From NCBI RefSeq assembly GCF_003702705.1, contig NZ_QZMN01000008.1:124001-188000 (forward strand): a stretch of DNA of 64,000 nt. Direction: 5' to 3'. Each line of letters starts with the position of its first letter. The first letter of the stretch is position 1. The notes under the pieces are model-generated. The model saw only the letters and a list, made by a program, of their open reading frames with translations, ran no database searches and was not told the origin of the DNA. Made by a program: the position numbers and the translations under genes. Shown here one piece after another: positions 1-64,000 of this stretch. Origin of the DNA: Ornithinimicrobium cerasi. GTDB lineage: Bacteria > Actinomycetota > Actinomycetes > Actinomycetales > Dermatophilaceae.

Positions 1-243
1 CGCATCAACCTCAACCGCACCGAGGAGGCCATCGCGACCGGCGCCGACCGGATCGCGATCGGCTGCCCGTTCTGCCGGGTCATGCTCTCCGACGGGCTGA
101 CCCAGAAGCAGTCCGAGGGTGCGCGCGAGGAGGTCGAGGTGGTCGACGTGGCGCAGATGCTCCTGGCCGCCGTGCGCCGGGGCGAGGATCCGGAGCGGGC
201 CGCCGGGACGCAGTCCCAGCCCGACCCCACCCCCGTCGCCTGA
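1..243 (+). CDS. (Fe-S)-binding reductase, C-terminal part only
   Basis: The last 80 codons of a gene whose start lies left of the window; it ends at TGA 241-243. A GCPFC motif sits at visible residues 21-25, followed by a helical stretch. This is the pattern of the final cysteine-rich (CCG) domain of heterodisulfide-reductase-like or glycolate-oxidase-like iron-sulfur proteins. In actinobacteria such proteins are membrane-associated electron-transfer reductases, and one is found in the dcd region of mycobacteria. The tail after the domain is rich in Pro, Gln and Thr and looks disordered. The gene converges on the carboxypeptidase gene 19 nt downstream. Family assignment is likely; the exact electron donor and acceptor cannot be judged from this piece. 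Confidence 0.75.
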   Translation, partial: RINLNRTEEAIATGADRIAIGCPFCRVMLSDGLTQKQSEGAREEVEVVDVAQMLLAAVRRGEDPERAAGTQSQPDPTPVA

Positions 244-262
244 GCTGTCCCGGCCGAGAGGG

Positions 263-1315
263 TCAGGGGCGGACGTCGGCCGCGCTCAGCGCGACCGCTG
301 CGTAGTTCTCCCAGTAGACCTCGCCCCGCAGGTGCATCGCCCAGGCTGCGCGCGGGCCGACGTAGCGCAGGTGCCACGGCTCGTAGGCGTAGCCGGTGAC
401 GTCCGCGCCACCCTCGGGGTAGCGGATGATGAAGCCGAACCGGTGCGCGTTCTCCGCGACCCACCGTCCCTCGGGGCTCTCGCCGAAGCAGGCGAAGCCG
501 CCGCAGGTGCCGGTGAGGTCCACGGCCAGGCCGAGCTGGTGCTCGCTGAACCCCGGTCGCGCCGACACCCGGTCGGCCTGCTCGGGACCGGACCGACGGA
601 CCCAGTCCTCGTAGGTCCCCGCCTGTGTCGCGTAGTCCCGGAACCCGGAGGTCACGGAGACGACCGGGTGCCCGGCCTCGCGCGCCGCCTCGACCAGCAG
701 CACGAGCTGGTCGGCGACCTCCGCGCGCGCCCGGTAGGGACCGTCGAACAACGGCACCAGGTCGTCCGGGGCGTAGTCGAGCGGTTCGATCCCCTGGTCG
801 CGGGTCAGCAGCGTGTAGAGGCGCTCCGGTTCACCGGCCTCCAGCTCGGTGGGCGGCAGGCCTGCCACGGCGGCGAACGGGTCGCAGGCCCACCAGACCA
901 CGGTGGGTCCGAACCGTTCCAGCCCGGCGCGGCCGGCGGCACCGGGGACCGGGCCCTCCGCCCGGCCGACCTCCTGCCCGGGGTCGCACAGGCTCTCCCG
1001 ACGAGCGTGCGGGGTGGACCGACCCGGTTCGCCCGGCACCGTCGGGGTGGCGACGGCGACCGGGGCACTCCGCAGAGCCGGCGCGGTCGGGGCGCCGACC
1101 GGGGCGTCGGCGGACACCGGGCTCACCGCCAGCATCGTGCCGCCCAGCGCACCGGCCACCAGGAGGCGGCCGACCGGTCGCCGGAAGGACCCTCGGACGT
1201 GCCGTCCCACCGGTCCGACAGGGTCGGCCGGGGCGCGGTGCCGCGGACCCCGCCGCGGCACCTGGTGGCGGGGGACCGTGCGGTGGCGCGGCGCAGCGGC
1301 TGGCCGGTGCCTCAT
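263..1315 (-). CDS. VanY-type D-alanyl-D-alanine carboxypeptidase (peptidase M15B)
   Basis: 350 aa, ATG start. A basic, Arg/Pro/His-rich N-terminus (about 1-50) precedes a hydrophobic segment (about 50-70), which fits export or N-terminal membrane anchoring with the enzyme outside. The C-terminal third has the M15B zinc signature: SGFRDY, then EHQLGLAVDL (the SxHxxGxAxD motif) and WHLRYVG near the end. The family trims the terminal D-Ala from peptidoglycan stem peptides. The middle (about 100-200) is variable and unassigned. It starts 10 nt after the dcd stop on the same strand, so the two are probably co-transcribed, with no obvious functional link. Family is firm; a vancomycin-resistance role is not implied, because no van regulators or ligases are nearby. 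Confidence 0.85.
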   Translation of the reverse strand: MRHRPAAAPRHRTVPRHQVPRRGPRHRAPADPVGPVGRHVRGSFRRPVGRLLVAGALGGTMLAVSPVSADAPVGAPTAPALRSAPVAVATPTVPGEPGRSTPHARRESLCDPGQEVGRAEGPVPGAAGRAGLERFGPTVVWWACDPFAAVAGLPPTELEAGEPERLYTLLTRDQGIEPLDYAPDDLVPLFDGPYRARAEVADQLVLLVEAAREAGHPVVSVTSGFRDYATQAGTYEDWVRRSGPEQADRVSARPGFSEHQLGLAVDLTGTCGGFACFGESPEGRWVAENAHRFGFIIRYPEGGADVTGYAYEPWHLRYVGPRAAWAMHLRGEVYWENYAAVALSAADVRP

Positions 1316-1325
1316 GGTGCGGTCA

Positions 1326-1907
1326 TCACCCGTTCACCGGCGTCCGGTGGAAGTTCTGGAAGGAGCGGCTGGCGGTGGGTCCGCGCTGCCCCTGGTAGTG
1401 GCTGCCCCGCGGGTCCGAGCCGTAGGGGTGCTCGGAGGGAGAGCTGAGCTGGAAGAAGCACAGCTGCCCGATCTTCATGCCGGGGTGCAGCACGATCGGC
1501 AGCGTCGCCACGTTCGACAGCTCCAGGGTCACGTGCCCGGTGAACCCGGGATCGACGAACCCGGCGGTCGCGTGCGTGAGCAGACCGAGCCGCCCCAGCG
1601 AGCTCTTGCCCTCCACCCGCGCGGCGATGTCGTCGGGCAGCGTGACCTCCTCGAACGTGGACCCGAGGACGAACTCACCCGGGTGCAGCACGAAGCTCTC
1701 CCCGCTGTCCACCTCGACCAGCCGCGTCAGGTCCGGCTGCTCCAGCGCGGGGTCGATGACGGGGTACTTGTGGTTGTCGAAGAGCCGGAAGAACCGGTCG
1801 AGGCGGACGTCCACGCTCGAGGGCTGCACCATGCCGGGCTCCCACGGGGCGAGACGGACGCGTCCGGCGTCGACCTGGGCCCGGATGTCACGGTCGGAGA
1901 GCAGCAC
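1326..1907 (-). CDS. dcd: dCTP deaminase (probably bifunctional, dUMP-forming)
   Basis: 193 aa, the normal family length. The family core is intact: the N-terminal MLLSDRDI, the nucleotide-binding SSLGRLGLL, the VDPGFTG segment and TLELSN with the catalytic Glu. Dcd deaminates dCTP to supply dUMP for thymidylate. The mycobacterial relatives also hydrolyse the triphosphate, giving dUMP directly; that bifunctionality is inferred here by kinship only. The GTG start at 1907 lies 7 nt after a minus-strand TTAGGT hexamer (1915-1920) with no Shine-Dalgarno between, so a leaderless transcript is likely. The VanY-like gene follows after 10 nt. Confidence 0.95.
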
Positions 1908-1932
1908 GTGGACAACCTAACGGTGGGTCGGC

Positions 1933-1961
1933 TTGGAGGCGACGGGCGGGGCGGTTAGTAT
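1933..1961 (+). promoter_or_regulatory. Promoter of tRNA-Gly
   Basis: A TTGGAG hexamer at 1933-1938 and TAGTAT at 1956-1961 are separated by exactly 17 bp. The predicted start site is near 1968, about 20 nt before the mature tRNA. This is the best sigma-70-like promoter in this part of the window. Confidence 0.65.
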
Positions 1962-1988
1962 GACGTCCCGGCCCGCTTCCTGGGCCTC

Positions 1989-2059
1989 GCGGGCGTAGTT
2001 CAATGGTAGAACATCAGCTTCCCAAGCTGAATACGCGAGTTCGATTCTCGTCGCCCGCT
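1989..2059 (+). tRNA. tRNA-Gly (anticodon CCC)
   Basis: 71 nt cloverleaf. The acceptor stem GCGGGCG (1989-1995) pairs with CGCCCGC (2052-2058), followed by discriminator T. The anticodon loop TTCCCAA gives anticodon CCC, flanked by the stem TCAGC/GCTGA. The T loop contains GTTCGATTC. CCA is not encoded. The gene reads GGG glycine codons. Confidence 0.97.
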
Positions 2060-2069
2060 CCGCTCCCCC

Positions 2070-2444
2070 TCAGGCCAGGACCTCACGGTCGTCGATGCCG
2101 TCGGAGTGGCTGCGCACCCACTGCCCGTAGTCGGACAGCGCGTGGGTGACCGGCACGGCGATGATCTCCGGCACGTCGTAGCGGTGCTGGTGGCGCACCG
2201 CCTCGGCCACCCGCGGGAACGCCTCGGCCGTCGTCTTGACCAGCAGCAGCCACTCCTGCGCGCGGTGCACCTCCCCCTGCCACACGTAGACCGAGGCCAT
2301 CGGGCCCAGCACCTGGACGCAGGCCGCCAGCTGCCGGGCCACCAGGTCGTTCGCGATGCGCTGGGCCGCCTCGGGGTCGGGCACGGTGACGTGGGCCTCG
2401 ACGAGCGCAGGCTGCTCGGCGGGGATCGAGGGAGGGGAGTCCAT
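2070..2444 (-). CDS. cutA: Divalent-cation tolerance protein CutA
   Basis: 124 aa, typical for the small trimeric CutA1 fold. Recognisable segments are VTVPDPEAAQRIANDLV near the N-terminus, LAACVQVLGPMASVYVWQGEV in the middle and VPEIIAVPVTHALSDYGQWV near the C-terminus. CutA was linked to copper tolerance in E. coli, but its biochemical role is unsettled. The ATG at 2444 was chosen because the family begins there; the reading frame is open further upstream but enters the divergent acyl-CoA synthetase promoter. A CATACT hexamer lies 8 nt before the ATG, so leaderless transcription is possible. Confidence 0.92.
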   Translation of the reverse strand: MDSPPSIPAEQPALVEAHVTVPDPEAAQRIANDLVARQLAACVQVLGPMASVYVWQGEVHRAQEWLLLVKTTAEAFPRVAEAVRHQHRYDVPEIIAVPVTHALSDYGQWVRSHSDGIDDREVLA

Positions 2445-2501
2445 GGCACATGAGTATGCCCATCCGTCCGGTCGGTCGGCGCGGCAGGGCAGGATGGGCC
2501 C

Positions 2502-4157
2502 ATGGAAGCCACCGGCGTCTCCCTCCCCGAGCCGTCCTACGCCAGCGGACGGGTCGACATACCCCTCCTCGAGCGGACCATCGGTGACACGCTGGACGCG
2601 ACCGCGCGCGCCCACCACGACCGTGAGGCCCTGGTGGACGCCGCCACCGGGCGGCGCTGGACCTACGGGGAGCTGCTCGGCGACGTGGAGCGGGTGGCCC
2701 GTGGGCTCATCGCCTCGGGCGTGCGCACCGGTGACCGCGTCGGGATCTGGGCGCCCAACTGCGCCGAGTGGACGATCGTCCAGCTGGCGACCGCCAAGCT
2801 GGGCGTCATCCTCGTCAACATCAACCCCGCCTACCGCACCCACGAGCTGGCGTTCGTGCTCAACCAGGCCGGGGTGCGGATGCTCGTCGTCGCCGAGGAG
2901 TTCCGGGGCAGCGACTACCCGGCGATGGTGGAGGAGGTGCTCCCGGGGTGCCCGTCGCTGGCCCGCACCGTCGTCATCGGGCAGGACAGCTGGCGTGAGC
3001 TCCTGCAGAACTCCACCCAGGTGACCCGGTCACGGCTGCACGAGATCCAGAGCACGCTCTCCCCCGACGACCCCGTCAACATCCAGTACACCTCCGGCAC
3101 CACGGGCTTCCCCAAGGGCGCGACCCTCTCGCACCGCAACATCCTCAACAACGGGTTCTTCGTCGGCCAGGGCTGCGGCTACACGCAGGAGGACCGGATC
3201 TGCATCCCGGTGCCGTTCTACCACTGCTTCGGCATGGTGATGGGCAACCTCGCGGCGGTCACGCACGGCGCCTGCATGGTCATCCCCGGTCCTGGCTTCG
3301 ACGCCGCCGCGACGCTGCGCGCCGTGCGTGACGAGCAGTGCACCTCCCTCTACGGGGTGCCGACGATGTTCATCGCCGAGCTGGAGCTCATCGACGCCGG
3401 CGGGGAGTTCTCGGTCGCCGACCTGGCCAGCGTCCGCACCGGGATCATGGCCGGTTCCCTGTGCCCCGCGTCGGTGATGCAGCGGCTCATCGACGCCGGC
3501 GTCACCGACATGACCATCTGCTACGGGATGACCGAGACCTCGCCGGTGTCGACGCAGACCTCGCCCCGCGACCCCTTCGAGAAGAAGGTCGGCACCGTCG
3601 GCCGGGTCGGCCCCCACCTGGAGCTCAAGATCGTCGACCCGGCGACCCGCGAGATCGTGCGGCGGGGACGGCCGGGCGAGCTGTGCACCAAGGGCTACTC
3701 GGTGATGGTCGGCTACTGGGAGCAGCCCGACCGGACCAACGAGGTCATCCGCGACGGGTGGATGGCCACCGGGGACATCGCGGTCATGGACGAGGGCGGC
3801 TACGTCGAGGTCACCGGCCGGATCAAGGACCTGGTGATCCGCGGCGGGGAGAACATCTACCCCCGCGAGGTCGAGGAGTTCCTCATGGGGCACCCCGACG
3901 TCGTCGACGCCCAGGTCGTCGGCGTGCCCGACGAGCGCTACGGCGAGGAGCTGATGGCGTGGCTGCGCCTGCGGCCCGGCGCTGCGCCGCTGACGGCCGA
4001 GGACGTGCGGGCCTTCGCCAGCGGCCGGCTGGCGCACTTCAAGGTGCCTCGCTACGTCCAGGTGATCGACGAGTTCCCGATGACCGTCACCGGGAAGGTG
4101 CGCAAGGTCGAGCTGCGCGAGCAGGCCCGGACGATCCTCGGCGGGACCCAGGACTGA
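2502..4157 (+). CDS. Acyl-CoA synthetase, AMP-binding (FadD/ACSF2-like)
   Basis: 551 aa, the usual length. The adenylate-forming signature YTSGTTGFPKG is at about residues 196-206, the A5 motif YGMTETSP at about 345, ATGDIA and the hinge GRIKDLVIRGGENIYP at about 440-455, and the C-terminal catalytic lysine segment TVTGKVRKVELRE near 535. The enzyme makes an acyl-AMP, then an acyl-CoA. Sequence style resembles medium- to long-chain fatty acyl ligases, but substrate length cannot be read from sequence. The gene is divergent from cutA (57 nt between starts) and converges on the SDR gene. It probably feeds beta-oxidation together with the FadE5-like enzyme encoded at 15.1 kb. Confidence 0.9.
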   Translation: MEATGVSLPEPSYASGRVDIPLLERTIGDTLDATARAHHDREALVDAATGRRWTYGELLGDVERVARGLIASGVRTGDRVGIWAPNCAEWTIVQLATAKLGVILVNINPAYRTHELAFVLNQAGVRMLVVAEEFRGSDYPAMVEEVLPGCPSLARTVVIGQDSWRELLQNSTQVTRSRLHEIQSTLSPDDPVNIQYTSGTTGFPKGATLSHRNILNNGFFVGQGCGYTQEDRICIPVPFYHCFGMVMGNLAAVTHGACMVIPGPGFDAAATLRAVRDEQCTSLYGVPTMFIAELELIDAGGEFSVADLASVRTGIMAGSLCPASVMQRLIDAGVTDMTICYGMTETSPVSTQTSPRDPFEKKVGTVGRVGPHLELKIVDPATREIVRRGRPGELCTKGYSVMVGYWEQPDRTNEVIRDGWMATGDIAVMDEGGYVEVTGRIKDLVIRGGENIYPREVEEFLMGHPDVVDAQVVGVPDERYGEELMAWLRLRPGAAPLTAEDVRAFASGRLAHFKVPRYVQVIDEFPMTVTGKVRKVELREQARTILGGTQD

Positions 4158-4166
4158 GCCGCACCG

Positions 4167-4958
4167 TCAGGAGAACGGCGGCGTGAACCTGCCGTCGACG
4201 GCCGTCCACCCGCCGTCGACCATCACCTGGGAGCCGGTGACGAAGGACGCCGCGTCGGAGGCGAGCCAGCACACCGCGCCCACCATCTCCTCCGGCCGTG
4301 CCCACCGGCCGAGCGCGGACTTCTCGGCGTACGCCCGCCCCCATGCCTCGTCGTCGCGGATCTGCTGCGTCAGCGGCGTCTCCACCACTCCCGGCGCGAC
4401 GGCGTTGACCCGCACTCCGGCCGGCCCGAGCTCGGCAGCCCAGGTGCGCACGAGCTGCATCACGCCCGCCTTCGTCGCGGCGTACACCCCCTGTCCCGGC
4501 TCCACCGTCACCGCACGGATCGAGGTGAGCGCCACGACGGACCCGCTCCCCCGCTCCACCATCCGCGGCGCGAACGCCCGGACCACGTCGAAGGTCGCGC
4601 GCAGGTTGAGCGAGACGACCCGGTCGAACTCCTCGGCCGTGTAGTCGAGCAGCCGCTTGCGCACGTTGACCGCGGCCGTCAGCACGAGCACGTCGACGTC
4701 GCCGAGCTCCGCGGCCAGCCGCCCCAGCGGGGCGGGGTCGAGCACGTCGACGGGGTATGCCGTGTGCGCCCGGGTCTGGCTGTGCGGCAGGCGGTCCCGG
4801 GTCTGCGCGGCCGCAGCCAGGTCCTTGTCGAGACAGGTGACGCGGGCGCCCTGGGCGGCCAGGCCGGCGGCGATCTCGGAGCCGATGCCGCCGCAGCCGA
4901 CGACGACGGCGTGGCGCCCGTCGAGCCGGAACATCTGCGCGTAGTCGAGGGACGTCAT
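4167..4958 (-). CDS. Short-chain dehydrogenase/reductase (SDR)
   Basis: 263 aa classical SDR. The Rossmann glycine motif GCGGIG is near residue 19, NAG is replaced by AAV (TAAVN), the serine is in LTSIR, and the catalytic pair is Tyr159 and Lys163 (YAATK). The C-terminal GSQVMVDGGW closes the fold. Such enzymes are NAD(P)-dependent oxidoreductases of sugars, alcohols or acyl intermediates; the substrate is unknown. The ATG at 4958 fits the family start, although the reading frame stays open for hundreds of bases upstream. No strong ribosome site is visible. It lies 26 nt downstream of purU on the same strand. Confidence 0.88.
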   Translation of the reverse strand: MTSLDYAQMFRLDGRHAVVVGCGGIGSEIAAGLAAQGARVTCLDKDLAAAAQTRDRLPHSQTRAHTAYPVDVLDPAPLGRLAAELGDVDVLVLTAAVNVRKRLLDYTAEEFDRVVSLNLRATFDVVRAFAPRMVERGSGSVVALTSIRAVTVEPGQGVYAATKAGVMQLVRTWAAELGPAGVRVNAVAPGVVETPLTQQIRDDEAWGRAYAEKSALGRWARPEEMVGAVCWLASDAASFVTGSQVMVDGGWTAVDGRFTPPFS

Positions 4959-4984
4959 ACCGCAGGAGTGTGTCAGGTGGGCGG

Positions 4985-5851
4985 TCAGTTGAAGACGATG
5001 GTGCGCCCGCCGCGCAGCACGACGCGGTGCTCGGCGTGCCAGCGGATGGCGCGGGAGAACGCCGCGGCCTCGAGCTCCTGGCCCTGCTGGGCCAGCTGCT
5101 CGGGGGTGAGGCGGTGGTCGACCCGGCGGAAGTCCTGCTCGATGATCGGCCCCTCGTCGAGGTCTGCGGTCACGTAGTGGGCGGTGGCGCCGATGACCTT
5201 GACCCCCCGGTCGTGCGCCTGGGTGTAGGGGCGGGCGCCCTTGAAGCTGGGCAGCAGGGAGTGGTGGATGTTGATGATGCGCCCGGAGTGGTCGGCGCAC
5301 AGGTCGGCCGAGAGCACCTGCATGTAGCGGGCGAGCGCGATGGTGTCCACCGCGTGCTCGGCGACCAGCTCGCGCAGGCGCGCCTCGGCCTGCGGCTTGG
5401 TGCCGGCGGTGACCGGGACGTGGTGGAAGGGGATGCCGTGCCACTCCGCGAGGTCCCGGAAGTCCTCGTGGTTGGAGACGATCGCGGGGATGGTCACCGG
5501 GAGCTGGCCCGTGCGCGTGCGGAAGAGCAGGTCGTTGAGGCAGTGGCCCATCCGGCTCACGAGCACCAGCACCCGGTGCGGCACGCTGCGGTCGTGCACC
5601 TGCCACTGGCCGTCGAGCTCGTCGACCACCGGGGCCAGGGCGTCGCGCAGGACCGCCACGTCGACCGCGTCGCCCTCCCGGGCGGCCTCGATGCGCAGGT
5701 GGAACTCCCCGGTGCTCGGGTCGGCGAACTGCTGGCTGTCGGTGATGGACAGGTCCTGCTCGAGGAGCGCGCCGGTGACCGCGTGCACGATCCCGCGGCG
5801 GTCCGGGCAGGAGAGGGTCAGGACGAAGGTGCGGCCGGGTTCGGAGGTCAC
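4985..5851 (-). CDS. purU: Formyltetrahydrofolate deformylase
   Basis: 288 aa. The N-terminal ACT domain (about 5-80) opens with VLTLSCPDRRGIVHAV. The formyl-transferase-fold catalytic domain follows (about 90-280), with MGHCLNDLL, SNHEDFRDLAEWHGIPFHH, NIHHSLLPSFKGARPY and a catalytic Asp region HYVTADLDEGPIIEQD. It releases formate from 10-formyl-THF, balancing one-carbon pools. I chose the GTG at 5851 because the ACT domain then starts as usual. A second GTG at 5875 would add 8 residues and overlap the upstream gene by 14 nt. It is probably co-transcribed with the P1 peptidase gene. Confidence 0.93.
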   Translation of the reverse strand: MTSEPGRTFVLTLSCPDRRGIVHAVTGALLEQDLSITDSQQFADPSTGEFHLRIEAAREGDAVDVAVLRDALAPVVDELDGQWQVHDRSVPHRVLVLVSRMGHCLNDLLFRTRTGQLPVTIPAIVSNHEDFRDLAEWHGIPFHHVPVTAGTKPQAEARLRELVAEHAVDTIALARYMQVLSADLCADHSGRIINIHHSLLPSFKGARPYTQAHDRGVKVIGATAHYVTADLDEGPIIEQDFRRVDHRLTPEQLAQQGQELEAAAFSRAIRWHAEHRVVLRGGRTIVFN

Positions 5852-5861
5852 GGTGGGGAGT

Positions 5862-6999
<1,138 letters not shown>

Positions 7000-7010
<11 letters not shown>

Positions 7011-7635
7011 GGGTCGTCTCCTGGGGGTCGCGGGTGGTCTCGCCCGGGGCGGGCAGCGAGTCGTCGGCGAGGATGGCGACCAGCCGCCACAGCCGACGCG
7101 GCTCCTCGGTGGGCCGGCGGCTGCGCTCGACCGCCTGCGACATGACGTCCTGGAGCGTGTCGGAGAGCCACCGCGCATCCTCCTGGGTCAGCTCCACCAG
7201 GCCGGTCTGGATGGCGGCGCGGGGCGTGGTGTCGCGGCCGCTGCCCCAGTCGGGGGCCCAGGCGGTGACGCGCGCGACGAGGTCGTGCAGGTCGAGGGCC
7301 TCCTGGTCCAGGAAGGAGCGCAGCACCAGCTCGTCCTCCGGGCTGGGCGGGGTCGCCGGCGTGGGGATCGTGTAGCCGCTGCCCGCCGCCATCCACACGC
7401 GGTCCCGCCGGTCACGGGCGTGCTCGGGCGCCTCGACGATGAGCCCGGCACCGGCCAGCTGGCGGAGGTGGAAGCTCACCGAGTTGGCCGGGGCACCCAC
7501 GAGCTCGGCCAGGTCGGCCGCCCGGCGGGGCACGTCCTCGTGCATGAGCTCGAGGATCCGACGGCGCAGCGGGTGCGAGACCGCCTTGAGCATCGGCGAC
7601 GTGAGCCGGACGGTACGTGGGTCCTCGGAGGCCAT
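7000..7635 (-). CDS. ArsR-family winged-helix repressor
   Basis: 211 aa. Residues about 12-75 form the winged helix: LKAVSHPLRRRILELM, then SVSFHLRQLAGAGLI as recognition helix. No metal-binding Cys pairs are seen in the DNA-binding domain, so it is probably a non-metal member. The C-terminal half (about 90-200) is acidic and alpha-helical with many Trp, a likely ligand or dimerisation domain. It is divergent from the MFS transporter gene, and a palindromic site lies between them, so it most likely represses that gene and itself. It is coupled to the P1 peptidase gene downstream. Confidence 0.85.
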
Positions 7636-7666
7636 GAAGGCAGCCTAGCCGAACTCGCAAAGAAAG

Positions 7667-7709
7667 TTGCGCAATATCCATTGCGCAATTTTGTGTGCGG
7701 GTCTACCGT
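7667..7709 (+). promoter_or_regulatory. ArsR operator overlapping a leaderless MFS promoter
   Basis: A 9-bp inverted repeat TTGCGCAAT (7667-7675) / ATTGCGCAA (7680-7688) is separated by 4 nt; each half contains the palindrome TTGCGCAA. The right half supplies a -35 TTGCGC (7681-7686), followed after 17 bp by -10 TACCGT (7704-7709), which is 6 nt before the MFS ATG. A bound repressor would block the -35 element. Visible directly; the repressor assignment is inference. Confidence 0.8.
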
Positions 7710-7715
7710 CTGAGC

Positions 7716-9008
7716 ATGAGCACGAGCACCGCGGCCGAAGCCGCCCCCCAGACCCCCGATCCCGACGGGACCACCCCCGCTCCCGTCCCCCTGCCGCTGT
7801 GGCGCTCCGGTCCCTATCTGGCCTGGCTGCTGAGCGACACCGGCCAGGCGCTCGGGTCCGCGCTGCAGTTCTTCCTCGTCCCGCTGCTCGTCGTCCTCGT
7901 CACCGGGGACGCGGCGGCGGCCGGCACCGTCGCCGCCGTCGGCCTCGGCGGCCGGGTCGCCACGACCCTCCTCGGCGGGGTGCTCGCCGACCGGCACGAC
8001 CTGCGCAGCCTCATGGTCCTCAGCGGCCTGCTGGCCGCCGCCGTCGTCACGGGCATGGTCGCCGTGGTCGGCCTGGACCTGGGGCTGGTGGCCCTCGGCG
8101 TGCTCAACCTGCTGGCGGGCATCCGTGCCGGGCTGCTCGCCGGCGCGTCCGACGCCGCGCTCAAGCAGGTCGTCCCCTCCGGGCAGCTGCCGGGCGCGTC
8201 GGCCGCCAACCAGGCCCGTGACGCCGCGGTGTCGATGGGTGGCCCTCCGCTGGCCGGCCTGCTGCTCGGTCTCGGCGCGGTGCCCGCGCTGCTGGCCGCG
8301 GCGGCCGCCTACCTCGTCGCTGCGGCGGGCGCGCTGGTGCTGCGGGGGGACTTCCGGCCCGAGCCCGCGGCAGGACCCTCCTCGATCCGTGCGGACGTGG
8401 TGTCCGGGCTCCGCTGGCTGTGGGCTCGGCCCGAGCTGCGCCGGGTGATGGGCGTCGCGCTGCTGCTCAACCTGGGTCTGAACGCGGCCGTCACCACGCT
8501 GCTCTACCACCTGGCGACCACCGGCGAGGACCCGGCGCGGATCGGCCTGGTCTCGACGTCGATCGGGGTGGGCATGCTGGTCGGCGCCGTCGCCGCCGCC
8601 CCCCTGGTGCAGCGCCTGCCCTCCGGCTGGGTGGCGATGGCCGGGATGACGATGGCGGGGCTGTCGATGCTCGTGCTGCCGTTCGTGCCCGGCTTCTGGG
8701 GCCGGCTGGCGGTCCTCGCCGTCGGCATCCTCGGGGCACCGGCCACCAACGCGGCCATGATGAGCTACCTGATGCACCGGACGCCGCGCGCGGTGCTGGG
8801 GAGGGTGATGAGCGCTGCCCAGCTGGTCTCCGCCGGCGCCACGCCGCTCGCCCCCGTCGTGGCGGGCTTCGGCCTCGCGCTGCTGGGGCTGCGGCCGACG
8901 CTGCTCGTCTGCGCGGCGGTCTGCCTGCTCGCCGTCGCGGCGGTGCTCACCAGCCGGGCGCTGCGCACCCTCCCCCGCCCGGCGCAGTGGGACCGGGCCG
9001 AGGCGTGA
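7716..9008 (+). CDS. MFS transporter, probable efflux pump
   Basis: 430 aa with about 12 hydrophobic segments. After an N-terminal cytoplasmic tail rich in Ala/Pro (1-30) comes TM1. The MFS motif A between TM2 and TM3 is visible as GGVLADRHDLR. The ATG at 7716 was chosen because it lies 6 nt after a -10 box, giving a leaderless message; a GTG 21 nt upstream would start inside the promoter. Divergence from an ArsR-type repressor with a palindromic operator in the -35 region suggests an inducible exporter of a toxic or signalling small molecule. The substrate cannot be deduced. Confidence 0.85.
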   Translation: MSTSTAAEAAPQTPDPDGTTPAPVPLPLWRSGPYLAWLLSDTGQALGSALQFFLVPLLVVLVTGDAAAAGTVAAVGLGGRVATTLLGGVLADRHDLRSLMVLSGLLAAAVVTGMVAVVGLDLGLVALGVLNLLAGIRAGLLAGASDAALKQVVPSGQLPGASAANQARDAAVSMGGPPLAGLLLGLGAVPALLAAAAAYLVAAAGALVLRGDFRPEPAAGPSSIRADVVSGLRWLWARPELRRVMGVALLLNLGLNAAVTTLLYHLATTGEDPARIGLVSTSIGVGMLVGAVAAAPLVQRLPSGWVAMAGMTMAGLSMLVLPFVPGFWGRLAVLAVGILGAPATNAAMMSYLMHRTPRAVLGRVMSAAQLVSAGATPLAPVVAGFGLALLGLRPTLLVCAAVCLLAVAAVLTSRALRTLPRPAQWDRAEA

Positions 9009-9024
9009 GGACGCCTGTGCGCTT

Positions 9025-9070
9025 CTGTCGTGTCACGGTCATCGCCCTGACGACGTCCGTGACACGACAG
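9025..9070. terminator. Perfect 14-bp inverted repeat after the MFS gene
   Basis: CTGTCGTGTCACGG (9025-9038) and its exact reverse complement (9057-9070) enclose an 18-nt loop. It lies between convergent genes (MFS on plus, dppF on minus), so a bidirectional terminator is likely. There is no T-run on either side, so a protein-binding dyad is an alternative. Confidence 0.6.
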
Positions 9071-9106
9071 GACCGCACATCGATCCCCGTGGGCGACCGG
9101 CGGGCC

Positions 9107-9988
9107 CTAGGCAGGCGCCTGTCCCCGGACCCCGGCGGCCAGGTCCCGGGCGGTGCGACCGGAGAGCGCGGTCTGCAGGTCGGGGACGGCGGCGAGCAGC
9201 GAGCGGGTGTACGGGTGCTCGGGTGCCGTGAAGAGCTGCTCGGTGGGCGCGACCTCGACGAGCTCCCCCCGCTGCATCACGGTCACCCGGTCGCAGACGT
9301 GCCGCACGACGGAGAGGTCGTGGCTGACGAGCACCAGCGTCAGGTCGAACCCCTCGACCACCTCGTCGATGAGGTTGAGCACCTGGGCCCGGACCGAGAC
9401 GTCCAGGGCCGACACCGGCTCGTCGGCCACGAGGATGTCGGGGTCGGGGGCCAGCGCGCGGGCGACCGAGATCCGCTGCCGCTGCCCGCCGGAGAACTGG
9501 TGGGGGTAGCGGTCCGCCGCGTCGGCCGACAGCCCGACCCGCTCCAGCAGGTCGACCACGCGCTCCCGGTTGCCCGCCCGGCGGCCCTGGGCCACGAGCG
9601 GCTCGGCCACGATGTCGCGCACCCGCATCCGGGGGTCGAGGCTGCCCATCGGGTCCTGGAAGACCAGCTGCAGGGTCGACCTGAGCCAGCGGAGGCGCCG
9701 GTGCGGCTGGTCGTGGACGGGGCGCCCCTCGACGTACAGCTCGCCGGAGGTGGGCCGGTCGAGGCCGCAGACCAGCCGGAGCAGCGTCGACTTGCCCGAG
9801 CCGGACTCGCCGACGATCCCGAACCGTTCCCCGCGGGCGACCGACAGGCTGACGTCGCGGACGGCGTGGACGACCGGCGGGGGTGTGCTCAGCGACGTCC
9901 GTCGTCGCCGGAAGTCGCGGCTCACGCCGCGCAGCTCGATCGCCGGGCCCGGGGGTCCGGCGGTCGCGTCCCTGGCAGGGTCAGTCAT
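9107..9988 (-). CDS. dppF: Oligopeptide/dipeptide ABC transporter ATPase, DppF-type
   Basis: 293 aa. Walker A GESGSGKST, Q-loop FQDPMGSLDPRMR, signature SGGQRQR, Walker B ILVADEP and the H-loop SHDLSVV are all intact. The C-terminal TAPEHPYTRSLLAAVPDL is the usual end of the Opp/Dpp ATPase pair. The ATG at 9988 has a strong GGAGGTGA ribosome site and overlaps the dppD stop by 8 nt. It is the last gene of a five-gene uptake operon. The second ATPase hydrolyses ATP with DppD to drive peptide import. Confidence 0.92.
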   Translation of the reverse strand: MTDPARDATAGPPGPAIELRGVSRDFRRRRTSLSTPPPVVHAVRDVSLSVARGERFGIVGESGSGKSTLLRLVCGLDRPTSGELYVEGRPVHDQPHRRLRWLRSTLQLVFQDPMGSLDPRMRVRDIVAEPLVAQGRRAGNRERVVDLLERVGLSADAADRYPHQFSGGQRQRISVARALAPDPDILVADEPVSALDVSVRAQVLNLIDEVVEGFDLTLVLVSHDLSVVRHVCDRVTVMQRGELVEVAPTEQLFTAPEHPYTRSLLAAVPDLQTALSGRTARDLAAGVRGQAPA

Positions 9989-11054
9989 CGTCACCTCCTG
10001 CGGGGTGCACGCACGCGTGACCGTATGCCGCCGCACCGGCGGGGTGCTTCCCGCGCGGCGTCCACGGCGGCTGGCTGGCGCAGGCCTGCGTCGCGTGGGT
10101 GCAGCGGGTCCGGAAGACGCAGCCGCTGGGGAAGCGGCCGGCCGGCGGCACGGTGCCCGGGATGGTCGGCAGCTGGGCGCGGCCCCGCCGACCGTCGGCG
10201 CCCGCGAGGTCGCTCGCGGCGACCAGGCCCTGGGTGTAGCGGTGGCGGGGGTCGGCGAAGACCTCCTGCACGGGGCCGGCCTCGACGATGCGGCCGCCGT
10301 ACATGACCAGCACCCGCTCGCACACCGTGGCGACCACCCCGAGGTCGTGGGTGATGAAGAGCATCGCGGAGTCGCGCTCCTCGACGCCCCGGACGACGAG
10401 GTCGAGGACGGTCGCCTGCACCGTGACGTCGAGCGCGGTCGTCGGCTCGTCGCAGATCAGCAGGGCGGGGTCGTTGGCCAGCGCGATCGCCAGCACGACG
10501 CGCTGGCGCTGGCCACCGGAGAGCTCGTGGGGGTAGGACCGGGCCAGGTGCGCGGGGTCCGGCAGGTCGACCTGGCCCAGGAGCTCGACCACCCGGCGTC
10601 GCGCGGCCGACCGTGAGGGCTGGGTGCGGTGCAGCAGCATGACCTCGGCGACCTGGTCGCCGACGCGCATCGTGGGGTTGAGGGCCGTCATCGGCTCCTG
10701 GAACACCATCGACATACCGTCGCCGCGCACCCGCGCCATCTCCCGCTCCCCGACCCCGAGGAGGTTGCGCGCGGCCGGGGTGCGGGCCGAGAGGCGCACG
10801 TCGCCGCTCGCCCCGAGCCCCTCGGGCAGCAGGCCCATCACCGCCAGCGCGGTCAGCGACTTGCCGGAGCCGGACTCGCCGATCAGCCCGACCCGCTCGC
10901 CCCGGTCGACGGAGAAGCTGACGTCGGAGAGCAGCGGCGTCTGCCGCGTGCCGACGGAGAGCCCGTCCACCCGCAGCACCGTGCGCCCCGCCCCGACCGG
11001 CCCGCCCGGACCCGCCGGTCCGTCCGTGGCGACCACTCGGCCGGGCGTGGTCAT
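9981..11054 (-). CDS. dppD: Oligopeptide/dipeptide ABC transporter ATPase, DppD-type
   Basis: 357 aa. Walker A GESGSGKSL, Q-loop FQEPMTALNPTM, signature SGGQRQR and Walker B LLICDEPT are present. The C-terminal oligo_HPY region (about 300-345) carries the Cys-containing stretch FPSGCVFRTRCTHATQAC, which in this family can bind an Fe-S cluster. The N-terminus is unusually Gly/Pro-rich for about 25 residues before the fold begins. The ATG at 11054 overlaps the permease stop by 4 nt (ATGA). Confidence 0.92.
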   Translation of the reverse strand: MTTPGRVVATDGPAGPGGPVGAGRTVLRVDGLSVGTRQTPLLSDVSFSVDRGERVGLIGESGSGKSLTALAVMGLLPEGLGASGDVRLSARTPAARNLLGVGEREMARVRGDGMSMVFQEPMTALNPTMRVGDQVAEVMLLHRTQPSRSAARRRVVELLGQVDLPDPAHLARSYPHELSGGQRQRVVLAIALANDPALLICDEPTTALDVTVQATVLDLVVRGVEERDSAMLFITHDLGVVATVCERVLVMYGGRIVEAGPVQEVFADPRHRYTQGLVAASDLAGADGRRGRAQLPTIPGTVPPAGRFPSGCVFRTRCTHATQACASQPPWTPRGKHPAGAAAYGHACVHPAGGDDD

Positions 11055-11965
11055 CGGCCCTCCAGCTTGGGGTCGAGCCAGTCGCGCAGGCCGTCGCCGA
11101 AGAGGTTGAAGCCGAGCACCGACAGGGCGATCGCGGCGCCCGGGACGAGCGCGAGGTGGGGCGCGGACCGCAGCGTCGTCTGCGCCTCGAAGAGCATCCG
11201 CCCCCAGGACGCCTGCCCGGTCGGGGTGCCCAGCCCGAGGTAGGCCAGGGCGGCCTCGGCCAGGATCGCGATCGCGAACGACACCGACGCCTGCACGATG
11301 ACGAGCCCGGCGACGTTGGGCAGGACGTGCCGCCCGGCGATGCCGAGCGCGGAGCGTCCCGCGGACCGGGCGGCCACGACGTACTCCGAGGCCATCACCC
11401 CCAGCGCCCCGGACCGGGTGATCCGGGCGAAGGCGGGGATGGTGGCGATGCCGATGGCGATCATCGCCACCCGCGTGGAGCCGCCGTAGAGCGCAGCGAA
11501 CATGATCGCGAGCAGCAGCGCGGGGAAGGCGAGCAGCACGTCGTTGGTCCGCATCACCAGCTGCCCCAGCCACCCGGGAGACATCGCGGCGAGGATCCCC
11601 AGCGGCACCCCGACCACGGCGGCCACCCCCACGGCGACCAGCCCCACGAAGAGCGTGGTCCGCGCGCCGACGAGGATCTGGGTGAGGACGTCCCGGCGCA
11701 GCCGGTCGGTGCCGAGCCAGTGCTCGGCGTTGGGCGTCTGGTAGGGCTCGACCGGCAGCACCCGCATCGGCGGCCACGGGGTCCACACGTAGGACACCAG
11801 CGCCAGCAGCACGATGGCCAGCACGATCGAGCCGCCGATGAGCAGCGAGGGGTTGAGCGCACGCCGGCGACCCGCCCCCTCGACGGCCAGCGGCCCGGCC
11901 GCAGCCCCGCCGCCCGGTCCACCCACCGGCCCGAGCGCCGGGACTCCCTGCAGCGCCTCGCTCAC
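11051..11965 (-). CDS. dppC: Peptide ABC transporter permease, DppC-type
   Basis: 304 aa, GTG start at 11965 overlapping the dppB stop by 4 nt (GTGA). A Gly/Pro-rich N-terminus (1-35) precedes TM1. The periplasmic-side motif TPNAEHWLGTDRLRRDVL is the classic DppC/OppC N-terminal domain. Five further TMs follow, with the EAA loop around ASEYVVAARSAG. The C-terminus FNLFGDGLRDWLDPKL is diagnostic for the family. It forms the membrane channel with DppB. Confidence 0.93.
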   Translation of the reverse strand: MSEALQGVPALGPVGGPGGGAAAGPLAVEGAGRRRALNPSLLIGGSIVLAIVLLALVSYVWTPWPPMRVLPVEPYQTPNAEHWLGTDRLRRDVLTQILVGARTTLFVGLVAVGVAAVVGVPLGILAAMSPGWLGQLVMRTNDVLLAFPALLLAIMFAALYGGSTRVAMIAIGIATIPAFARITRSGALGVMASEYVVAARSAGRSALGIAGRHVLPNVAGLVIVQASVSFAIAILAEAALAYLGLGTPTGQASWGRMLFEAQTTLRSAPHLALVPGAAIALSVLGFNLFGDGLRDWLDPKLEGR

Positions 11966-12912
11966 CGCGCCCCCGTCCGCAGCCGCGGGTCGATGACCAG
12001 GTAGAGCAGGTCGACGACGAAGTTGATGACCAGCACGGCGACGACGAGCACCATCACCACGGCCTGCACGGTGAGCAGCTCGCGCTTGGCGACCGAGTCC
12101 AGCAGCAGCGACCCCAGGCCCGGGATCACGAAGACCCGCTCGATGACCACCGCGCCGATGAGCAGCGTCGCCAGCTGCAGCCCCAGCACGGTCACGACGG
12201 GGACCGCGGCGTTGCGCAGGCCGTGCCGCACCAGGGCCTGGACGGGCCGCAGCCCCTTGGCGCGCGCGGTGCGCAGGTAGTCCTCGCGCAGCACGTCGAG
12301 GACCGCCGAGCGGATGTAGCGCGCGAGCACCGCCGCCTGGACGAGCGCGAGCGAGAGGGTGGGCAGGGCGAGCCGCTGCAGGAACCCGACCGGGTCCTGC
12401 GCCGGGACCACCCAGCCGCCGGACGGGACCCACCGCAGCCGCACCGCGAAGACCGAGATCAGCACGATCCCGGCCAGGAACGCCGGGACCGCGACGCCGA
12501 CCTGCGACAGTGCCGAGAGCACGACGCCGTCCCAGTGCCGGTGCCGCACGGCCATCCACAGCCCCACGGGCAGCGCGATGACGAGGGCCAGGACCATCGA
12601 GGCGACGACGAGCCAGAGCGTCACCTGCAGCCGGTCGGCGATCTGCGGCCCGATGGCCGCCCTCGAGACGAACTCGATGCCCGGGTCGAGGGTGAGGAGG
12701 CCGCCGACCCAGTCGAGGTACTGCACGGGCACCGGGCGGTCCAGCCCGAACTGCTCGCGCAGCTGGGCGACCGCCGCGTCCGAGGCGTTGACGCCCAGCG
12801 CCACCCGCGCCGGGTCGCCGGGCAGGACACGCATGAACCCGAAGACCACGAGCGAGGCGACCACGAGGCTGGTCACCAGGACCACGAGGCGCTGCAGCAG
12901 TCGCAGGATCAT
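11962..12912 (-). CDS. dppB: Peptide ABC transporter permease, DppB-type
   Basis: 316 aa with six predicted TMs. The N-terminal MILRLLQRLVVLV and RVLPGDPA, the EAA region VLREDYLRTARAKG and the C-terminal NFVVDLLYLVIDPRLR are typical of DppB/OppB. It follows dppA after a 64-nt gap and is coupled to dppC by a 4-nt overlap. Together the five genes encode a complete solute importer for peptides or similar organic solutes. Confidence 0.93.
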   Translation of the reverse strand: MILRLLQRLVVLVTSLVVASLVVFGFMRVLPGDPARVALGVNASDAAVAQLREQFGLDRPVPVQYLDWVGGLLTLDPGIEFVSRAAIGPQIADRLQVTLWLVVASMVLALVIALPVGLWMAVRHRHWDGVVLSALSQVGVAVPAFLAGIVLISVFAVRLRWVPSGGWVVPAQDPVGFLQRLALPTLSLALVQAAVLARYIRSAVLDVLREDYLRTARAKGLRPVQALVRHGLRNAAVPVVTVLGLQLATLLIGAVVIERVFVIPGLGSLLLDSVAKRELLTVQAVVMVLVVAVLVINFVVDLLYLVIDPRLRTGAR

Positions 12913-12976
12913 CGGGTATGCCCTCGCGCTGGGTCGGCGGGTGGCGTCACCGGGTCGCTGCTCGGGTGCCGTGCGA

Positions 12977-14590
12977 TCAGCCGCGCGCGAGGCTGGAGAG
13001 GTCGAAGGACTCCTTGATCGCGTTCTCCGGCAGCCCGGTGATGTCGAGGTCGGCGACCATGAGGTTGGGCAGCAGGAAGAGGAAGTCGGCGGCGGCGTCC
13101 TCGCTGATCAGCGCCGCGGCCTCCTGCATCTTGCTCACCTGCTCCTCCTCGGTGCCGGTGTCGGCCTCCTCGAGCAGCGCCTGGATCTCCTCGGTGCCGT
13201 AGGTCGTGTAGTAGTCGGGGTTGCCGAAGACGCTGGCCATGTCGCGCGGCTCGACGTGCGCGACGATCGACATGTCGAAGTCCTTGCTGGTGAAGACCGT
13301 CTCCAGCCACGCGGAGGGGAACTCCAGCTCGTCGACGGTCACGTCGAAGCCGGCCTCCTCCAGCATCGACTCGACGACGGTGCCGCAGGAGACGGCGTAG
13401 GGCAGCGTCGGGATGCGCAGCCGCAGCGCGGTCCCCTCGGCCCCCGCCTCGGCGAGCAGGCTCTGCGCCTGCTCGGGGTCGAAGGGGTAGTCGCCGGTGC
13501 GGTCCTCGTACCAGGGGTCGGTGGGCGGTGCCATCGAGCCGATGAGGGTGCCGCGGCCGGCCCAGCAGGTGTCCATGAGGGCCTGGTGGTCGATCGCGTG
13601 CCGGACCGCCTGCCGAACCAGGGGGTCGGCGAGCGGCATACCCTCCGTCTGGTTCATCGACAGGACGACCTCGCCGTTGGTGGTGCCCTCGACGATCTGG
13701 TAGTCGCCGCCCTCGAACTCCACGAGCGACTCCGGGGCCTGCACGGTGGAGACGACGTCGATCGCGTCGGTGAGCATCGCGTTGTTGAGCGCGTTGGCGT
13801 CCCGGAAGTAGTGCATCTCCACGTCGGAGAAGTACGGGACGTCCCCGTGGTAGTCCTCGTTGCGCTCGAGGGTGATGCGCGAGCCGCGCTGCCAGTCGGT
13901 GAAGAGGTAGGGGCCGGTGCCGACCGGGGTGTTGGCGAGGTCGTCGACCCCCTCGGTGTCGAACATCGCGCCGACCCGGGTGGTGAGGGCGTAGAGGAAG
14001 CGGTTGCTCGGCTGGGAGAGGGTGATGACGACGGTGCCGTCGTCGGGCGCCTCGACCGTGTCGACCACGTCCAGCTGCGCCTTGAGGCTGATGGTCCAGG
14101 CGTCCGACTTCACCCGCTCGAGGCTGAACACGGCGTCCTCGGCGGTGAACTCCGAGCCGTCGGAGAAGGTGACGCCGTCCTTGAGGGTGAAGGTGTAGGT
14201 CAGGCGGTCCTCGCTGACCTCCCACTCCTCGGCGAGCGCGGGGACGATCTCGCCGCTGTCCGCGTCGACGGTGACGAGGGTCTCGTAGACGTTGTCGAGC
14301 AGCAGCTGGGGGATGGCCGCACCGTCGGTGGTGGTGAAGTCGAGACTGGCCGGCTCGGCGACGAGGCCGACGCGCACGGTCTCGTCGCTGCCGCCGGGCG
14401 CCGCGGTGCCGCTGCCGGTGGACCCGGTGCCGTCGTCCGTGGCGGTGCCGCCGTCGGCGCCCTGCGTCCCGCTCCCGGTGCTCTCCGGGTCCGAGCCTGC
14501 CCCGGCGTTGCACCCCGCGAGGAGGGCCGTCGTGGTGATCGTGGCGAGCAGGAGGCGCGTCCTCGGCGACGTGGTCATGCGCTGCATCAT
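12977..14590 (-). CDS. dppA: Peptide-binding lipoprotein, DppA-type (SBP_bac_5)
   Basis: 537 aa from ATG 14590, or 533 aa from the in-frame ATG 14578; no clear ribosome site decides. A lipoprotein signal is plain: TRLLLATITTTALLAGC, with the lipobox Cys at about residue 25, then a Ser/Thr/Gly-rich linker to about 60. The SBP_bac_5 fold follows, with LAEEWEVSEDRLTYTFTLKDGVTFSDG and VRQAVRHAIDHQALMD. It captures substrate outside the membrane for DppBCDF. It heads the operon, and the unusual 32-bp repeat array lies directly upstream of its start. Confidence 0.92.
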   Translation of the reverse strand: MMQRMTTSPRTRLLLATITTTALLAGCNAGAGSDPESTGSGTQGADGGTATDDGTGSTGSGTAAPGGSDETVRVGLVAEPASLDFTTTDGAAIPQLLLDNVYETLVTVDADSGEIVPALAEEWEVSEDRLTYTFTLKDGVTFSDGSEFTAEDAVFSLERVKSDAWTISLKAQLDVVDTVEAPDDGTVVITLSQPSNRFLYALTTRVGAMFDTEGVDDLANTPVGTGPYLFTDWQRGSRITLERNEDYHGDVPYFSDVEMHYFRDANALNNAMLTDAIDVVSTVQAPESLVEFEGGDYQIVEGTTNGEVVLSMNQTEGMPLADPLVRQAVRHAIDHQALMDTCWAGRGTLIGSMAPPTDPWYEDRTGDYPFDPEQAQSLLAEAGAEGTALRLRIPTLPYAVSCGTVVESMLEEAGFDVTVDELEFPSAWLETVFTSKDFDMSIVAHVEPRDMASVFGNPDYYTTYGTEEIQALLEEADTGTEEEQVSKMQEAAALISEDAAADFLFLLPNLMVADLDITGLPENAIKESFDLSSLARG

Positions 14591-14636
14591 CGTGCATGCC
14601 GCCCGCCCCCCGCCACCCACCCCTGCCGAGACCACG

Positions 14637-15010
14637 CTGTGCGCGCCCCCCATCCCACCGAGCCCACGGTGTGCGCGCCCCCCATCCCACCGAGCCCACG
14701 GTGTGCGCGCCGACGCCTCCACCGAGCCCACGGCCTGCACGCGCAGTCCCAACGCGCAGGGCGCGCTGAACACGGGGTGGCTCGGTCAGCGCTGAGAGCC
14801 ACACACCGTGGGCTTGGTCAGCGATGAGAGCCACACACCGTGGGCTTGGTCAGCGATGAGAGCCACACACCGTGGGCTCGGTCAGCGCTGAGAGCCACAC
14901 ACCGTGGGCTTGGTCAGCGCTGAGAGCCACACGCCGTGGGCTCGGTCGCGGTCTGGGCCGCCACACCGTGGGCTCGGTGGGGCTGGGGGCGGGCACACCG
15001 TGGGCTCGGC
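14637..15010. repeat. Mirror-image array of 32-bp repeats in a divergent intergenic region
   Basis: The 505 bp between dppA and fadE5 hold no gene but two sets of 32-bp tandem units. Left set: 14637-14668, 14669-14700 and 14701-14732, each ending in ACCGAGCCCACG. Right set: 14794-14825, 14826-14857, 14858-14889 and 14890-14921, with decayed copies to about 15010, each containing CACACCGTGGGCT(C/T)GGT. The shared core of the right set is the reverse complement of that in the left set, so every core reads in the same sense as the gene it faces. Outside the core, left and right units differ. All frames are open through the units only because of the repeats, so the apparent peptides are not genes. 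There are no spacers, so this is not CRISPR. Confidence 0.93.
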
Positions 15011-15042
15011 GGGTCTTGCCTCCGACGTGCCGGTAGTCCACA

Positions 15043-15090
15043 CTGGTTACCAGGAAGTAAGTACCGCGAGTACCGGATACCTGGAGGCAG
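15043..15090 (+). promoter_or_regulatory. Upstream control region and ribosome site of the FadE5 gene
   Basis: CTGGT-T-ACCAG (15043-15053) is an 11-nt palindrome with odd centre, followed by repeated TACC/GTACCG steps. A strong GGAGG (15083-15087) lies 8 nt before the GTG at 15096. The palindrome is a candidate binding site for a fatty-acid-responsive regulator; that is inference. Confidence 0.5.
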
Positions 15091-15095
15091 TCGCC

Positions 15096-16955
15096 GTGGG
15101 GCACTACAAGAGCAACGTTCGCGACATCGAGTTCATGCTGTTCGACGTGCTGGAGCGCGGCGGCGTCCTCGGTCGGGCACCCTTCGAGGAGATCGACGAG
15201 GAGACCGCCCGCGACGTGCTGCGCCAGGTGGCCGGGCTGGCGGAGGGGCCGGTCGCCGAGTCCTTCCTGGAGTCGGACCGCAACCCCCCGGTCCTGGACC
15301 CGCGGACCGGTACCGTGACGATGCCGCAGGCCTTCCAGGACTCCTACCGGACCTGGATCGAGCACGAGTGGTGGCGCCTGGAGGTCCCGGCGGAGCTGGG
15401 CGGCATCAGCGCCCCGCCGACCCTGGCGTGGGCGGTGGCCGAGATGGTCCTCGGCGCCAACCCCGCGGTCAAGATGTACTCCGCCGGGTTCAGCTTCGCC
15501 ACCGTCCTCTACCGCCTCGGCACCCCCGAGCAGCAGCAGTTCGCCCAGCTCATGGTCGACCGGCGCTGGGGCGCGACGATGGTCCTGACCGAGCCGGACG
15601 CCGGCTCCGACGTAGGCGCCGGCCGCGCGCGGGCCGTCCGGCAGGAGGACGGCACCTGGCACGTCACCGGCGTCAAGCGCTTCATCACCAGCGGCACGGC
15701 GCCGTTCTACGACAACGTCATCCACTTCGTCCTCGCCCGCCCCGAGGGGGCCGGCCCGGGCACCAAGGGGCTGTCCCTGTTCGTCGTGCCCGGGAAGCAC
15801 GTCGACCTGCGCACCGGTGAGCTCGGCGCCGAGAACGGCGTCCAGGTCGCCGGCATCGAGCACAAGATGGGCCTGAAGGTCTCCACCACCTGTGAGCTGC
15901 GCTTCGGGGAGGACCCCGACCGGCCGGCGGTCGGCTGGCTGGTCGGGGAGGTGCACGACGGCATCGCCCAGATGTTCCGCGTCATCGAGTACGCCCGGAT
16001 GCTGGTCGGCACCAAGGCCATCGCCACCCTCTCGACCGGCTACCTCAACGCCCTCGACTACGCCCGGGAGCGCGTCCAGGGCGCCGACCTCACGCAGATG
16101 AGCGACAAGACGGCCCCCCGCGTGACGATCACCCACCACCCCGACGTGCGCCGCTCCCTCATGCTGCAGAAGTCCTACGCCGAGGGGCTGCGCGCCCTGA
16201 TGCTCTGGACGGCGAGCTTTCAGGACACCGTCGCGGCGGCCCAGCAGGCCTCGGGCAGCGAGGCCGTGGCCGCGGAGAGCCCGGCCGCGATGGCCGCCCG
16301 CGTCAACGACCTCCTCCTCCCCCTCGTCAAGGGGTGCGGCTCCGAGCGCGCCTTCGTGCTGCTGGGCACCGAGTCGCTCCAGACCCTCGGCGGTTCCGGC
16401 TTCCTGCAGGACTACCCGCTCGAGCAGTACGTCCGCGACGCCAAGATCGACTCCCTCTACGAGGGCACCACCGCCATCCAGGGGATGGACTTCTTCTTCC
16501 GCAAGATCCTGCGGGACAAGGGGGTGGCCCTGGGGTATGTCGCGGGTCAGGTCCTGCAGACCGTGTCCGCCCAGGTGGACGACGGGCTCGGGGACGTCCG
16601 CGGGGCCGTCGGCCGCGCGCTCGGCGAGGTCCAGCAGATGGTCGAGTTCCTCACCGGCCGGGCGCTGGCGTCCCAGGCCGAGCCGACCCAGGTGTATGCC
16701 GTGGGGCTGGGCACCACGCGGCTGCTCCTCGCGGCCGGGGACCTGCTCATCGGGTGGCTGCTGCTGCGCCAGGCCGAGGTGGCCGCACGCCTCCTGGACA
16801 CCGGCGAACGGCCCGGCGACACGGCATACCTGGAGGGGAAGGTGGCGGCTGCCCGGTTCTTCGCCGGCGAGGTCCTGCCCCGGCTGGGGGCGGACCGACG
16901 CACGATCACCGCGCCCGACCTCTCGCTCATGGACCTCCCGGAGGAGGCCTTCTGA
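15096..16955 (+). CDS. Acyl-CoA dehydrogenase, FadE5-like
   Basis: 619 aa, longer than the usual 380-aa dehydrogenases and matching the FadE5 group of about 610 aa. The N-terminus [16 protein letters not shown] is characteristic of that group. The FAD/substrate motifs [10 protein letters not shown] and [10 protein letters not shown] are at about 165-200, the catalytic-base region [14 protein letters not shown] is at about 450, and a C-terminal helical extension follows. It catalyses the first oxidation of beta-oxidation, with broad chain length in the mycobacterial relative. The GTG at 15096 was chosen for its GGAGG ribosome site; the open frame extends upstream only through the repeats. Confidence 0.9.
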
Positions 16956-16964
16956 GGAGGCTGC

Positions 16965-17474
16965 TCAGCCGCGGTCGTCCAGTCCGGCGCGGAAGACGAA
17001 GCCGCGCATCATCAGGTACATGAACACCGCCTCGCACGCGCCGGCGACGAGGCGCGCCGCGAGGTAGTTCACGCCGACGGCCTCCAGCGTGGAGGCCAGC
17101 ACGAGGATGAAGAGCAGGTAGTTGGCGAGCACCGTCAGCACGTAGCGGCCGGTCTGCCGTCCGACGTGCCCGTGCACCTGGAAGTTGAGCCACCGGTTGA
17201 GCAGGAACGACAGCCCGAAGGCGATGACGTAGCCGATCGTGACCGCCAGCGGGTAGGGCAGCCCGAGCACGTCGAAGGCCAGCGCCAGGATCAGCAGGTC
17301 GACGGCGTAGGTGAAGGAGCTGAGGGCCGCGAACCCGACGGCCGTGGCGGGGACCACGCGGCGCGCCCAGGGCGGGAGCACGGCGTGCACGCGGTTCCGG
17401 AGCGTCGCGAAACGGTCTGCCGCCGTCCTCGGGGCGGACGCGACCGGGTGCACGGCGTCGGGGGCGTCGGTCAT
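16965..17474 (-). CDS. GtrA-family membrane protein
   Basis: 169 aa with four predicted TMs (about 45-70, 75-95, 110-130, 140-160). The family signature is FLLNRWLNFQVHG after TM2 and the C-terminal YLMMRGFVFR. GtrA-like proteins are thought to help flip or present polyprenyl-linked sugars for glycosylation of the cell surface. ATG 17474 is preferred to a GTG at 17513, which would add 13 Pro-rich residues. It is convergent with fadE5 (9-nt gap). No glycosyltransferase partner is adjacent. Confidence 0.82.
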   Translation of the reverse strand: MTDAPDAVHPVASAPRTAADRFATLRNRVHAVLPPWARRVVPATAVGFAALSSFTYAVDLLILALAFDVLGLPYPLAVTIGYVIAFGLSFLLNRWLNFQVHGHVGRQTGRYVLTVLANYLLFILVLASTLEAVGVNYLAARLVAGACEAVFMYLMMRGFVFRAGLDDRG

Positions 17475-17561
17475 CGGAGCCTCGGGCTGGTCGGGAGGGG
17501 GCGGCACGGCCACCGCGACAGGGTAGGGCGAGGGTCTGGGGACGGGCTGAGGGCCGATGCG

Positions 17562-17599
17562 ACGGGGCCGGGCCGCGACTGTGCGCGACCCGGCCCCGT
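17562..17599 (-). terminator. Rho-independent-like hairpin after the DUF6458 gene
   Basis: ACGGGGCCGGG (17562-17572) pairs perfectly with CCCGGCCCCGT (17589-17599). It lies 20 nt past the stop of the small membrane protein gene on the minus strand. No T-run, as is common in high-GC actinobacteria. Confidence 0.65.
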
Positions 17600-17619
17600 G
17601 ACGTGGTTCCTGACGGGCG

Positions 17620-17856
17620 TCAGATGTCCGTCTCGCGGCGGCGGACGTCGGCGTCCGTGTGGCGGTCGACGACCTCCTTGTGCGAGGTGTTGGTGCGCTG
17701 GGTGTTCATCACCAGGCCGAGCAGCAGCGTGAGCACGCCGGCGGCCATGAGGATGTAGCCGATCGTCGACAGCTCGATGCCGCTCATGTTGTACTCCACC
17801 GCGAACGCGAGGATCGCGCCCACGACGAGCAGCAGGATTCCGAGACCGAGTCCCAT
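17620..17856 (-). CDS. Small membrane protein, DUF6458-like
   Basis: 78 aa: two TMs (about 2-20 and 28-50) separated by a short turn, then a charged Thr/Arg/Asp tail that ends VRRRETDI. The opening MGLGLGILLLVVGAILAFAV matches the short actinobacterial DUF6458 proteins, whose function is unknown. Preceded by a good ribosome site (GAAAGGGACC on the minus strand). Monocistronic, with a hairpin just downstream. Confidence 0.75.
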   Translation of the reverse strand: MGLGLGILLLVVGAILAFAVEYNMSGIELSTIGYILMAAGVLTLLLGLVMNTQRTNTSHKEVVDRHTDADVRRRETDI

Positions 17857-17923
17857 GGTTGGTCCCTTTCGTTGGGGTCAGCGCCACGATAACGCGGCAG
17901 GTCAGGCTGCGCCGAGCGGCGCG

Positions 17924-18742
17924 CTACAGGCGTCGGTCGGCCAGCACCGGGAAGTCGGTGCGGGCCGTGGTGACGAGCCCGGGGTCGATCTCGACCGAGA
18001 GCGCCTCCTGCTCGGTGCCGGCCTCGGCCAGCACGCGACCCCACGGGTCGATGACCGCCGATCGCCCGCCCATCCTCAGCCCGGCGTGCGTGCCGGCCGT
18101 GTTGCACGCCACCACGAAGCACTGGTCCTCGATCGCCCGGGCCCGCAGCAGCAGCCGCCACGCCTCGACGCGGGGAGCGGGCCAGGCGGCGGGGACGAGG
18201 AAGAGCTGGGCGCCGAGCTCGACGAGCCCGCGGTAGAGCTCGGGGAAGCGCAGGTCGTAGCAGGTGGACAGGCCGGCGGGGAGGGCGTCGGCCGGCGCAG
18301 GGAGGTCGACGACGACGAGCTCGGTCCCCGCCTCCATCAACCGCGGCTCACCCCCGCCGAACCCGAACCGGTGCACCTTCCGGTAGGTGGCGACCACCTT
18401 CCCGTCCGGGCCGAGCACGACGGAGGTGTTCCACAGGTGGCGACCGTCGGGTCCCGGCTCCCCGGTCCGCTCGACGACCGACCCCGCGTGCACCACGGCG
18501 CCGATCTCCTGTGCGGCCTGCGCGACGGGGGCCAGGGCCGGCGGCAGGGAGGAGGTCAGCGACTGGCTGCGCTCCTCCCAGTCCCGCACGGCGAACCCGC
18601 CGGCGCTCCACAGCTCGGGGAGCACCACGAGGTCATGACCGGCCCCGGAGGTGCGGACGAGGTCGGCGACGCGGTCGGCGCGCTCGGCCACCGGCTCCTC
18701 GGCGCCCTCGCCGTAGGCGAGCTGCAGGACGGCGACCCTCAC
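17924..18742 (-). CDS. Carbon-nitrogen hydrolase (nitrilase superfamily, omega-amidase-like)
   Basis: 272 aa with the complete catalytic triad: Glu43 (LPELW), Lys122 (YRKVHRFG) and Cys161 (STCYDLRFPELYR). The last motif is typical of the Nit2/omega-amidase branch, which hydrolyses dicarboxylic acid monoamides or repairs deaminated glutathione-type metabolites. The GTG at 18742 overlaps the stop of the CopD-CtaG gene by 4 nt, so it is translationally coupled to it despite no obvious functional link. Substrate is uncertain. Confidence 0.88.
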   Translation of the reverse strand: MRVAVLQLAYGEGAEEPVAERADRVADLVRTSGAGHDLVVLPELWSAGGFAVRDWEERSQSLTSSLPPALAPVAQAAQEIGAVVHAGSVVERTGEPGPDGRHLWNTSVVLGPDGKVVATYRKVHRFGFGGGEPRLMEAGTELVVVDLPAPADALPAGLSTCYDLRFPELYRGLVELGAQLFLVPAAWPAPRVEAWRLLLRARAIEDQCFVVACNTAGTHAGLRMGGRSAVIDPWGRVLAEAGTEQEALSVEIDPGLVTTARTDFPVLADRRL

Positions 18743-20790
18743 GGCTCCACGCTCCGACCCCGCTCGCCCATGGCCCGCAGCCGCGCGTTGTAGGCGACGA
18801 GGGCCGCGTCGTGGTCGCGGTCGGCCTGCCGGTCCGAGCGCCTGGCCTCGCGGGCGTCCCGGCGCATCCAGTCGAGGGCCACGAGCAGCATGAGCACCAC
18901 CGTGGGCAGCTCGCCGATGCCCCAGGCGATCGTGCCGCCCAGCTGCTGGTCGACGAGGAGGTCGGGCACCCACGGCACGGCGAGGGTCTTGAAGAACTCC
19001 GGCGCCAGCAGCCACGACCCCTGCATGAGGGCCAGGCCGAAGAACGCGTGGGCGGCCAGCGTGCCGATGAGGACGATCATCCGGAACGGCGCCGGCCACC
19101 TGGGCGGGCCCGGGTCCTGGCCGATGAGCGACCACACGAAGGCGTAGCCGGCCAGGGTGAAGTGGATGACCATGAAGAGGTGGCCCACGTGGGTGGTCAG
19201 CGCCCACTCCAGCAGGCCGCTCCAGTAGAAGACCACCAGGCTGCCGAAGAACACCCCGCCGGCGACCGCGGGGTTGACGACGAGGCGGGCCCACCGCGAG
19301 TGGACGACGGCCAGGAGCAGCTCGCGCGGCCCGAGCGTCCGGTCCTGGCGCGCCGGCAGCGCGCGCAGCATCAGGGTGATCGCCTGGGCCGGCACCAGCA
19401 GGAGGGGGACCCCCATCATCAGCGCCATGTGCTCGACCATGTGCACGGAGAACATCACCCGTCCGTAGACGCCCGGGGCACCGCTGGTCACGAGGACGAA
19501 CAACGCCCAGCCCAGCACCCACAGCAGCAGCCGCCAGGCTGGCCAGCGGTCCCCGCGTCGGCGGAGCCGCACCATCGCCCAGAGGTAGACACCGACCGCG
19601 ACGAGGGCGCCGAGGGTGAAGAACCAGTCGATCCGCCACTCGGTGAGCAACCGCCCCCAGCCCCAGGGCGGCGGGAGCGGGAACCCGGTCAGGTCGACGG
19701 CGACGTCCCTGGGCCGGGGCGCGGCGTCCGGCGGGGGGGTGCGCGAGAGCACGACGCCGAGCCCGATCGCCAGGCCCATCACCACCAGCTCCCCGCCGGC
19801 GAGCCTGGCGAAGCGCGCCGGGCTGTCCACCCCCCGCGCGACGACGGTCGTGCGCTGCAGCCAGCCGGCGATGCCGAGCAGCACGACGAGGCCGACCTTG
19901 AGCTGGACGAGGACGCCGTAGGGGGTGTCGAGGCCCTGCAGACCACCGACGGTCACCGTCGCGAAGAGGACCCCGGACAGGGCGACCATGGCGTAGGCCC
20001 AGGTCGCCAGGGTCGAGAACCGCGCGACGGTGTCGGGCAGCGCCCGGCCGAGCACCGGCAGCAGCAGGCCGATGGCCATCAGCCCGCCCACCCACAGGCT
20101 CAGCCCCACCAGGTGCAGCCCCAGCCCCGTCACCGCTGTCTCGTGGCCGGTCGCCGACGTCGAGTGGCCCGAGAAGGCGGCCGGGGTCAGGGCGAGGAGG
20201 GACAGCACCGCGGCCCAGGCCAGGGCGGCGCGGGTGCGGGCCCAGGCCGTCGCGATGACGAGGACGGCGACGAGAGCCGCCTCCGTGACGACCAGCCTCA
20301 TCGGCTCGAGGTCCCAGGCGTTGGTCATCACCTGGTTGAGGTAGCCGGGGGACCCCGGCGGGATCCCCGAGAGCTCGGCGAAGGTGAGGTAGAGGACGAC
20401 GAGGGTCGCCACCAGCCACACCAGGGCGGAGGTCGAGGCGGCGCGGGCGGCGGTGCCCCGCCGGTCGGTGGTCCGGCCCTCCCGGACGAGGAAGGCGCCG
20501 ACGACGAGCAGCCCGACCGTGAGGGCGGCCGCGAGGTCGTGCACGACGCCGACGAGCGGCATCCCCCACCGCACGAACGGGCCGGCGTCCCCGATCAGGA
20601 CCGGCGTGGCCGCGCCCGACAGCGACGCCGCGGGCACGGCCACGAGGAGTGCGACGAGCAGGACCGTGGCGGGGGCGGCCCAGCCCCCGAGCAGTCGACC
20701 CGGTGGGTGCTCGTCCACGCCGGGCGTGCCCGGGCCGGCGGTCTCGGGCGGCCCGGTCGGCGCGGACGGGAGGGACGGCATACCTCCCAT
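18739..20790 (-). CDS. CopD domain fused to CtaG-type cytochrome oxidase assembly protein
   Basis: 683 aa polytopic membrane protein with about 15 hydrophobic segments. The N-terminal half (about 30-370) matches the CopD copper-resistance domain. The C-terminal half (about 395-660) matches the caa3_CtaG assembly factor, with MFSVHMVEHMALMM and VIHFTLAGYAFVWSLI, whose His residues are likely copper ligands. Such fusions are common in actinobacteria and are thought to move copper for oxidase maturation. ATG 20790 is preferred; a second ATG at 20781 is preceded too closely by GGAGGT. Divergent from a lipoprotein gene 161 nt away. Confidence 0.88.
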   Translation of the reverse strand: MGGMPSLPSAPTGPPETAGPGTPGVDEHPPGRLLGGWAAPATVLLVALLVAVPAASLSGAATPVLIGDAGPFVRWGMPLVGVVHDLAAALTVGLLVVGAFLVREGRTTDRRGTAARAASTSALVWLVATLVVLYLTFAELSGIPPGSPGYLNQVMTNAWDLEPMRLVVTEAALVAVLVIATAWARTRAALAWAAVLSLLALTPAAFSGHSTSATGHETAVTGLGLHLVGLSLWVGGLMAIGLLLPVLGRALPDTVARFSTLATWAYAMVALSGVLFATVTVGGLQGLDTPYGVLVQLKVGLVVLLGIAGWLQRTTVVARGVDSPARFARLAGGELVVMGLAIGLGVVLSRTPPPDAAPRPRDVAVDLTGFPLPPPWGWGRLLTEWRIDWFFTLGALVAVGVYLWAMVRLRRRGDRWPAWRLLLWVLGWALFVLVTSGAPGVYGRVMFSVHMVEHMALMMGVPLLLVPAQAITLMLRALPARQDRTLGPRELLLAVVHSRWARLVVNPAVAGGVFFGSLVVFYWSGLLEWALTTHVGHLFMVIHFTLAGYAFVWSLIGQDPGPPRWPAPFRMIVLIGTLAAHAFFGLALMQGSWLLAPEFFKTLAVPWVPDLLVDQQLGGTIAWGIGELPTVVLMLLVALDWMRRDAREARRSDRQADRDHDAALVAYNARLRAMGERGRSVEP

Positions 20791-20951
20791 GCTAGGCGCC
20801 TCGCCCGACGGCGCAGCCCTGCGGAGGTGGCACAATGGACGGTCGCAGCAGACAGGGTCGCCGGCGTGCGCGGTCCCTCTTCCCACCTCGCTGCCGGAGC
20901 CCCCGCGGCTGCGGCAAGGAACGAGACGGACGACGACGAAGAGGATCGAGA

Positions 20952-21488
20952 ATGCGTAGCACCACCCTGACCATCGGACTGGCCCTGGGCCTGACCCTGC
21001 TGCTGGCCGGCTGCTCCCCGGACGACCCGGGGGCCGGGAGCACGGGGACGGCGACCACCTCCTCGGACGCCGGGGCCGCCGCCACCACCGACGGCACCGC
21101 CACGACCGAGGACGGCAGCAGCACCGTCGCCACGGGCGTCCCGATGACCGACGAGGCCTGCGCCGGGTTCTTCCAGAACGTCCCGGTGACCCTGGCCGAG
21201 CGCTCCGAGCGGGCGCGCGCCGCCCTCGAGGACGGTGACGTCGTCGACCCCGCCTCCTGGGCCGAGGTCAACCTGCTCAAGCAGCGGGTCGAGACCCTGG
21301 TCGCCGACGCCGACGGCGACACCGCCTCCTTGCTCGAGCGGGTCAACGCGCCGTTCGAGGAGGCCTCGGCGGCCGTCCTGGACGACCCGGAGCAGAGCCC
21401 GGGCGACGCGGAGATCACCGTCCCCGAGATCGACGTCACCGACTCCGCGGCCGCGCAGGAGGAGCTCCTCGCCACCTGCACCGGCTGA
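20952..21488 (+). CDS. Hypothetical lipoprotein
   Basis: 178 aa. Signal peptide with lipobox LLLAGC (Cys about residue 20), then a Thr/Ala/Asp-rich linker to about 65. The folded part (about 70-178) has one Cys near its start and one at the end (ACAGFF and ATCTG), a likely disulfide, with an acidic helix between. No family recognised. ATG 20952 follows GAGGATCGAGA; the open frame upstream lacks a signal peptide. It is divergent from the CopD-CtaG gene, so a copper-related envelope role is possible but unsupported by ligands. Confidence 0.75.
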   Translation: MRSTTLTIGLALGLTLLLAGCSPDDPGAGSTGTATTSSDAGAAATTDGTATTEDGSSTVATGVPMTDEACAGFFQNVPVTLAERSERARAALEDGDVVDPASWAEVNLLKQRVETLVADADGDTASLLERVNAPFEEASAAVLDDPEQSPGDAEITVPEIDVTDSAAAQEELLATCTG

Positions 21489-21505
21489 CCCCCGACGGCC
21501 CCGCA

Positions 21506-21539
21506 CGACGCCGTCCGCCCCGCGGGGTGGACGGCGTCG
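21506..21539 (+). terminator. Hairpin after the lipoprotein gene
   Basis: Perfect 11-bp stem CGACGCCGTCC (21506-21516) / GGACGGCGTCG (21529-21539); the loop GCCCCGCGGGGT can itself pair. It lies 17 nt after the stop and just before the next promoter. Confidence 0.7.
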
Positions 21540-21542
21540 GCG

Positions 21543-21548
21543 TACCCT
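21543..21548 (+). promoter_or_regulatory. -10 box of a leaderless gene
   Basis: TACCCT is followed by 6 nt and then the ATG at 21555, with no Shine-Dalgarno. The -35 region falls inside the preceding hairpin arm. Confidence 0.55.
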
Positions 21549-21554
21549 GACCAC

Positions 21555-22472
21555 ATGCCTGTCCACCCCTCCCCGCCGTCCGACGTGCCCAGCCTGATCG
21601 AGGCCTACCGCCACACCCTGATCTCGTTCGCGGACGTCGCCGACGGCATGCGGGAGGACGACTGGGCCCGCCCGACGACCTGCCCCGGCTGGACCGCCCG
21701 CGACATCCTCGCCCACGTCGTCCACGTCGAGGACTACCTCACCGGGTCCGAGCACCCGGCGGCGGACTGGGTCCCCCGCGACGACCTGGAGCCGGTGGAG
21801 ATCGGCGCGCCGGAGCACGTCCGCCACGCCTTCGGGGTGTGGGTGGAGGAGGGCGTCCGCGCCCGCCAGCAGCGGGAGCCCGCTGACCTCCTGGCCGAGC
21901 TGCGCGGCCTCGTGGAGCTGCGCTCGGCCCACATGTACGACCCCGACCTCACCCTCGAGACCCCGGTCCGCAGCGTCATGGACGCGTCCGCGCCGTTCGG
22001 TGAGCTGACGCGGCTGCGGATCTCCGACGTGTGGGTGCACGAGCAGGACCTGCGCGAGATGCTCAACCGGCCGGGTTCCCTGGACGCCGCAGGCGCCAGC
22101 CAGTTCGTCGACCACGTCGTCGGGGCCCTGCCGCGGGTCGTGCTGCGCAGGGTCAGGCCCGAGCCCGGCACCGTCATCATCCTGGAGAGCACCGGACCCG
22201 TGATGGCGCGCGGGGGGGTCCGGATCGGCACCGACGCCGACGGCGAGCTCGTCTGGCACGAGCTGTTCGCCGGCCACACCGAGGCCGCCGGACGCTTCCC
22301 GATGGTCCACGAGGCCGACGAGGAGGACCGCGCCACCACGATCGCGATGTCCACCCACGAGCTCACCCGCCGCGCGGCGGGGCGCCGCACGACCGAGGAC
22401 ACCGCCTACCACGTGGTCGGCGACGAGGACCTCGCCCGCCGCGTCGTCGACGCGCTCGCGGTCACCCCCTGA
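21555..22472 (+). CDS. Maleylpyruvate isomerase-family, mycothiol-dependent enzyme
   Basis: 305 aa. The N-terminal DinB-like/MDMPI_N four-helix bundle (about 10-170) contains TTCPGWTARDILAHVVHVEDYL, whose His residues help form the metal site. RISDVWVHEQDLREMLNRPG follows, then a C-terminal SCP-like alpha/beta domain (about 200-300). The family uses mycothiol as cofactor in isomerisation or conjugation of electrophiles, consistent with an actinobacterial host; the substrate is unknown. Transcribed leaderlessly from TACCCT just upstream. Confidence 0.85.
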   Translation: MPVHPSPPSDVPSLIEAYRHTLISFADVADGMREDDWARPTTCPGWTARDILAHVVHVEDYLTGSEHPAADWVPRDDLEPVEIGAPEHVRHAFGVWVEEGVRARQQREPADLLAELRGLVELRSAHMYDPDLTLETPVRSVMDASAPFGELTRLRISDVWVHEQDLREMLNRPGSLDAAGASQFVDHVVGALPRVVLRRVRPEPGTVIILESTGPVMARGGVRIGTDADGELVWHELFAGHTEAAGRFPMVHEADEEDRATTIAMSTHELTRRAAGRRTTEDTAYHVVGDEDLARRVVDALAVTP

Positions 22473-22536
22473 CGCCGCGACGCCACCCGTGACGCCGACC
22501 TCCACCCCGACCGCTCCCCCGACCTGACCCGTCCCC

Positions 22537-23367
22537 ATGCCTGCGCAGTCCCACCCCGACGCCCCGCCGCTGCCGCGGCTCGGCCTCGCCCTGGGCGGCG
22601 GTGGCGCCCGGGGCCTGTGCCACATCGGGGTGCTGCGGGTGCTGCAGGAGCTGGACGTGCACCCCGACGTCGTGTCCGGGACGAGCATGGGCGGCCTCGT
22701 CGGGGCGTTCGTCGCCGCGGGCTACAGCGCGCAGGACCTGGAGTCCATCGCCAAGGAGTTCCGGTGGGCGCGGCTCATCGACTGGCGGATGAGCGGTCGT
22801 CTGCTCAGCACGCGCGCCTTCGAGCGCTGGCTCGCCGACCACCTGCCGCCGACGTTCGAGGAGCTCGAGCTGCCCCTCGTGCTGACCGCCAGCGACCTGC
22901 GCGACGGCCAGGTCCACTACTTCCGCCGGGGCGACCTGCACACCGCGATCCGCGCCACCACCGCCTACCCCGGGGTGGTCGAGCCGGTCCTGCTCGGCGA
23001 CGCGCTGCTCGTCGACGGAGGGCTGCTCAACCAGATCCCCGTCGACGGCGCCCTCTTCCTCGGTGCGCGCCGGGTGCTGGCCGTCAACGCGACGCCGCTC
23101 GTGCGCGCCGAGCCGGAGCCGGGCGCGCCGTCCTCCCGTCGGGGCACCGTCCTGCGGGAGGTCTTCCGGGCCCTCGACGTCATGCAGGCCCAGCTCACGG
23201 CCGCGCGCCTGTCCTTCTACCACCCCGATGTCGTCCTCGACCCGCCGATCGACGGCGTGGACATCGGTGACTTTCACAAGGCGGTCACCGCGATCGAGGC
23301 GGGGGCGGAGGCCGCGCGCGAGCGGAGCGAGGACCTCCTCAGGCTCGTCGCGCCCCCGGCCGGCTGA
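22537..23367 (+). CDS. Patatin-like phospholipase (RssA-type)
   Basis: 276 aa. The oxyanion-hole loop GGGGARG is at residues 20-26, the nucleophile Ser50 in GTSMGG, and the catalytic Asp160 in VDGGLLN, so the Ser-Asp dyad is complete. The size suits bacterial RssA/YlbK-like proteins, which probably hydrolyse acyl esters of phospholipids. No signal peptide is seen, so cytoplasmic or membrane-peripheral. Its 3' end overlaps the convergent membrane-protein gene by 29 nt. Confidence 0.88.
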   Translation: MPAQSHPDAPPLPRLGLALGGGGARGLCHIGVLRVLQELDVHPDVVSGTSMGGLVGAFVAAGYSAQDLESIAKEFRWARLIDWRMSGRLLSTRAFERWLADHLPPTFEELELPLVLTASDLRDGQVHYFRRGDLHTAIRATTAYPGVVEPVLLGDALLVDGGLLNQIPVDGALFLGARRVLAVNATPLVRAEPEPGAPSSRRGTVLREVFRALDVMQAQLTAARLSFYHPDVVLDPPIDGVDIGDFHKAVTAIEAGAEAARERSEDLLRLVAPPAG

Positions 23368-23746
23368 AGAACCACAGCGCCGCCACGAACGCCGCCACCA
23401 CGACCAGGCAGGCCCCGGCCACCCACAGGCCCGGCTCCCACCCGACCGCGAGGTCGAGCAGGATGCCGCCCAGGGCCAGGCCCAGCGCGGCCTGACCGGC
23501 CGCCCGGGTGGCACGGAACTGCGCGAGGCGCTCCGCGACGTCCGCCTCGTCACCGGTCAGGAGCCGGGCGGCGGGGGTGAGGCGGCGGGTGACCGAGTGG
23601 AGCACGCCGTACCCGAGGAAGAAGCAGGCACCGACCACGCCCACGCGCAGGTTGCCGCGCGAGGCCCCCGCCAGCAGGACCGCGGCCGCTGCGCCCGTGC
23701 ACAGGAGCGTGAACAGGCGGTCCTTCAGGCGGGGACTGGGGGCCAT
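23339..23746 (-). CDS. Hypothetical membrane protein
   Basis: 135 aa with four hydrophobic segments in two hairpins (about 12-28, 33-50, 88-104, 107-125). The two hairpins are joined by a polar stretch containing LLTGDEADVAERLAQFRATRAAG. Short basic tail. No family recognised. It overlaps the patatin gene tail to tail. The ATG at 23746 has no strong ribosome site. Confidence 0.65.
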   Translation of the reverse strand: MAPSPRLKDRLFTLLCTGAAAAVLLAGASRGNLRVGVVGACFFLGYGVLHSVTRRLTPAARLLTGDEADVAERLAQFRATRAAGQAALGLALGGILLDLAVGWEPGLWVAGACLVVVAAFVAALWFFSRPGARRA

Positions 23747-23851
23747 GGGGGTCAGGGTATGTCGTGGCGCACCGCGGTCCGTCCCGCGGGCGGTGTGCGG
23801 GGGGACTAGGGTGACGGGCGACGGACCTGACGATCCTGGGGAGGCACGCCC

Positions 23852-24922
23852 ATGTCCCGACGCGGCAGCTCACGCCCGACCGGGTCGACCCGCCCGGCCC
23901 GGCTGGCGGCGGTCTGCGCCAGCCTCGTCCTCGCCGTGGCGGCCACGACGGCGGGGGTCGGTGTCGACCAGGCGGGCGCGCCGACGACGACGGTGGCGGC
24001 CACGCCGCCGGAGATCGTGCGGCACATCGGCAGCGACCGCTTCGGCACCGCCGTCGAGGTCGCGCTGGCGCACTTCGGCCCGGCGTCCGGGCGGCCGTCC
24101 CCGACGACGGTCTACCTCGCCACCGGCCGCAACTTCCCGGACGCGCTGACCGGCGGGGCGCTCGCCGGCGCCCGGAGCGCCCCGGTGCTGCTCACCCGGC
24201 CCGACAGCCTGCCCGGGGTGACCGGCACCGCGCTGACGACGCTCGACCCGCAGCAGGTGGTCCTCCTCGGCGGGGAGACGGTGATCAGCCGGGAGGTCGT
24301 GGCCGAGATCACCGCCCTCGGGATCCCGGTCCGTCGGATCGGCGGCGGCGACCGCTACGAGACGGCCGCGCTGGTGAGCCGCGAGCTGCCCGCGTCCGAC
24401 CTCGCCTACGTGGTCACCGGCCTCAACTACCCCGACGCGCTCAGCGCCGCACCGGTCGCCAGCCTCGACCGAGCCCCCGTGCTGCTCACCCGTCAGGGCG
24501 GCCTCCCGGGAGCCACCGCCGCCGAGCTGCGCCGCCACGACCCGCGCCTGGTGATCGTCATGGGCGGCGAGGTCGCCGTGGCCGAGGCGGTGCTGGAGGA
24601 CATCCGGGACCTCGGCCTGGAGGTCATCCGCATCCGGGGGAACGACCGCTACCAGACGGCCGCCGCCCTGATGGAGGTCTGGCCCACCGGGGCGACGCAG
24701 GCCTGGGTCGCCACCGGGCTGGAGTATGCCGACGCCCTCGCCGCCGCCCCGGCCGCCGCGCTGCGGGGCAGCCCGGTGCTGCTCACCCGTCGCGAGTCGC
24801 TGCCCGGCGTGACCGGGTCCGGCCTCGTGCGGCTGGACCCGGACACCGTGATCGTGCCCGGTGGTTACCTCGCCATCACCGAGGACGTCGACACGGCGAT
24901 CCGCGCCCTGCCCTGGGAGTGA
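23852..24922 (+). CDS. Secreted cell-wall-binding protein with three CWB2 repeats
   Basis: 356 aa. Twin-Arg-like basic start (MSRRGSSRP), hydrophobic core (about 18-38), then three CWB2 repeats of roughly 95 residues (about 57-150, 155-245, 250-345). Each carries the family beats: GSDRFGTAVEVA / GGDRYETAALVS / GNDRYQTAAALM, NFPDAL / NYPDAL / EYADAL, APVLLTR / APVLLTR / SPVLLTR. CWB2 trimers bind anionic wall polymers, so this protein is essentially a bare wall anchor with no attached enzyme. Ribosome site GGGGAGG is 9 nt before the ATG. Convergent with bkdC (15-nt gap). Confidence 0.9.
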   Translation: MSRRGSSRPTGSTRPARLAAVCASLVLAVAATTAGVGVDQAGAPTTTVAATPPEIVRHIGSDRFGTAVEVALAHFGPASGRPSPTTVYLATGRNFPDALTGGALAGARSAPVLLTRPDSLPGVTGTALTTLDPQQVVLLGGETVISREVVAEITALGIPVRRIGGGDRYETAALVSRELPASDLAYVVTGLNYPDALSAAPVASLDRAPVLLTRQGGLPGATAAELRRHDPRLVIVMGGEVAVAEAVLEDIRDLGLEVIRIRGNDRYQTAAALMEVWPTGATQAWVATGLEYADALAAAPAAALRGSPVLLTRRESLPGVTGSGLVRLDPDTVIVPGGYLAITEDVDTAIRALPWE

Positions 24923-24937
24923 GCGGGAGGACCCCCG

Positions 24938-26362
24938 TCAGGCCCAGACGAGGGCCCGGCCCGGGTCCTCGATCAGCGCGGCGAGGTCGGCCAGGAACAT
25001 CGAGCCCAGCTCCCCGTCGATCAGCCGGTGGTCGAAGGACAGCGCGAGCTGGGTCACCCAGCGCGGCACGATCCGCTCCTCGGTCCCGCTGCCCACGACC
25101 CACGGCATCCGCCGGATCGCCCCGAAGGCGACGATCGCCGACTCGCCGGGGTTGATGATCGGGGTGCCGGTGTCGACGCCGAAGACCCCCACGTTCGTGA
25201 TCGTGATCGTCCCGCCCGACATGTCTGCCGGCTGCGTGCGCCCGGCCTTCGCCGTCGTCACGAGGTTCCCGAGGGCCTCGGCCAGCTGGCGCAGGTCCAT
25301 GAGGTCGGCGTCCTTGATGTTCGGCACGACGAGACCGCGGGGCGTGGCGGCCGCGATGCCGAGGTTGACGTAGTTGCGCTGCACGATCTGCTGCGCCGCC
25401 TCGTCCCACACCGCGTTCACGCCCGGGTTGCGCCGCACCGCGATGGTCATCGCCCTGGCCAGCACCAGCAGCGGGCTGACCCGCACGTCGGTCATGCCGT
25501 ACGAGCGGTCCTGCTTCAGCCGCTCGACCAGCTCCATCGTGGCCGTCGCGTCGACGGTGATGAACTCCGTCACGTGGGGCGCGGTGAACTTCGAGGAGAC
25601 CATCGCCTGGGCCATCATCCGGGTGACACCCTTGATGTCGGTGCGCTCCTCGCGCTCCCCCGACCGGGACAGCACCGGCCTGGCTGCCGGGGGGCCGGCC
25701 TGGGGGGCGGCGTCACCGGTGGCGACGCCCTGGCCGGCGGGGGCGGCCACCTCCGCGGCGGCGCGCTGCGCCGACGGTGAGGCCGCGGTCCCGGCCAGGA
25801 AGGCGTCCACGTCCGCGCGGGTGACGACGCCGTCGTCCCGGCTCGAACCGACCTGGGACAGGTCGACGCCGTGGTCCTTGGCGTACTTGCGCACCGGTGG
25901 TGCGGCCTTGGCCCGCCGCGGGGCCGCGGACTCCTGCGCCGCCTCCTCGGTGGCGCCCGCCCCCCGGCGGCGGCGGGTGGTGGAGCTCTCGATCGCGCCG
26001 TAGCCCACGAGCACCGCCTCACGCTTCGGCGCCGCCGCGTCCGGAGCCGTCGGCACGAGGTTGTCCGAGGCTGCGGTCGCCGCGTCGGTCACGTCCTCGA
26101 CGGTCGTGCCGGGCCCCGCTGCACCGTCACCGGTGTCGACGACGATGATCGGGGAGCCGACCTCGACCTCGTCGCCCTCCTGGGCCAGGATCGCGGTCAC
26201 CGTCCCCTCCCACGGGATCGGCAGCTCCACGAGCGACTTCGCGGTCTCCACCTCGACGACGATGTCGTTGGTCCGGACCGTGTCGCCGACCCCGACCTTC
26301 CACTGGATGATCGTGGCCTCGACGAGGCCCTCACCGGGGTCCGGCAGGCGAAATTCGGGCAC
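24938..26362 (-). CDS. bkdC: 2-oxoacid dehydrogenase E2 (dihydrolipoamide acyltransferase)
   Basis: 474 aa. One lipoyl domain (1-80) with lipoylated Lys42 in VETAKS, an Ala/Thr-rich linker, an E3-binding domain (about 155-195, VRKYAKDHGVDLSQVGSS), a second linker, and the acyltransferase core (about 245-474). The active site SFDHRLIDGE has His445 and Asp449. It transfers the acyl group from lipoyl to CoA. Third gene of the E1alpha-E1beta-E2 operon, 31 nt after E1beta. Branched-chain 2-oxoacid specificity is more likely than pyruvate given the two-subunit E1, but not proven. No E3 gene is adjacent. Confidence 0.9.
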   Translation of the reverse strand: MPEFRLPDPGEGLVEATIIQWKVGVGDTVRTNDIVVEVETAKSLVELPIPWEGTVTAILAQEGDEVEVGSPIIVVDTGDGAAGPGTTVEDVTDAATAASDNLVPTAPDAAAPKREAVLVGYGAIESSTTRRRRGAGATEEAAQESAAPRRAKAAPPVRKYAKDHGVDLSQVGSSRDDGVVTRADVDAFLAGTAASPSAQRAAAEVAAPAGQGVATGDAAPQAGPPAARPVLSRSGEREERTDIKGVTRMMAQAMVSSKFTAPHVTEFITVDATATMELVERLKQDRSYGMTDVRVSPLLVLARAMTIAVRRNPGVNAVWDEAAQQIVQRNYVNLGIAAATPRGLVVPNIKDADLMDLRQLAEALGNLVTTAKAGRTQPADMSGGTITITNVGVFGVDTGTPIINPGESAIVAFGAIRRMPWVVGSGTEERIVPRWVTQLALSFDHRLIDGELGSMFLADLAALIEDPGRALVWA

Positions 26363-26393
26363 GAGGGCTCCTCTGGGGTTCGCGGCGGGTGGG

Positions 26394-27434
26394 TCAGTAC
26401 GCCATCACGGTCTCGACGGCGTGCAGGACGCGGTCGAGGTCGGGGAGGAAGACCTCCTCGTGCCGGCTCGGCGGGTAGGGGATGTTGTAGCCGCCGACGC
26501 GCAGCACCGGTGCCTCAAGCGAGTAGAAGCAGTGCTGCTGGACGTGGGCGGCGAGCTCGCTGTGGATGCTCGTGAACGTCTGCGCCTCGGACAGCGTGAT
26601 GCACCGGCCCGTCCGGGCCACCGAGGCCTCGATCACCCCGGTGTCGAGGGGCGAGAGCGACCGCAGGTCGACCACCTCGATCGAGGGCCCGTCCTCCAGC
26701 TCGGAGGCCTGGGACGCCGCCAGCGCCACCTTGACCATCGGGCCGTAGGTGAGGACGGTCACGTCGCTGCCCTCGGCGCGGACGACGGCCTCGTCCAGCC
26801 GGTGGGGTGCGTCCGCGAGGTCCGGCAGCCCGCCGCCGAGGTCGAGGACGCCCCGCTCGTGGTAACGCCGCTTCGGCTCGTAGAGGACGACCGGGTCGTC
26901 GCTGGCGATCGCCTGCTGCATCATCCAGTAGGCGTCGTCGGTGGTCGACACGGTCGCCACCCGCAGCCCTGCGGTGTGGATGAAGTAGGACTCGTTGGAC
27001 TCGCTGTGGTGCTCGACCGCGCCGATGCCACCGCCGTAGGGGATGCGGATGACGATCGGCAGGGGCAGGCGCCCGAGCGAGCGGTAGTGCATCTTGGCGA
27101 CCTGGCTGACGATCTGGTCGAACGCCGGGTAGACGAAGCCGTCGAACTGGATCTCCACCACCGGCCGGTAGCCGCGCAGCGCGAGGCCGACGGCGCTGCC
27201 CATGATCCCGGACTCGGCCAGCGGGGTGTCGATGACGCGGTCCTCGCCGAAGTCCTTCTGCAGCCCCTCCGTGATGCGGAAGACGCCGCCGAGCTTGCCG
27301 ATGTCCTCCCCCATGAGGACGACCTTGGGGTCGCGCTCCATCGCGGCTCGCATACCGGCGTTGAGAGCCTTGGCGATCGTGGTCCGCTGGGCGGTCGACG
27401 TCGGGGTGGTGAGGTCGGGCGTGGTGCTGGTCAT
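26394..27434 (-). CDS. bkdB: 2-oxoacid dehydrogenase E1 component, beta subunit
   Basis: 346 aa, typical length. ALNAGMRAAMERDPKVVLMGEDIGKLGG, TPLAESGIMGSAVGLAL, EIQFDGFVYPAFDQIVSQVAKMHYR and the C-terminal HEEVFLPDLDRVL identify the transketolase-like beta subunit that pairs with E1alpha around TPP. It begins 15 nt after the E1alpha stop, so it is co-transcribed. Confidence 0.92.
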   Translation of the reverse strand: MTSTTPDLTTPTSTAQRTTIAKALNAGMRAAMERDPKVVLMGEDIGKLGGVFRITEGLQKDFGEDRVIDTPLAESGIMGSAVGLALRGYRPVVEIQFDGFVYPAFDQIVSQVAKMHYRSLGRLPLPIVIRIPYGGGIGAVEHHSESNESYFIHTAGLRVATVSTTDDAYWMMQQAIASDDPVVLYEPKRRYHERGVLDLGGGLPDLADAPHRLDEAVVRAEGSDVTVLTYGPMVKVALAASQASELEDGPSIEVVDLRSLSPLDTGVIEASVARTGRCITLSEAQTFTSIHSELAAHVQQHCFYSLEAPVLRVGGYNIPYPPSRHEEVFLPDLDRVLHAVETVMAY

Positions 27435-27449
27435 CGTGATCTCCTCACC

Positions 27450-28646
27450 TCAGTCATCGAAGCCCGCGTGGTAGTCCGCGAACTCCGCCGCCTCCCGCGC
27501 CACGACCGGGTGCGGCTCGGCGTACACGTGCTCGAACATCTCCTCGTGGGGAGGGTTCGGCATGGTCTGGCAGGCGTGCCGGATGCGGCGTGCCAGCTCG
27601 TCGGCCTCCGCCTCGACCTCGCGCAGCCACGCCTCGTCGACGACGCCCTCGGCGAGCAGGTGCTTGCGCATCCGGTCGACGGGGTCCTTCGCCTTCCAGA
27701 TGTCGACCTCGGCGGAGATGCGGTACTTCGTCGGGTCGTCGGAGGTGGTGTGGGCCCCCATCCGGTAGGTGAACGCCTCGATGAGGGTCGGGCCCTCGCC
27801 GCCGCGGGCCCGCTCCAGCGCGGCGCGGGAGACCGCGTACGAGGCGAGCACGTCGTTGCCGTCGACCCGCACACCCGGGAAGCCGAAGCCGTCCGCGCGC
27901 CGGTAGGGCGGCACCCGGAACTGGCGCTCGTTCGGCTCGGAGATCGCCCAGTGGTTGTTCTGCACGTAGAAGACGACCGGGGCGTTGGCGACGGCGGCGA
28001 AGACCAGGGCCTCGTTGAAGTCCCCCTGCGCCGTCCCGCCGTCCCCGGTGAACGCCATCACGGCCGTGTCGCGGCCGGGGTCCCCCGTCGCCACGTCCCC
28101 GTCCTTCTGCACGCCCAGCGCGTAGCCGACGGCGTGCAGCATCTGGTTGCCGATGACGATCGTGTACAGGTGGAAGTTGTTGGCCTGGGAGTCCCAGCCG
28201 CCGTGGTTCACGCCGCGGAACATGCCCAGGAGGTTCTCCGGCGGCACGCCCTTGCACCACGCCACCCCGTGCTCGCGGTAGCCCGGGAAGGCGTAGTCCT
28301 GGGGCCGCATGGCGCGACCGGGGCCGACCTGGGCGGCCTCCTGGCCCAGCAGGCTGGGCCACAGCCCGAGCTCGCCCTGGCGCTGGAGCGCGAAGCCCTC
28401 GGAGTCGACGCGGCGGACGAGGATCAGGTCGCGCAGCAACCCCCTGAGCGCCTCGTCGTCGAGCTCGTCGAGGTAGGCGGCGTAGGGGCTGTTGACCTCG
28501 GTGAGCGGCACGCGGGTGCCGTCGGCGGCGAGGAACTGCACCATGTCCGGACCACCGTCGGTGATGTCCCGCTCCGGCGGCTCGTGCGAGGCGCGGACCG
28601 GGGCGGCGACGGTCGACCCGACCGCCGCGACGTCGTCGTCGCTCAC
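27450..28646 (-). CDS. bkdA: 2-oxoacid dehydrogenase E1 component, alpha subunit
   Basis: 398 aa. TPP-binding region GDGGTAQGDFNEALVFAAVANAPVVFYVQNN with the GDG...NN motif at about 195-230, and the phosphorylation-loop-like YRMGAHTTSDDPTKYR near 290. GTG at 28646 with AAGGAG 6 nt upstream sets the start. First gene of the operon; decarboxylates branched-chain 2-oxoacids (or pyruvate) and hands the acyl group to E2. In actinobacteria this supplies primers for branched fatty acids as well as catabolism. Confidence 0.92.
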   Translation of the reverse strand: MSDDDVAAVGSTVAAPVRASHEPPERDITDGGPDMVQFLAADGTRVPLTEVNSPYAAYLDELDDEALRGLLRDLILVRRVDSEGFALQRQGELGLWPSLLGQEAAQVGPGRAMRPQDYAFPGYREHGVAWCKGVPPENLLGMFRGVNHGGWDSQANNFHLYTIVIGNQMLHAVGYALGVQKDGDVATGDPGRDTAVMAFTGDGGTAQGDFNEALVFAAVANAPVVFYVQNNHWAISEPNERQFRVPPYRRADGFGFPGVRVDGNDVLASYAVSRAALERARGGEGPTLIEAFTYRMGAHTTSDDPTKYRISAEVDIWKAKDPVDRMRKHLLAEGVVDEAWLREVEAEADELARRIRHACQTMPNPPHEEMFEHVYAEPHPVVAREAAEFADYHAGFDD

Positions 28647-28749
28647 GTGACACTCCTTCTTCGTCGCAAGGCCGCGGCCGCCGGGGCGGCTGCGGTCGGC
28701 GGTCACGTTACCCCACGCGGCAGCGTGACCTCGGGGCAACCGGTGGCCC

Positions 28750-29511
28750 TCACCGGGCGGGCAGGACCTCGGCGAGGAAGGCCTCCGTGCTGGTCCACGC
28801 AGCCTCGCTCGCCCCCGGGTGGTGGAACAGCGGGTCGGGGTTGTCGAAGGCGTGCCCGGCGCCCTCGTAGAGCTCGAGGCGGACGTGCGCGCGCGCCCCA
28901 CCGCTGGTGACCGCCTCCCTGACCTCCTGCACCTTCTCCGCGGGGATGAACGCGTCGGCGGTGCCGAAGAGGTGCAGGCTGGGACAGTCGACGTGCTCGG
29001 CGAGCGGGAGCAGCTGGGGCAGCGCGGAGCCGTAGAAGCTCACCAGGGCCGGGACCGGGACACCGGCCTGGGCGGACGCCGCGGCCACGGCGAACGCCAG
29101 CCCTCCGCCGAGGCAGAAGCCCAGCAGCCCGACCCGGGACTCCTCGACGCCCGGCATGGTGGCCAGGGCGTCGCGCGCGGCGAGGCCGTCCCGGACCGCG
29201 AGGTCCCAGTCCAGCCGCTGGACGAGGGCCATCCCCTCGTCGAGGCCGCCCTCCCCTGCCGGCGTCTCCACGACCGGCACGCCCGCCGACCCCTCGGCCA
29301 GGCGCGCGTACAGCTGCGGCGCGAGCACGGCATACCCCAGGTCGGCGAGGTCGGCGCACCGGGCCTGCACGTAGCTGCCCACCCCGAAGATCTCCTGCAG
29401 CACGACCAGGCCGGGCACCTCGGCACCGTCCTCGACCCCGTCGGGCAGCCACAGCAGGGCGGGGAGCGGCCCGTCGGCCGTCGCGATCTCGTGCTCGACC
29501 GGACCGCTCAC
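28750..29511 (-). CDS. Dienelactone hydrolase family protein
   Basis: 253 aa alpha/beta hydrolase. Nucleophile Cys133 in GFCLGGG, Asp in GTADAFIP, His in GAGHAFDN: the Cys-Asp-His triad of dienelactone hydrolases. [25 protein letters not shown] is the typical N-terminal block. GTG 29511 overlaps the stop of the holin-like gene by 4 nt. Reaction on dienelactones or other esters is possible; no aromatic-degradation genes are near, so the physiological substrate is unknown. Confidence 0.85.
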
Positions 29512-29888
29512 CGGCGGTCCCCGTCCGGGAGCAGCATGTCGGTGAGGACGCCGACGACCGAGATGATCAGGGCACCCAGCACCGCGTCCCAGAAGAAGCT
29601 CTCGACGGTGAACTCCAGGCCGAGCGCGCCGGCCAGCCACGACGTCAGCGACAGCATGATCGCGTTGACCACCAGGAGGAACAGGCCGAGCGTGAGGATG
29701 ACGAGCGGCAGCGAGAGCAGCTTGAGCACCGGCTTGACGATCGCGTTGAGGACGCCGAAGAGCGCGGCGACGAGGATCACGGTGACGGCGAGCCCGCCCC
29801 CCTCGCCCCCGAAGGAGATGCCGTCGAGGAGCACCGCCGCCACCCAGAGCGCCACCGCGTTGGCCAGGATCGTGAGGATCAGCTTCAT
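29508..29888 (-). CDS. Phage_holin_4_2-family membrane protein (YvlD-like)
   Basis: 126 aa with four TMs (about 2-22, 30-52, 58-80, 90-115). Short [28 protein letters not shown] is the family hallmark. Despite the name these are ordinary chromosomal membrane proteins in actinobacteria and Bacillus, not lysis genes; no prophage context is present. Start ATG 29888. Coupled to the dienelactone hydrolase gene downstream. Confidence 0.85.
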
Positions 29889-29918
29889 GGCACCATCGTG
29901 GCACGGACCACCCCCAAC

Positions 29919-29924
29919 TAGGCT
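29919..29924 (+). promoter_or_regulatory. -10 box of the leaderless aminotransferase gene
   Basis: TAGGCT, then 7 nt, then ATG 29932, with no ribosome site. It lies in the 43-bp region shared with the divergent holin-like gene. Confidence 0.55.
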
Positions 29925-29931
29925 GCCGCGC

Positions 29932-31044
29932 ATGAGCGCCGAGCAGCCCACCCCCGCCGCGACGAGCCCCGTGCGCCTGCGCACCACCCTCGCCGGGGTG
30001 CCCGCCTACACGCCCGGCCGGCCGGCGGAGCCCGTCGAGGGGATGACGGCCTACAAGATCTCCTCCAACGAGAACCCCTACCCGCCCCTGCCGTCCGTGC
30101 TCGAGGCGGTCGCCGACGCGGCGCGCTCGATGAACCGCTACCCCGACATGGGGGTGAGCGGGCTGACCGCGGCGCTGGCCGACCGGCTCGGGGTGCCGGT
30201 CGAGCACCTGGCCACCGGCACCGGGTCGGTCGCCGTCCTCGCGCAGCTGCTCGCCATCACCTGCGAGCCCGGCGACGAGGTGGTCTACGCGTGGCGCTCC
30301 TTCGAGGCGTACCCCATCGTGGTCGCGCTCGCGGGGGCGACCTCGGTCCAGGTGCCGCTGGACGACCGCTTCCGGCACGACCTCGACGCCATGGCCGCGG
30401 CCATCACCGACCGCACCCGCCTCGTGCTCGTCTGCTCCCCCAACAACCCGACCGGCCCGGCCGTCCGCGAGGACGAGCTGCGGGCGTTCCTCGCGCGGGT
30501 GCCCTCCGACGTGCTCGTCGTGATCGACGAGGCCTACCTCGAGTTCACCACCGAGGAGACCGTCCCCGACGCGCTCGCCCTCTACCGCGAGCACCCCAAC
30601 GTCTGCGTGCTGCGCACCTTCTCCAAGGCCTACGGCCTCGCGGGACTGCGCGTCGGGTATGCCGTCGCGCACCAGGAGGTCGCGACCGCCCTGCGCAAGG
30701 CGGCCACCCCGTTCGGCGTCACCGACCTGGCGCAGCGCGCCGCGATCGCCAGCCTGGACGCCTACGACGAGCTGGAGCTGCGGGTGAAGCAGCTCGTCGC
30801 CGAGCGGGAGCGGGTGCTCGCGGGGCTGCGGGCGCAGGGGTGGGACGTGCCGGACGCCCAGGGCAACTTCGTCTGGCTGCCGCTGGGCGAGGACGCCGTG
30901 GCCTTCGCCCAGCACTGCCAGGCGGACGGCCTGACGGTGCGGCCCTTCGCCGGGGACGGCGTGCGCTGCACGGTCGCCGAGCCCGGGGCCAGCGACCGGC
31001 TGCTCGAGGCGGCCGGCCGGTGGCGGGCGGGGCGCCTATCCTGA
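29932..31044 (+). CDS. Histidinol-phosphate / aromatic aminotransferase (HisC/Pat-like)
   Basis: 370 aa class I/II PLP aminotransferase. The N-terminal [10 protein letters not shown] and [14 protein letters not shown], the substrate-loop [11 protein letters not shown], the [10 protein letters not shown] motif, DEAYLEF and the PLP Lys232 in [15 protein letters not shown] are all present. RxxCxVAEP near the end is the C-terminal substrate Arg region. It resembles the actinobacterial phenylalanine/aromatic transaminase (Pat) that is annotated as HisC2. No his operon is nearby, so the aromatic role is favoured; both are possible. Confidence 0.85.
31037..31042 (+). promoter_or_regulatory. -10 box of a leaderless gene inside the aminotransferase 3' end
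   Basis: TATCCT, then 6 nt, then ATG 31049. The hexamer straddles the aminotransferase stop codon, so the small downstream gene has its own promoter within the preceding coding end. Confidence 0.55.
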
Positions 31045-31048
31045 CGGC

Positions 31049-31450
31049 ATGTCCCTCAGCCCGCGGGGCTCCAGCGTCGTCGGAGTCGGCCAGCCCGTCA
31101 AGGCCTGGCTCATCATGCTGGTGGGCGGGGTCCTGGCGTGGATCACCGGGCAGTCGTGGAGCATCGAGCGCGACGCGGGCGAGATCTTCCAGCTGGTGAT
31201 GGCCTTCGGCACCCTGGCGGTGGTCGCCGTCCCGGCGCAGCTGGTCGGCGGGCGCACCTGTCGGCCGTGGCTGCTCGCCGCCGCCGGCACGACGGGGCTG
31301 ATCGTGCCCTGGTTCTTCGCGCTGGCGATCACCCAGCAGGGCCAGGGCGTCTTCGGGACGACCCTGGTGCTGATGGCAGCCGCCTACGCGATGACGTATG
31401 TCGTCAGCTGGCTCACCCGCGCGGGCGCGGCCCGCTGGGCCGAGATCTGA
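31049..31450 (+). CDS. Hypothetical membrane protein, four TMs
   Basis: 133 aa. Four hydrophobic segments (about 18-33, 46-64, 72-90, 97-115) with short loops and a basic start. No catalytic motif or family recognised. It starts 5 nt after the aminotransferase stop and is probably leaderless from TATCCT. Convergent with the ThiD/PdxK-like kinase gene (15-nt gap). Confidence 0.65.
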   Translation: MSLSPRGSSVVGVGQPVKAWLIMLVGGVLAWITGQSWSIERDAGEIFQLVMAFGTLAVVAVPAQLVGGRTCRPWLLAAAGTTGLIVPWFFALAITQQGQGVFGTTLVLMAAAYAMTYVVSWLTRAGAARWAEI

Positions 31451-31465
31451 GCGACCGGGCCGCCC

Positions 31466-32281
31466 TCAGGCGCCCTGCCAGACCGCGTCGTAGGGCGCCG
31501 AGCTGGAGAGCCGGGCCTCGATCCCGCGGCTGACGAACTCCTTGGCCGCACGCGCGGCGTCGAAGGGCGTCTCCCCCCGCGCCAGCCGCGCCGCGACGGC
31601 AGCCGCGAGCGTGCAGCCCGCGCCGGCCACCTGCGCCCCGTCGCCGAGCCTGGGCGCCGACAGCACCTCGGTGCGGTCGGCGTCGACGTAGACGTCGACG
31701 GCCAGGTCGCGGTCGGTCCGCAGGTGCACCCCGCCCTTGGCCAGCACCGCGGCGCCGGAGCGCTCGTGGATGCGGCGGGCGGCCTCCGTCAGCTCCTCCA
31801 CCGTGCCGATCGCGTCCATGCCGGAGAGCGCGAGCGCCTCGACGTGGTTGGGCGTGACGAAGGTCGCGAGGGGGAGCACGTGCTCCTGGAGGGCGTTGTC
31901 CGTGTCGAGGGCCGCTCCCGGCTCCTGACCCTTGCAGATGAGCACCGGGTCCAGGACCACGTGGCCGAACCGTCGCTCGCGGAGCACCCCCGCGACGGTC
32001 GTGATCGTGGCGGGCGTGCCGAGCATCCCGAGCTTGACGACGTCGAGCTGCTCCGGGCCGTAGGCGCTGGTGATCACCTCGAGCTGGTCGGCGATCACGC
32101 CGGCCTCCACGGGGACGAACCGGTGGTTCCACCCGTCCTGCGGGTCGAAGGAGACGATGCAGGTCAGGGCGACGCAGCCGAAGACCCCGTGCTCCTGGAA
32201 GGTCCGGAGGTCGGCCTGGGCACCGGCGCCGCCGGTGGCCTCGGAGCCGGCGATCGTGAGGGCGAGCGGGAGCGTCTGCAT
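31466..32281 (-). CDS. Hydroxymethylpyrimidine / pyridoxine kinase (ThiD/PdxK-like)
   Basis: 271 aa ribokinase fold. [20 protein letters not shown] is the substrate- and Mg-binding N-terminus, [12 protein letters not shown] the family central motif, TPNHVEAL the hinge, and [15 protein letters not shown] the anion hole with the catalytic Cys. This short form without a fused tenA or thiE resembles enzymes that phosphorylate HMP and pyridoxine. Either thiamine or vitamin B6 salvage is possible. No thi genes are adjacent; the riboswitch-controlled thiamine transporter is 29 kb away. Confidence 0.83.
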
Positions 32282-32293
32282 CCCCCGATCCTC

Positions 32294-32527
32294 TCAACCG
32301 GGCAGCGGTCCTGCCGCCGGGGTCACCTCGCGCCCGGCGTAGCTGACGACCTGGCCGGGCCGGACCTGGGTGCCGCGGCGCATCACGGTCCGGCCGTCGA
32401 CGCTCACCTCGCCGTTCTCGATGACCATCCGCGCCATCGACCCGTCCTGGACGAGCGAGGCGAGCTTGAGCAGCTGGCCGAGCCGGATGGACTCGTCGCG
32501 GATCGGGACCTGCTCGATCTCGCTCAC
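32294..32527 (-). CDS. S4-domain RNA-binding protein
   Basis: 77 aa, essentially one S4 domain: [48 protein letters not shown]. Small YbcJ/YaaA-type S4 proteins bind structured RNA, often ribosomal. GTG 32527 overlaps the GNAT stop by 4 nt, so the pair is translationally coupled. Confidence 0.8.
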
Positions 32528-32841
32528 GACCGTTCGCCCGTGTCCTCCACGGTCAGCGACGGCGCGAGCAGGTTCTGGTACTCCTCGTGCTCGGCGATGA
32601 AGTCGGCGACGAACGGGCAGGTGGGGAGCACCATCATCCGGTCGGCCCGGAAGGTCCGCAGGGCCTCCTCGACCAGCATGGCGCCGAGACCGTGGTGGCG
32701 GTGGGCGGGGTCCACGACGGTGTGCTGCAGGTCGGCGGTCCCTCCCGTAATCTCGTAGGAGAGGTAGCCGACGACGTCGTCCTCCATGCTCACGACGAAC
32801 CGGGACTCGGCGGGGCGGTGCGTGACAGCGGCGGTGCTCAT
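32524..32841 (-). CDS. GNAT-family N-acetyltransferase (short YidJ-like type)
   Basis: 105 aa minimal GNAT. The acetyl-CoA loop appears as HTVVDPAHRHHGLGAMLVEEAL (RxxGxG/A form), followed by VLPTCPFVADFIAEHEEY, the typical Cys-Pro-Phe end of this short group. Substrates are unknown. A TACTGT hexamer 6 nt before the ATG on the minus strand (32848-32853) indicates a leaderless message. Confidence 0.82.
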   Translation of the reverse strand: MSTAAVTHRPAESRFVVSMEDDVVGYLSYEITGGTADLQHTVVDPAHRHHGLGAMLVEEALRTFRADRMMVLPTCPFVADFIAEHEEYQNLLAPSLTVEDTGERS

Positions 32842-32885
32842 GCCGACACAGTAGCGAAGACGCCCCTCCTGGCCCGGTCGGACGC

Positions 32886-33446
<561 letters not shown>

Positions 33447-33557
33447 GAGAGGTCCTTCCGGTCGGTGGCCGTCCGTGCGACGACCTGGTCCCCACGGTGC
33501 CCCCTCCTCCTCCCCCTGGCCCGTGGCCGGGCTGTGCCGCACCTGTGAGACGGTCGC

Positions 33558-34352
33558 TCAGAGCCACCCGACCCGGTCCGCGAGCACGGCATACCCGACG
33601 AAGGCCACGACGTCGAGGAGCGTGTGCGCCACGACGAGCGGCATCACCCGCCGCGTGCGCGTGTAGACCCAGCCGAGCAGCAGCCCCATGGCGACGTTGC
33701 CGACGAACCCGCCGAAGCCCTGGTAGAGGTGGTAGGTGCCGCGGATGAGCGCCGAGGTGACGATGATCGCCGCGGTGGACCAGCCGGCCTGCGCCCAGCG
33801 CGTGAAGAGGTAGCCCACCATGACGACCTCCTCCAGCAGCGCGTTCTGCAGCGAGGCGAGGACGAGCACCGGCACCGCCCACCACACGGCCTCGAGGTTG
33901 GCGGCCGAGACGGTGGTGTTGAGGCCGAGCTCGCGGGCACCCAGGTACAGACCCAGACCCGGTATGCCGATCAGCGCGGCGAGCGCGGACCCCGCCACCA
34001 GGTCGCGGCCCGGACGGGTCAGGTCGAGCCCCATGACGCTGCGGACCCCGGCCCCGGGCCAGCGGTCGCGGGCCAGCAGGTGGAGGGCCAGCAGGACCGG
34101 CACGAGGGCGAGGCCGACGCCGGCGAGCTGGTGGGCGAGGTCGAGCCACGGCCGGTCGGGCGTGATGCTGGTGTTCATCGCGGTGGTCTGCGCGGACAGC
34201 GGCTGCTCCGCCGTCACCTTGCGCAGGATCGACAGCACGGCCCACACCGCCGACGCGCCCAGGCTGACCCCGAGGACGAGGGCCGTCTCGGTGAGGAGGT
34301 CGCGGCGGGTCAGCGGGGTCGACGGCGACGGGAGGGCGGGGAGGACGGGCAC
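33558..34352 (-). CDS. CPBP-family intramembrane metalloprotease
   Basis: 264 aa with about seven TMs. The Abi/CPBP motifs are in order: EEVVMVGYLF (Glu-Glu in TM, about 170-180), RGTYHLYQG (about 205) and HTLLDVVAF near the C-terminus. These form the metal-dependent active site of Rce1-like proteases, which cut within membranes or act in bacteriocin immunity. No bacteriocin gene is adjacent. Start ATG 34352. Confidence 0.87.
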   Translation of the reverse strand: MPVLPALPSPSTPLTRRDLLTETALVLGVSLGASAVWAVLSILRKVTAEQPLSAQTTAMNTSITPDRPWLDLAHQLAGVGLALVPVLLALHLLARDRWPGAGVRSVMGLDLTRPGRDLVAGSALAALIGIPGLGLYLGARELGLNTTVSAANLEAVWWAVPVLVLASLQNALLEEVVMVGYLFTRWAQAGWSTAAIIVTSALIRGTYHLYQGFGGFVGNVAMGLLLGWVYTRTRRVMPLVVAHTLLDVVAFVGYAVLADRVGWL

Positions 34353-34387
34353 CGCCCCACGGTAACCACGGGGCCCGCCGCCGCACG

Positions 34388-34431
34388 CCCCGGCGTCAGG
34401 TCGCCGGCGCCCCGGCGTCAGGTCGCCGGCG
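34388..34431. repeat. Two exact tandem copies of a 22-bp unit
   Basis: CCCCGGCGTCAGGTCGCCGGCG occurs at 34388-34409 and 34410-34431 between two minus-strand genes, and a third copy starts. The unit contains CGCCGGCG. Probably slippage-derived; function unclear. Confidence 0.85.
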
Positions 34432-34439
34432 CCCCGGGG

Positions 34440-34976
34440 TCAGCCGTCACCGTCGTCGTCATCGTCGTCGTCACCGTCGCACTCCTCCCACTCGTCGTCG
34501 TCCCAGCACAGACCGGGCGAGACGGGGGCGGGCTGGACGGACCGGGGGGCCGGGGCGGGGGGCGCGGGGGCAGGTGGCGCCGGTGCCGGTGCGGGTGCCG
34601 GGGCGGGCTCCTCGGTGGCGGCGGCCAGCACGCTGGCGGCCGCGGTCACCGTCTCGTCGGCTCCCCGGCCCACGGAGGCGAGCAGCGCGAGGGCGGCCGC
34701 CGCCCGTCGCTCGGCCTCCAGGGCGTCGTCGACCTCCTGCTGCAGGGCCGCGTTGCCGTCGGCGCTCGGGCCGCGCGTGGTGGTGGCTGCGGCGTCGTCC
34801 CCGCCCGGTCCGGTCGGTGCCGGGCCCAGCGGCCCGCCCGGCCGGGTGGACGGGGCGCCGGTGGTGATCACCACCCCGGCGGCGTCGAGCTCGGCGGTCG
34901 CCGTCGAGTCGAACCACAACCACACCGAGGCGAGGCCCACGACCACGAGGGCGAGCGCGGAGGCGAGGAGCTTCAT
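34440..34976 (-). CDS. Single-pass membrane protein with Pro/Ala-rich region and acidic tail
   Basis: 178 aa. N-terminal signal-anchor (about 3-20), then low-complexity Thr/Gly/Pro stretches, an Ala-rich helix (about 75-115) and repeated AP units (about 120-145). The tail starts with CWDDDEWEEC and runs into about ten Asp/Gly residues at the C-terminus. The two Cys of the tail could form a small disulfide loop. No family recognised. The acidic tail may bind cations at the wall. It follows the phosphotransferase-like gene by 4 nt and may belong to that operon. Confidence 0.6.
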   Translation of the reverse strand: MKLLASALALVVVGLASVWLWFDSTATAELDAAGVVITTGAPSTRPGGPLGPAPTGPGGDDAAATTTRGPSADGNAALQQEVDDALEAERRAAAALALLASVGRGADETVTAAASVLAAATEEPAPAPAPAPAPPAPAPPAPAPRSVQPAPVSPGLCWDDDEWEECDGDDDDDDDGDG

Positions 34977-34980
34977 ACCC

Positions 34981-37275
34981 TCAGGATGCCTTCCCGGCAG
35001 GAGAAGCGGGTGAGACCTCCATGAGAGAGCTCTCATCCACGAGCCGGCCCCAGGACCGCTCGGCCCAGGCCTCGACGGTGCGGCGCCAGCGCGGGCGGTG
35101 GGCGTAGACCCCGACCAGCCGCCCCACCGTGGCCGCCTCGGCCAGCCGCCACTCCTCCTCGCTCACGCCCGCGGCGGTGGCCACCCGCTCGGCGTGGTCG
35201 CGGACGACGCCGGCGGCGGTCGCCGACCACAGGCCCTGCGCCTGCCGGAGCGAGGCGTGGGCGGCGAGGTTGGCGGGGTCGAGCGCGGGGGAGGCCAGGC
35301 AGGCGGTGTCGAGGTCGAGGACGGACAGCGTCGCCCCGTCCCAGAGCAGCTGCTTGTCGTGCAGGTCGCGGTGGGTGGGGACCGGTCGCAGCCCGCTGCC
35401 CGCCCGGGCGGTCAGCGCGGTCGCGAGCGTCTCGAGGCGGTCCGGCCACGGGGTGCCGGTCAGCAGCGGCGCGGCGCGCTGCGCCCACGTCCGCAGGACG
35501 GCGACCTCGTCGGCGTCACCGTGGACGGGCAGGTCAGGCCTGTCGGCGACCCCCTGGAACCGCACCCACACCTCCGCCCAGCACTCCCAGGCCTCGCCCC
35601 AGTCGGTCCGGTCCGCCAGCTCGTGGAGAGGACGGCCGGGCACGACGGAGAGGTCGACGACGTCCTCACCCGCCCGCAGCACCTGCGGGGAGCCGAGGCC
35701 GGCGGCGGTCGCGAGCAGGCGACCGGCCTCGCAGGCGCGGGCCAGCGCGCTGCCGCGGCCGGGGCGGACCACCTTGGTGTAGGCGTCCGGCCGCCGCACG
35801 ACCGCACGCCGCCCTGCGCGGTGCACCACGAGCTCCCCGTCGATCTCCGCGAGCGCCGGGAGGGCGGGGTCGGCCCCCGGCGGCAGCAGGCGCGTGCGCC
35901 CGTCGGCGTCCCAGGTCCCGGCCCGCAGCCGTCCCGCCCCGTCACGGCCCTCCACGACGACACGGGGTATGCCGTCGCGCACCTTTCCCGGCCACGCCCG
36001 CCCGACCCGGACCTCCTCCGTCCCGTCGGTCACGACCTCCGGCACGGCGAGCCTGTCGACCGGGGTCGCGCCGTGCAGGCCGCCGGTCGTGGTGCCCGGG
36101 GACAGCGCCGCCTCGGCGAGCCCGACGAGGCGCCCGGTCCCGGCCACCCAGTCCTGCTCCTGCCGGCGCCAGGGCTCCACGACCCGGGCGAGCAGCGCCG
36201 CCGCGACCCACGGGCCCGGGACGTCGGGCACGGTGGGGAGCCCGGCGGCGTCGGCATACCCCTGAAGGACGGCGGCCCCGGCGTGCGAGCGCGCCAGGAG
36301 GCAGGTGGCGATCAGGCCGGCGAGGTCGAGCTCGCGGGGTGCCAGGGCCGCTCGGTCGAGGTCCGTGAGCAGCACCCCGCCGTCCACCGGCAGCAGGCAC
36401 TGGTCCAGGGAGAAGTCACCGTGGCTGACGACGACCTCGTCGCTGGTGGGACCTTCCGACCCCAGGCGCCGCAGCACCGCCCCGGCCCGGGTGACCAGCT
36501 CCGGCCGCCCGGTCACCCGCAGCTGCTCCACGCTCGCGGCCGCGGCCCCCACGACGTCCGCCCACGTGCGCTCGGGAAGCCAGTCGCGCAGCGGACCGAC
36601 CACCGGGTCGTCGGCACTGCTCCGCGGGGCGGGGGCAGGGGTGCCCCGCGGAGCAGTGGTCTGGAGGGTGCCGGGAGCGACGGCGTGCAGCCCCGCCAGG
36701 GCCGCGCCGACCTCGCGCAGCACGGCGGGGTCGGTCTCCCCCACGGCGTCCCGGCCGTCGACCCACGGCCAGGTGGTGACGTGGGAGGACCGCACCTCGG
36801 AGCCGCGCACGGGCGTCACGACGGGAACACCCGCCCGGGCCAGCGCCCGCGTCACGTCCGAGAGCCGTCGGCGGTGCGGTGCCGCCGTGACCCGGTGGAC
36901 CACCGGTCCGTCCCGCACCACGAGGCGGCGCAGCGGGTTGTGCCGCAGGACGACCACGTCCGCGCCGAGGGGCAGGCGCGCGGCATACCGGCCGAGACGG
37001 GGGTCGGTGCGGACCGGCCCCCACTGCACGAGCGTCTCGGTCCCGGGGATCTCCGACTCCGCGACCCCGTCGGCGCGTCCCTTGGCCGCCTTCGCGCGGG
37101 CCGGCCCGGTGAGGGTGCGGACCCAGCCCCACGGCGAGCCGTCCGTCGAGACGAGCGCGGCGACGCTGGTCACCCCGGGCTTGGGGCGCAGCCGGGTCGC
37201 CCGCACCGGCGCCCCGACCAGGGCGCTCAGCCGGGCCGGGTCGAGGAGCAGCGCCAGGGCGGGGTCGCCGCTCAC
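34981..37275 (-). CDS. Tandem aminoglycoside-phosphotransferase-fold protein
   Basis: 764 aa carrying two APH-like kinase modules. Module 1 (about 60-370): catalytic HGDFSLDQCLL with His285 and Asp287, then LLTDLDRAAL for metal. Module 2 (about 480-750): THRDLHDKQLLWDG with His635 and Asp637, then SVLDLDTACL. Both keep the catalytic Asp and the metal Asp. Such kinases phosphorylate sugars, choline-like alcohols or antibiotics; double modules are unusual. GTG 37275 overlaps the ABC exporter stop by 4 nt. Co-transcription with glycosyltransferases suggests a sugar or glycolipid intermediate as substrate, which is inference. A 15-bp inverted repeat sits inside the gene. Confidence 0.78.
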   Translation of the reverse strand: MSGDPALALLLDPARLSALVGAPVRATRLRPKPGVTSVAALVSTDGSPWGWVRTLTGPARAKAAKGRADGVAESEIPGTETLVQWGPVRTDPRLGRYAARLPLGADVVVLRHNPLRRLVVRDGPVVHRVTAAPHRRRLSDVTRALARAGVPVVTPVRGSEVRSSHVTTWPWVDGRDAVGETDPAVLREVGAALAGLHAVAPGTLQTTAPRGTPAPAPRSSADDPVVGPLRDWLPERTWADVVGAAAASVEQLRVTGRPELVTRAGAVLRRLGSEGPTSDEVVVSHGDFSLDQCLLPVDGGVLLTDLDRAALAPRELDLAGLIATCLLARSHAGAAVLQGYADAAGLPTVPDVPGPWVAAALLARVVEPWRRQEQDWVAGTGRLVGLAEAALSPGTTTGGLHGATPVDRLAVPEVVTDGTEEVRVGRAWPGKVRDGIPRVVVEGRDGAGRLRAGTWDADGRTRLLPPGADPALPALAEIDGELVVHRAGRRAVVRRPDAYTKVVRPGRGSALARACEAGRLLATAAGLGSPQVLRAGEDVVDLSVVPGRPLHELADRTDWGEAWECWAEVWVRFQGVADRPDLPVHGDADEVAVLRTWAQRAAPLLTGTPWPDRLETLATALTARAGSGLRPVPTHRDLHDKQLLWDGATLSVLDLDTACLASPALDPANLAAHASLRQAQGLWSATAAGVVRDHAERVATAAGVSEEEWRLAEAATVGRLVGVYAHRPRWRRTVEAWAERSWGRLVDESSLMEVSPASPAGKAS
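35021..35036. promoter_or_regulatory. Dyad TGAGAG-N2-CTCTCA at the operon end
   Basis: ATGAGAG-AG-CTCTCAT (7-bp arms, 2-nt centre) lies in the last codons of the tandem kinase gene. The same core TGAGAG-N2-CTCTCA occurs at 42864-42877 upstream of the first gene of this operon. Candidate protein-binding sites. Confidence 0.4.
36616..36657. repeat. Perfect 15-bp inverted repeat inside a coding region
   Basis: ACTGCTCCGCGGGGC (36616-36630) and its exact complement (36643-36657), with a 12-nt loop. It codes for a Pro/Ala/Thr-rich loop within module 1 of the tandem kinase and may be a small inserted element read through in frame, or an mRNA hairpin. Confidence 0.8.
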
Positions 37276-39056
37276 CGTGCCACCCCGGCGGCCGGGACGT
37301 CCTCGAGCACCCGCTCCAGCGGCGCCTCCGCGGGCGGCCCGTCCCACACCACGCGGCCCGCCTCGACCACGACGACGCGGTCCGCGCGCCGGGCCGTCTC
37401 GGCGTCGTGCGTCACGACGACCGACGTCCGGCCGCGGGTCAGCTCCTCGATCGCCTCGTTGACCAGCTCGGCGTTCTCCGGGTCCAGGCCGGTCGTCGGC
37501 TCGTCGAGCAGGAGCACCGGCGCGTCGCGCAGGAAGGCCCGTGCCAGGGAGATGCGCTGCCGCTGGCCGCCCGAGAGGCTGTCGCCCCGCTCGCTCACCA
37601 CGGTCCGCAGCCCGTCGGGCAGCCGGTCGGTGAACTCGGTCACCCGCGCCAGCCGCGCCGCCCGCCCGACCTCCTCGGCCGAGGCGCCGGGGCGGCCCTG
37701 CCGCACGTTGTCCTCCACCGTCCCGGTGAAGAGCACCGCGTCCTGCTGCACGAGGGCCATGACGGAGCGCAGCTCGGCGAGGTCGAGCTCGCGCAGGTCC
37801 ACGCCGTCGAGCCGGACCGACCCGGTGCCGGGGTCGAGCAGCCGCAGCAGCAGCGAGACGATCGTCGACTTGCCGGAGCCGGACGGGCCGACGACCGCGA
37901 CCGACTCCCCCGGGCGCACCCGCAGGTCGAGCCCGTCGAGGACCGGCACGCCGGGGACGAAGGCCAGGCCGACCCCCCGCAGCTCCAGCTCGCCCCGGAC
38001 CGTGCCGAGCGGCACCGGGCGCTCGGGCGAGACGATGTCCGGCTGCTCGTCGAGCAGGTCCGCGACCCGCTCGCCGGAGGCGGTGGCGCGGGCGATCCGC
38101 CCGGTGTACTTCGCCAGGTCCCGCAGCGGCTTCATCGACGTCTTGAGATAGGTGAGGAAGATGATGAGGTCCCCGGGGGTCATCGCGCCCTCCAGCACCC
38201 TGCTGCCGCCGAGGAAGAGCACGGCCGCGGTGGCCACGCCGACGAGCACGTCGGTGCGCCGCTCCAGCGCGGCAGCCAGCCGGCGGGCGACGACGCCGTC
38301 CTTGAGCGAGCGGTCGTTGGACCCGCGGAAGTGCCGGGAGCGCTGGTCCTCCATCCCGTAGGCCTGGACGTGCGTCATCCCGCTCAGGGTCTCCTGCGCG
38401 ATGTTGGCCAGGTCGCCCTCGCTGCGCCGGGTCCGGCGCGACGCGGCGGTGATCTTGCCGGTGCTGGTGCGGGAGGAGAGGAGGAACACCAGCACGGCCG
38501 CCACGACGATCCCCGCGAGAGCCAGGTCCAGCCAGGCCATCACACCGACCATCGCGACCAGGGTGATGACGTTGACGACGAGCGGCATGCCCGCGGTCAC
38601 CGCGACCTCCTGGAGCCGGCCGACGTCGGAGACGAGCCGCTGCACGACGTCACCGGTGCGGACGTTCCCGTGGTAGGTCCGGGAGAGCCGCTGGATGTGG
38701 TCGAAGCAGCTGGCGCGCAGCGCGGTGGCCACCCGCGAGCCGCCCAGCGCGAAGGCGACCGTGGCGGCGAAGTTGCTCACCGCCCGCAGCCCGATGATGG
38801 AGATCGTCGCGAGCGCGCAGGCGAGCAGCAGCTGCACCGAGGCGGTCGGGCCGGGCTCGGCCAGGTCCGCGCCCAGGCTGCGGGTGAGCGCGTCGACGAC
38901 GAGCTTGGTCGGCCAGGGCTCGAGCACCCGGAAGAGCACCTCGAGCAGCAGCACCGCGCCGCCGCCGGCGAGCAGGACGCGCTGACCGCGCAGGTGGGGT
39001 CGGAGTATGCCGAGGGTGCGCAGCAGGGCGGACCGGTCGACCGTGGGGCGTCCCAT
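37272..39056 (-). CDS. ABC exporter, fused membrane and ATPase domains
   Basis: 594 aa half-transporter. TM domain about 20-320 with six TMs (type I exporter), ATPase about 345-580 with Walker A GPSGSGKST, signature LSGGQRQRISLARA, Walker B VLLLDEPT and H-loop VTHD. Arg/Thr rich cytoplasmic loops are normal for this group, which exports lipids, peptides or glycolipids as homodimers. It starts 1 nt after the stop of the upstream glycosyltransferase gene and is coupled to the tandem kinase gene by a GTGA overlap, so it is likely the exporter of whatever the operon makes. Confidence 0.9.
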   Translation of the reverse strand: MGRPTVDRSALLRTLGILRPHLRGQRVLLAGGGAVLLLEVLFRVLEPWPTKLVVDALTRSLGADLAEPGPTASVQLLLACALATISIIGLRAVSNFAATVAFALGGSRVATALRASCFDHIQRLSRTYHGNVRTGDVVQRLVSDVGRLQEVAVTAGMPLVVNVITLVAMVGVMAWLDLALAGIVVAAVLVFLLSSRTSTGKITAASRRTRRSEGDLANIAQETLSGMTHVQAYGMEDQRSRHFRGSNDRSLKDGVVARRLAAALERRTDVLVGVATAAVLFLGGSRVLEGAMTPGDLIIFLTYLKTSMKPLRDLAKYTGRIARATASGERVADLLDEQPDIVSPERPVPLGTVRGELELRGVGLAFVPGVPVLDGLDLRVRPGESVAVVGPSGSGKSTIVSLLLRLLDPGTGSVRLDGVDLRELDLAELRSVMALVQQDAVLFTGTVEDNVRQGRPGASAEEVGRAARLARVTEFTDRLPDGLRTVVSERGDSLSGGQRQRISLARAFLRDAPVLLLDEPTTGLDPENAELVNEAIEELTRGRTSVVVTHDAETARRADRVVVVEAGRVVWDGPPAEAPLERVLEDVPAAGVAR

Positions 39057-39057
39057 C

Positions 39058-40206
39058 TCAGGCGCTCGCCCCCAGCGGTGCGGGCAGCGAGCGTCCCAGC
39101 ACGCTGTCCCAGGAGTGCAGGGTCTCCATCCGCCGCCTCGCGGCGGCCCCGAGCCGGCGGGCGCGGGCGGGGTCGGTGACGAGCGCGTCGAGCGCCGCCG
39201 CGAGCGCGGCCGGGTCGGACGGCGGCACGAGCACCCCGGTCGCCCCGTCCACGACGACGTCCGGGATCTGGCCGATGGCCGAGGCCACGACGGGAAGGCC
39301 CGCCGCGCCGTACTCGTAGACCTTCAGCGGGGAGAAGTAGTGGTCGGCGGAGGCCGGGTAGGGCGCCACCGCGACCGCTGCACCCTCGAGAGCCTGCGGG
39401 ACCTGTTCCGGCGCAACGGCTCCCAGTAGCTCGACCTCGAGCTGGTGCCTGGCGACGAGCCGCTCCACGACGCTGCGCTGGGGGCCGTCACCGACGATGC
39501 GCAGCCGCCAGGGGACCTGCGCCAGCGCGGCGGCGGCGAGGAGGTCCTCGACCCCGTGCCACGGCTTGAGGGTCCCGACGAACACCACGACCGGGTCCCC
39601 GGACGGGTCCGGGGTCACCGGCCGGATGCGGTCGGTGTTCACCCCGTTCGGGGTGACCCGCACGTCGGCGCCGCCCGGCCGGGGGGTGCGCGAGCGCACC
39701 CATCCGGCCACCTGCTCCGAGACGCAGGCGACGACGTCCGCGGCAGCCACCTGGGCCGCCAGCGCGGACTCGGCTCCGGCCTCGTCGACGAGCACCCGGT
39801 GATCGCGCTGCTCGTCCACGAGCGGGGCGTTGACCTCGAGCACGGTCGTGCAGGCGTGGGCCGCGGAGACGGTGGCCAGGACGGTCGAGAACAACGAGTA
39901 GCGCTCGTGGAGGACGTCCGGCCGCGCGGCGAGCACCAGCTCGGACAGCTGCGCCGCCGCGGCCCGCTGCGCGCGCTCGCGCTCGGCCGGGTCCAGGTCC
40001 TTGCCGCCGACCCGGACCTCGTGGACGGGAAGGTCCGCGAGGTCGGCGGGGACCTCGGAGCCCCGGCGCACGGCATACACCTCGACGTCGGCGCCGCGGC
40101 GTCGCCAGGCACGCACCAGCTCCTGGATGTGCACGCTGGCCCCCTTGGTGCCGAAGACGGGGATCCCGGGGTCGGCGCAGACGTAGGCGACGCGCTGGGT
40201 GCTCAT
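39058..40206 (-). CDS. Glycosyltransferase family 4
   Basis: 382 aa GT-B fold. N-terminal domain with GTKGASVHIQELVRAWRRRGADV and RPDVLHERYSLFS. The donor domain has VFVGTLKPWHGVEDLL, LRIVGDGPQ, and the C-terminal YFSPLKVYEYGAAGLPVVAS, the EX7E-like region. It adds a sugar from a nucleotide donor to a surface or lipid-linked acceptor in the cytoplasm. ATG 40206 has GGAGG 4 nt upstream and overlaps the previous glycosyltransferase stop by 4 nt. Confidence 0.9.
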   Translation of the reverse strand: MSTQRVAYVCADPGIPVFGTKGASVHIQELVRAWRRRGADVEVYAVRRGSEVPADLADLPVHEVRVGGKDLDPAERERAQRAAAAQLSELVLAARPDVLHERYSLFSTVLATVSAAHACTTVLEVNAPLVDEQRDHRVLVDEAGAESALAAQVAAADVVACVSEQVAGWVRSRTPRPGGADVRVTPNGVNTDRIRPVTPDPSGDPVVVFVGTLKPWHGVEDLLAAAALAQVPWRLRIVGDGPQRSVVERLVARHQLEVELLGAVAPEQVPQALEGAAVAVAPYPASADHYFSPLKVYEYGAAGLPVVASAIGQIPDVVVDGATGVLVPPSDPAALAAALDALVTDPARARRLGAAARRRMETLHSWDSVLGRSLPAPLGASA

Positions 40207-41555
40207 GAGGCCTCCTGGCCGGGGACGGGCACGGGGTCCACGGAGGCTGCCGGCACGGGGTGGGGGACGGGCCGATGGAGCGCGGAGAGGTACCTGGTCT
40301 GCCGCCGGGTGTCGTAGTCGCGCTCCACCAGGGCGCGGGCGGCGCGGGCGACCTCCTGGCGCGGCCAGAACGGGTCGGCGACGGCACGGAGGGCACCGGC
40401 CAGGCGTGCGGGCAGGCCGGTGACCTCGGCGTCGAGGAGGATGCCGGTGCCCGGCCCGTCGGCGCCGCCCGGCTGGACGGCCTCGGGGATGCCGGTGACG
40501 GCGGTGGCGACGCAGGGGACGCCGCTGGCCATCGCCTCCAGCAGGACGGTGGGCAGTCCGTCGGCGTTGCCGTCGGCCCCGACGACGCAGGGGGCGGCGA
40601 GGAGGTCGGCCCAGGCCAGCTCGTCGACGAGCTCGGCCTGGCTGCGGGCCCCCAGCAGGTGGACCCGGTCGCCGAGGCCGCGCTCCCGGACGAGGTCGCG
40701 CAGCGGCTGCTCCAGCTCGCCGTCGCCGACGAGGCGCAGCTCGACGGGGACCTCGTCGCGCAGGAGGGCGACCGCCTCGACGAGGTGGGCGAAACCCTTC
40801 TTCTCGACGAGGCGCCCGACGGCGAGGACGCGCAGCGGTGCGTGCGGGTCGCCGGGGTCGCGGTAGGGGAAGCGCGGCAGGTCGAGCCCGTTGCGGACCA
40901 GCCGGACCCGGTCTGCGGGGACGCCGACCTCCTCGGTGAGGAAGCGGGCGTTGTGGTCGCTGATCGCGATGACCGAGGCGGCGCGGGAGAGGACCTCGCG
41001 GAGCAGCACCCGGTCGACGTCCTCGTGGAAGAGGTCCTTGGCGTGGGTGGTCACGGTGAACGGCACGTCGGTCAGGGCCGAGGCGATGACCGCGCACCAG
41101 GAGGCCAGGGTGGCGAAGTGGACGTGCAGGTGGGTGATGCCGTCGCGCCGGACCCGCAGCGCGAGCTCCACGCCCTGGGCCACGTCCGAGGCGCCCAGCC
41201 GGACGAGGAGGGGCATGAGCGCACCGAGGCGGGTCCCGAAGCCGGGCAGCTCCTCGTGCGCCCGGGAGAAGGTCTCCCACTCCCCGGACAGCTTCTGCGG
41301 CCGGGGCACGTGGGTGACCGGCGCCTGGACCTGCGCCAGCTGGGGGTGGAAGCGGGCGTCCGTGGTCGGACGCAGTGCGTAGATCGCGAGGTCCTCGCCC
41401 GCGGCCTCGCGGGCCAGGATCTCGGTGACGACGAAGGTCTCCGAGAACCGGGGGTAGACCTTGACGACGTAACCGACCCGGGACCGGCGGGGGAGCGCCC
41501 GGGTGGGGGTCGGGTGGGCCCCGGCACGGACCGGACGGGTCTCAGACGGCAGCAC
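40203..41555 (-). CDS. Glycosyltransferase family 4 (colanic-acid type)
   Basis: 450 aa. A 30-residue Pro/Arg/Thr leader precedes VGYVVKVYPRFSETFVVTEILARE, the typical start of WcaL/AmsK-like enzymes of capsule synthesis. HLHVHFATLAS, VPFTVTTHAKDLF and the donor domain VLAVGRLVEKKGFAHLVEA, GADGNADGLPTVLLEAMASGVPCVAT follow. GTG 41555 has GGAGGT 5 nt upstream and overlaps the preceding stop by 14 nt. Resemblance to exopolysaccharide transferases supports an envelope glycan product. Confidence 0.9.
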   Translation of the reverse strand: MLPSETRPVRAGAHPTPTRALPRRSRVGYVVKVYPRFSETFVVTEILAREAAGEDLAIYALRPTTDARFHPQLAQVQAPVTHVPRPQKLSGEWETFSRAHEELPGFGTRLGALMPLLVRLGASDVAQGVELALRVRRDGITHLHVHFATLASWCAVIASALTDVPFTVTTHAKDLFHEDVDRVLLREVLSRAASVIAISDHNARFLTEEVGVPADRVRLVRNGLDLPRFPYRDPGDPHAPLRVLAVGRLVEKKGFAHLVEAVALLRDEVPVELRLVGDGELEQPLRDLVRERGLGDRVHLLGARSQAELVDELAWADLLAAPCVVGADGNADGLPTVLLEAMASGVPCVATAVTGIPEAVQPGGADGPGTGILLDAEVTGLPARLAGALRAVADPFWPRQEVARAARALVERDYDTRRQTRYLSALHRPVPHPVPAASVDPVPVPGQEAS

Positions 41556-42780
41556 GGTAGACCTCCTGGGCGGGCGTGGCGGTGGCGGTCGTGGCGGTGG
41601 CGGGCGTGGCGGTGCCGGCTCGCGGCAGGCGGGCGGTCGCGATCTCGGCGGTCCGGCCGGCCACCGAGCGCAGCCCACCGAGGTCGAGGGCGGCACGGCT
41701 CACCCGTCGTCCGACGGCTCCGCCCCACCAGGCGGCCAGCCGGGCGGGCGTGAGGTCCCGCTGCCGCAGCAGGTCGGCGGCGCCGACCGCCTCCAGACCG
41801 CAGGCCCGGATCAGCTGCTCCTGACGCGGTTGCTCGCGCGGGACGAGCAGCGCGGGCACGCCGGTGGCCAGCGTCTCCGCGACCGTGTTGTACCCGGCCA
41901 TCGACACCGACGCGGCGGCGCGGCGGATGAGGCCCGCCGCGTCGGGGACCGACCGCACCACGCGGGTGCGCGGGACAGCGGCCCGGACGACCTCCCGGTG
42001 CTCCTCCTCCGACATCTGCGGGCCGGTGACCACGACGTGCGTGTGGCCCCCGGGCACCGGCGTCGCGGCGGCGACCCGGCACAGCGCCGCACCGTCGGAG
42101 CCACCTCCGGCCGTGGTGACGACGTAGGGCTCCTGGGGCTCGAGCCCGTGCGCGTCCTCGGCCCGGCCGCGGGAGAGGTAGCCGTGGAAGGTCACCAGGT
42201 CGGCCAGCTCTCGGGGCAGCTCCCCGGTGACGCGCAGGTCGTGCACCCGCGGGTCGCCGTAGACCCAGACCTCGTCGAAGAGGGCACGCACGAGGCCGGG
42301 CGGCACCCCCTCCCACTCGGCGGCGACGCCGGCCGGGGAGTCGAGCACCTCGCGCAGCCCGAGCACGACGTGGGCGGCGGGGACCTGCTCGCGGAGCGCC
42401 ACCAGCGCGGGCAGCAGCTCCCCGTCGACCCCCAGTGCGTGGCGGTCGACCACGAGGAGGTCGGGTGCGAAGCACTGCAGCGTCGCACGCACGATCTCGC
42501 CGCGCAGCGCGGTCACCTCGTCGAGGTCCACCCCCAGGTGGCGGGCGCCGTAGTGGTGGCCGGTCTTGCCGATCGCCGGGACGGTGACGACGTCGAAGCC
42601 GGGCGGCGTCGACATACCCGAGGCTCCTCCCACCCCGTTGACGAGAAGACCGGTGACGGCCCGACCGGTGAGCTCGGGCACGCGCGCCGCGACGGCGTGC
42701 GCGAGCGCGCGGTTGCGGCGGAAGTGCCCCAGTCCCTGGGAGTCGTGCGAGGAGAAGACCACCCGAAGCGCCTCGTCCAT
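41542..42780 (-). CDS. MurG-like glycosyltransferase (GT28 C-terminal type)
   Basis: 412 aa. N-terminus VVFSSHDSQGLGHFRRNRALA, then LLVVDRHALGVDGE; C-terminal UDP-sugar domain with YVVTTAGGGSDG, TGPQMSEEEHREVV and SMAGYNTVAETLATGVPALLVPREQPRQEQLIRA, which matches the MurG family nucleotide site. The tail has repeated Ala-Thr-Ala units from a GGC/GTG-rich DNA stretch near 41571-41612. Probably a cytoplasmic transferase acting on a lipid-linked sugar. ATG 42780 begins a five-gene coupled operon (to 34981). Confidence 0.87.
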   Translation of the reverse strand: MDEALRVVFSSHDSQGLGHFRRNRALAHAVAARVPELTGRAVTGLLVNGVGGASGMSTPPGFDVVTVPAIGKTGHHYGARHLGVDLDEVTALRGEIVRATLQCFAPDLLVVDRHALGVDGELLPALVALREQVPAAHVVLGLREVLDSPAGVAAEWEGVPPGLVRALFDEVWVYGDPRVHDLRVTGELPRELADLVTFHGYLSRGRAEDAHGLEPQEPYVVTTAGGGSDGAALCRVAAATPVPGGHTHVVVTGPQMSEEEHREVVRAAVPRTRVVRSVPDAAGLIRRAAASVSMAGYNTVAETLATGVPALLVPREQPRQEQLIRACGLEAVGAADLLRQRDLTPARLAAWWGGAVGRRVSRAALDLGGLRSVAGRTAEIATARLPRAGTATPATATTATATPAQEVYRAAV

Positions 42781-42790
42781 CTCTGTGCCT

Positions 42791-42826
42791 CTCGTCCGAC
42801 GCCGTCGGCCGACGGCGTGCGACGAG
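42791..42826. promoter_or_regulatory. 36-bp dyad in the leader of the glycosyltransferase operon
   Basis: CTCGTCCGACGCCGTCGG (42791-42808) against CCGACGGCGTGCGACGAG (42809-42826): 16 of 18 positions pair with no loop. It sits 10 nt upstream of the MurG-like ATG, and a minus-strand TTGACT lies just outside at 42824-42829. In RNA it could form a hairpin in the leader; in DNA a dimer site. No T-run. Confidence 0.65.
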
Positions 42827-42863
42827 TCAACAGACCCGGGATGAGGGGTCGATGAAATCTCGG

Positions 42864-42877
42864 TGAGAGTGCTCTCA
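42864..42877. promoter_or_regulatory. Dyad TGAGAG-N2-CTCTCA upstream of the operon
   Basis: TGAGAG-TG-CTCTCA lies in the 122-bp gap between the response regulator gene and the glycosyltransferase operon. Same core as at 35021-35036. Candidate operator for the adjacent OmpR-type regulator, unproven. Confidence 0.45.
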
Positions 42878-42902
42878 TGCACCCGTGGTCACACCGGTGG
42901 GC

Positions 42903-43574
42903 TCACGCCTCGAAGCGGTAGCCGATCCCCCGGACCGTGGTGATCCGCTCCGCGCCGAGCTTGGTGCGCAGGTAGCGGACGTAGACGTCGACGACGTTGG
43001 AGCTGCCCGTCACCTCGTAGCCCCACACCCGGTCCAGCAGCTGCTCGCGGCTCAGCACGTGCCCGGCGTGCTCCATCAGCTCACGAGCCAGCGTGAACTC
43101 CCGCGTGGACAGGTCGACCGGTCGGTCCCCCACCGTCGCCGTGCGGGCGGCGACGTCGAGGATGACCCCGCCCGCCTGCAGGACCTCGTCCTGGACGCCG
43201 GTCCGGAGCACCTCGGCCTGCCGCAGCCGCAGCCGCACCCGCGCGAGCAGCTCCTCGACCCGGAACGGCTTGGCCAGGTAGTCGTCCGCGCCCTGGTCCA
43301 GCCCGCTCACGGTGTCCTCGACCGAGTCGCGGGCGGTGCACATGATGATGGGGACGGGCTCCTCCATCGTCCGCAGCATCCGCAGCACGGTGAAACCGTC
43401 CATCCGCGGCAGGCCCACGTCGAGGACGACGAGGTCCACGTCGCCGCCGGTCGCCGCCTCCAGCGCGGCGAGCCCGTCGCCGACCACCGTCGTGCGGTAG
43501 CCCTCCGACCGCAGTCCGCGCTCGATGACCCGGGCGATCCCCTCTTCGTCCTCCGCGACCAGGATGTGGTGCAT
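42903..43574 (-). CDS. OmpR-family response regulator
   Basis: 223 aa. Receiver domain 1-118 with phospho-acceptor Asp52 in VLDVGLPRMDG, the conserved Thr in MCTARD and Lys in LAKPFRVEELLAR. DNA-binding winged helix about 130-222, with STREFTLARELMEHAGHVLSREQLLDRVWGY and YVRYLRTKLG, ending GIGYRFEA. It lies 122 nt upstream of the glycosyltransferase operon on the same strand. The likely partner kinase is at 44661-46268, separated by an opposite-strand gene. Confidence 0.95.
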   Translation of the reverse strand: MHHILVAEDEEGIARVIERGLRSEGYRTTVVGDGLAALEAATGGDVDLVVLDVGLPRMDGFTVLRMLRTMEEPVPIIMCTARDSVEDTVSGLDQGADDYLAKPFRVEELLARVRLRLRQAEVLRTGVQDEVLQAGGVILDVAARTATVGDRPVDLSTREFTLARELMEHAGHVLSREQLLDRVWGYEVTGSSNVVDVYVRYLRTKLGAERITTVRGIGYRFEA

Positions 43575-43745
43575 GGGCCGAGCCTAACGGCGGGGTCCCC
43601 GGGCGGACCGCGCCACCAGGCCCGCCGTTCGGCGCACGGCTCTTTCGTGCCGACCTGTATCCAGGCACCATGGAAATGCCTCTTCCTCCGACAGAGACCT
43701 CGGCGCCGAGGGGGCGCCGGGACCGCACCAGCCCAGGAGGCACCC

Positions 43746-44789
43746 GTGGTCAACACCAAGAGCCCGAGAGACGTCGCGCAGCGCGAGCGCACGTTGCGCG
43801 ATCGTGGTTTCACCGTCTACGACGGACCCTCCGTCGTCCAGCGCGGGAGCTGTTTCCCGGGGGCACCGGGTCATCCGCACCGGGCCGACTCGACGCACTT
43901 CGTGGACGAACGCGGACGCTTCGACGGTCGACGCGTCGGCGGCGCGGTCGACGTGGGGCGCGACCCCAGCACCGGCGAGGCCATCTCCACCTTCGAGAAG
44001 GCCCACCTCGACGATCTGGCGAGGGTCCTGAGGCGGGAGGGCTTCCGGGTGATCTGGGGCGTGGAGGCGCACTTCGACCACCTGCACTTCGACTACAACG
44101 TCGGCGGCGGCCACGAGCTGCGTTTCATGGGTCCCAACGGCGAGTTCACCGTCGCGCACATCGCCGACGTGCAGCGCCAGCTGAGTGCGCTGCGCCGCTC
44201 GAACGGCCGCCGCTACTACACCGGCGCGATCGACGGTCTCCGCGAGAAGCACACCCTGCGGGCGATCAAGGCGTTCCAGCGCGACCACGGCCTGGACGAC
44301 GACGGTGACCCGGGGCAGAGCACGCGGGACGCCCTGAAGGCTGCGCTCGCCAGGCAGGCGTCGAAGCCCGGGCCCGGCCCGAAGCCCAAGCCGAAGCCCC
44401 CCAAGCCCGAGCCGAAGAAGCCGGACGCGACCATCGCCGGGATCGCCGGTCTGGGCGGGGGTGACCTCCGGGCGCGGCTCGCGCCGTTCCGGATCGCCGG
44501 CCAGAACGCCTTCGCGACCGCCATCGCGGCGGACCGGTTCACCGCCCCCGCGGGCAAGGGCATCCTGCTCGCGGCGCGCGGCACCCCGGACGAGACCGCC
44601 GGCTCGCTGGCCGCGTTCCGGACGGGTGCCTCGTTCCTTCCGCTGGGCCCGGACGGAGGGCTACCGGGACCCGTCCGGCGGCACCTGGAGGAGACCCGAC
44701 CGCCGTGGGTCCGCGTCGTCGGCGGCTTCCTCGCCGTCCCCGACGAGAGCCTGGCCCGGATCCTCGCCGCGGCCGGCATCCGTTTCTGA
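43746..44789 (+). CDS. LAS-peptidase-like, peptidoglycan-binding and wall-binding chimeric protein
   Basis: 347 aa from GTG 43746, with GGAGG 5 nt upstream. Domain 1 (about 1-145) has GGAVDVG and WGVEAHFDHLHFDYN, with an HxH-type zinc site as in M15/LAS peptidases. Domain 2 (about 145-205) is a peptidoglycan-binding domain 1: LREKHTLRAIKAFQRDHGLDDDGDPGQSTRDALKAAL. A Lys-Pro-Gly linker (about 210-235) follows. Domain 3 (about 240-347) looks like degenerate CWB2 wall-binding motifs (FATAIAADRF, GILLAARG, VRVVGG). No signal peptide is visible, which is odd for a wall protein. The 3' end overlaps the histidine kinase gene by 129 nt. Confidence 0.7.
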   Translation: MVNTKSPRDVAQRERTLRDRGFTVYDGPSVVQRGSCFPGAPGHPHRADSTHFVDERGRFDGRRVGGAVDVGRDPSTGEAISTFEKAHLDDLARVLRREGFRVIWGVEAHFDHLHFDYNVGGGHELRFMGPNGEFTVAHIADVQRQLSALRRSNGRRYYTGAIDGLREKHTLRAIKAFQRDHGLDDDGDPGQSTRDALKAALARQASKPGPGPKPKPKPPKPEPKKPDATIAGIAGLGGGDLRARLAPFRIAGQNAFATAIAADRFTAPAGKGILLAARGTPDETAGSLAAFRTGASFLPLGPDGGLPGPVRRHLEETRPPWVRVVGGFLAVPDESLARILAAAGIRF

Positions 44790-46268
44790 GCCCTCCGCCA
44801 CGCCGGCGCCGGAGCCACCGTCGGGGAACCAGAGGGTGAACACCGACCCGACCTCCTCGACCGACTCGACCGTGACCGCGCCGCCGTGGCCGCGGGCGAT
44901 GGCCTCCACGATCGGCAGACCGAGGCCGGAGCCCTCCACGCCGGCGGCGTTCTCGGCCCGGCCGAAGCGGTCGAAGATGCGGCCGAGCTGGTCCTCCGGG
45001 ACGCCCTGGCCCTGGTCCCGGAGGCTCACCGTGAGGTAGCGGCGAGCCGCCCTCGCCCCCGCCTCCCGCGCCGCGACCGCCCGCGCGTCGGTGCCGTCGA
45101 CCCAGCGGGTGCCGAGCTCGACGACCGACCCGTCCTCGCTGAACTTCACCGCGTTGGCGGCGAGCTGGACGACGGCCTGGCTGACCCGCTGCGCGTCCAG
45201 GGGGAGCTGCCCCTCGGCGTCCGCGCGCAGCCGCCAGGCGCGGTCCCCGAGGACGGTCAGCCGGTCCATCGTCTCCAGGGCGAGCTCGGTGACGTCGGTC
45301 GGTCCGAGCCGCACGAAGTCGGGCCGCTGCGAGCGCGCCAGCATGAGGAGGTCGTCGACCAGCCGCCGCATGCGGTCGGCCTCGTCGAGCATCAGCTGCC
45401 GGGTCACCCGCACCTCGTCCGGGTCGCCCGGCCGCAGCAGCTCGGCGTTGCCGCGCAGGATCGTCAGCGGGGTGCGCAGCTCGTGCGCCGCGTCGTCGAG
45501 GAACTGCCGCTGCTGCCTCACCCCCTCGTCGAGCCGGTCCAGCATGTCGTTGAACCGCACCGCCAGCTCCGCGACGTCGGTGTCGGCACCGGACACGGCC
45601 ACGCGTCGCGACAGCGACTCTGCGCTGATCTCCGCGGTGGCCTCGCGCAGCTCGCGCAACGGGCGCAGGAGCGCGCCGAGGACGACGTGACCGAGCCCGG
45701 CCGTCAGGGCGACCGTGAGCATCGAGATGAGCGCGAACCGCCACGCCTGCCAGGTGATGAGGTCGCGCTGGCGGCCGAGGTCGTTGACGACGACGAGGGT
45801 CCCGGAGCGCACCTCCTCGGGCAGCCGCACGTCGGCGGCCAGCACCCGCAGCGTCGTGCCCTGCGTGCTCAGCGTGGTGATCCGCGCCCGCCCCTCGGGC
45901 AGCGCCATCCGCTCCACCGCGCCCAGCACGTCCGGGTGCGCGACGTCGAAGGGCCGCTCACCGCCGGAGACGTAGGCGATGCGCACGTCGACCATCGCCA
46001 GCAGCGCCTCGTCCTCGCCCGCCACCGCGGTGGACAGCGCCGCGAAGAACAGGGTGTCCAGGTCCGTGTACGGCTGCCCGTCCAGCGCCGGCCCGGCCTG
46101 CGCGATCCGCTGCAGCTCCGCGACCTCCTGGTTGAGCTCGGCGTCGACGCGGTCGGCGAGCGTGGCGTACTGGATGGCGAAGGTGACGGTCCCGGTGACC
46201 GCCAGCCCGAGGATCATCAGCCCGGTCATCAGCGCCAGCAGCCGCTGCCGGACCGTCCAGCCCCTCAC
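44661..46268 (-). CDS. Sensor histidine kinase
   Basis: 535 aa. TM1 (about 10-32), extracytoplasmic sensor (about 33-165), TM2 (about 175-200), HAMP (about 200-255), HisKA with phospho-acceptor His262 in DAAHELRTPLT, then the ATPase domain with N-box QLAANAVKFS, G1 DQGQGVPE, F-box and G2 GSGLGLPIVEAIA. The last 50 residues beyond the catalytic domain are acidic and lie in the overlap with the plus-strand wall-binding gene. GTG 46268 overlaps the DUF2891 stop by 4 nt. Probably partners the OmpR-type regulator at 42903-43574 although the two are not contiguous. Confidence 0.92.
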   Translation of the reverse strand: MRGWTVRQRLLALMTGLMILGLAVTGTVTFAIQYATLADRVDAELNQEVAELQRIAQAGPALDGQPYTDLDTLFFAALSTAVAGEDEALLAMVDVRIAYVSGGERPFDVAHPDVLGAVERMALPEGRARITTLSTQGTTLRVLAADVRLPEEVRSGTLVVVNDLGRQRDLITWQAWRFALISMLTVALTAGLGHVVLGALLRPLRELREATAEISAESLSRRVAVSGADTDVAELAVRFNDMLDRLDEGVRQQRQFLDDAAHELRTPLTILRGNAELLRPGDPDEVRVTRQLMLDEADRMRRLVDDLLMLARSQRPDFVRLGPTDVTELALETMDRLTVLGDRAWRLRADAEGQLPLDAQRVSQAVVQLAANAVKFSEDGSVVELGTRWVDGTDARAVAAREAGARAARRYLTVSLRDQGQGVPEDQLGRIFDRFGRAENAAGVEGSGLGLPIVEAIARGHGGAVTVESVEEVGSVFTLWFPDGGSGAGVAEGSETDAGRGEDPGQALVGDGEEAADDADPRRSGLLQVPPDGSR

Positions 46269-47281
46269 CGCAGCTCACCCCGCGCCAGCAGGGCGAACGA
46301 CACCAGCCAGTGCGTCGCCATGAAGTGCCCGCCGGTGATCTCCCCCAGCACCGCCGCCTCCTGCCCGTCCGCGGCGGTGCGCAGTCGCTCCGCACCGCCG
46401 GGCAGGTATGCCGCGAGCTCCCTCAGCGCCCACGCGCGGCTGAGCGCGAGGCCGAGGAGGTGGGCGTACTGGCCGTCCGTCGGGTCCACCACCTCGGGCG
46501 CCACGAGGAGGTGCTCGTGGCGACCGTGGCCGAGGCCGGGGAGGAAACCGGCGAGCCACCCGGCATACCTCTCCCGCCCGAGCACGCGCGCCATGAGCAC
46601 CGCCTCGGTCAGGGCGGGCGAGAGGAAGTCGGTGCCACCCGGCTCCCACCCGGTCGGCGCGTCGACGTCCGCGGCGAACCAACGCTCGGCCCGCGCCCGG
46701 CACGCGTCGGCCACGTCCTGCCGCCCGAGGCGGTCGGAGGCGTCGAGCAGCAGCGTCAGCGCGAACGCGTCGTTCTGGTGCTTGCCGTGCCGGACGGGGT
46801 AGGTCTGGCGCGGGAGCCAGGCGAGGACGAGCTCGGCGACGACGTCACCCAGCGGCGCGAGGCCCTCGGACCAGGCGCGTGCGTGCGGGAGCTCGGCCTC
46901 GTGGGCGGCGGCGACGAGCTGTGCCGCCCAGGCCCAGCCGTAGGGACGCTCGAACGACGGGCGCCCGCGGAGGTAGGCCACCTCGGTCGCGAGGTGATCG
47001 GGTCGCAGGCGGGCGTCGAGCAGCGCTGTCGCGGCGGCCCGCTCCCGGGGTCCGAGCGCCTCCCCGTGGCGGTCGAGCAGCCGCAGCAGCGACCAGAGCA
47101 TGTGCACGCACGAGTGCCAGTCGAGGGAGCCGTGGAACGCCGGGTGCAAGCGCTCCGGGACCAGGTGGGCGTCGTCGGGACCGGTGACCACGTGCCCGGG
47201 CACCCAGGGGTAGGCCGTCCCCACGGCCTCCCGCGCGACCCGGCTCCAGCCGGCGAGGTCGGGGCGGGGGGCAGGCACCAT
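46265..47281 (-). CDS. DUF2891-family protein
   Basis: 338 aa. LHPAFHGSLDWHSCVHMLWSLLRLL near 50, RPYGWAWAAQL, HGKHQNDAFAL near 165 and GGTDFLSPALTEAVLM near 210 are the family signatures; the His/Trp/Asp-rich alpha/alpha-barrel-like fold suggests a sugar- or uronate-processing enzyme, but activity is not established. ATG 47281 is preferred over GTG 47296. Coupled to the histidine kinase gene by a GTGA overlap, so they are co-expressed. Confidence 0.8.
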   Translation of the reverse strand: MVPAPRPDLAGWSRVAREAVGTAYPWVPGHVVTGPDDAHLVPERLHPAFHGSLDWHSCVHMLWSLLRLLDRHGEALGPRERAAATALLDARLRPDHLATEVAYLRGRPSFERPYGWAWAAQLVAAAHEAELPHARAWSEGLAPLGDVVAELVLAWLPRQTYPVRHGKHQNDAFALTLLLDASDRLGRQDVADACRARAERWFAADVDAPTGWEPGGTDFLSPALTEAVLMARVLGRERYAGWLAGFLPGLGHGRHEHLLVAPEVVDPTDGQYAHLLGLALSRAWALRELAAYLPGGAERLRTAADGQEAAVLGEITGGHFMATHWLVSFALLARGELR

Positions 47282-47315
47282 GGGTCCATTAGACACGCGC
47301 CCGCCGACGACCGGC

Positions 47316-47416
47316 GTCCCGTGGAGGAGCGTGTGGAGGAGCGTCCCGTGGGAGTGCGTGCGATCGGCCCATTTCCACGGGACCCTCTCTGACGGGGCGC
47401 TCCCTCACGGGACGCT
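47316..47416. repeat. Nested inverted repeats between two minus-strand genes
   Basis: GTCCCGTGGA (47316-47325) pairs with TCCACGGGAC (47374-47383), and AGCGTCCCGTG (47340-47350) pairs with CACGGGACGCT (47406-47416), which are mutually exclusive folds. GGAGGAGCGT-like direct repeats occupy the left part. Likely a terminator or attenuator between the DksA-like and DUF2891 genes. Confidence 0.6.
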
Positions 47417-47791
47417 GGGGCGGACGTGCTGCACGCAGGTCCGCGCGGTCGGCCTCGCCTCCAGCCGTCCGGCGGGGATCGGCTGCCCGCAGACCTCGCA
47501 CACCCCGTACCTCCCCTCCGCCAGCCGCTCGAGCGCGGCGTCCACGTCCCGCAGGTGCGCCCGGGCCTGGTCGGTCATCGCGGCCAGCTGGGAACGCTCG
47601 AAGGCGATCGTCTGCCCCTCGGGGTCGTGCTCGTCGTCGGCGTTGGAGTCGCGCGAGGACTCGATGACGACCCTCATGTCCTCCTGCATCTGCACGATGC
47701 GCGCCCGCAGGCTCGCGCCCTCGTCGCGGAGGCGCGAGGCTGCGTCCGCGGGCGCGTGGTCCGGCCCCGGACCGGGATCTGTCGACGGCAT
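47405..47791 (-). CDS. TraR/DksA-type zinc-finger protein
   Basis: 128 aa. Coiled-coil region (about 18-95), then a zinc finger with Cys98 and Cys101 (CEVC) and Cys119. The fourth ligand position is His122 rather than the usual Cys (CVQH). The coiled coil lacks the tip acidic pair typical of E. coli DksA, as usual in actinobacterial relatives, which may act on RNA polymerase through the secondary channel. The ATG is 8 nt from a minus-strand TAGGTG box and divergent from the DUF4037 gene only 26 bp away. Confidence 0.85.
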   Translation of the reverse strand: MPSTDPGPGPDHAPADAASRLRDEGASLRARIVQMQEDMRVVIESSRDSNADDEHDPEGQTIAFERSQLAAMTDQARAHLRDVDAALERLAEGRYGVCEVCGQPIPAGRLEARPTARTCVQHVRPSVP

Positions 47792-47799
47792 GGTGTGGG

Positions 47800-47809
47800 C
47801 ACCTAGTCT
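47800..47809. promoter_or_regulatory. Overlapping divergent leaderless promoters
   Basis: In only 26 bp between two start codons, plus-strand TAGTCT (47804-47809) and minus-strand TAGGTG (47800-47805) overlap at CTAG. Each ends exactly 8 nt before its own ATG (47818 on plus, 47791 on minus). Both -35 regions must lie inside the opposite gene. Confidence 0.55.
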
Positions 47810-47817
47810 GCCTCGTC

Positions 47818-48873
47818 ATGGACCTCTCCGGCGCCGAGCTCGGGCGGGCCTACCACGCGCAGGTGGTCGGTCCGCTCCTCGCGCGACGCTTCCCGGGTAT
47901 GCCGTACGCCGCCGCCCGGCTCGGGTCCGGCTCCGAGGTGCTGGGCCTGGACGACGCGATGTCCCGCGACCACGACTGGGGTCCGCGGCTGACGCTGCTC
48001 GTCCCCGAGGGCGACGTGGGTCGGGTCGAGCGGGCGGTGGAGCAGGACCTGCCCCGGTCCTTCCTCGGCCTGCCGACCCGCTTCGCCCTCTCCGGGGAGA
48101 CCACGGACCGGCACCGGGTGGAGGTGTCCTCGACGGGCGGGTTCGTGCGCGCCCGCCTCGGGCTCGACCCCCGGGACGGGATGGCTCCGGCGGACTGGCT
48201 GACCCTCACCGGGCAGGCCGTCCTGGAGGTGGTCGCCGGTCCGGTGTTCGTGGACACGGCCGGGGAGGTCACGACCGTGCGGCGCCTCCTCGGCGGCTAC
48301 CCGGAGGACGTGCGCCGCCACCTGGTCGCGGTCGACTGGGCGCGGATCTGCGAGGAGATGCCGCTGATGTCCCGGTCGGGTGACCGGGGAGACGACCTCG
48401 GCTCCCGCGTGATCGCCGCCCGGCTGGTCGACGCCGCCGTGCACCTCGCCTTCCTGATCGATGGCCGGTGGGTCCCCTACCCCAAGTGGCGCGGGCTCGT
48501 GCTGGGTGAGCTGCCGCATACCGGGGAGGTCGTCGCCGCCCTGCGCGGGACGATGGCCGCACCGGCGTGGCGCGAGCGTCAGGACGCGCTGGCGCGGGCG
48601 CTGGGAGCGCTCATGGAGCGGCAGGAGGCGAGCGGGCTGCCGACGGTCGACCCGGCCGTGGTGCCGTTCTGGGAGCGGCCCTACCTGCACCCCGACCCGC
48701 GGGTCGTCGACCGGGTCCGGGCGTGCGTCGTGGACCCCGCGGTGCGGGCGTGGCCGGTGCGCCGGGGCAGCGCCGAGCAGCTCACCCCCGACGTCGGGCT
48801 GCTGGGCGACCCGCGCGCGAGGCGTCGGCTGGTCGAGCTCACCGACGGCGGGGTCGACGGTCCGGGTCGCTGA
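47818..48873 (+). CDS. DUF4037 nucleotidyltransferase-like protein
   Basis: 351 aa. RLGSGSEVLGLDDAMSRDHDWGPRLTLL (about 34-62) contains the GSxS...DxD pattern of the nucleotidyltransferase fold, with Asp51 and Asp53 as metal ligands. The DUF4037 domain follows (WARICEEMPLMSRSGDRGDDLGSRVIAARLV). Function of the family is not established; an NTP-transfer reaction is likely. Leaderless start from TAGTCT. Confidence 0.8.
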   Translation: MDLSGAELGRAYHAQVVGPLLARRFPGMPYAAARLGSGSEVLGLDDAMSRDHDWGPRLTLLVPEGDVGRVERAVEQDLPRSFLGLPTRFALSGETTDRHRVEVSSTGGFVRARLGLDPRDGMAPADWLTLTGQAVLEVVAGPVFVDTAGEVTTVRRLLGGYPEDVRRHLVAVDWARICEEMPLMSRSGDRGDDLGSRVIAARLVDAAVHLAFLIDGRWVPYPKWRGLVLGELPHTGEVVAALRGTMAAPAWRERQDALARALGALMERQEASGLPTVDPAVVPFWERPYLHPDPRVVDRVRACVVDPAVRAWPVRRGSAEQLTPDVGLLGDPRARRRLVELTDGGVDGPGR

Positions 48874-48885
48874 CCCGGCGTGCGG

Positions 48886-49299
48886 TCAGCGGCCGTGGCC
48901 CTCCAGGGTCACCCCGTCGCGCGCGGCCCGGTCCAGGAGCGCGGCCATCGACCCCGGCTCGTGCACCAGCGGCAGCAGCCGGTCCCGCAGCGCCCCCAGG
49001 TCCGCAGGCGCGCCGTACGCGGCGAACATGCTTCCCTCGGAGTCCAGCTCCAGGCGTGACACGAGCTCCGGGGCGGCGTAGTGGGCGACCCCCTCCCAGA
49101 AGGCCCCGTTGGGCTCCTCACCCGCCTTCTCCACCACCCCGTCGGTCGGCAGCTCCCCGAGGTCCAGGGTCAGGGAGGACGTGCCGTCCGCCTCGACCAG
49201 CCGGAAGCCGGGGTGCGGCTGCGATGCGGGTCGCCCGGACCGTCCCGCTGCGGTCGGTCCGAGGTCCCGTCGGCGGCGGAAGACGTCGAAGATGCCCAT
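48886..49299 (-). CDS. Imm51-like putative immunity protein
   Basis: 137 aa. Basic N-terminus (MGIFDVFRRRRD), then an alpha/beta domain with NGAFWEGVAHY and LELDSEGSMFAAYGAPADLGALRDRLLPLV, reminiscent of the Imm51 family of polymorphic-toxin immunity proteins. No toxin gene with a matching secretion module is adjacent, so it could be an orphan immunity gene or simply a housekeeping relative. Overlaps nothing; 12 nt from the DUF4037 stop, convergent. Confidence 0.5.
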   Translation of the reverse strand: MGIFDVFRRRRDLGPTAAGRSGRPASQPHPGFRLVEADGTSSLTLDLGELPTDGVVEKAGEEPNGAFWEGVAHYAAPELVSRLELDSEGSMFAAYGAPADLGALRDRLLPLVHEPGSMAALLDRAARDGVTLEGHGR

Positions 49300-49350
49300 G
49301 GACGGAGTCTGCCCCCACGCACGTCCCTCCCGGGCAGGACATGCCGTCGA

Positions 49351-49947
49351 CTACGCCCTCGTCGAGCGCCCCATGGCGGCGTAGAGCTGCTCCCAGGCCG
49401 GCTCCGGGTCGGCGGGGGGACGGCACACCTCGGTGAGGTCGGCGGCGGCGGGGTGGGTGAGCCACCCCTGCGGCAGCCAGCCCGGCTCCAGCCCCGCGTC
49501 CAGCGGCGCCAGGCGCACCGGCAGGCCGTCGGGGGCGAGGAGGGCGCACCGGCCGAGGGTGCCGGGCGCGTAGCCGAGCACGGCCTCGACCCACCGCAGC
49601 GACCCGTCGTCCCCGTCCATCGCTCCCCGGTACCGGTCCCCCACCGAGCGCAACCGCTCCAGGTGGGCGGTCGGCCGCACGTGCGTCCCCAGCCGCCGCA
49701 GCGCTCGCTCGAGCGCCAGCGGCGGCGGCCCGCCCACCGCGAGGAAGCGGGCCCGCTCCTGGTCGCCCAGCCGGGTGCCGTACCAGATCGCGAGACCGTC
49801 GTCCCAGGCGTGGACGTCCCCCTCCATGCCCGCCTCGAGCAGCGCGGCCGCCCGGGCGGGGTCAGCCTCCCCTGCGGGGCTGCTCGCCCGGGCCGTCCAC
49901 GTGCCCCCCGGCCTGGTGGTGTCGGTGTCGGTCAGGTCTTCGGGCAT
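49351..49947 (-). CDS. Hypothetical protein
   Basis: 198 aa. Asp/Thr-rich start, then an alpha/beta-looking domain rich in Trp, Arg and Leu: LEAGMEGDVHAWDDGLAIWYGTRLGDQERARFLAVGG and VEAVLGYAPGTLGRCALLAPDGLPV. No family recognised, no signal peptide or TM. ATG 49947 has GGAGG 5 nt upstream, better than a TTG at 49959. The gene is divergent from the thioesterase gene. Confidence 0.6.
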   Translation of the reverse strand: MPEDLTDTDTTRPGGTWTARASSPAGEADPARAAALLEAGMEGDVHAWDDGLAIWYGTRLGDQERARFLAVGGPPPLALERALRRLGTHVRPTAHLERLRSVGDRYRGAMDGDDGSLRWVEAVLGYAPGTLGRCALLAPDGLPVRLAPLDAGLEPGWLPQGWLTHPAAADLTEVCRPPADPEPAWEQLYAAMGRSTRA

Positions 49948-50051
49948 CGTCGCCTCCAAAGGTCAGGGTGGGCACACGCCCCTACCTCCCCGCATCCTGC
50001 GTGCTCGAGCCGGCTCGCACCACACCCCAGGGAGTGAGTTCGCTGGTCACC

Positions 50052-50057
50052 TACACT
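50052..50057 (+). promoter_or_regulatory. -10 box of the leaderless thioesterase gene
   Basis: TACACT, then 7 nt, then ATG 50065, with no Shine-Dalgarno in between. Confidence 0.5.
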
Positions 50058-50064
50058 CCGGCGC

Positions 50065-50844
50065 ATGGCCACCGACGAGGACCACTACTACGTCGCGCTC
50101 GGCGAGGGCCGCTACCGACCGACGGTGCACGCGCAGGGGGCCTGGCAGGCTACCGAGCAGCACATGGCCCCGGTCAGCGGTCTCCTGATGCACGCGCTGG
50201 AGCGGCACGACCCCCGCCCCGACCTGCAGTGGGCGCGCATCAGCTTCGACATCCTCGGGATGATCCACCTGGAGGAGACAGCCGTCCGCACGCGGACCCT
50301 CCGCCCGGGCCGCACGATCGAGCTCGTCGAGGCGACCGCGAGCGCCGGCGGCCGCGACGTGGTCCGCGCCACCGCCTGGCGGCTCGCGACGACCGACACC
50401 TCCGCGGTCGCGACCGTCGAGCTCCCGCCCCTGCCGGCACCGGGGCGCGTCGAGCCGTGGGCGGGCATGCAGCACTGGGGCGGCGGCTTCATCAGCTCGC
50501 TGGAGTTCCGCGAGGTGCCGGGCGGGCGGGCCGGACGCCGTGCGGTGTGGGTCGGGACGCAGCACCCCCTCGTCGCCGGCGAGGACTGGACGCCGCTCGC
50601 GGGCTGGGTCGGACGCCTCGACACGGCGAACGGGATCGCCATACGCGAGTCCCCGCAGGAGTGGCTCTTCCCCAACGTCGACCTCACCCTCCACCTGCAC
50701 CGCACGCCGGTCGGCGGGTGGCTGGGTCTGCAGGCGGAGGTGCACTGGGGACCCACCGGGCTCGGGCAGACCTCCTCCGTCGCGTATGACGTGGACGGTC
50801 CCGTCGGTACCGTCGAGCAGGCGTTGACGATCCGTCCCCGCTGA
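50065..50844 (+). CDS. Acyl-CoA thioesterase (double hot-dog)
   Basis: 259 aa with two hot-dog halves. N-terminal half includes GAWQATEQHMAPVSGLLMHALE and ISFDILGMIHLEETAV; C-terminal half includes NVDLTLHLHRTPVGGWLGLQAEVHWGPTGLGQTSSVAYDVDGPVGTVEQAL, the TesB-like catalytic face with Asp and Gln. It hydrolyses acyl-CoA thioesters. No partner operon; it may serve the fatty acid metabolism encoded elsewhere in the window. Confidence 0.82.
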   Translation: MATDEDHYYVALGEGRYRPTVHAQGAWQATEQHMAPVSGLLMHALERHDPRPDLQWARISFDILGMIHLEETAVRTRTLRPGRTIELVEATASAGGRDVVRATAWRLATTDTSAVATVELPPLPAPGRVEPWAGMQHWGGGFISSLEFREVPGGRAGRRAVWVGTQHPLVAGEDWTPLAGWVGRLDTANGIAIRESPQEWLFPNVDLTLHLHRTPVGGWLGLQAEVHWGPTGLGQTSSVAYDVDGPVGTVEQALTIRPR

Positions 50845-50873
50845 CCGACGCGCACCTCACCCTCAGGGGTGAC

Positions 50874-51012
50874 TTGCCGGTAACGATTGGGCAAAGAGCG
50901 TTTACATCCCCCTGCTCGCGGGTCAGGATCGTCGAGGTCCCGGGCCGGTCACATCGTGGTGACGGTCCGGGCTCGCATGTCCAGACACCCCTGCTGAAAG
51001 AGGATCCCCCCC
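50874..51012 (+). promoter_or_regulatory. Leader region of the secreted protease gene
   Basis: 168 bp separate the thioesterase and protease genes. TTGCC-N11-GGCAA (50874-50894) is a dyad close to a likely promoter. A second imperfect dyad at about 50938-50974 (CCCGGGCCGG... / ...GGTCCGGG) could fold in the transcript. Ribosome site AAAGAGGAT precedes the GTG at 51013. No further gene is visible. Confidence 0.4.
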
Positions 51013-53940
51013 GTGGGCCAGACGTCCCCCCGACGGGGCGTGCGCACCATCGCGCTCGCCGCCGCCGTCACCGTCGCCTCCCCGCTCGCCCTGTCCGCCA
51101 CCGCAGCCCCCGAGCTGCAGCTGGACCAGAGCCGGAAGACGTACATCGTTCAGCTTGATGCTGACCCGATCGCCACCTACGAGGGCGGCACCGCCGGCAT
51201 CCCGGCGACCAAGCCCGCGCCGGGCGAGAAGGTCAAGGCCGGCTCGGCGAACGCCAAGAAGTACGAGGCGCACCTGCGCAACGGTCAGGCCAAGGCGCTG
51301 AAGAACGCCGGCGTCAAGGCGGACCGCAAGACCTACGAGTACACGGTCGCCCTCAACGGCTTCACCGCCGAGCTGACCGCCGCCGAGGCAGCACGCATGA
51401 GCAAGACCCAGGGCGTCGTCAACGTGTGGGAGGACGAGGTCCGGTATGCCGACACCGTCACCACCCCGGACTACCTGGGCATGACCGGCAAGGACGGCGT
51501 CTGGAAGACCCAGTTCGGCAACGACGTCAACGCGGGCAAGGGCATGGTCGTCGGCGTCATCGACACCGGCATCGACCCGGAGAACCCGAGCTTCGCCCCC
51601 CTCTCCCGCGCGACGATGCCGAAGGGCGACTTCGTGTGCGACACCGGTGACGACGCGGCGTTCGAGTGCTCGACGAAGATCGTCGGTGCCCGTTGGTACG
51701 GCGCCGAGCACGGCAACAACGTGGCCCTCGACTACCTGAGCCCGCGCGACCGCAACGGTCACGGCTCCCACACCGCAGGCACGGCCGCCGGCAACAACGG
51801 CGTCGCCATGGAGGTGCAGGGCAACGACCTGGGCATCGGGTCCGGCATGGCCCCGGCTGCCCACGTCGCCGTCTACAAGGCGCTGTGGCAGACCGCCACC
51901 GGCGGCGGGTCCGGCACCACGGCCGGCCTCGTCGCGGCCATCGACGACGCGGTCGCCGACGGCGTCGACGTCATCAACTACTCGGTCTCCGGCTCCAGCA
52001 CCTCCGTGGTCGGACCGGACGAGATCGCCTTCCTGTTCGCCGCCGACGCAGGGATCTTCGTCTCGACCTCCGCCGGCAACAGCGGCGACACGGTCGGCGT
52101 CTCCTCCGTGGCGCACAACGCACCGTGGACGATGACGGTGGCGGCAAGCACGCACGACCGCGGAGCCGTCAACACGCTCACCCTCGGGAACGGCGCCACG
52201 TACGAGGGCGTCGGCTACGGCGGTCCGCTGGCTGCCACCCCGATGGTCCTCGCGGCGAGTGTTGCAGCCTCTGGCGCAGTGAGCCCCCAGCTCTGCGGCA
52301 CCGGCACCCTGGACGACACCAAGGTCACGGGCAAGATCGTGATCTGCGACCGCGGCGAGCACGCCCTCGTCGACAAGGCGGCCGAGGTGAAGGCCTCGGG
52401 CGGTGCCGGCATGGTGCTGGTGAACCTCCCCGGTGGGGCCGCGAACCAGAACGCCATCCTCTACGGCATGCCCGCCACCCACCTCACGGCGGCGGACGGC
52501 ACGGCGGTCAAGGCCTACGTGGCGGCCAACCCCTCGGCCACCGGAGCCATCTCCGCGACCACGACGGTCAAGGTCCCGGCCCCGTCGATGGCAAGCTTCT
52601 CCTCCTACGGCCCGGCACTCGCCGGTGGCGGTGACCTGCTGAAGCCCGACATCACCGCGCCGGGGGCGGACGTCCTCGCTGCCGTCAACGAGGACCCCGA
52701 GAGCGGTGACTCGCAGTACGACATGCTCTCCGGGACGTCCATGTCGGCCCCGCACGTGGCCGGCCTCGGTGCCCTCCTGAAGCAGAAGAACCCCACCTGG
52801 AGCCCGATGGCGGTCAAGTCGGCGATGATGACCACCGCCCGTCAGACCGACGACGCCGGGCAGCCCATCAAGCGCGGCACGGCCGTGGCCACGCCGCTCA
52901 ACTACGGCGCCGGCGAGGTGCAGCCCCTGGAGTCCTACAGCCCCGGCCTGGTCTACGACTCGGGCTGGAACGACTGGCTCGCGTACGCCTGCGGCATCGG
53001 CCAGCTCGCCGCGCCGTGCCCCGCGACGCCGGTCGACGCCAGCGACCTCAACTACCCGAGCATCGCCGTCGGCGACCTGGCGGGGAAGCAGACCGTCACC
53101 CGCACGGTCACCAACGTCGGCCAGGGCCCGATGACCTACACCGCCAAGGTCGAGGCCCCGGCGGGCACCACCGTCACGGTGAGCCCGAGCACCATCAAGG
53201 TGCCGGCCAAGGGCAAGGCGACCTTCGAGGTCACCATCACCCGGACCAGCGCAGCCCTCGGTCAGTACACCTTCGGGGCACTGACCTGGCAGCCCGCCTC
53301 CACGAAGGTCCAGCCGGTCCGCAGCCCCATCGCGGTCCGTCCGGTCGCCCTCGCGGCGGCCGCCGAGGTCGCCGGTTCGGACGTCAGCGGGTCTGTCACA
53401 CTGCCGGTCACCCCGGGGTTCACCGGCACGCTCAACACTGACGTTGACGGTCTCCTTGCATCCACGGTGTCGTCCGTCGCGGTCCAGAACCCGGCGAATG
53501 CCCAGACGCCTTTCACCGTCGCGGCCGGCACCAAGGTGCTGCGGCTGGCGTCGTACGGCTCTGAGGTCGACGCGGAGGACATCGACCTCTACCTGTTCCA
53601 CTGCGCCCCCGGGTGCCGTCAGATCGCGCTGAGCGGCAAGGACGGCTCGGATGAGATGATCACGCTGCGGAACCCGGCAGCGGGGAACTACATCGCTCTG
53701 ACAGACCTGTGGAGCAACGAGCCGTCCGTCACCTACCCGCTGCACGTATGGCGGCTCGGTGACACGGCCGCAGGCAACCTCACGGTGTCGCCCTCCTCGG
53801 TCGCCGTCACCCAGGGCACGCCAACCGCGGTCACGGCACAGTGGAACGGTCTGGACGCGACCAAGCGTTACCTCGGCCAGGTCAACTTCCTCGAGGGCAG
53901 CACCGTGGCGGGCAGCACGCTCGTCACCGTCAACCCCTGA
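51013..53940 (+). CDS. Secreted subtilisin-like serine protease (S8) with I9, PA and fn3-like domains
   Basis: 975 aa, GTG start with a GAAAGAGGAT ribosome site. Signal peptide (about 1-32). I9 propeptide (about 42-142, TYIVQL...TYEYTVALNGFTAELT). S8 domain with Asp184 (VIDTGID), His250 (NGHGSHTAG), Asn356 (SAGNS) and Ser576 (SGTSMSAPHVAG); a PA insert lies at about 390-510. The fn3_6-like domain follows at about 690-775, then a C-terminal beta-rich part to 975 including VDLYLFHC-like folds. An extracellular protease for protein scavenging, probably working with the dpp importer. Terminated by a very strong hairpin. Confidence 0.95.
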   Translation: MGQTSPRRGVRTIALAAAVTVASPLALSATAAPELQLDQSRKTYIVQLDADPIATYEGGTAGIPATKPAPGEKVKAGSANAKKYEAHLRNGQAKALKNAGVKADRKTYEYTVALNGFTAELTAAEAARMSKTQGVVNVWEDEVRYADTVTTPDYLGMTGKDGVWKTQFGNDVNAGKGMVVGVIDTGIDPENPSFAPLSRATMPKGDFVCDTGDDAAFECSTKIVGARWYGAEHGNNVALDYLSPRDRNGHGSHTAGTAAGNNGVAMEVQGNDLGIGSGMAPAAHVAVYKALWQTATGGGSGTTAGLVAAIDDAVADGVDVINYSVSGSSTSVVGPDEIAFLFAADAGIFVSTSAGNSGDTVGVSSVAHNAPWTMTVAASTHDRGAVNTLTLGNGATYEGVGYGGPLAATPMVLAASVAASGAVSPQLCGTGTLDDTKVTGKIVICDRGEHALVDKAAEVKASGGAGMVLVNLPGGAANQNAILYGMPATHLTAADGTAVKAYVAANPSATGAISATTTVKVPAPSMASFSSYGPALAGGGDLLKPDITAPGADVLAAVNEDPESGDSQYDMLSGTSMSAPHVAGLGALLKQKNPTWSPMAVKSAMMTTARQTDDAGQPIKRGTAVATPLNYGAGEVQPLESYSPGLVYDSGWNDWLAYACGIGQLAAPCPATPVDASDLNYPSIAVGDLAGKQTVTRTVTNVGQGPMTYTAKVEAPAGTTVTVSPSTIKVPAKGKATFEVTITRTSAALGQYTFGALTWQPASTKVQPVRSPIAVRPVALAAAAEVAGSDVSGSVTLPVTPGFTGTLNTDVDGLLASTVSSVAVQNPANAQTPFTVAAGTKVLRLASYGSEVDAEDIDLYLFHCAPGCRQIALSGKDGSDEMITLRNPAAGNYIALTDLWSNEPSVTYPLHVWRLGDTAAGNLTVSPSSVAVTQGTPTAVTAQWNGLDATKRYLGQVNFLEGSTVAGSTLVTVNP

Positions 53941-53968
53941 CGAAGCCCTGACCTGCGCAGACGCAGGT

Positions 53969-54008
53969 GCGAGCGCCCCTCCCGGACCCCTCCGGGAGGG
54001 GCGCTCGC
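53969..54008 (+). terminator. Strong terminator of the protease gene
   Basis: Perfect 18-bp stem GCGAGCGCCCCTCCCGGA (53969-53986) / TCCGGGAGGGGCGCTCGC (53991-54008) with a CCCC loop, 28 nt after the stop. Only a short T-rich stretch follows. Confidence 0.9.
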
Positions 54009-54065
54009 GCGTTGTGTCACAGATCACATTTCTTGGGGGCAACGTTCGGCCCTCTCCAGACGTCT

Positions 54066-54209
54066 ATACCTATGTCAGGACGGGACACCTGACACCGTCA
54101 TGAGGGGCCGCGCAAGCGGGACAGGGGGCTAGGAAGGCGGGGCGTCGGTTCAGGGGACCGGCGCCCCGCCTCCCGCTTGTCTAGACTCGACAGGCCGAAG
54201 GAGGCCCCG
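54066..54209 (+). promoter_or_regulatory. Structured leader upstream of a lipoprotein gene
   Basis: A TATACC-type box at 54066 starts a stretch with two hairpins: TGTCAGG (54073-54079) / CCTGACA (54088-54094), then a long stem 54113-54179. In the long stem, CAAGCGGGA pairs with TCCCGCTTG outside, and inside a 14-bp arm pair (54136-54149 / 54157-54170) has one G-U. TAGACT (54182-54187) could be a second -10, close to the ATG at 54210. Could be an attenuator or a small RNA. No known riboswitch consensus recognised. Confidence 0.5.
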
Positions 54210-54758
54210 ATGACGACGACCGACAGCCGCGCGAAGCGGCGCCTGATCGCCATACCCGCGCTGGTCCTGGCGCTCGGCGCGACCCTCACCGCCTGCGGTG
54301 ACAGCGAGTCCCCCGGTGCGGCCTCCCCCACGCCCACCGCCACGACCGACGACGCCGCCCCCACCACCTCGGAGGACACCGTGGACCCCAGCGACCTCAC
54401 CCCGATCACACCCCCGCCCGCCCTGCCCGGCGACCAGGGGGCGCTGCCCACCGGCCCCGTCCCGGACCAGGTCGTCGACCGCGCCGACGTGCAGGCTGCC
54501 GTGGCTGCCGAGGCCCAGCGCCGCGGGGTGGACGTCTCCGCGGTGAGTGTCGCCGGTTTCGCCGAGGTCACCTGGACCGACGGGAGCCTCGGCTGCCCGC
54601 AGCCGGGGATGATGTACACCCAGGCGCTGGTTCCCGGCCACCAGCTGATCCTCGAGGTCGACGGCCAGCTCGCCAGCTACCACGCCGCGCAGGGCCGCGA
54701 CTTCGCCTACTGCGCCAGCCCGGTGCCCCCGGCGCCCGGCGGTCTCCAGAGCCGCTGA
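54210..54758 (+). CDS. Hypothetical lipoprotein
   Basis: 182 aa. AAGGAGG ribosome site 5-6 nt before ATG 54210. Signal peptide with lipobox TLTAC (Cys about 29), a Thr/Pro/Ala/Asp linker to about 75, and a compact C-terminal domain (about 90-175) with WTDGSLGCPQPGMMYTQAL and FAYC. Two Cys could form a disulfide. Related lipoproteins with the same SLGCPxPGMxYTQ motif occur in actinobacteria; function unknown. Preceded by an unusually structured leader. Confidence 0.75.
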   Translation: MTTTDSRAKRRLIAIPALVLALGATLTACGDSESPGAASPTPTATTDDAAPTTSEDTVDPSDLTPITPPPALPGDQGALPTGPVPDQVVDRADVQAAVAAEAQRRGVDVSAVSVAGFAEVTWTDGSLGCPQPGMMYTQALVPGHQLILEVDGQLASYHAAQGRDFAYCASPVPPAPGGLQSR

Positions 54759-54834
54759 GCGACCCCTTCGAGCCCTGGTCGACAATGGGTTCACGCCTGA
54801 CCGACGGGCGGGCACGAGCAGGGATGGGGACACG

Positions 54835-55467
54835 ATGAGCTGGACACCGCACGACCCGTACCGGACGCCCGGCGACCACGCCGTCCCGGGCCCTCAGACG
54901 GGCCCGGTCGACCTGCCCCCGTGGTCACCGCCCGCCTCTCCGATCCCCTCCTACGTCCCGCCCCAGCCGCACCACCAGCAACTGCAGCCGCAGGACGCGC
55001 CGGTGCCCGCACCGCAGCAGACCCGGTTGCGGTATGCCGACTGGGGCGAGCGCGTCGGGGCCTCCCTCGTGGACTACGCGATCCTGCTGGGTGTGGTCCT
55101 TCTGGTCGGCCCGCTGACCGCGTTCTCGGACGACCTCGACTCGCTCGCCGGGCTCGCCTGGTTGGCGGCGGCCGGCTACCTCGGTTGGCTCAACGGCAGC
55201 AAGGGGCAGTCGCCCGGCAAGGCGCTGATGGGGCTCAAGGTCGTCCGGGACGCCGACGGGTCCACGCTCGGCGGGCCGGTCGGCGTCGTCCGCGCCGTCA
55301 TGCTCGCCATCATGGGCGGCCTGACCGGTGGCATCCTCTTCGTCCTCGCCGTCCTCTGGCCCGCGTGGGACCCCAGGAAGCAGGCGCTGCACGACAAGGT
55401 GGTCAGCGCCACGGTGGTCGCCGGTTATCCGAGGGCCAGGTTCGGCAGGCAGATCTTCCTGCCCTGA
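54835..55467 (+). CDS. RDD-family membrane protein
   Basis: 210 aa. Pro/Gln/His-rich cytoplasmic N-terminus (about 1-60), then three TMs (about 75-98, 105-122, 155-175) with YADWGERVGASLVDYAIL at the start and a charged GSKGQSPGKALMGLKVVRDADG loop, and a final WDPRKQALHDKVVSATVV. RDD proteins are of uncertain transport function. Confidence 0.83.
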   Translation: MSWTPHDPYRTPGDHAVPGPQTGPVDLPPWSPPASPIPSYVPPQPHHQQLQPQDAPVPAPQQTRLRYADWGERVGASLVDYAILLGVVLLVGPLTAFSDDLDSLAGLAWLAAAGYLGWLNGSKGQSPGKALMGLKVVRDADGSTLGGPVGVVRAVMLAIMGGLTGGILFVLAVLWPAWDPRKQALHDKVVSATVVAGYPRARFGRQIFLP

Positions 55468-55517
55468 GCCCCCGGACGGGCCTGCCCCGCACGTCCGGCG
55501 ACGTCGGCCGCCGCACG

Positions 55518-55523
55518 TAGAGT
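55518..55523 (+). promoter_or_regulatory. -10 box of the leaderless antiporter gene
   Basis: TAGAGT, then 8 nt, then GTG 55532. Confidence 0.45.
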
Positions 55524-55531
55524 GCCCTCCC

Positions 55532-56644
55532 GTGGACCTGCTCGACGTCGGACGAATCCTCCTCGGCCTCGTGCTGCTCGTCGGGGGTGGCGAGCTGCTG
55601 GTCAGGGGCGCGTCGGCCCTGGCCCGTCGCGTCGGGCTCAGCCCGCTCGTCGTGGGCCTCACCGTCGTCTCGGTCGCGACCAGCGCCCCTGAGCTAGCGG
55701 TGACCGTCGGGGCGGCCCTCGACGGACAGCCCGACCTCGCCGTCGGCAACGTCGTCGGCTCCAACATCGCCAACGTCCTGCTCATCCTCGGAATCTCCGC
55801 CCTCGTCCTGCCGCTGAGCGTGCGCGAGCAGCTGGTCCGCCTCGACGTCCCCGTCCTGGTGCTGCTCTCCGGCCTGCTGCTCGTGCTGGCCCTCGACGGC
55901 GGCATCTCCACGGGCGAGGGGATCCTCCTGCTGGTGCTCGTGGTCGCGCACACGGTCCTGACGATCCTGGTCTCACGGCGGCGCGACCGCACCGTGGCCG
56001 ATGAGGGCACGGACCCCGAGGCCACCGCGCCTGCCCCACCCTCGTCACTGGTCTCCGTCGTCCTCATCGTCGTCGGTGTCGGCCTGCTCGTCGTCGGTGC
56101 GGACCAGCTGGTCACCGGGGCGGTGTCGATCGCCGGTGCCCTCGGGGTGAGCGGTCTCGTCGTGGGGCTGACGGTGGTCGCGCTCGGCACCTCCCTGCCC
56201 GAGCTGGCCGCGTCCGTCATCGCCGCGCTCCGTGGTGAGCGCGACATCGCGGTGGGCAACGTCGTCGGCAGCTGCATCGTCAACATCGGCCTGGTCCTGG
56301 GCGTCCCGGCGCTGCTGTCCGAGGGCGGACTCCCCGTGCCCAGCGCCGCGATCGCCCTCGACATCCCGCTCATGATCGCCGCGGCGGTGGCGCTGCTCCC
56401 GGTGGTCCTGACCAACTTCACCGTGGCGCGCTGGGAGGGGGGCATGTTCGTCCTCCTGTATGCCGCGTACGTCGGCTACGTCGTGCTCGACGCCATCGAC
56501 CACGACGCACTTGAGGGTTTCACCTTCGTCATGGCGCTCTTCGTCCTGCCGCTCGTCGCCATCTCCCTCGTCGCCACCGTCGCGTTCGAGGTCGGCGTCC
56601 ACCGCGGCCGGCAGGAGTCCGTGGCGGGCCGCCGCACGGGCTGA
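55532..56644 (+). CDS. Calcium/sodium antiporter (CaCA family, YrbG-like)
   Basis: 370 aa with about ten TMs in two inverted halves. Alpha-1 repeat: LTVVSVATSAPELAVTV and VGNVVGSNIANVLLILGISA; alpha-2 repeat: LTVVALGTSLPELAASVIAA and VGNVVGSCIVNIGLVLGVPAL. The conserved Ser-Ala/Leu-Pro-Glu and Gly-Ser motifs form the ion site. Between the halves lies a hydrophilic loop with Arg/Asp-rich RRRDRTVADEG. Swaps Na+ or H+ for Ca2+. Confidence 0.9.
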   Translation: MDLLDVGRILLGLVLLVGGGELLVRGASALARRVGLSPLVVGLTVVSVATSAPELAVTVGAALDGQPDLAVGNVVGSNIANVLLILGISALVLPLSVREQLVRLDVPVLVLLSGLLLVLALDGGISTGEGILLLVLVVAHTVLTILVSRRRDRTVADEGTDPEATAPAPPSSLVSVVLIVVGVGLLVVGADQLVTGAVSIAGALGVSGLVVGLTVVALGTSLPELAASVIAALRGERDIAVGNVVGSCIVNIGLVLGVPALLSEGGLPVPSAAIALDIPLMIAAAVALLPVVLTNFTVARWEGGMFVLLYAAYVGYVVLDAIDHDALEGFTFVMALFVLPLVAISLVATVAFEVGVHRGRQESVAGRRTG

Positions 56645-56658
56645 CCGGGTGACCGCCG

Positions 56659-56708
56659 TTTTCGACCGCTGGTCTGTCCGCCATGGCATGCCGACGAGCG
56701 GTCGAAAA
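56659..56708. terminator. 12-bp inverted repeat with extra repeat copies
   Basis: TTTTCGACCGCT (56659-56670) / AGCGGTCGAAAA (56697-56708), loop 26 nt. The right arm is followed by two more AGCGGTCG(AAA) copies up to about 56732. It may terminate the antiporter gene, or mark the edge of a rearrangement next to the protease remnant. Confidence 0.6.
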
Positions 56709-56751
56709 GGAGCGGTCGAAAGGGAGCGGTCGTGGGAGCGCCAGGCGGCGA

Positions 56752-56928
56752 GAGCAAAGTGGAGACTCCGGAGGGCCGGCGTTATGGATCGAGCCGGTGA
56801 CCGGCGAGGAGACCACCGTCGTCGTGGCCATCACCTCCTACGGCATCATCGGCCCGTGCGCGGGGACCGACTTCCTCGTCCGCACCGACACCGCCGTCGC
56901 GCTGGACCTCGTCGACGCCCGCAGCTGA
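56752..56928 (+). pseudogene. Remnant of a trypsin-like serine protease C-terminus
   Basis: In one frame the sequence gives SGDSGGPALWIEPVTGEE, then TTVVVAITSYG, CAGTDFLVRTDTAVALDLVD and a stop. GDSGGP is the catalytic Ser motif of S1 proteases, and the following pattern (strand, Gly-Cys, Arg-x-Asp-Thr, helix) is their C-terminal end. The upstream two thirds, including His and Asp of the triad, are missing, and repeats start just before it. Not a functional enzyme in this form. The stop is 18 nt from the next gene. Confidence 0.65.
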
Positions 56929-56945
56929 CGAGCGGGGGTATGCCG

Positions 56946-57779
56946 TCAGGCGGCATCCCCGTCCGTGCCGCTACGGACGGTGTCCTTCCCTCGCACGGAC
57001 TGACGCAGCTTGCGGACGAGCGCAACCACCTGGTCGCCCCAGACGAGGACCGAGATCAGGGCGGCGCCAAGCACCCCAGCGACGGCCGCGAGCCGCACCC
57101 AGTCGTTCTTGAACCAGTGGGCCACGCGCTGGATGAGCGTGCTCTCGACCTCCACGTCGGTGACGAACTGCACCACCGCGTCCGCGGGCACGCCCTCGAG
57201 CCCTTCGTCCGTGAAGACGGCCGGCTGCAGCTCCAGCCGCAGCTCCTGGTCGACAGGCTCGACCGGCGTGACGGTCCACCCCCACTCGACGAACCCCGCC
57301 TCTGACACCCGCCGATAGACGAACTCGTCGGCGTCTGCATCCCCCTGTTCGCCGATCTCGATCCCGTCGCCCACCCGCAGGAGCCGTGCACCGACCACGC
57401 ACTGGACCCGGAGATCGGCCTGGCCGGCCGTCCCGTCGAGGCCGTCCAGCACCGCGTCGGGCGGCAGGTCGGACCCGGTCAGGTCGAGGTTGACCTGGTA
57501 GGTGGAGGAGTGGTCCACCTCGGCGCGCAGCAGCTCGGGGTAGGTCACCCGCCCGTCGAGTCCTGACTCGGACACCGCGTCACGACACTCGTCCACCCAC
57601 GGCTGCAGGGTCTGCGACCCGGTCGGGTCGGCCTCGTCAGGAGGGGCGGCCGCGTCCGGGGCGGAGGCGCAGGAGGTCAGGAGCAGCACCCAGAGGACGG
57701 CGAGGGCGCCGAGGAGGGGCCGGTCCCTACCTCCGGCAGGCTGTCCCGATGCACGTTGCCGGCTGCTGCGGATCGCCAT
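56946..57779 (-). CDS. Hypothetical lipoprotein with C-terminal transmembrane helix
   Basis: 277 aa. Signal peptide with lipobox LLTSC (Cys about residue 37), an acidic linker, an extracellular beta-rich domain (about 65-215) with CRDAVSESGL and ADLRVQCVVGARLLRVG, then a TM helix (about 232-250) and a basic tail. Two Cys may form a disulfide. No family recognised. ATG 57779. Confidence 0.65.
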   Translation of the reverse strand: MAIRSSRQRASGQPAGGRDRPLLGALAVLWVLLLTSCASAPDAAAPPDEADPTGSQTLQPWVDECRDAVSESGLDGRVTYPELLRAEVDHSSTYQVNLDLTGSDLPPDAVLDGLDGTAGQADLRVQCVVGARLLRVGDGIEIGEQGDADADEFVYRRVSEAGFVEWGWTVTPVEPVDQELRLELQPAVFTDEGLEGVPADAVVQFVTDVEVESTLIQRVAHWFKNDWVRLAAVAGVLGAALISVLVWGDQVVALVRKLRQSVRGKDTVRSGTDGDAA

Positions 57780-57993
57780 GTCCCAGGCCCCCTTCGGTCT
57801 CCTCCAGGATAGTCCCGGGCACCCTCCGGACGCCGGTTCCCGAGGGCCCCACGACGTGAGTGAGACGCACGGAACAGGGAACGGACGAGAGGGGGCCGAG
57901 AGGTCGGCGGACCGGGGTGGCCTGCTGTCGCCAGGACGACACCGGGCCACCCCGCTCTCCTCGCGTCCAGCCGAGCGGCCCCCCCTGACCGAC

Positions 57994-58584
57994 CTACCCA
58001 GACACGCTGGGGGCGTGGTCGGGCGCGGTCCTGACGTTGCCACCGGGCCGGTCGAGGTAGCGCGTGACCACGTGCAGCACGGCCGCCGGGGCCAGGTAGA
58101 GACCGGTGGCGAAGACCGCGATGCCGATCTCCCCGCTGAGGGGGACGTCGTCCAGCCCGAAGCTCAGGCTGGTCATCAGGGCACCGCTCAGGAGGGCGAA
58201 CGCCAGCACCGCCAGGTAGGCGACGCGACTGACCTTCGCCCAGGGCCGCCGTACCCCGCTCAGCAGCACGATCCGCGCGTAGTCGGCGCGCGTGCGGCGG
58301 ACAGGTCGATGTTCCACCAGCGTCCGGGTCTGGGTCGTCACCGCGACATAGACCGCCTCGAGGTCGCGCTGGGCCCGGGCGGTGGCGCTCGTGCGGTCGG
58401 TCTCGGGCATCGTGAGGTGGTCGAACGCCGCCACCCAGTCGGAGATGAACGCGACCTGACGCCGACCCTGCTCGATGATCTCGTCCCGCCGGTGCTCCCA
58501 GCGCCGTCGACTCCGCCACCCCTTCAGCAAAATCCCGGCCCCCGCGAGGAGGGCGGTGAGCAGCGGCCCCACGACCGCAACCAC
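57994..58584 (-). CDS. Hypothetical membrane protein
   Basis: 196 aa. TM1 (about 3-20), an amphipathic Arg/Trp/Glu-rich region to about 100, then two TMs (about 123-142 and 152-172) and a polar tail. No family recognised. GTG 58584 is the best start, without clear ribosome site. Lies between the lipoprotein gene and the thiamine transporter operon on the same strand. Confidence 0.55.
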   Translation of the reverse strand: MVAVVGPLLTALLAGAGILLKGWRSRRRWEHRRDEIIEQGRRQVAFISDWVAAFDHLTMPETDRTSATARAQRDLEAVYVAVTTQTRTLVEHRPVRRTRADYARIVLLSGVRRPWAKVSRVAYLAVLAFALLSGALMTSLSFGLDDVPLSGEIGIAVFATGLYLAPAAVLHVVTRYLDRPGGNVRTAPDHAPSVSG

Positions 58585-58698
58585 GACATCGGGGTCCTAC
58601 CAACCCATGAGCGCACCTCGCGTCCTGCCGTCTGCGCGGAAGAAGCCACGTCGTCGGTGATCGTGCCACGCTGCGCGACGTCCCGTCAGGCGCATCCC

Positions 58699-59742
58699 CT
58701 ACCCCGGCAGGTATGCCGTGCCCCTCGCCTCGAGCGCGAGCCGCACCCGGCGCCCCTCCAGGTGCACGCCCGGGTCGTCCCCGAGGGCGGCGACCTCCCC
58801 GACGCCGTCCACGTCGACCGTGAGGTGCACCGCGTCGGAGACAGCCACCGCCCGGCGCACGACACCCTCCAGCCGGCCGGACGGATCCACCCGCAGGGCG
58901 GCCCGACGCAGCGCGAGGACCCGACCGTCCGTCCGGGCTGACGCGGCGGTCTGCTGGGGCGGCCCCGGCGGTGCGGCCGCGTCGACCTGTTGGTCGGGCC
59001 CGGCGACCGTGCCCGCGGCCGCCCCCGTCAGGAACGTCTCGAACCCGATGAACTCGGCGACCTCCCGGGTGGCGGGCGCGCGCCATACCTCGGCGGTGGT
59101 CCCCTCCTGGACCACCCGGCTGGCGAGCATGACCGCCATCCGGTCGGCGATGGTGAACGCCTCGTCGTGGTCGTGCGTCACCAGCACCGCCGTGGTCCCG
59201 GTCGTCACGAGGATCTCGCGCAGGTCGCCGGCGAGCCGCTCCCGCAGCGACCGGTCGAGCGCCGACAGCGGCTCGTCGAGCAGCAGCAGCCCGGGGTCGG
59301 CGGCGAGCGAGCGTGCCAGCGCCACCCGCTGCTGCTCGCCGCCGGAGAGGGTCGCGGGTCGGCGCGCACCGTAGCCGGGCAGGCCCACGAGCTCGAGCAG
59401 CTCGTCCACGCGCCGCCGTCTCTCGGCAGCGCCGACCCGACGCAGCCGCAGCGCGTAGCCGATGTTGTCCGCGACCGACGCGTGCGCGAACAGCTGCCCG
59501 TCCTGGAACATCAGCGCGAAGCCGCGCTCGTGCGTCGGCACCCCGCGCAGGTCCCGCCCGTCCCAGCGCACCGCCCCCGCGTCCAGCCGCTCCAGCCCGG
59601 CGACCGCCCGCAGCAGGGTCGACTTGCCGCACCCCGACGGCCCGAGCACCGCGAGCACGTGCCCCTCCGGGAGCGACAGCGACACGTCGTCGACCGCCGT
59701 CGTGGCGCCGAAGCGCACCGTCACGTCATCGAGCTGCAGCAT
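58699..59742 (-). CDS. thiQ: Thiamine ABC transporter ATPase (ThiQ-type)
   Basis: 347 aa. Walker A GPSGCGKST, Q-loop MFQDGQLFAHASVADNIGYAL, signature LSGGEQQRVALARSLA, Walker B LLLLDEPLSALD and H-loop VTHDHDEAFTIADR. The 100 extra C-terminal residues look like a TOBE-like domain, longer than in enterobacterial ThiQ. Substrate identity rests on the TPP riboswitch at the head of the operon, not on the ATPase itself. It starts 12 nt after the permease stop. Confidence 0.85.
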   Translation of the reverse strand: MLQLDDVTVRFGATTAVDDVSLSLPEGHVLAVLGPSGCGKSTLLRAVAGLERLDAGAVRWDGRDLRGVPTHERGFALMFQDGQLFAHASVADNIGYALRLRRVGAAERRRRVDELLELVGLPGYGARRPATLSGGEQQRVALARSLAADPGLLLLDEPLSALDRSLRERLAGDLREILVTTGTTAVLVTHDHDEAFTIADRMAVMLASRVVQEGTTAEVWRAPATREVAEFIGFETFLTGAAAGTVAGPDQQVDAAAPPGPPQQTAASARTDGRVLALRRAALRVDPSGRLEGVVRRAVAVSDAVHLTVDVDGVGEVAALGDDPGVHLEGRRVRLALEARGTAYLPG

Positions 59743-59754
59743 GCGACTCCTCCA

Positions 59755-61461
59755 TCAGAACGTCCCCACCGACCCCACGCGCAGCCGTTCGACGACCGCC
59801 ATCACCGTCACGGTGACGACGGCGAGCACGACCGACGCCGCGAGCGCCATCCCGAGGTGCTCGGCGCCGGGACGTGAGATGAGCTGGTAGATCACGACGG
59901 GCACCGTGGGCCGGTCCGGGCGGGCGAGGAACGCCGTCGCACCGAACTCCCCCAGGGACACCGCGAAAGCGAACCCCGTCGCCGCCAGCACCGGCCGCGC
60001 CAGCACCGGCCCCTCGGCGGTCCACGCGGCCCGCCACGGGGGCGCCCCGAGCGCGGCCGCCGCCTCGCGCTGCCGCGGGTCGATCGACCGCAGCACCGGC
60101 GTCAGGGTGCGCACGACGAGGGGCAGCGCCACCATCGCCTGCGCGACCGGCACCAGCACCGGCGAGGTCCGCAGGTCCAGCGGCGGCCGGTCGAGGGTGA
60201 TGAGGAAGCCGAAGCCCACCGTCACCGCCGAGATCCCCAGCGGCAGCATGAACGCCCCGTCCAGCCCCGCGACCACCCGCCGCCAGCCCGCCGCGCGCGG
60301 CCGCCGCGACACCACGACCGCGACGATCAGCCCCAGCACCATCGCGAGGACGGTCGCGTCGACGGCGGTGCGCAGCGAGTTCTCGACCGCCTCGACCACG
60401 CTGACCCGCAGCACCGGCGTCGAGTCGGGGTCGGTGAGCGCGCGGTAGTTCTCCAGCGTCCACCGCCCGCCGCGCCGCAGCGAGCGCACGACGAGCGACC
60501 CCACGGGGAGCAGCACGAACCCCACCGCGAGCGCGGTCACCGCCAGGGCGGGTATGTCGTGGCGCCGCGGCCTCCGGGCCGCCGCCCGGGCCCCCACGCG
60601 CCGTCGCGTGCCCTCGGTGGCCCGGCGGGCACGGGCGGCCAGGGCCAGCATGAGCACCACCGCGACGAGCTGGAGGACCGAGAGCACGGCGGCGCCCCGC
60701 AGGTCGAGGAACTGCGTCGTCAGGAGGTAGATCTCGGTCTCGACGGTGCCGTAGCGCAGCCCGCCGAGCGTGAGCACCACCCCGAACGCCGTGGAGCAGA
60801 AGAGGAACACCAGCGTCGCCGCCGACACGACCGCAGGCGCGAGCGCGGGGAGCGTGACGGTGCGCCATACCTGCCAGGGGTCCGCCCCCAGCGCCGCCGC
60901 CGACTCCTCCGCCCGCCGGTCCAGCCCCTCCCACATCCCGCCGACGGTCCGGACGACCACGGCGAGGTTGAAGAAGACGAAGGCCAGCAGGATCGGCACC
61001 CACGTCCCGTCCCAGCCGAGCGACCCCAGGGGACCACCGCTCGACAGCAGCGACCGGAACATCACCCCCACCACCACCGTCGGCAGCACGAACGGCATCA
61101 CGACGATCGCCCGCAGCAGCCCCCGCCCCGGGAAGCGCAGCCGGTAGAGCGCGAACGCCACCGGCAGCCCGAGCACCAGCGTCAGCACCGTGCCCGCGAG
61201 CGAGCTCCACAGCGTGAACCACAGCACCCGCAGCGTCCGCGCCCGCCCGAGCACCTCCGGCACGCCGGACAGGTCGAGGCGACCCTCCGGCAGGAACCCG
61301 CGCGCGAGCATCCCGCCCACCGGGAGGAGGAAGAACACGGCCAGGAACGCCAGCGGCACGAGCGCCGCCAGCCCCAGCGCGACGCCGGGACCGCTCAGGT
61401 ATGCCGCGCCCCGCCCGGGTGCCCGGGTGTGCCTCGCTTGCGCCTGAGTGGGCAGAGCCAT
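59755..61461 (-). CDS. thiP: Thiamine ABC transporter permease (ThiP-type), fused double module
   Basis: 568 aa, two six-TM permease modules in one chain (about 30-270 and 300-560), each with an EAA loop: EESAAALGADPWQVWRTVTLP and REAAAALGAPPWRAAWTAEGP. LSVVEAVENSLR and IDPRQREAAAALGA are typical of ThiP/iron-type permeases. The preceding TPP riboswitch makes thiamine or its phosphates the natural substrate. A periplasmic-binding protein gene (thiB) is not in the window; it may be elsewhere. Confidence 0.88.
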   Translation of the reverse strand: MALPTQAQARHTRAPGRGAAYLSGPGVALGLAALVPLAFLAVFFLLPVGGMLARGFLPEGRLDLSGVPEVLGRARTLRVLWFTLWSSLAGTVLTLVLGLPVAFALYRLRFPGRGLLRAIVVMPFVLPTVVVGVMFRSLLSSGGPLGSLGWDGTWVPILLAFVFFNLAVVVRTVGGMWEGLDRRAEESAAALGADPWQVWRTVTLPALAPAVVSAATLVFLFCSTAFGVVLTLGGLRYGTVETEIYLLTTQFLDLRGAAVLSVLQLVAVVLMLALAARARRATEGTRRRVGARAAARRPRRHDIPALAVTALAVGFVLLPVGSLVVRSLRRGGRWTLENYRALTDPDSTPVLRVSVVEAVENSLRTAVDATVLAMVLGLIVAVVVSRRPRAAGWRRVVAGLDGAFMLPLGISAVTVGFGFLITLDRPPLDLRTSPVLVPVAQAMVALPLVVRTLTPVLRSIDPRQREAAAALGAPPWRAAWTAEGPVLARPVLAATGFAFAVSLGEFGATAFLARPDRPTVPVVIYQLISRPGAEHLGMALAASVVLAVVTVTVMAVVERLRVGSVGTF

Positions 61462-61467
61462 GGTCGA

Positions 61468-61560
61468 CTTCCTACGCCGGTGCTCACCGGATCAGGTTCG
61501 GAGGGTCTGCGGCTGCGGGCCGCACTCTCAGCGCCGGGGCGCTCCCCTGTCGGGTCGGGA
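61468..61560 (-). promoter_or_regulatory. TPP riboswitch (THI element)
   Basis: On the minus strand, 5' to 3': GGGGAGCGCC with its pairing partner, GCTGAGAGTGCGG, CAGACCCTCCGAACCTGATCC, GGTGAGCACC and GCGTAGGAAG, in the canonical order of the thiamine pyrophosphate aptamer. It ends 7 nt before thiP ATG. A -10 TATCCT (61571-61576) gives a start just before the aptamer. TPP is expected to repress thiPQ, probably at translation, since GGAAG overlaps the ribosome site. Confidence 0.97.
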
Positions 61561-61578
61561 CTGTCCTCGCAGGATACA

Positions 61579-61887
61579 CGTGCGCAGGAAGTGTGCTCGA
61601 GTGACGTCAGGGACAGATATAGCCTCGGTAAAGCGTGCGTAAAATCAGCGCCCGGACACTCCGAAAAGACCTCTATTCAAGAACCCTCGAATTGGATACG
61701 CTCGCCGTCATCGTTGGTCCCCGTGTCGAGTAGGAGTGGGACAGATGGGTCTGTGCGTGATGGGGTATGCACGCCGAGCGGGAGAAGATCTGCACGCCCG
61801 TGAGGGCGGACCACCGACTTGGCCGTCGCCGGTGGTGGCACCGCGCACCTCCCGGCCGGCCTGACAGCCAGCTGGGGAACACAGGTG
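61579..61887 (+). promoter_or_regulatory. AT-richer intergenic region before the exopolysaccharide genes
   Basis: About 300 bp without a convincing gene. The stretch 61600-61700 is clearly less GC-rich than the rest of the window and contains TACGCT-like -10 candidates near 61696. The remaining 190 nt would be an untranslated leader for the sugar transferase if it starts at 61888; an in-frame TTG at 61819 would add 23 residues with no similarity. Confidence 0.4.
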
Positions 61888-62682
61888 ATGTCGATGCGGG
61901 CGACTCGATCGGGCGTGCACGCGTTCCGGCGCGCGGGTTCAGACCTGCCCTTCCCCTCCCCGGCGGGGGTCGCTCCGGCGTTCCCCCCGGCCGCGGCGGC
62001 AAGGCTCGGGGGAGCATCCACCCCCTTCCCCGCGAGCGGCGTCGTGGACACCCTCGCTGCTTCGGCTCACCGCGCCCCCGCGACGCGCTACCCCGAGGTG
62101 GCCTCGCAGGCCAAGCGGCTGATGGATGTCACCGGGGGCCTGATCCTCCTCGTGATCTTCGTCCTGGCACTGCCCGTGCTGGCAACGCTGGTCAAGCTCG
62201 ACAGCCGGGGCCCGGTCTTCCACACCCAGGTGCGGGTGGGACTGCACGGCCGGCCGTTCCGCATGTACAAGCTGCGGTCGATGGTCGCGGGGGCCGAGCT
62301 CGACGGCCTCGCCCGCTGGACCTACTGCGGTGATCCCAGGGTCACCAGGTTGGGCCGTATCCTGCGGGCCAGTCACCTGGACGAGATGCCCCAGGCGATC
62401 AACATCCTGCGCGGGGACATGTCCCTGGTCGGTCCCCGGCCCGAGCGTCCCGAGCTCGTCCAGGTGCTCAGCGAACAGTTCGTGCACTTCCCCCTCCGAC
62501 ACAGCGTCAGACCCGGTCTCACCGGCCTGGCCCAGGTTCGGCACTGCTACACGTCCTCGGTGGCAGACTGGCACGACAAGCTCGCCTACGACCTCGACTA
62601 CGTCCGCAGGGCCTCCCTGGTCACCGACCTGCGCATCCTGTTCGCCACCGTCGTCGAGGTCGTCCGACTCAAGGGGATGTGA
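61888..62682 (+). CDS. Priming sugar transferase (polyprenyl-phosphate glycosylphosphotransferase)
   Basis: 264 aa from ATG 61888. A long N-terminal tail (to about 70) precedes KRLMDVTGGLILLVIFVLALPVLATLVKL, the re-entrant membrane helix of bacterial sugar transferases. FRMYKLRSMV, LDEMPQAINILRGDMSLVGPRPERPE and RPGLTGLAQV are the catalytic and C-terminal signatures. It loads the first sugar-phosphate on undecaprenyl phosphate for exopolysaccharide. The start is not secure, since no strong ribosome site is seen. Confidence 0.87.
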   Translation: MSMRATRSGVHAFRRAGSDLPFPSPAGVAPAFPPAAAARLGGASTPFPASGVVDTLAASAHRAPATRYPEVASQAKRLMDVTGGLILLVIFVLALPVLATLVKLDSRGPVFHTQVRVGLHGRPFRMYKLRSMVAGAELDGLARWTYCGDPRVTRLGRILRASHLDEMPQAINILRGDMSLVGPRPERPELVQVLSEQFVHFPLRHSVRPGLTGLAQVRHCYTSSVADWHDKLAYDLDYVRRASLVTDLRILFATVVEVVRLKGM

Positions 62683-63764
62683 CGCCGGTGCCGGACCAGG
62701 CTGCGCGGATCGCCGTCATCTGTCTGGAGAGCACCGCACCGGGCACCGCGCCGGGTTACCACCTGACGGGAACGCTGCGCCGTCTCGAGGTTGTCGGCGT
62801 CCGCGACCCCATGGTCGTGGCCGACGATTCCGGCCGGTCCCGGGCGCGGCGACTGGCACGTCTCCTCCGCCGGAGCTGGGGTGCGGCGCATCACCACGAC
62901 GTCGTGGTGATGCGTTGGCACCTGCTGGCAGCGGTGGCGCTGCTGCCCTGGCGGGTCGCCGGTCGCCGGATCGTGCTCCTCGTGCCCGGCGTGCCGAGCG
63001 ACGTCTTCTCCAGCCATGGGTGGCTGCGCCCCTTCGGCCGACTCCTGACCACCTCAAGCGTCGCCTCGTGGCGCTGGGCGGACGCGATCGTGGCGTCCCA
63101 CGCGGGCATCGCCCGCCAGATCGCTCAGGTCGCGCCCGGGTTGAGGGCGACCGTGGGAGTCGCACCCAACGGTCCGCCCCCTGTCGTCGCCGCCCTCCCT
63201 GACGTGCATCGCGAGCGTCGGTACGTCGTCTTCGCCGGCAGCCTCGCCCGGTGGCAGGGCTTGCCGCTGATGCTGGAGGCGCTCGCCCACCCGGAGTGGC
63301 CGGAGGAGGTGGACCTGGTCGTGATCGGCGACGGTGCCGAGACGCAACGCCTCCAGACCGCGACCGACCAGCGGCTCGTGTGGATGGGGCGGCTCGACCC
63401 CTCCCGGACTCAGGCCCACCTGCGGGGTGCGCTCGCAAGCCTGAGCGTCAAGACGTTCGGCCCGGCTACCGAGCACGGCATCTCTCCCTTCAAGGTCGCC
63501 GAGGCGCACGCTCTCGGGGTGCCGGTGGTGGCCACCGACCTGCCCGGGCAGGGTGACTACCTTCGCGCCCAGGGGGGTGGCCTCATCATCGGGCAGGACC
63601 CTGCCGAGCTGGCCCGGGCGGTGCGCACCCTGCTCGACCCCGGCATCCGCGAGCCCCTGGTCGAGCAGGCGAGGGCAGCAGGTGCGCGGAACGGCTGGGA
63701 GCGGGACGCGGGGGTGCTCGCAGAGGCCGTCGGTATGCCGCAGCGGCGGGCGTCGGCGCGGTGA
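62679..63764 (+). CDS. Glycosyltransferase family 4 (exopolysaccharide)
   Basis: 361 aa, GTG 62679 overlapping the previous stop by 4 nt. Donor domain YVVFAGSLARWQGLPLMLEAL, IGDGAETQRL, and the nucleotide/EX7E-like GISPFKVAEAHALGVPVVATD identify GT4. The region HHHDVVVM is encoded by a perfect 28-bp palindrome. It probably adds the second sugar to the lipid-linked intermediate. Confidence 0.86.
   Translation: MTPVPDQAARIAVICLESTAPGTAPGYHLTGTLRRLEVVGVRDPMVVADDSGRSRARRLARLLRRSWGAAHHHDVVVMRWHLLAAVALLPWRVAGRRIVLLVPGVPSDVFSSHGWLRPFGRLLTTSSVASWRWADAIVASHAGIARQIAQVAPGLRATVGVAPNGPPPVVAALPDVHRERRYVVFAGSLARWQGLPLMLEALAHPEWPEEVDLVVIGDGAETQRLQTATDQRLVWMGRLDPSRTQAHLRGALASLSVKTFGPATEHGISPFKVAEAHALGVPVVATDLPGQGDYLRAQGGGLIIGQDPAELARAVRTLLDPGIREPLVEQARAAGARNGWERDAGVLAEAVGMPQRRASAR
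62887..62914. repeat. Perfect 28-bp palindrome within a coding region
   Basis: CGCATCACCACGAC (62887-62900) followed directly by its reverse complement (62901-62914). No loop and no mismatch. Confidence 0.92.
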
Positions 63765-64000
63765 CCGCCGTCGCCCTCGGGCTGTTCCTCGCCTACCTCA
63801 CGCTCGGGGAACGGGTGCACCTCGGGCGGGCACCCGGGTTTCCCGGCCTGCCGGTGCTGGAGGTGCTGTTCGTCGGTGGAGCGTTCCTGGCCTGGTTCCT
63901 CGCGGGCAGGCCGATGCCCAAGGCCCGCGGCGCCACGGTCGTGACCGTCGGCCCGCTCCTGCTCCTGCTCCTGCTCCTGCCTTTGATCGGGGTGGTCCTG
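63761..64000 (+). CDS. Membrane protein, N-terminal part (exopolysaccharide cluster)
   Basis: 80 codons, cut by the window end. GTG 63761 overlaps the glycosyltransferase stop by 4 nt. The visible part holds TM segments at about 2-15, 34-50 and 62-80, separated by short polar loops. Position after priming and elongating transferases suggests an O-antigen polymerase or flippase, but the diagnostic parts are outside the window. Confidence 0.6.
   Translation, partial: MTAVALGLFLAYLTLGERVHLGRAPGFPGLPVLEVLFVGGAFLAWFLAGRPMPKARGATVVTVGPLLLLLLLLPLIGVVL
63956..63979 (+). repeat. Four tandem CTCCTG hexamers
   Basis: Encodes a Leu run in the third TM of the partial membrane protein. Such tracts can slip by six bases and alter helix length without shifting frame. 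Confidence 0.85.

Follow-up and report, generated by a model that had tools for sequence, protein, structure and literature searches.

An intergenic family of inward-paired 32-bp repeat arrays in Ornithinimicrobium

Two opposed blocks of a 32-bp unit, lying between a dppA-like and a fadE5-like gene of Ornithinimicrobium cerasi, belong to a genus-wide family of such intergenic arrays. The site belongs to a 64,000-nucleotide stretch of contig NZ_QZMN01000008.1 (positions 124,001 to 188,000), here called the window. Closely neighbouring blocks of opposite sense face each other, whatever the direction of the genes beside them. Our tentative reading, held at a little short of even confidence and drawn from sequence comparison, is that they may be BIME-like, helically phased protein-binding arrays at the ends of transcription units, where they would act as a boundary of topology or termination and not as an operator of the adjacent genes.

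The array between dppA and fadE5

The two blocks, of 4 and 7 to 8 units, occupy window positions 14613-15013 in an intergenic region of 505 bp. The features of the site are listed below.

12977..14590, minus strand: dppA-like gene, SBP_bac_5 solute-binding protein; start taken from our own gene caller
14613..14737, plus strand: left block of four 32-bp units with a C-rich tract before it; plus-strand sense ACCGAGCCCACGGTGTG
14625, 14657, 14689, 14721: core starts of the left block, the first degenerate
14738..14770, no strand: middle stretch separating the blocks; by eye, no sequence in common with the middles of other pairs
14771..15013, minus strand: right block, 7 clear units and 1 degenerate; sense ACCRAGCCCACGGTGTG on the minus strand
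14802, 14834, 14866, 14898, 14930, 14962, 14994: core 17-mers of the right block
15040..15087, plus strand: array-free stretch upstream of fadE5, ACACTGGTTACC...GTACCGCGAGTACCGGATACC; by eye, similar upstream of many fadE5 orthologues
15096..16955, plus strand: fadE5-like gene, acyl-CoA dehydrogenase

TRF reports period-32 arrays at 14611-14733 (3.8 copies) and 14779-15009 (7.2 copies). A position-weight scan found 11 units in total, assigning the four left-block cores at the starts listed above to the minus strand and the seven right-block cores to the plus strand, and a later motif scan gave 4 + 8 units. The intergenic region holds 128 repeated 9-mers at a lag of 32, against a maximum of 2 in 500 mononucleotide shuffles, and the array is far beyond chance. 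An earlier note, made from the sequence alone, had described at least seven 32-bp units in two blocks, and TRF, the position-weight scan and the lag-32 shuffles all confirm it. The reversal of the core between the blocks, also described there, is borne out by a 17-mer common to both, which is an exact complement from block to block; the right block repeats the left-block unit with small changes on the minus strand, and the innermost 9-mer cores lie 48 bp apart. As that note had further seen, the blocks are unlike outside the core but keep the 32-bp step, the spacers differing between blocks and partly also within them. Its extent of 14637..15010 captures the array but begins too late, omitting the first degenerate left unit at 14625.

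The main guess of the earlier note was that the blocks are binding sites regulating both divergent genes. Position between dppA and fadE5 speaks for such an operator, as does the fact that 3 of 30 fadE5 loci (own genome, G019 and G024) are preceded, within 500 bp, by an array of 2 units or more, the block nearest fadE5 facing the same way in all three. Two relatives, G002 and G026, carry the same divergent pair but lack the array, their genes being about 120 bp apart, and the window array is therefore an optional addition to the promoter region. A GTACC-like stretch upstream of fadE5 is recognisable in both relatives and lies outside the array in the window, where the array-free stretch at 15040..15087 is the likely promoter or operator of fadE5. 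The 32-bp unit is moreover found at many unrelated genes, often at their 3' ends, and the genes flanking arrays include, by Pfam, alpha-amylase, MOSC, BacA/uppP, DDAH, GNAT and others; no fixed position and orientation at the promoters of a coherent gene set was found. With arrays rare in divergent regions and no orientation rule in tandem contexts (see below), an operator role for dppA and fadE5 is unsupported, and we regard it as highly improbable. The alternative in the same note, a structural element spreading by 32-bp steps, fits better with a unit that recurs at many unrelated gene pairs of the genome and genus. The search for the core in the genome and relatives that the note had proposed returned many intergenic copies, as a repeat would, while the fixed gene orientation that would have supported regulation was absent. 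By eye, short tandem repeats of about 22 bp were also seen in the fadE5 neighbourhoods of G004, G027, G025 and G017 (L209, L212, L208 and L206), the last of which holds a longer tandem repeat next to fadE5.

Distribution, unit and period of the family

A 14-mer core, allowing at most one mismatch, occurs 34 times in the own genome, compared with 4 times for the reversed pattern, and 23 of the 34 copies are clustered at 32-33-bp steps. Further double arrays lie on contigs C22, C66 and C63, with shorter single arrays on C63 and C66. Three copies of ACCGRNNNC at 32-bp steps, again with at most one mismatch, were matched in 26 of the 32 genus genomes, up to 194 times when overlapping matches are counted (reversed-pattern control, 0-8 per genome). 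At least 5 matches were obtained in 16 genomes, 1-3 in 10, which is inside the control range, and none in 6; a stricter two-unit pattern matched in 9 of the 32. Match-rich species include G024, G010, G020, G001, G011 and G004, and match-free ones G014, G021, G025, G026 and G028. Since matches are few or lacking in 16 of the 32 genus genomes, half of the total, any function of the arrays is dispensable. An order-wide sample gave matches in 7 of 248 genomes including the own genome, with control hits in 4 of the 248; of the genomes from beyond the genus, none of the 18 sampled within the family matched, and 6 of the 229 from elsewhere in the order did. In a scan of public genome contigs, from which records close to the own genome may be excluded, nine matching stretches were named as eight contigs from a single MAG of Actinomycetales and one contig from Ornithinimicrobium sp. 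F0845. The window array matched no phage or plasmid in the search made against them, and no description of a 32-bp array family appeared among the matches listed in the portion of the open literature searched.

For the family as a whole, 124 blocks of at least 3 units were counted in 1.68 Mb of loci from 8 genomes, against 4 in the reversed-sequence control. Most loci were chosen by motif match, so that counts per genome are not a census; stretches taken regardless of content were 400 kb each of G010 and G011, 200 kb each of G026 and G028, and 40 kb each of G032 and G059. Read along its sense strand, the genus-wide unit consists of a C-rich, G-poor tract (about -13 to -2) followed by ACCGRGCGC-like bases, the constant core being ACCGAGCCC in the own genome and ACCGAGGAC in G001. 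Bases +9 to about +17 are genome-specific, with ACGGTGTG in the own genome, GCGGNGTTGC-like bases in G024, CGCGAATGGT in G029 and CGCAGATGGT in G011 (3 arrays only), and conservation weakens past about +17 on the inner side of the unit. Genomes thus share the core bases and the 32-bp step but differ in the second half of the unit, which turns over from one genome to the next.

Counted blocks hold 3-10 units, head to tail and in one orientation. Same-strand steps of up to 100 bp were exactly 32 bp in 164 of 178 cases, 33 bp in 9 and another length in 5, a tally that, like the TRF periods, had no preset limit of 31-33. Inside the 124 blocks, where only 31-33 was permitted by construction, 376 steps were 32 bp, 23 were 33 bp and 7 were 31 bp. 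The top repeat lag of 9-mers (range 10-119) was also 32 in the window and in the 400 kb each of G010 and G011; the lag-32 count was 6 and 0 in the 200 kb each of the array-poor genomes G026 and G028, and 0 in the 40 kb each of the sister genera G032 (N letters excluded) and G059.

A second family in G010, with a unit of about CGAGACCTCTACGAAGTTGCGGGGCGGCCGTA and unrelated in sequence, forms 8 arrays of at least 2 units in 400 kb (reversed control, 0). TRF, without a preset period, gave 32 for five of its arrays and 31 for one, whereas the step scan of this family admitted only 31-33 by construction. From two unrelated families with one period we infer a constraint, of about three helical turns, over descent alone. 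The period may nonetheless reflect descent plus duplication and no constraint, an argument that the second family weakens but does not remove. Arrays of the second family (ACGARACCTCTAYSAAA...) are intergenic, as at L227:1362-1487 and at G010:C1:159306-339567 (8 arrays in the first 400 kb), and often adjoin stop codons. Seven of the 8 G010 arrays are oriented like followers of gene 3' ends, 5 of them between convergent genes; by eye, 2 tandem arrays fit the 3'-end orientation, each of the 5 convergent arrays is closer to the gene that fits, and 1 of the 8 is divergent. The 3'-end orientation rule may therefore hold in this second family. Separately, about three 32-bp units with CCGGGCCCGGT directly follow an apparent stop codon at L152, around 1500-1600, in a genome from another family of the order (G082), which could be chance or a parallel case.

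Gene ends, inward-facing pairs and site history

With respect to genes, which were called with a home-made codon-usage caller whose start sites are uncertain, 47 of the 124 blocks lie in convergent, 54 in tandem and 8 in divergent contexts; 12 are inside ORF calls, some of which may be miscalls, and 3 are at contig edges. Array-holding intergenic regions are enriched between convergent genes and depleted between divergent ones (40 convergent, 48 tandem and 6 divergent vs 60, 187 and 94 in the background; chi-square p = 3e-8), where the arrays come from 8 genomes, some of their loci being orthologous to each other, and the background from G010 and G011 only, in regions of 60 bp or longer. With only 6 of 94 array-holding regions divergent, the dppA/fadE5 site of the window is unusual. 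For 77 blocks the sense-upstream gene lies on the strand of the block; the median distance from its stop codon to the first unit is 15 bp, and 36 of the 77 distances are 9-24 bp. A gene-linked 3'-UTR rule, which looked strong at first, was dropped as blocks in tandem contexts point along the genes in 30 cases and against them in 24 (p = 0.50), the unpaired ones splitting 16 to 14; closeness to the stop codon was retained. At L111:2588-2718 and L134:6841-6938, a block lies within an ORF, at its 3' end; the stop codon of this ORF overlaps the start of uppP, and in G024 as in G010 the reading frame continues uninterrupted through the array.

The orientation of blocks follows a different rule. There are 27 neighbouring pairs closer than 1.5 kb, 1 of the same sense and 26 of opposite sense, and all 26 of the latter face inward, with the plus-sense block on the left and the minus-sense block on the right; they are not fully independent, some being orthologous, such as the DDAH pairs in G008 and G024. 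At 1.5-20 kb the order looks random, with 1 inward, 4 outward and 5 same-sense neighbours (inward share of opposite-sense neighbours, 1/5). An earlier, looser scan of single PWM hits up to 2.5 kb apart had given 25 inward and 6 outward neighbours. In no more than 7 of the 26 pairs do both blocks share one convergent intergenic region; the rest include tandem and divergent contexts, among them the window pair, so that inward pairing is independent of the direction of flanking genes. Blocks thus favour gene ends in their position, and the partner block, not the gene, sets their orientation. The earlier note had read the cores as pointing the same way relative to the gene that each precedes, which is true of the window site because an inward-facing pair sits there between divergent genes, but does not stand as a general gene-linked rule.

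Gaps within pairs fall into two groups, of 20-182 bp (16 pairs) and 660-1296 bp (10 pairs), and each of the longer gaps encloses a gene, nine of them ordinary and one AbiEi_4-type. At L015:6307-6729 an inward pair combines two subfamilies, with ...GGGCTCGGT on the left and ...GTCCCCGGT on the right, and paired blocks therefore need not have one origin.

Several sites are common to more than one species. Among 27 loci viewed at the 3' side of a gene that we take to be PurL-like, those of G010, G024 and G020 have blocks in one shared position, and apparent remnants in G006 and G019 keep the core but differ in the remainder. Both blocks surrounding the DDAH gene are common to G008 and G024, and the block before uppP is common to G010 and G024, with a nearly identical unit. 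Mean identity over positions 9-24 is 0.55 within genomes and 0.38 between them. The orthologous DDAH blocks, at 0.39 and 0.35, are no more alike than other arrays of the same genomes (0.39-0.63), and three other orthologous pairs are more alike (0.53, 0.75 and 0.84), namely the uppP pair and two G012/G029 pairs whose orthology was judged from gene lengths; the value of 0.32 for the PurL-like block of G010 (L138) is unreliable, as that block was taken one unit too early. The whole reads as retention of sites across species with partial homogenisation through each genome.

Possible roles of the arrays

In the reading that we tentatively prefer, a DNA-binding protein with sequence specificity would dock on each 32-bp unit as one contiguous site of about three helical turns. 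Copies of such a unit would therefore align on one helix face and form a polar protein array. At the ends of transcription units this array could act as a topological or transcriptional boundary, as proposed for BIMEs, whether by recruitment of gyrase or a nucleoid protein or as a polar roadblock. Arrays would grow and shrink by unit duplication, persist at the same sites across species and become partly homogenised within a genome. The exact helical step, the contiguous unit, the one-way blocks and the position near transcription ends all fit a protein array.

BIME-2, known from enterobacteria and Pseudomonas, is the closest functional analogy. PMC2817692 describes REP/BIME elements as extragenic repeats that are short, high in copy number, specific to a genome and clustered at regular spacing, with proposed roles in chromosome organisation and termination. 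The arrays resemble them in all these traits, being multi-copy, regularly spaced and extragenic, with 109 of 124 blocks intergenic between two called neighbours. They differ in that units run head to tail in one-way blocks, with 26 of 26 opposite-sense neighbours facing inward, whereas REPs occur in alternating orientation. They also lack a genus-wide palindrome: a test with swapped spacers was null, and the spacing of ACC/GGT half-sites, judged by eye on the consensi, differs between genomes. A cognate RAYT, sought with the PF01797 profile only, was found in 0 of 32 genus genomes and in 5 of 14 control genomes. According to PMC6379681, BIME-2 elements bind gyrase, and there and in PMC2817692 the gyrase-binding motif is given as showing a phased 10-bp variation in G/C and cleavage sites as enriched downstream of highly transcribed operons. 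PMC6379681 also reports that motif scores downstream of E. coli genes are no higher than elsewhere and that the gyrase signal at BIME-2 rises when transcription is blocked, and a gyrase role driven by transcription is therefore no simple fit. The inward rule, in turn, is unexplained by a plain gyrase-site model. The TAACTGA repeats of Beggiatoaceae, as described in PMC4679880, are likewise abundant intergenic direct repeats of a few lineages, and differ in sequence and taxon.

The inward inverted pairs suggest a transposon reading, doubtful in itself, in which a block pair would be a non-autonomous selfish repeat, MITE- or REPIN-like, with inward ends, several transposase-binding sites at each end and no host function. 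A putative enzyme would spread such a repeat, whose copies would be tolerated close to the 3' ends of genes and purged from promoters; this agrees with the avoidance of divergent regions, the great differences in match counts among species and the 505 bp of the window region where two relatives with the same gene pair have about 120 bp. Ends of the Tn7, Mu and Tn402 type carry direct repeats of a binding site, the two ends being mutually inverted, and inward pairs with internal direct repeats resemble such multi-site ends. Unlike them, the 26 pairs gave no convincing sign of target-site duplication (best shared word 1.54 on average vs 1.28 for mispaired flanks, a difference given without a significance test), and the three pairs with shared 5-mer flanks did not have them adjoining both outer units. 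By eye, the middles of the 16 short pairs have no conserved internal sequence, and the ten middles of 0.66-1.3 kb are the nine ordinary genes and the AbiEi_4-type one. The absence of PF01797, the Y1/RAYT transposase family, and the retention of some sites across species also tell against this reading. A mobile gene cassette, suggested by the AbiEi_4-type gene between inward blocks of the own genome (L009:5994-7025) and by MOSC/SnoaL (L010), was rejected; other pairs enclose uppP/BacA, GNAT, an ABC ATPase, a glyoxalase-fold protein, DDAH, a cyclase domain or no gene, and such varied genes make no common cargo. AbiEi_4-like genes may also follow PurL in G004, G028 and G000 (L279, L283 and L287), judged by eye from nucleotides only.

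It is unlikely that the blocks act in RNA, as transcription terminators or 3'-end elements of the transcript that enters them, through Rho loading at the C-rich tract or through hairpins. Closeness to stop codons and convergent enrichment agree with such a role, and so do the C-rich, G-poor outer tract and the C-rich spacers in G000 and G001; an inward pair would stop transcripts from both sides and, in tandem and divergent contexts, would block antisense transcription. Multi-shape intrinsic terminators, arranged in tandem or converging, likewise follow stop codons and mirror each other between convergent genes. The arrays differ from them in lacking hairpin coevolution, and 24 of 54 tandem-context blocks oppose the genes. 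No hairpin conserved in the sense strand was found in the swap test of 71 blocks, spacer-core pairing being no better than with swapped spacers (p 0.61-0.91), and over the same 71 blocks folding is slightly poorer for the sense than for the antisense strand (p = 0.025). An RNA hairpin had looked promising from covariation of columns 6 and 19 (85% Watson-Crick), and was set aside on these two results. The C bias is missing in G010, the unpaired tandem-context blocks split 16 with and 14 against the genes, an exact 32-nt step is not needed by an RNA element, and nothing reached the gathering cut-off in an Rfam search. Also unlikely is a convergent-orientation boundary, in which two polar phased arrays would face each other across an intergenic gap or single gene (20 bp-1.3 kb) and jointly serve as an insulator or a loop anchor; the 32-bp step would then be an architectural constant reached separately by unrelated families, and the recognition half would co-evolve genome-wide with a putative protein. 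A neutral minisatellite grown by replication slippage would account for the near-identical tandem units inside several blocks, but is already disfavoured, and hardly probable, given the inward rule, one dominant period in two unrelated families, a core conserved across species and the retention of sites. Nor are the arrays CRISPR-like, as spacers recur within several blocks instead of being unique between identical repeats.

REP/BIME-type repeats go together with RAYT transposases and with palindromes. The array family fills their niche with neither a RAYT nor a palindrome found, adds the inward-pair rule, and has a 32-bp step, of about three helical turns, in common with a second sequence family. 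If the arrays are of the selfish kind, they would imply an undescribed way of spreading short repeats. If the protein-array reading is true, they would provide a testable case of sequence-encoded boundaries of transcription or supercoiling in actinobacteria.
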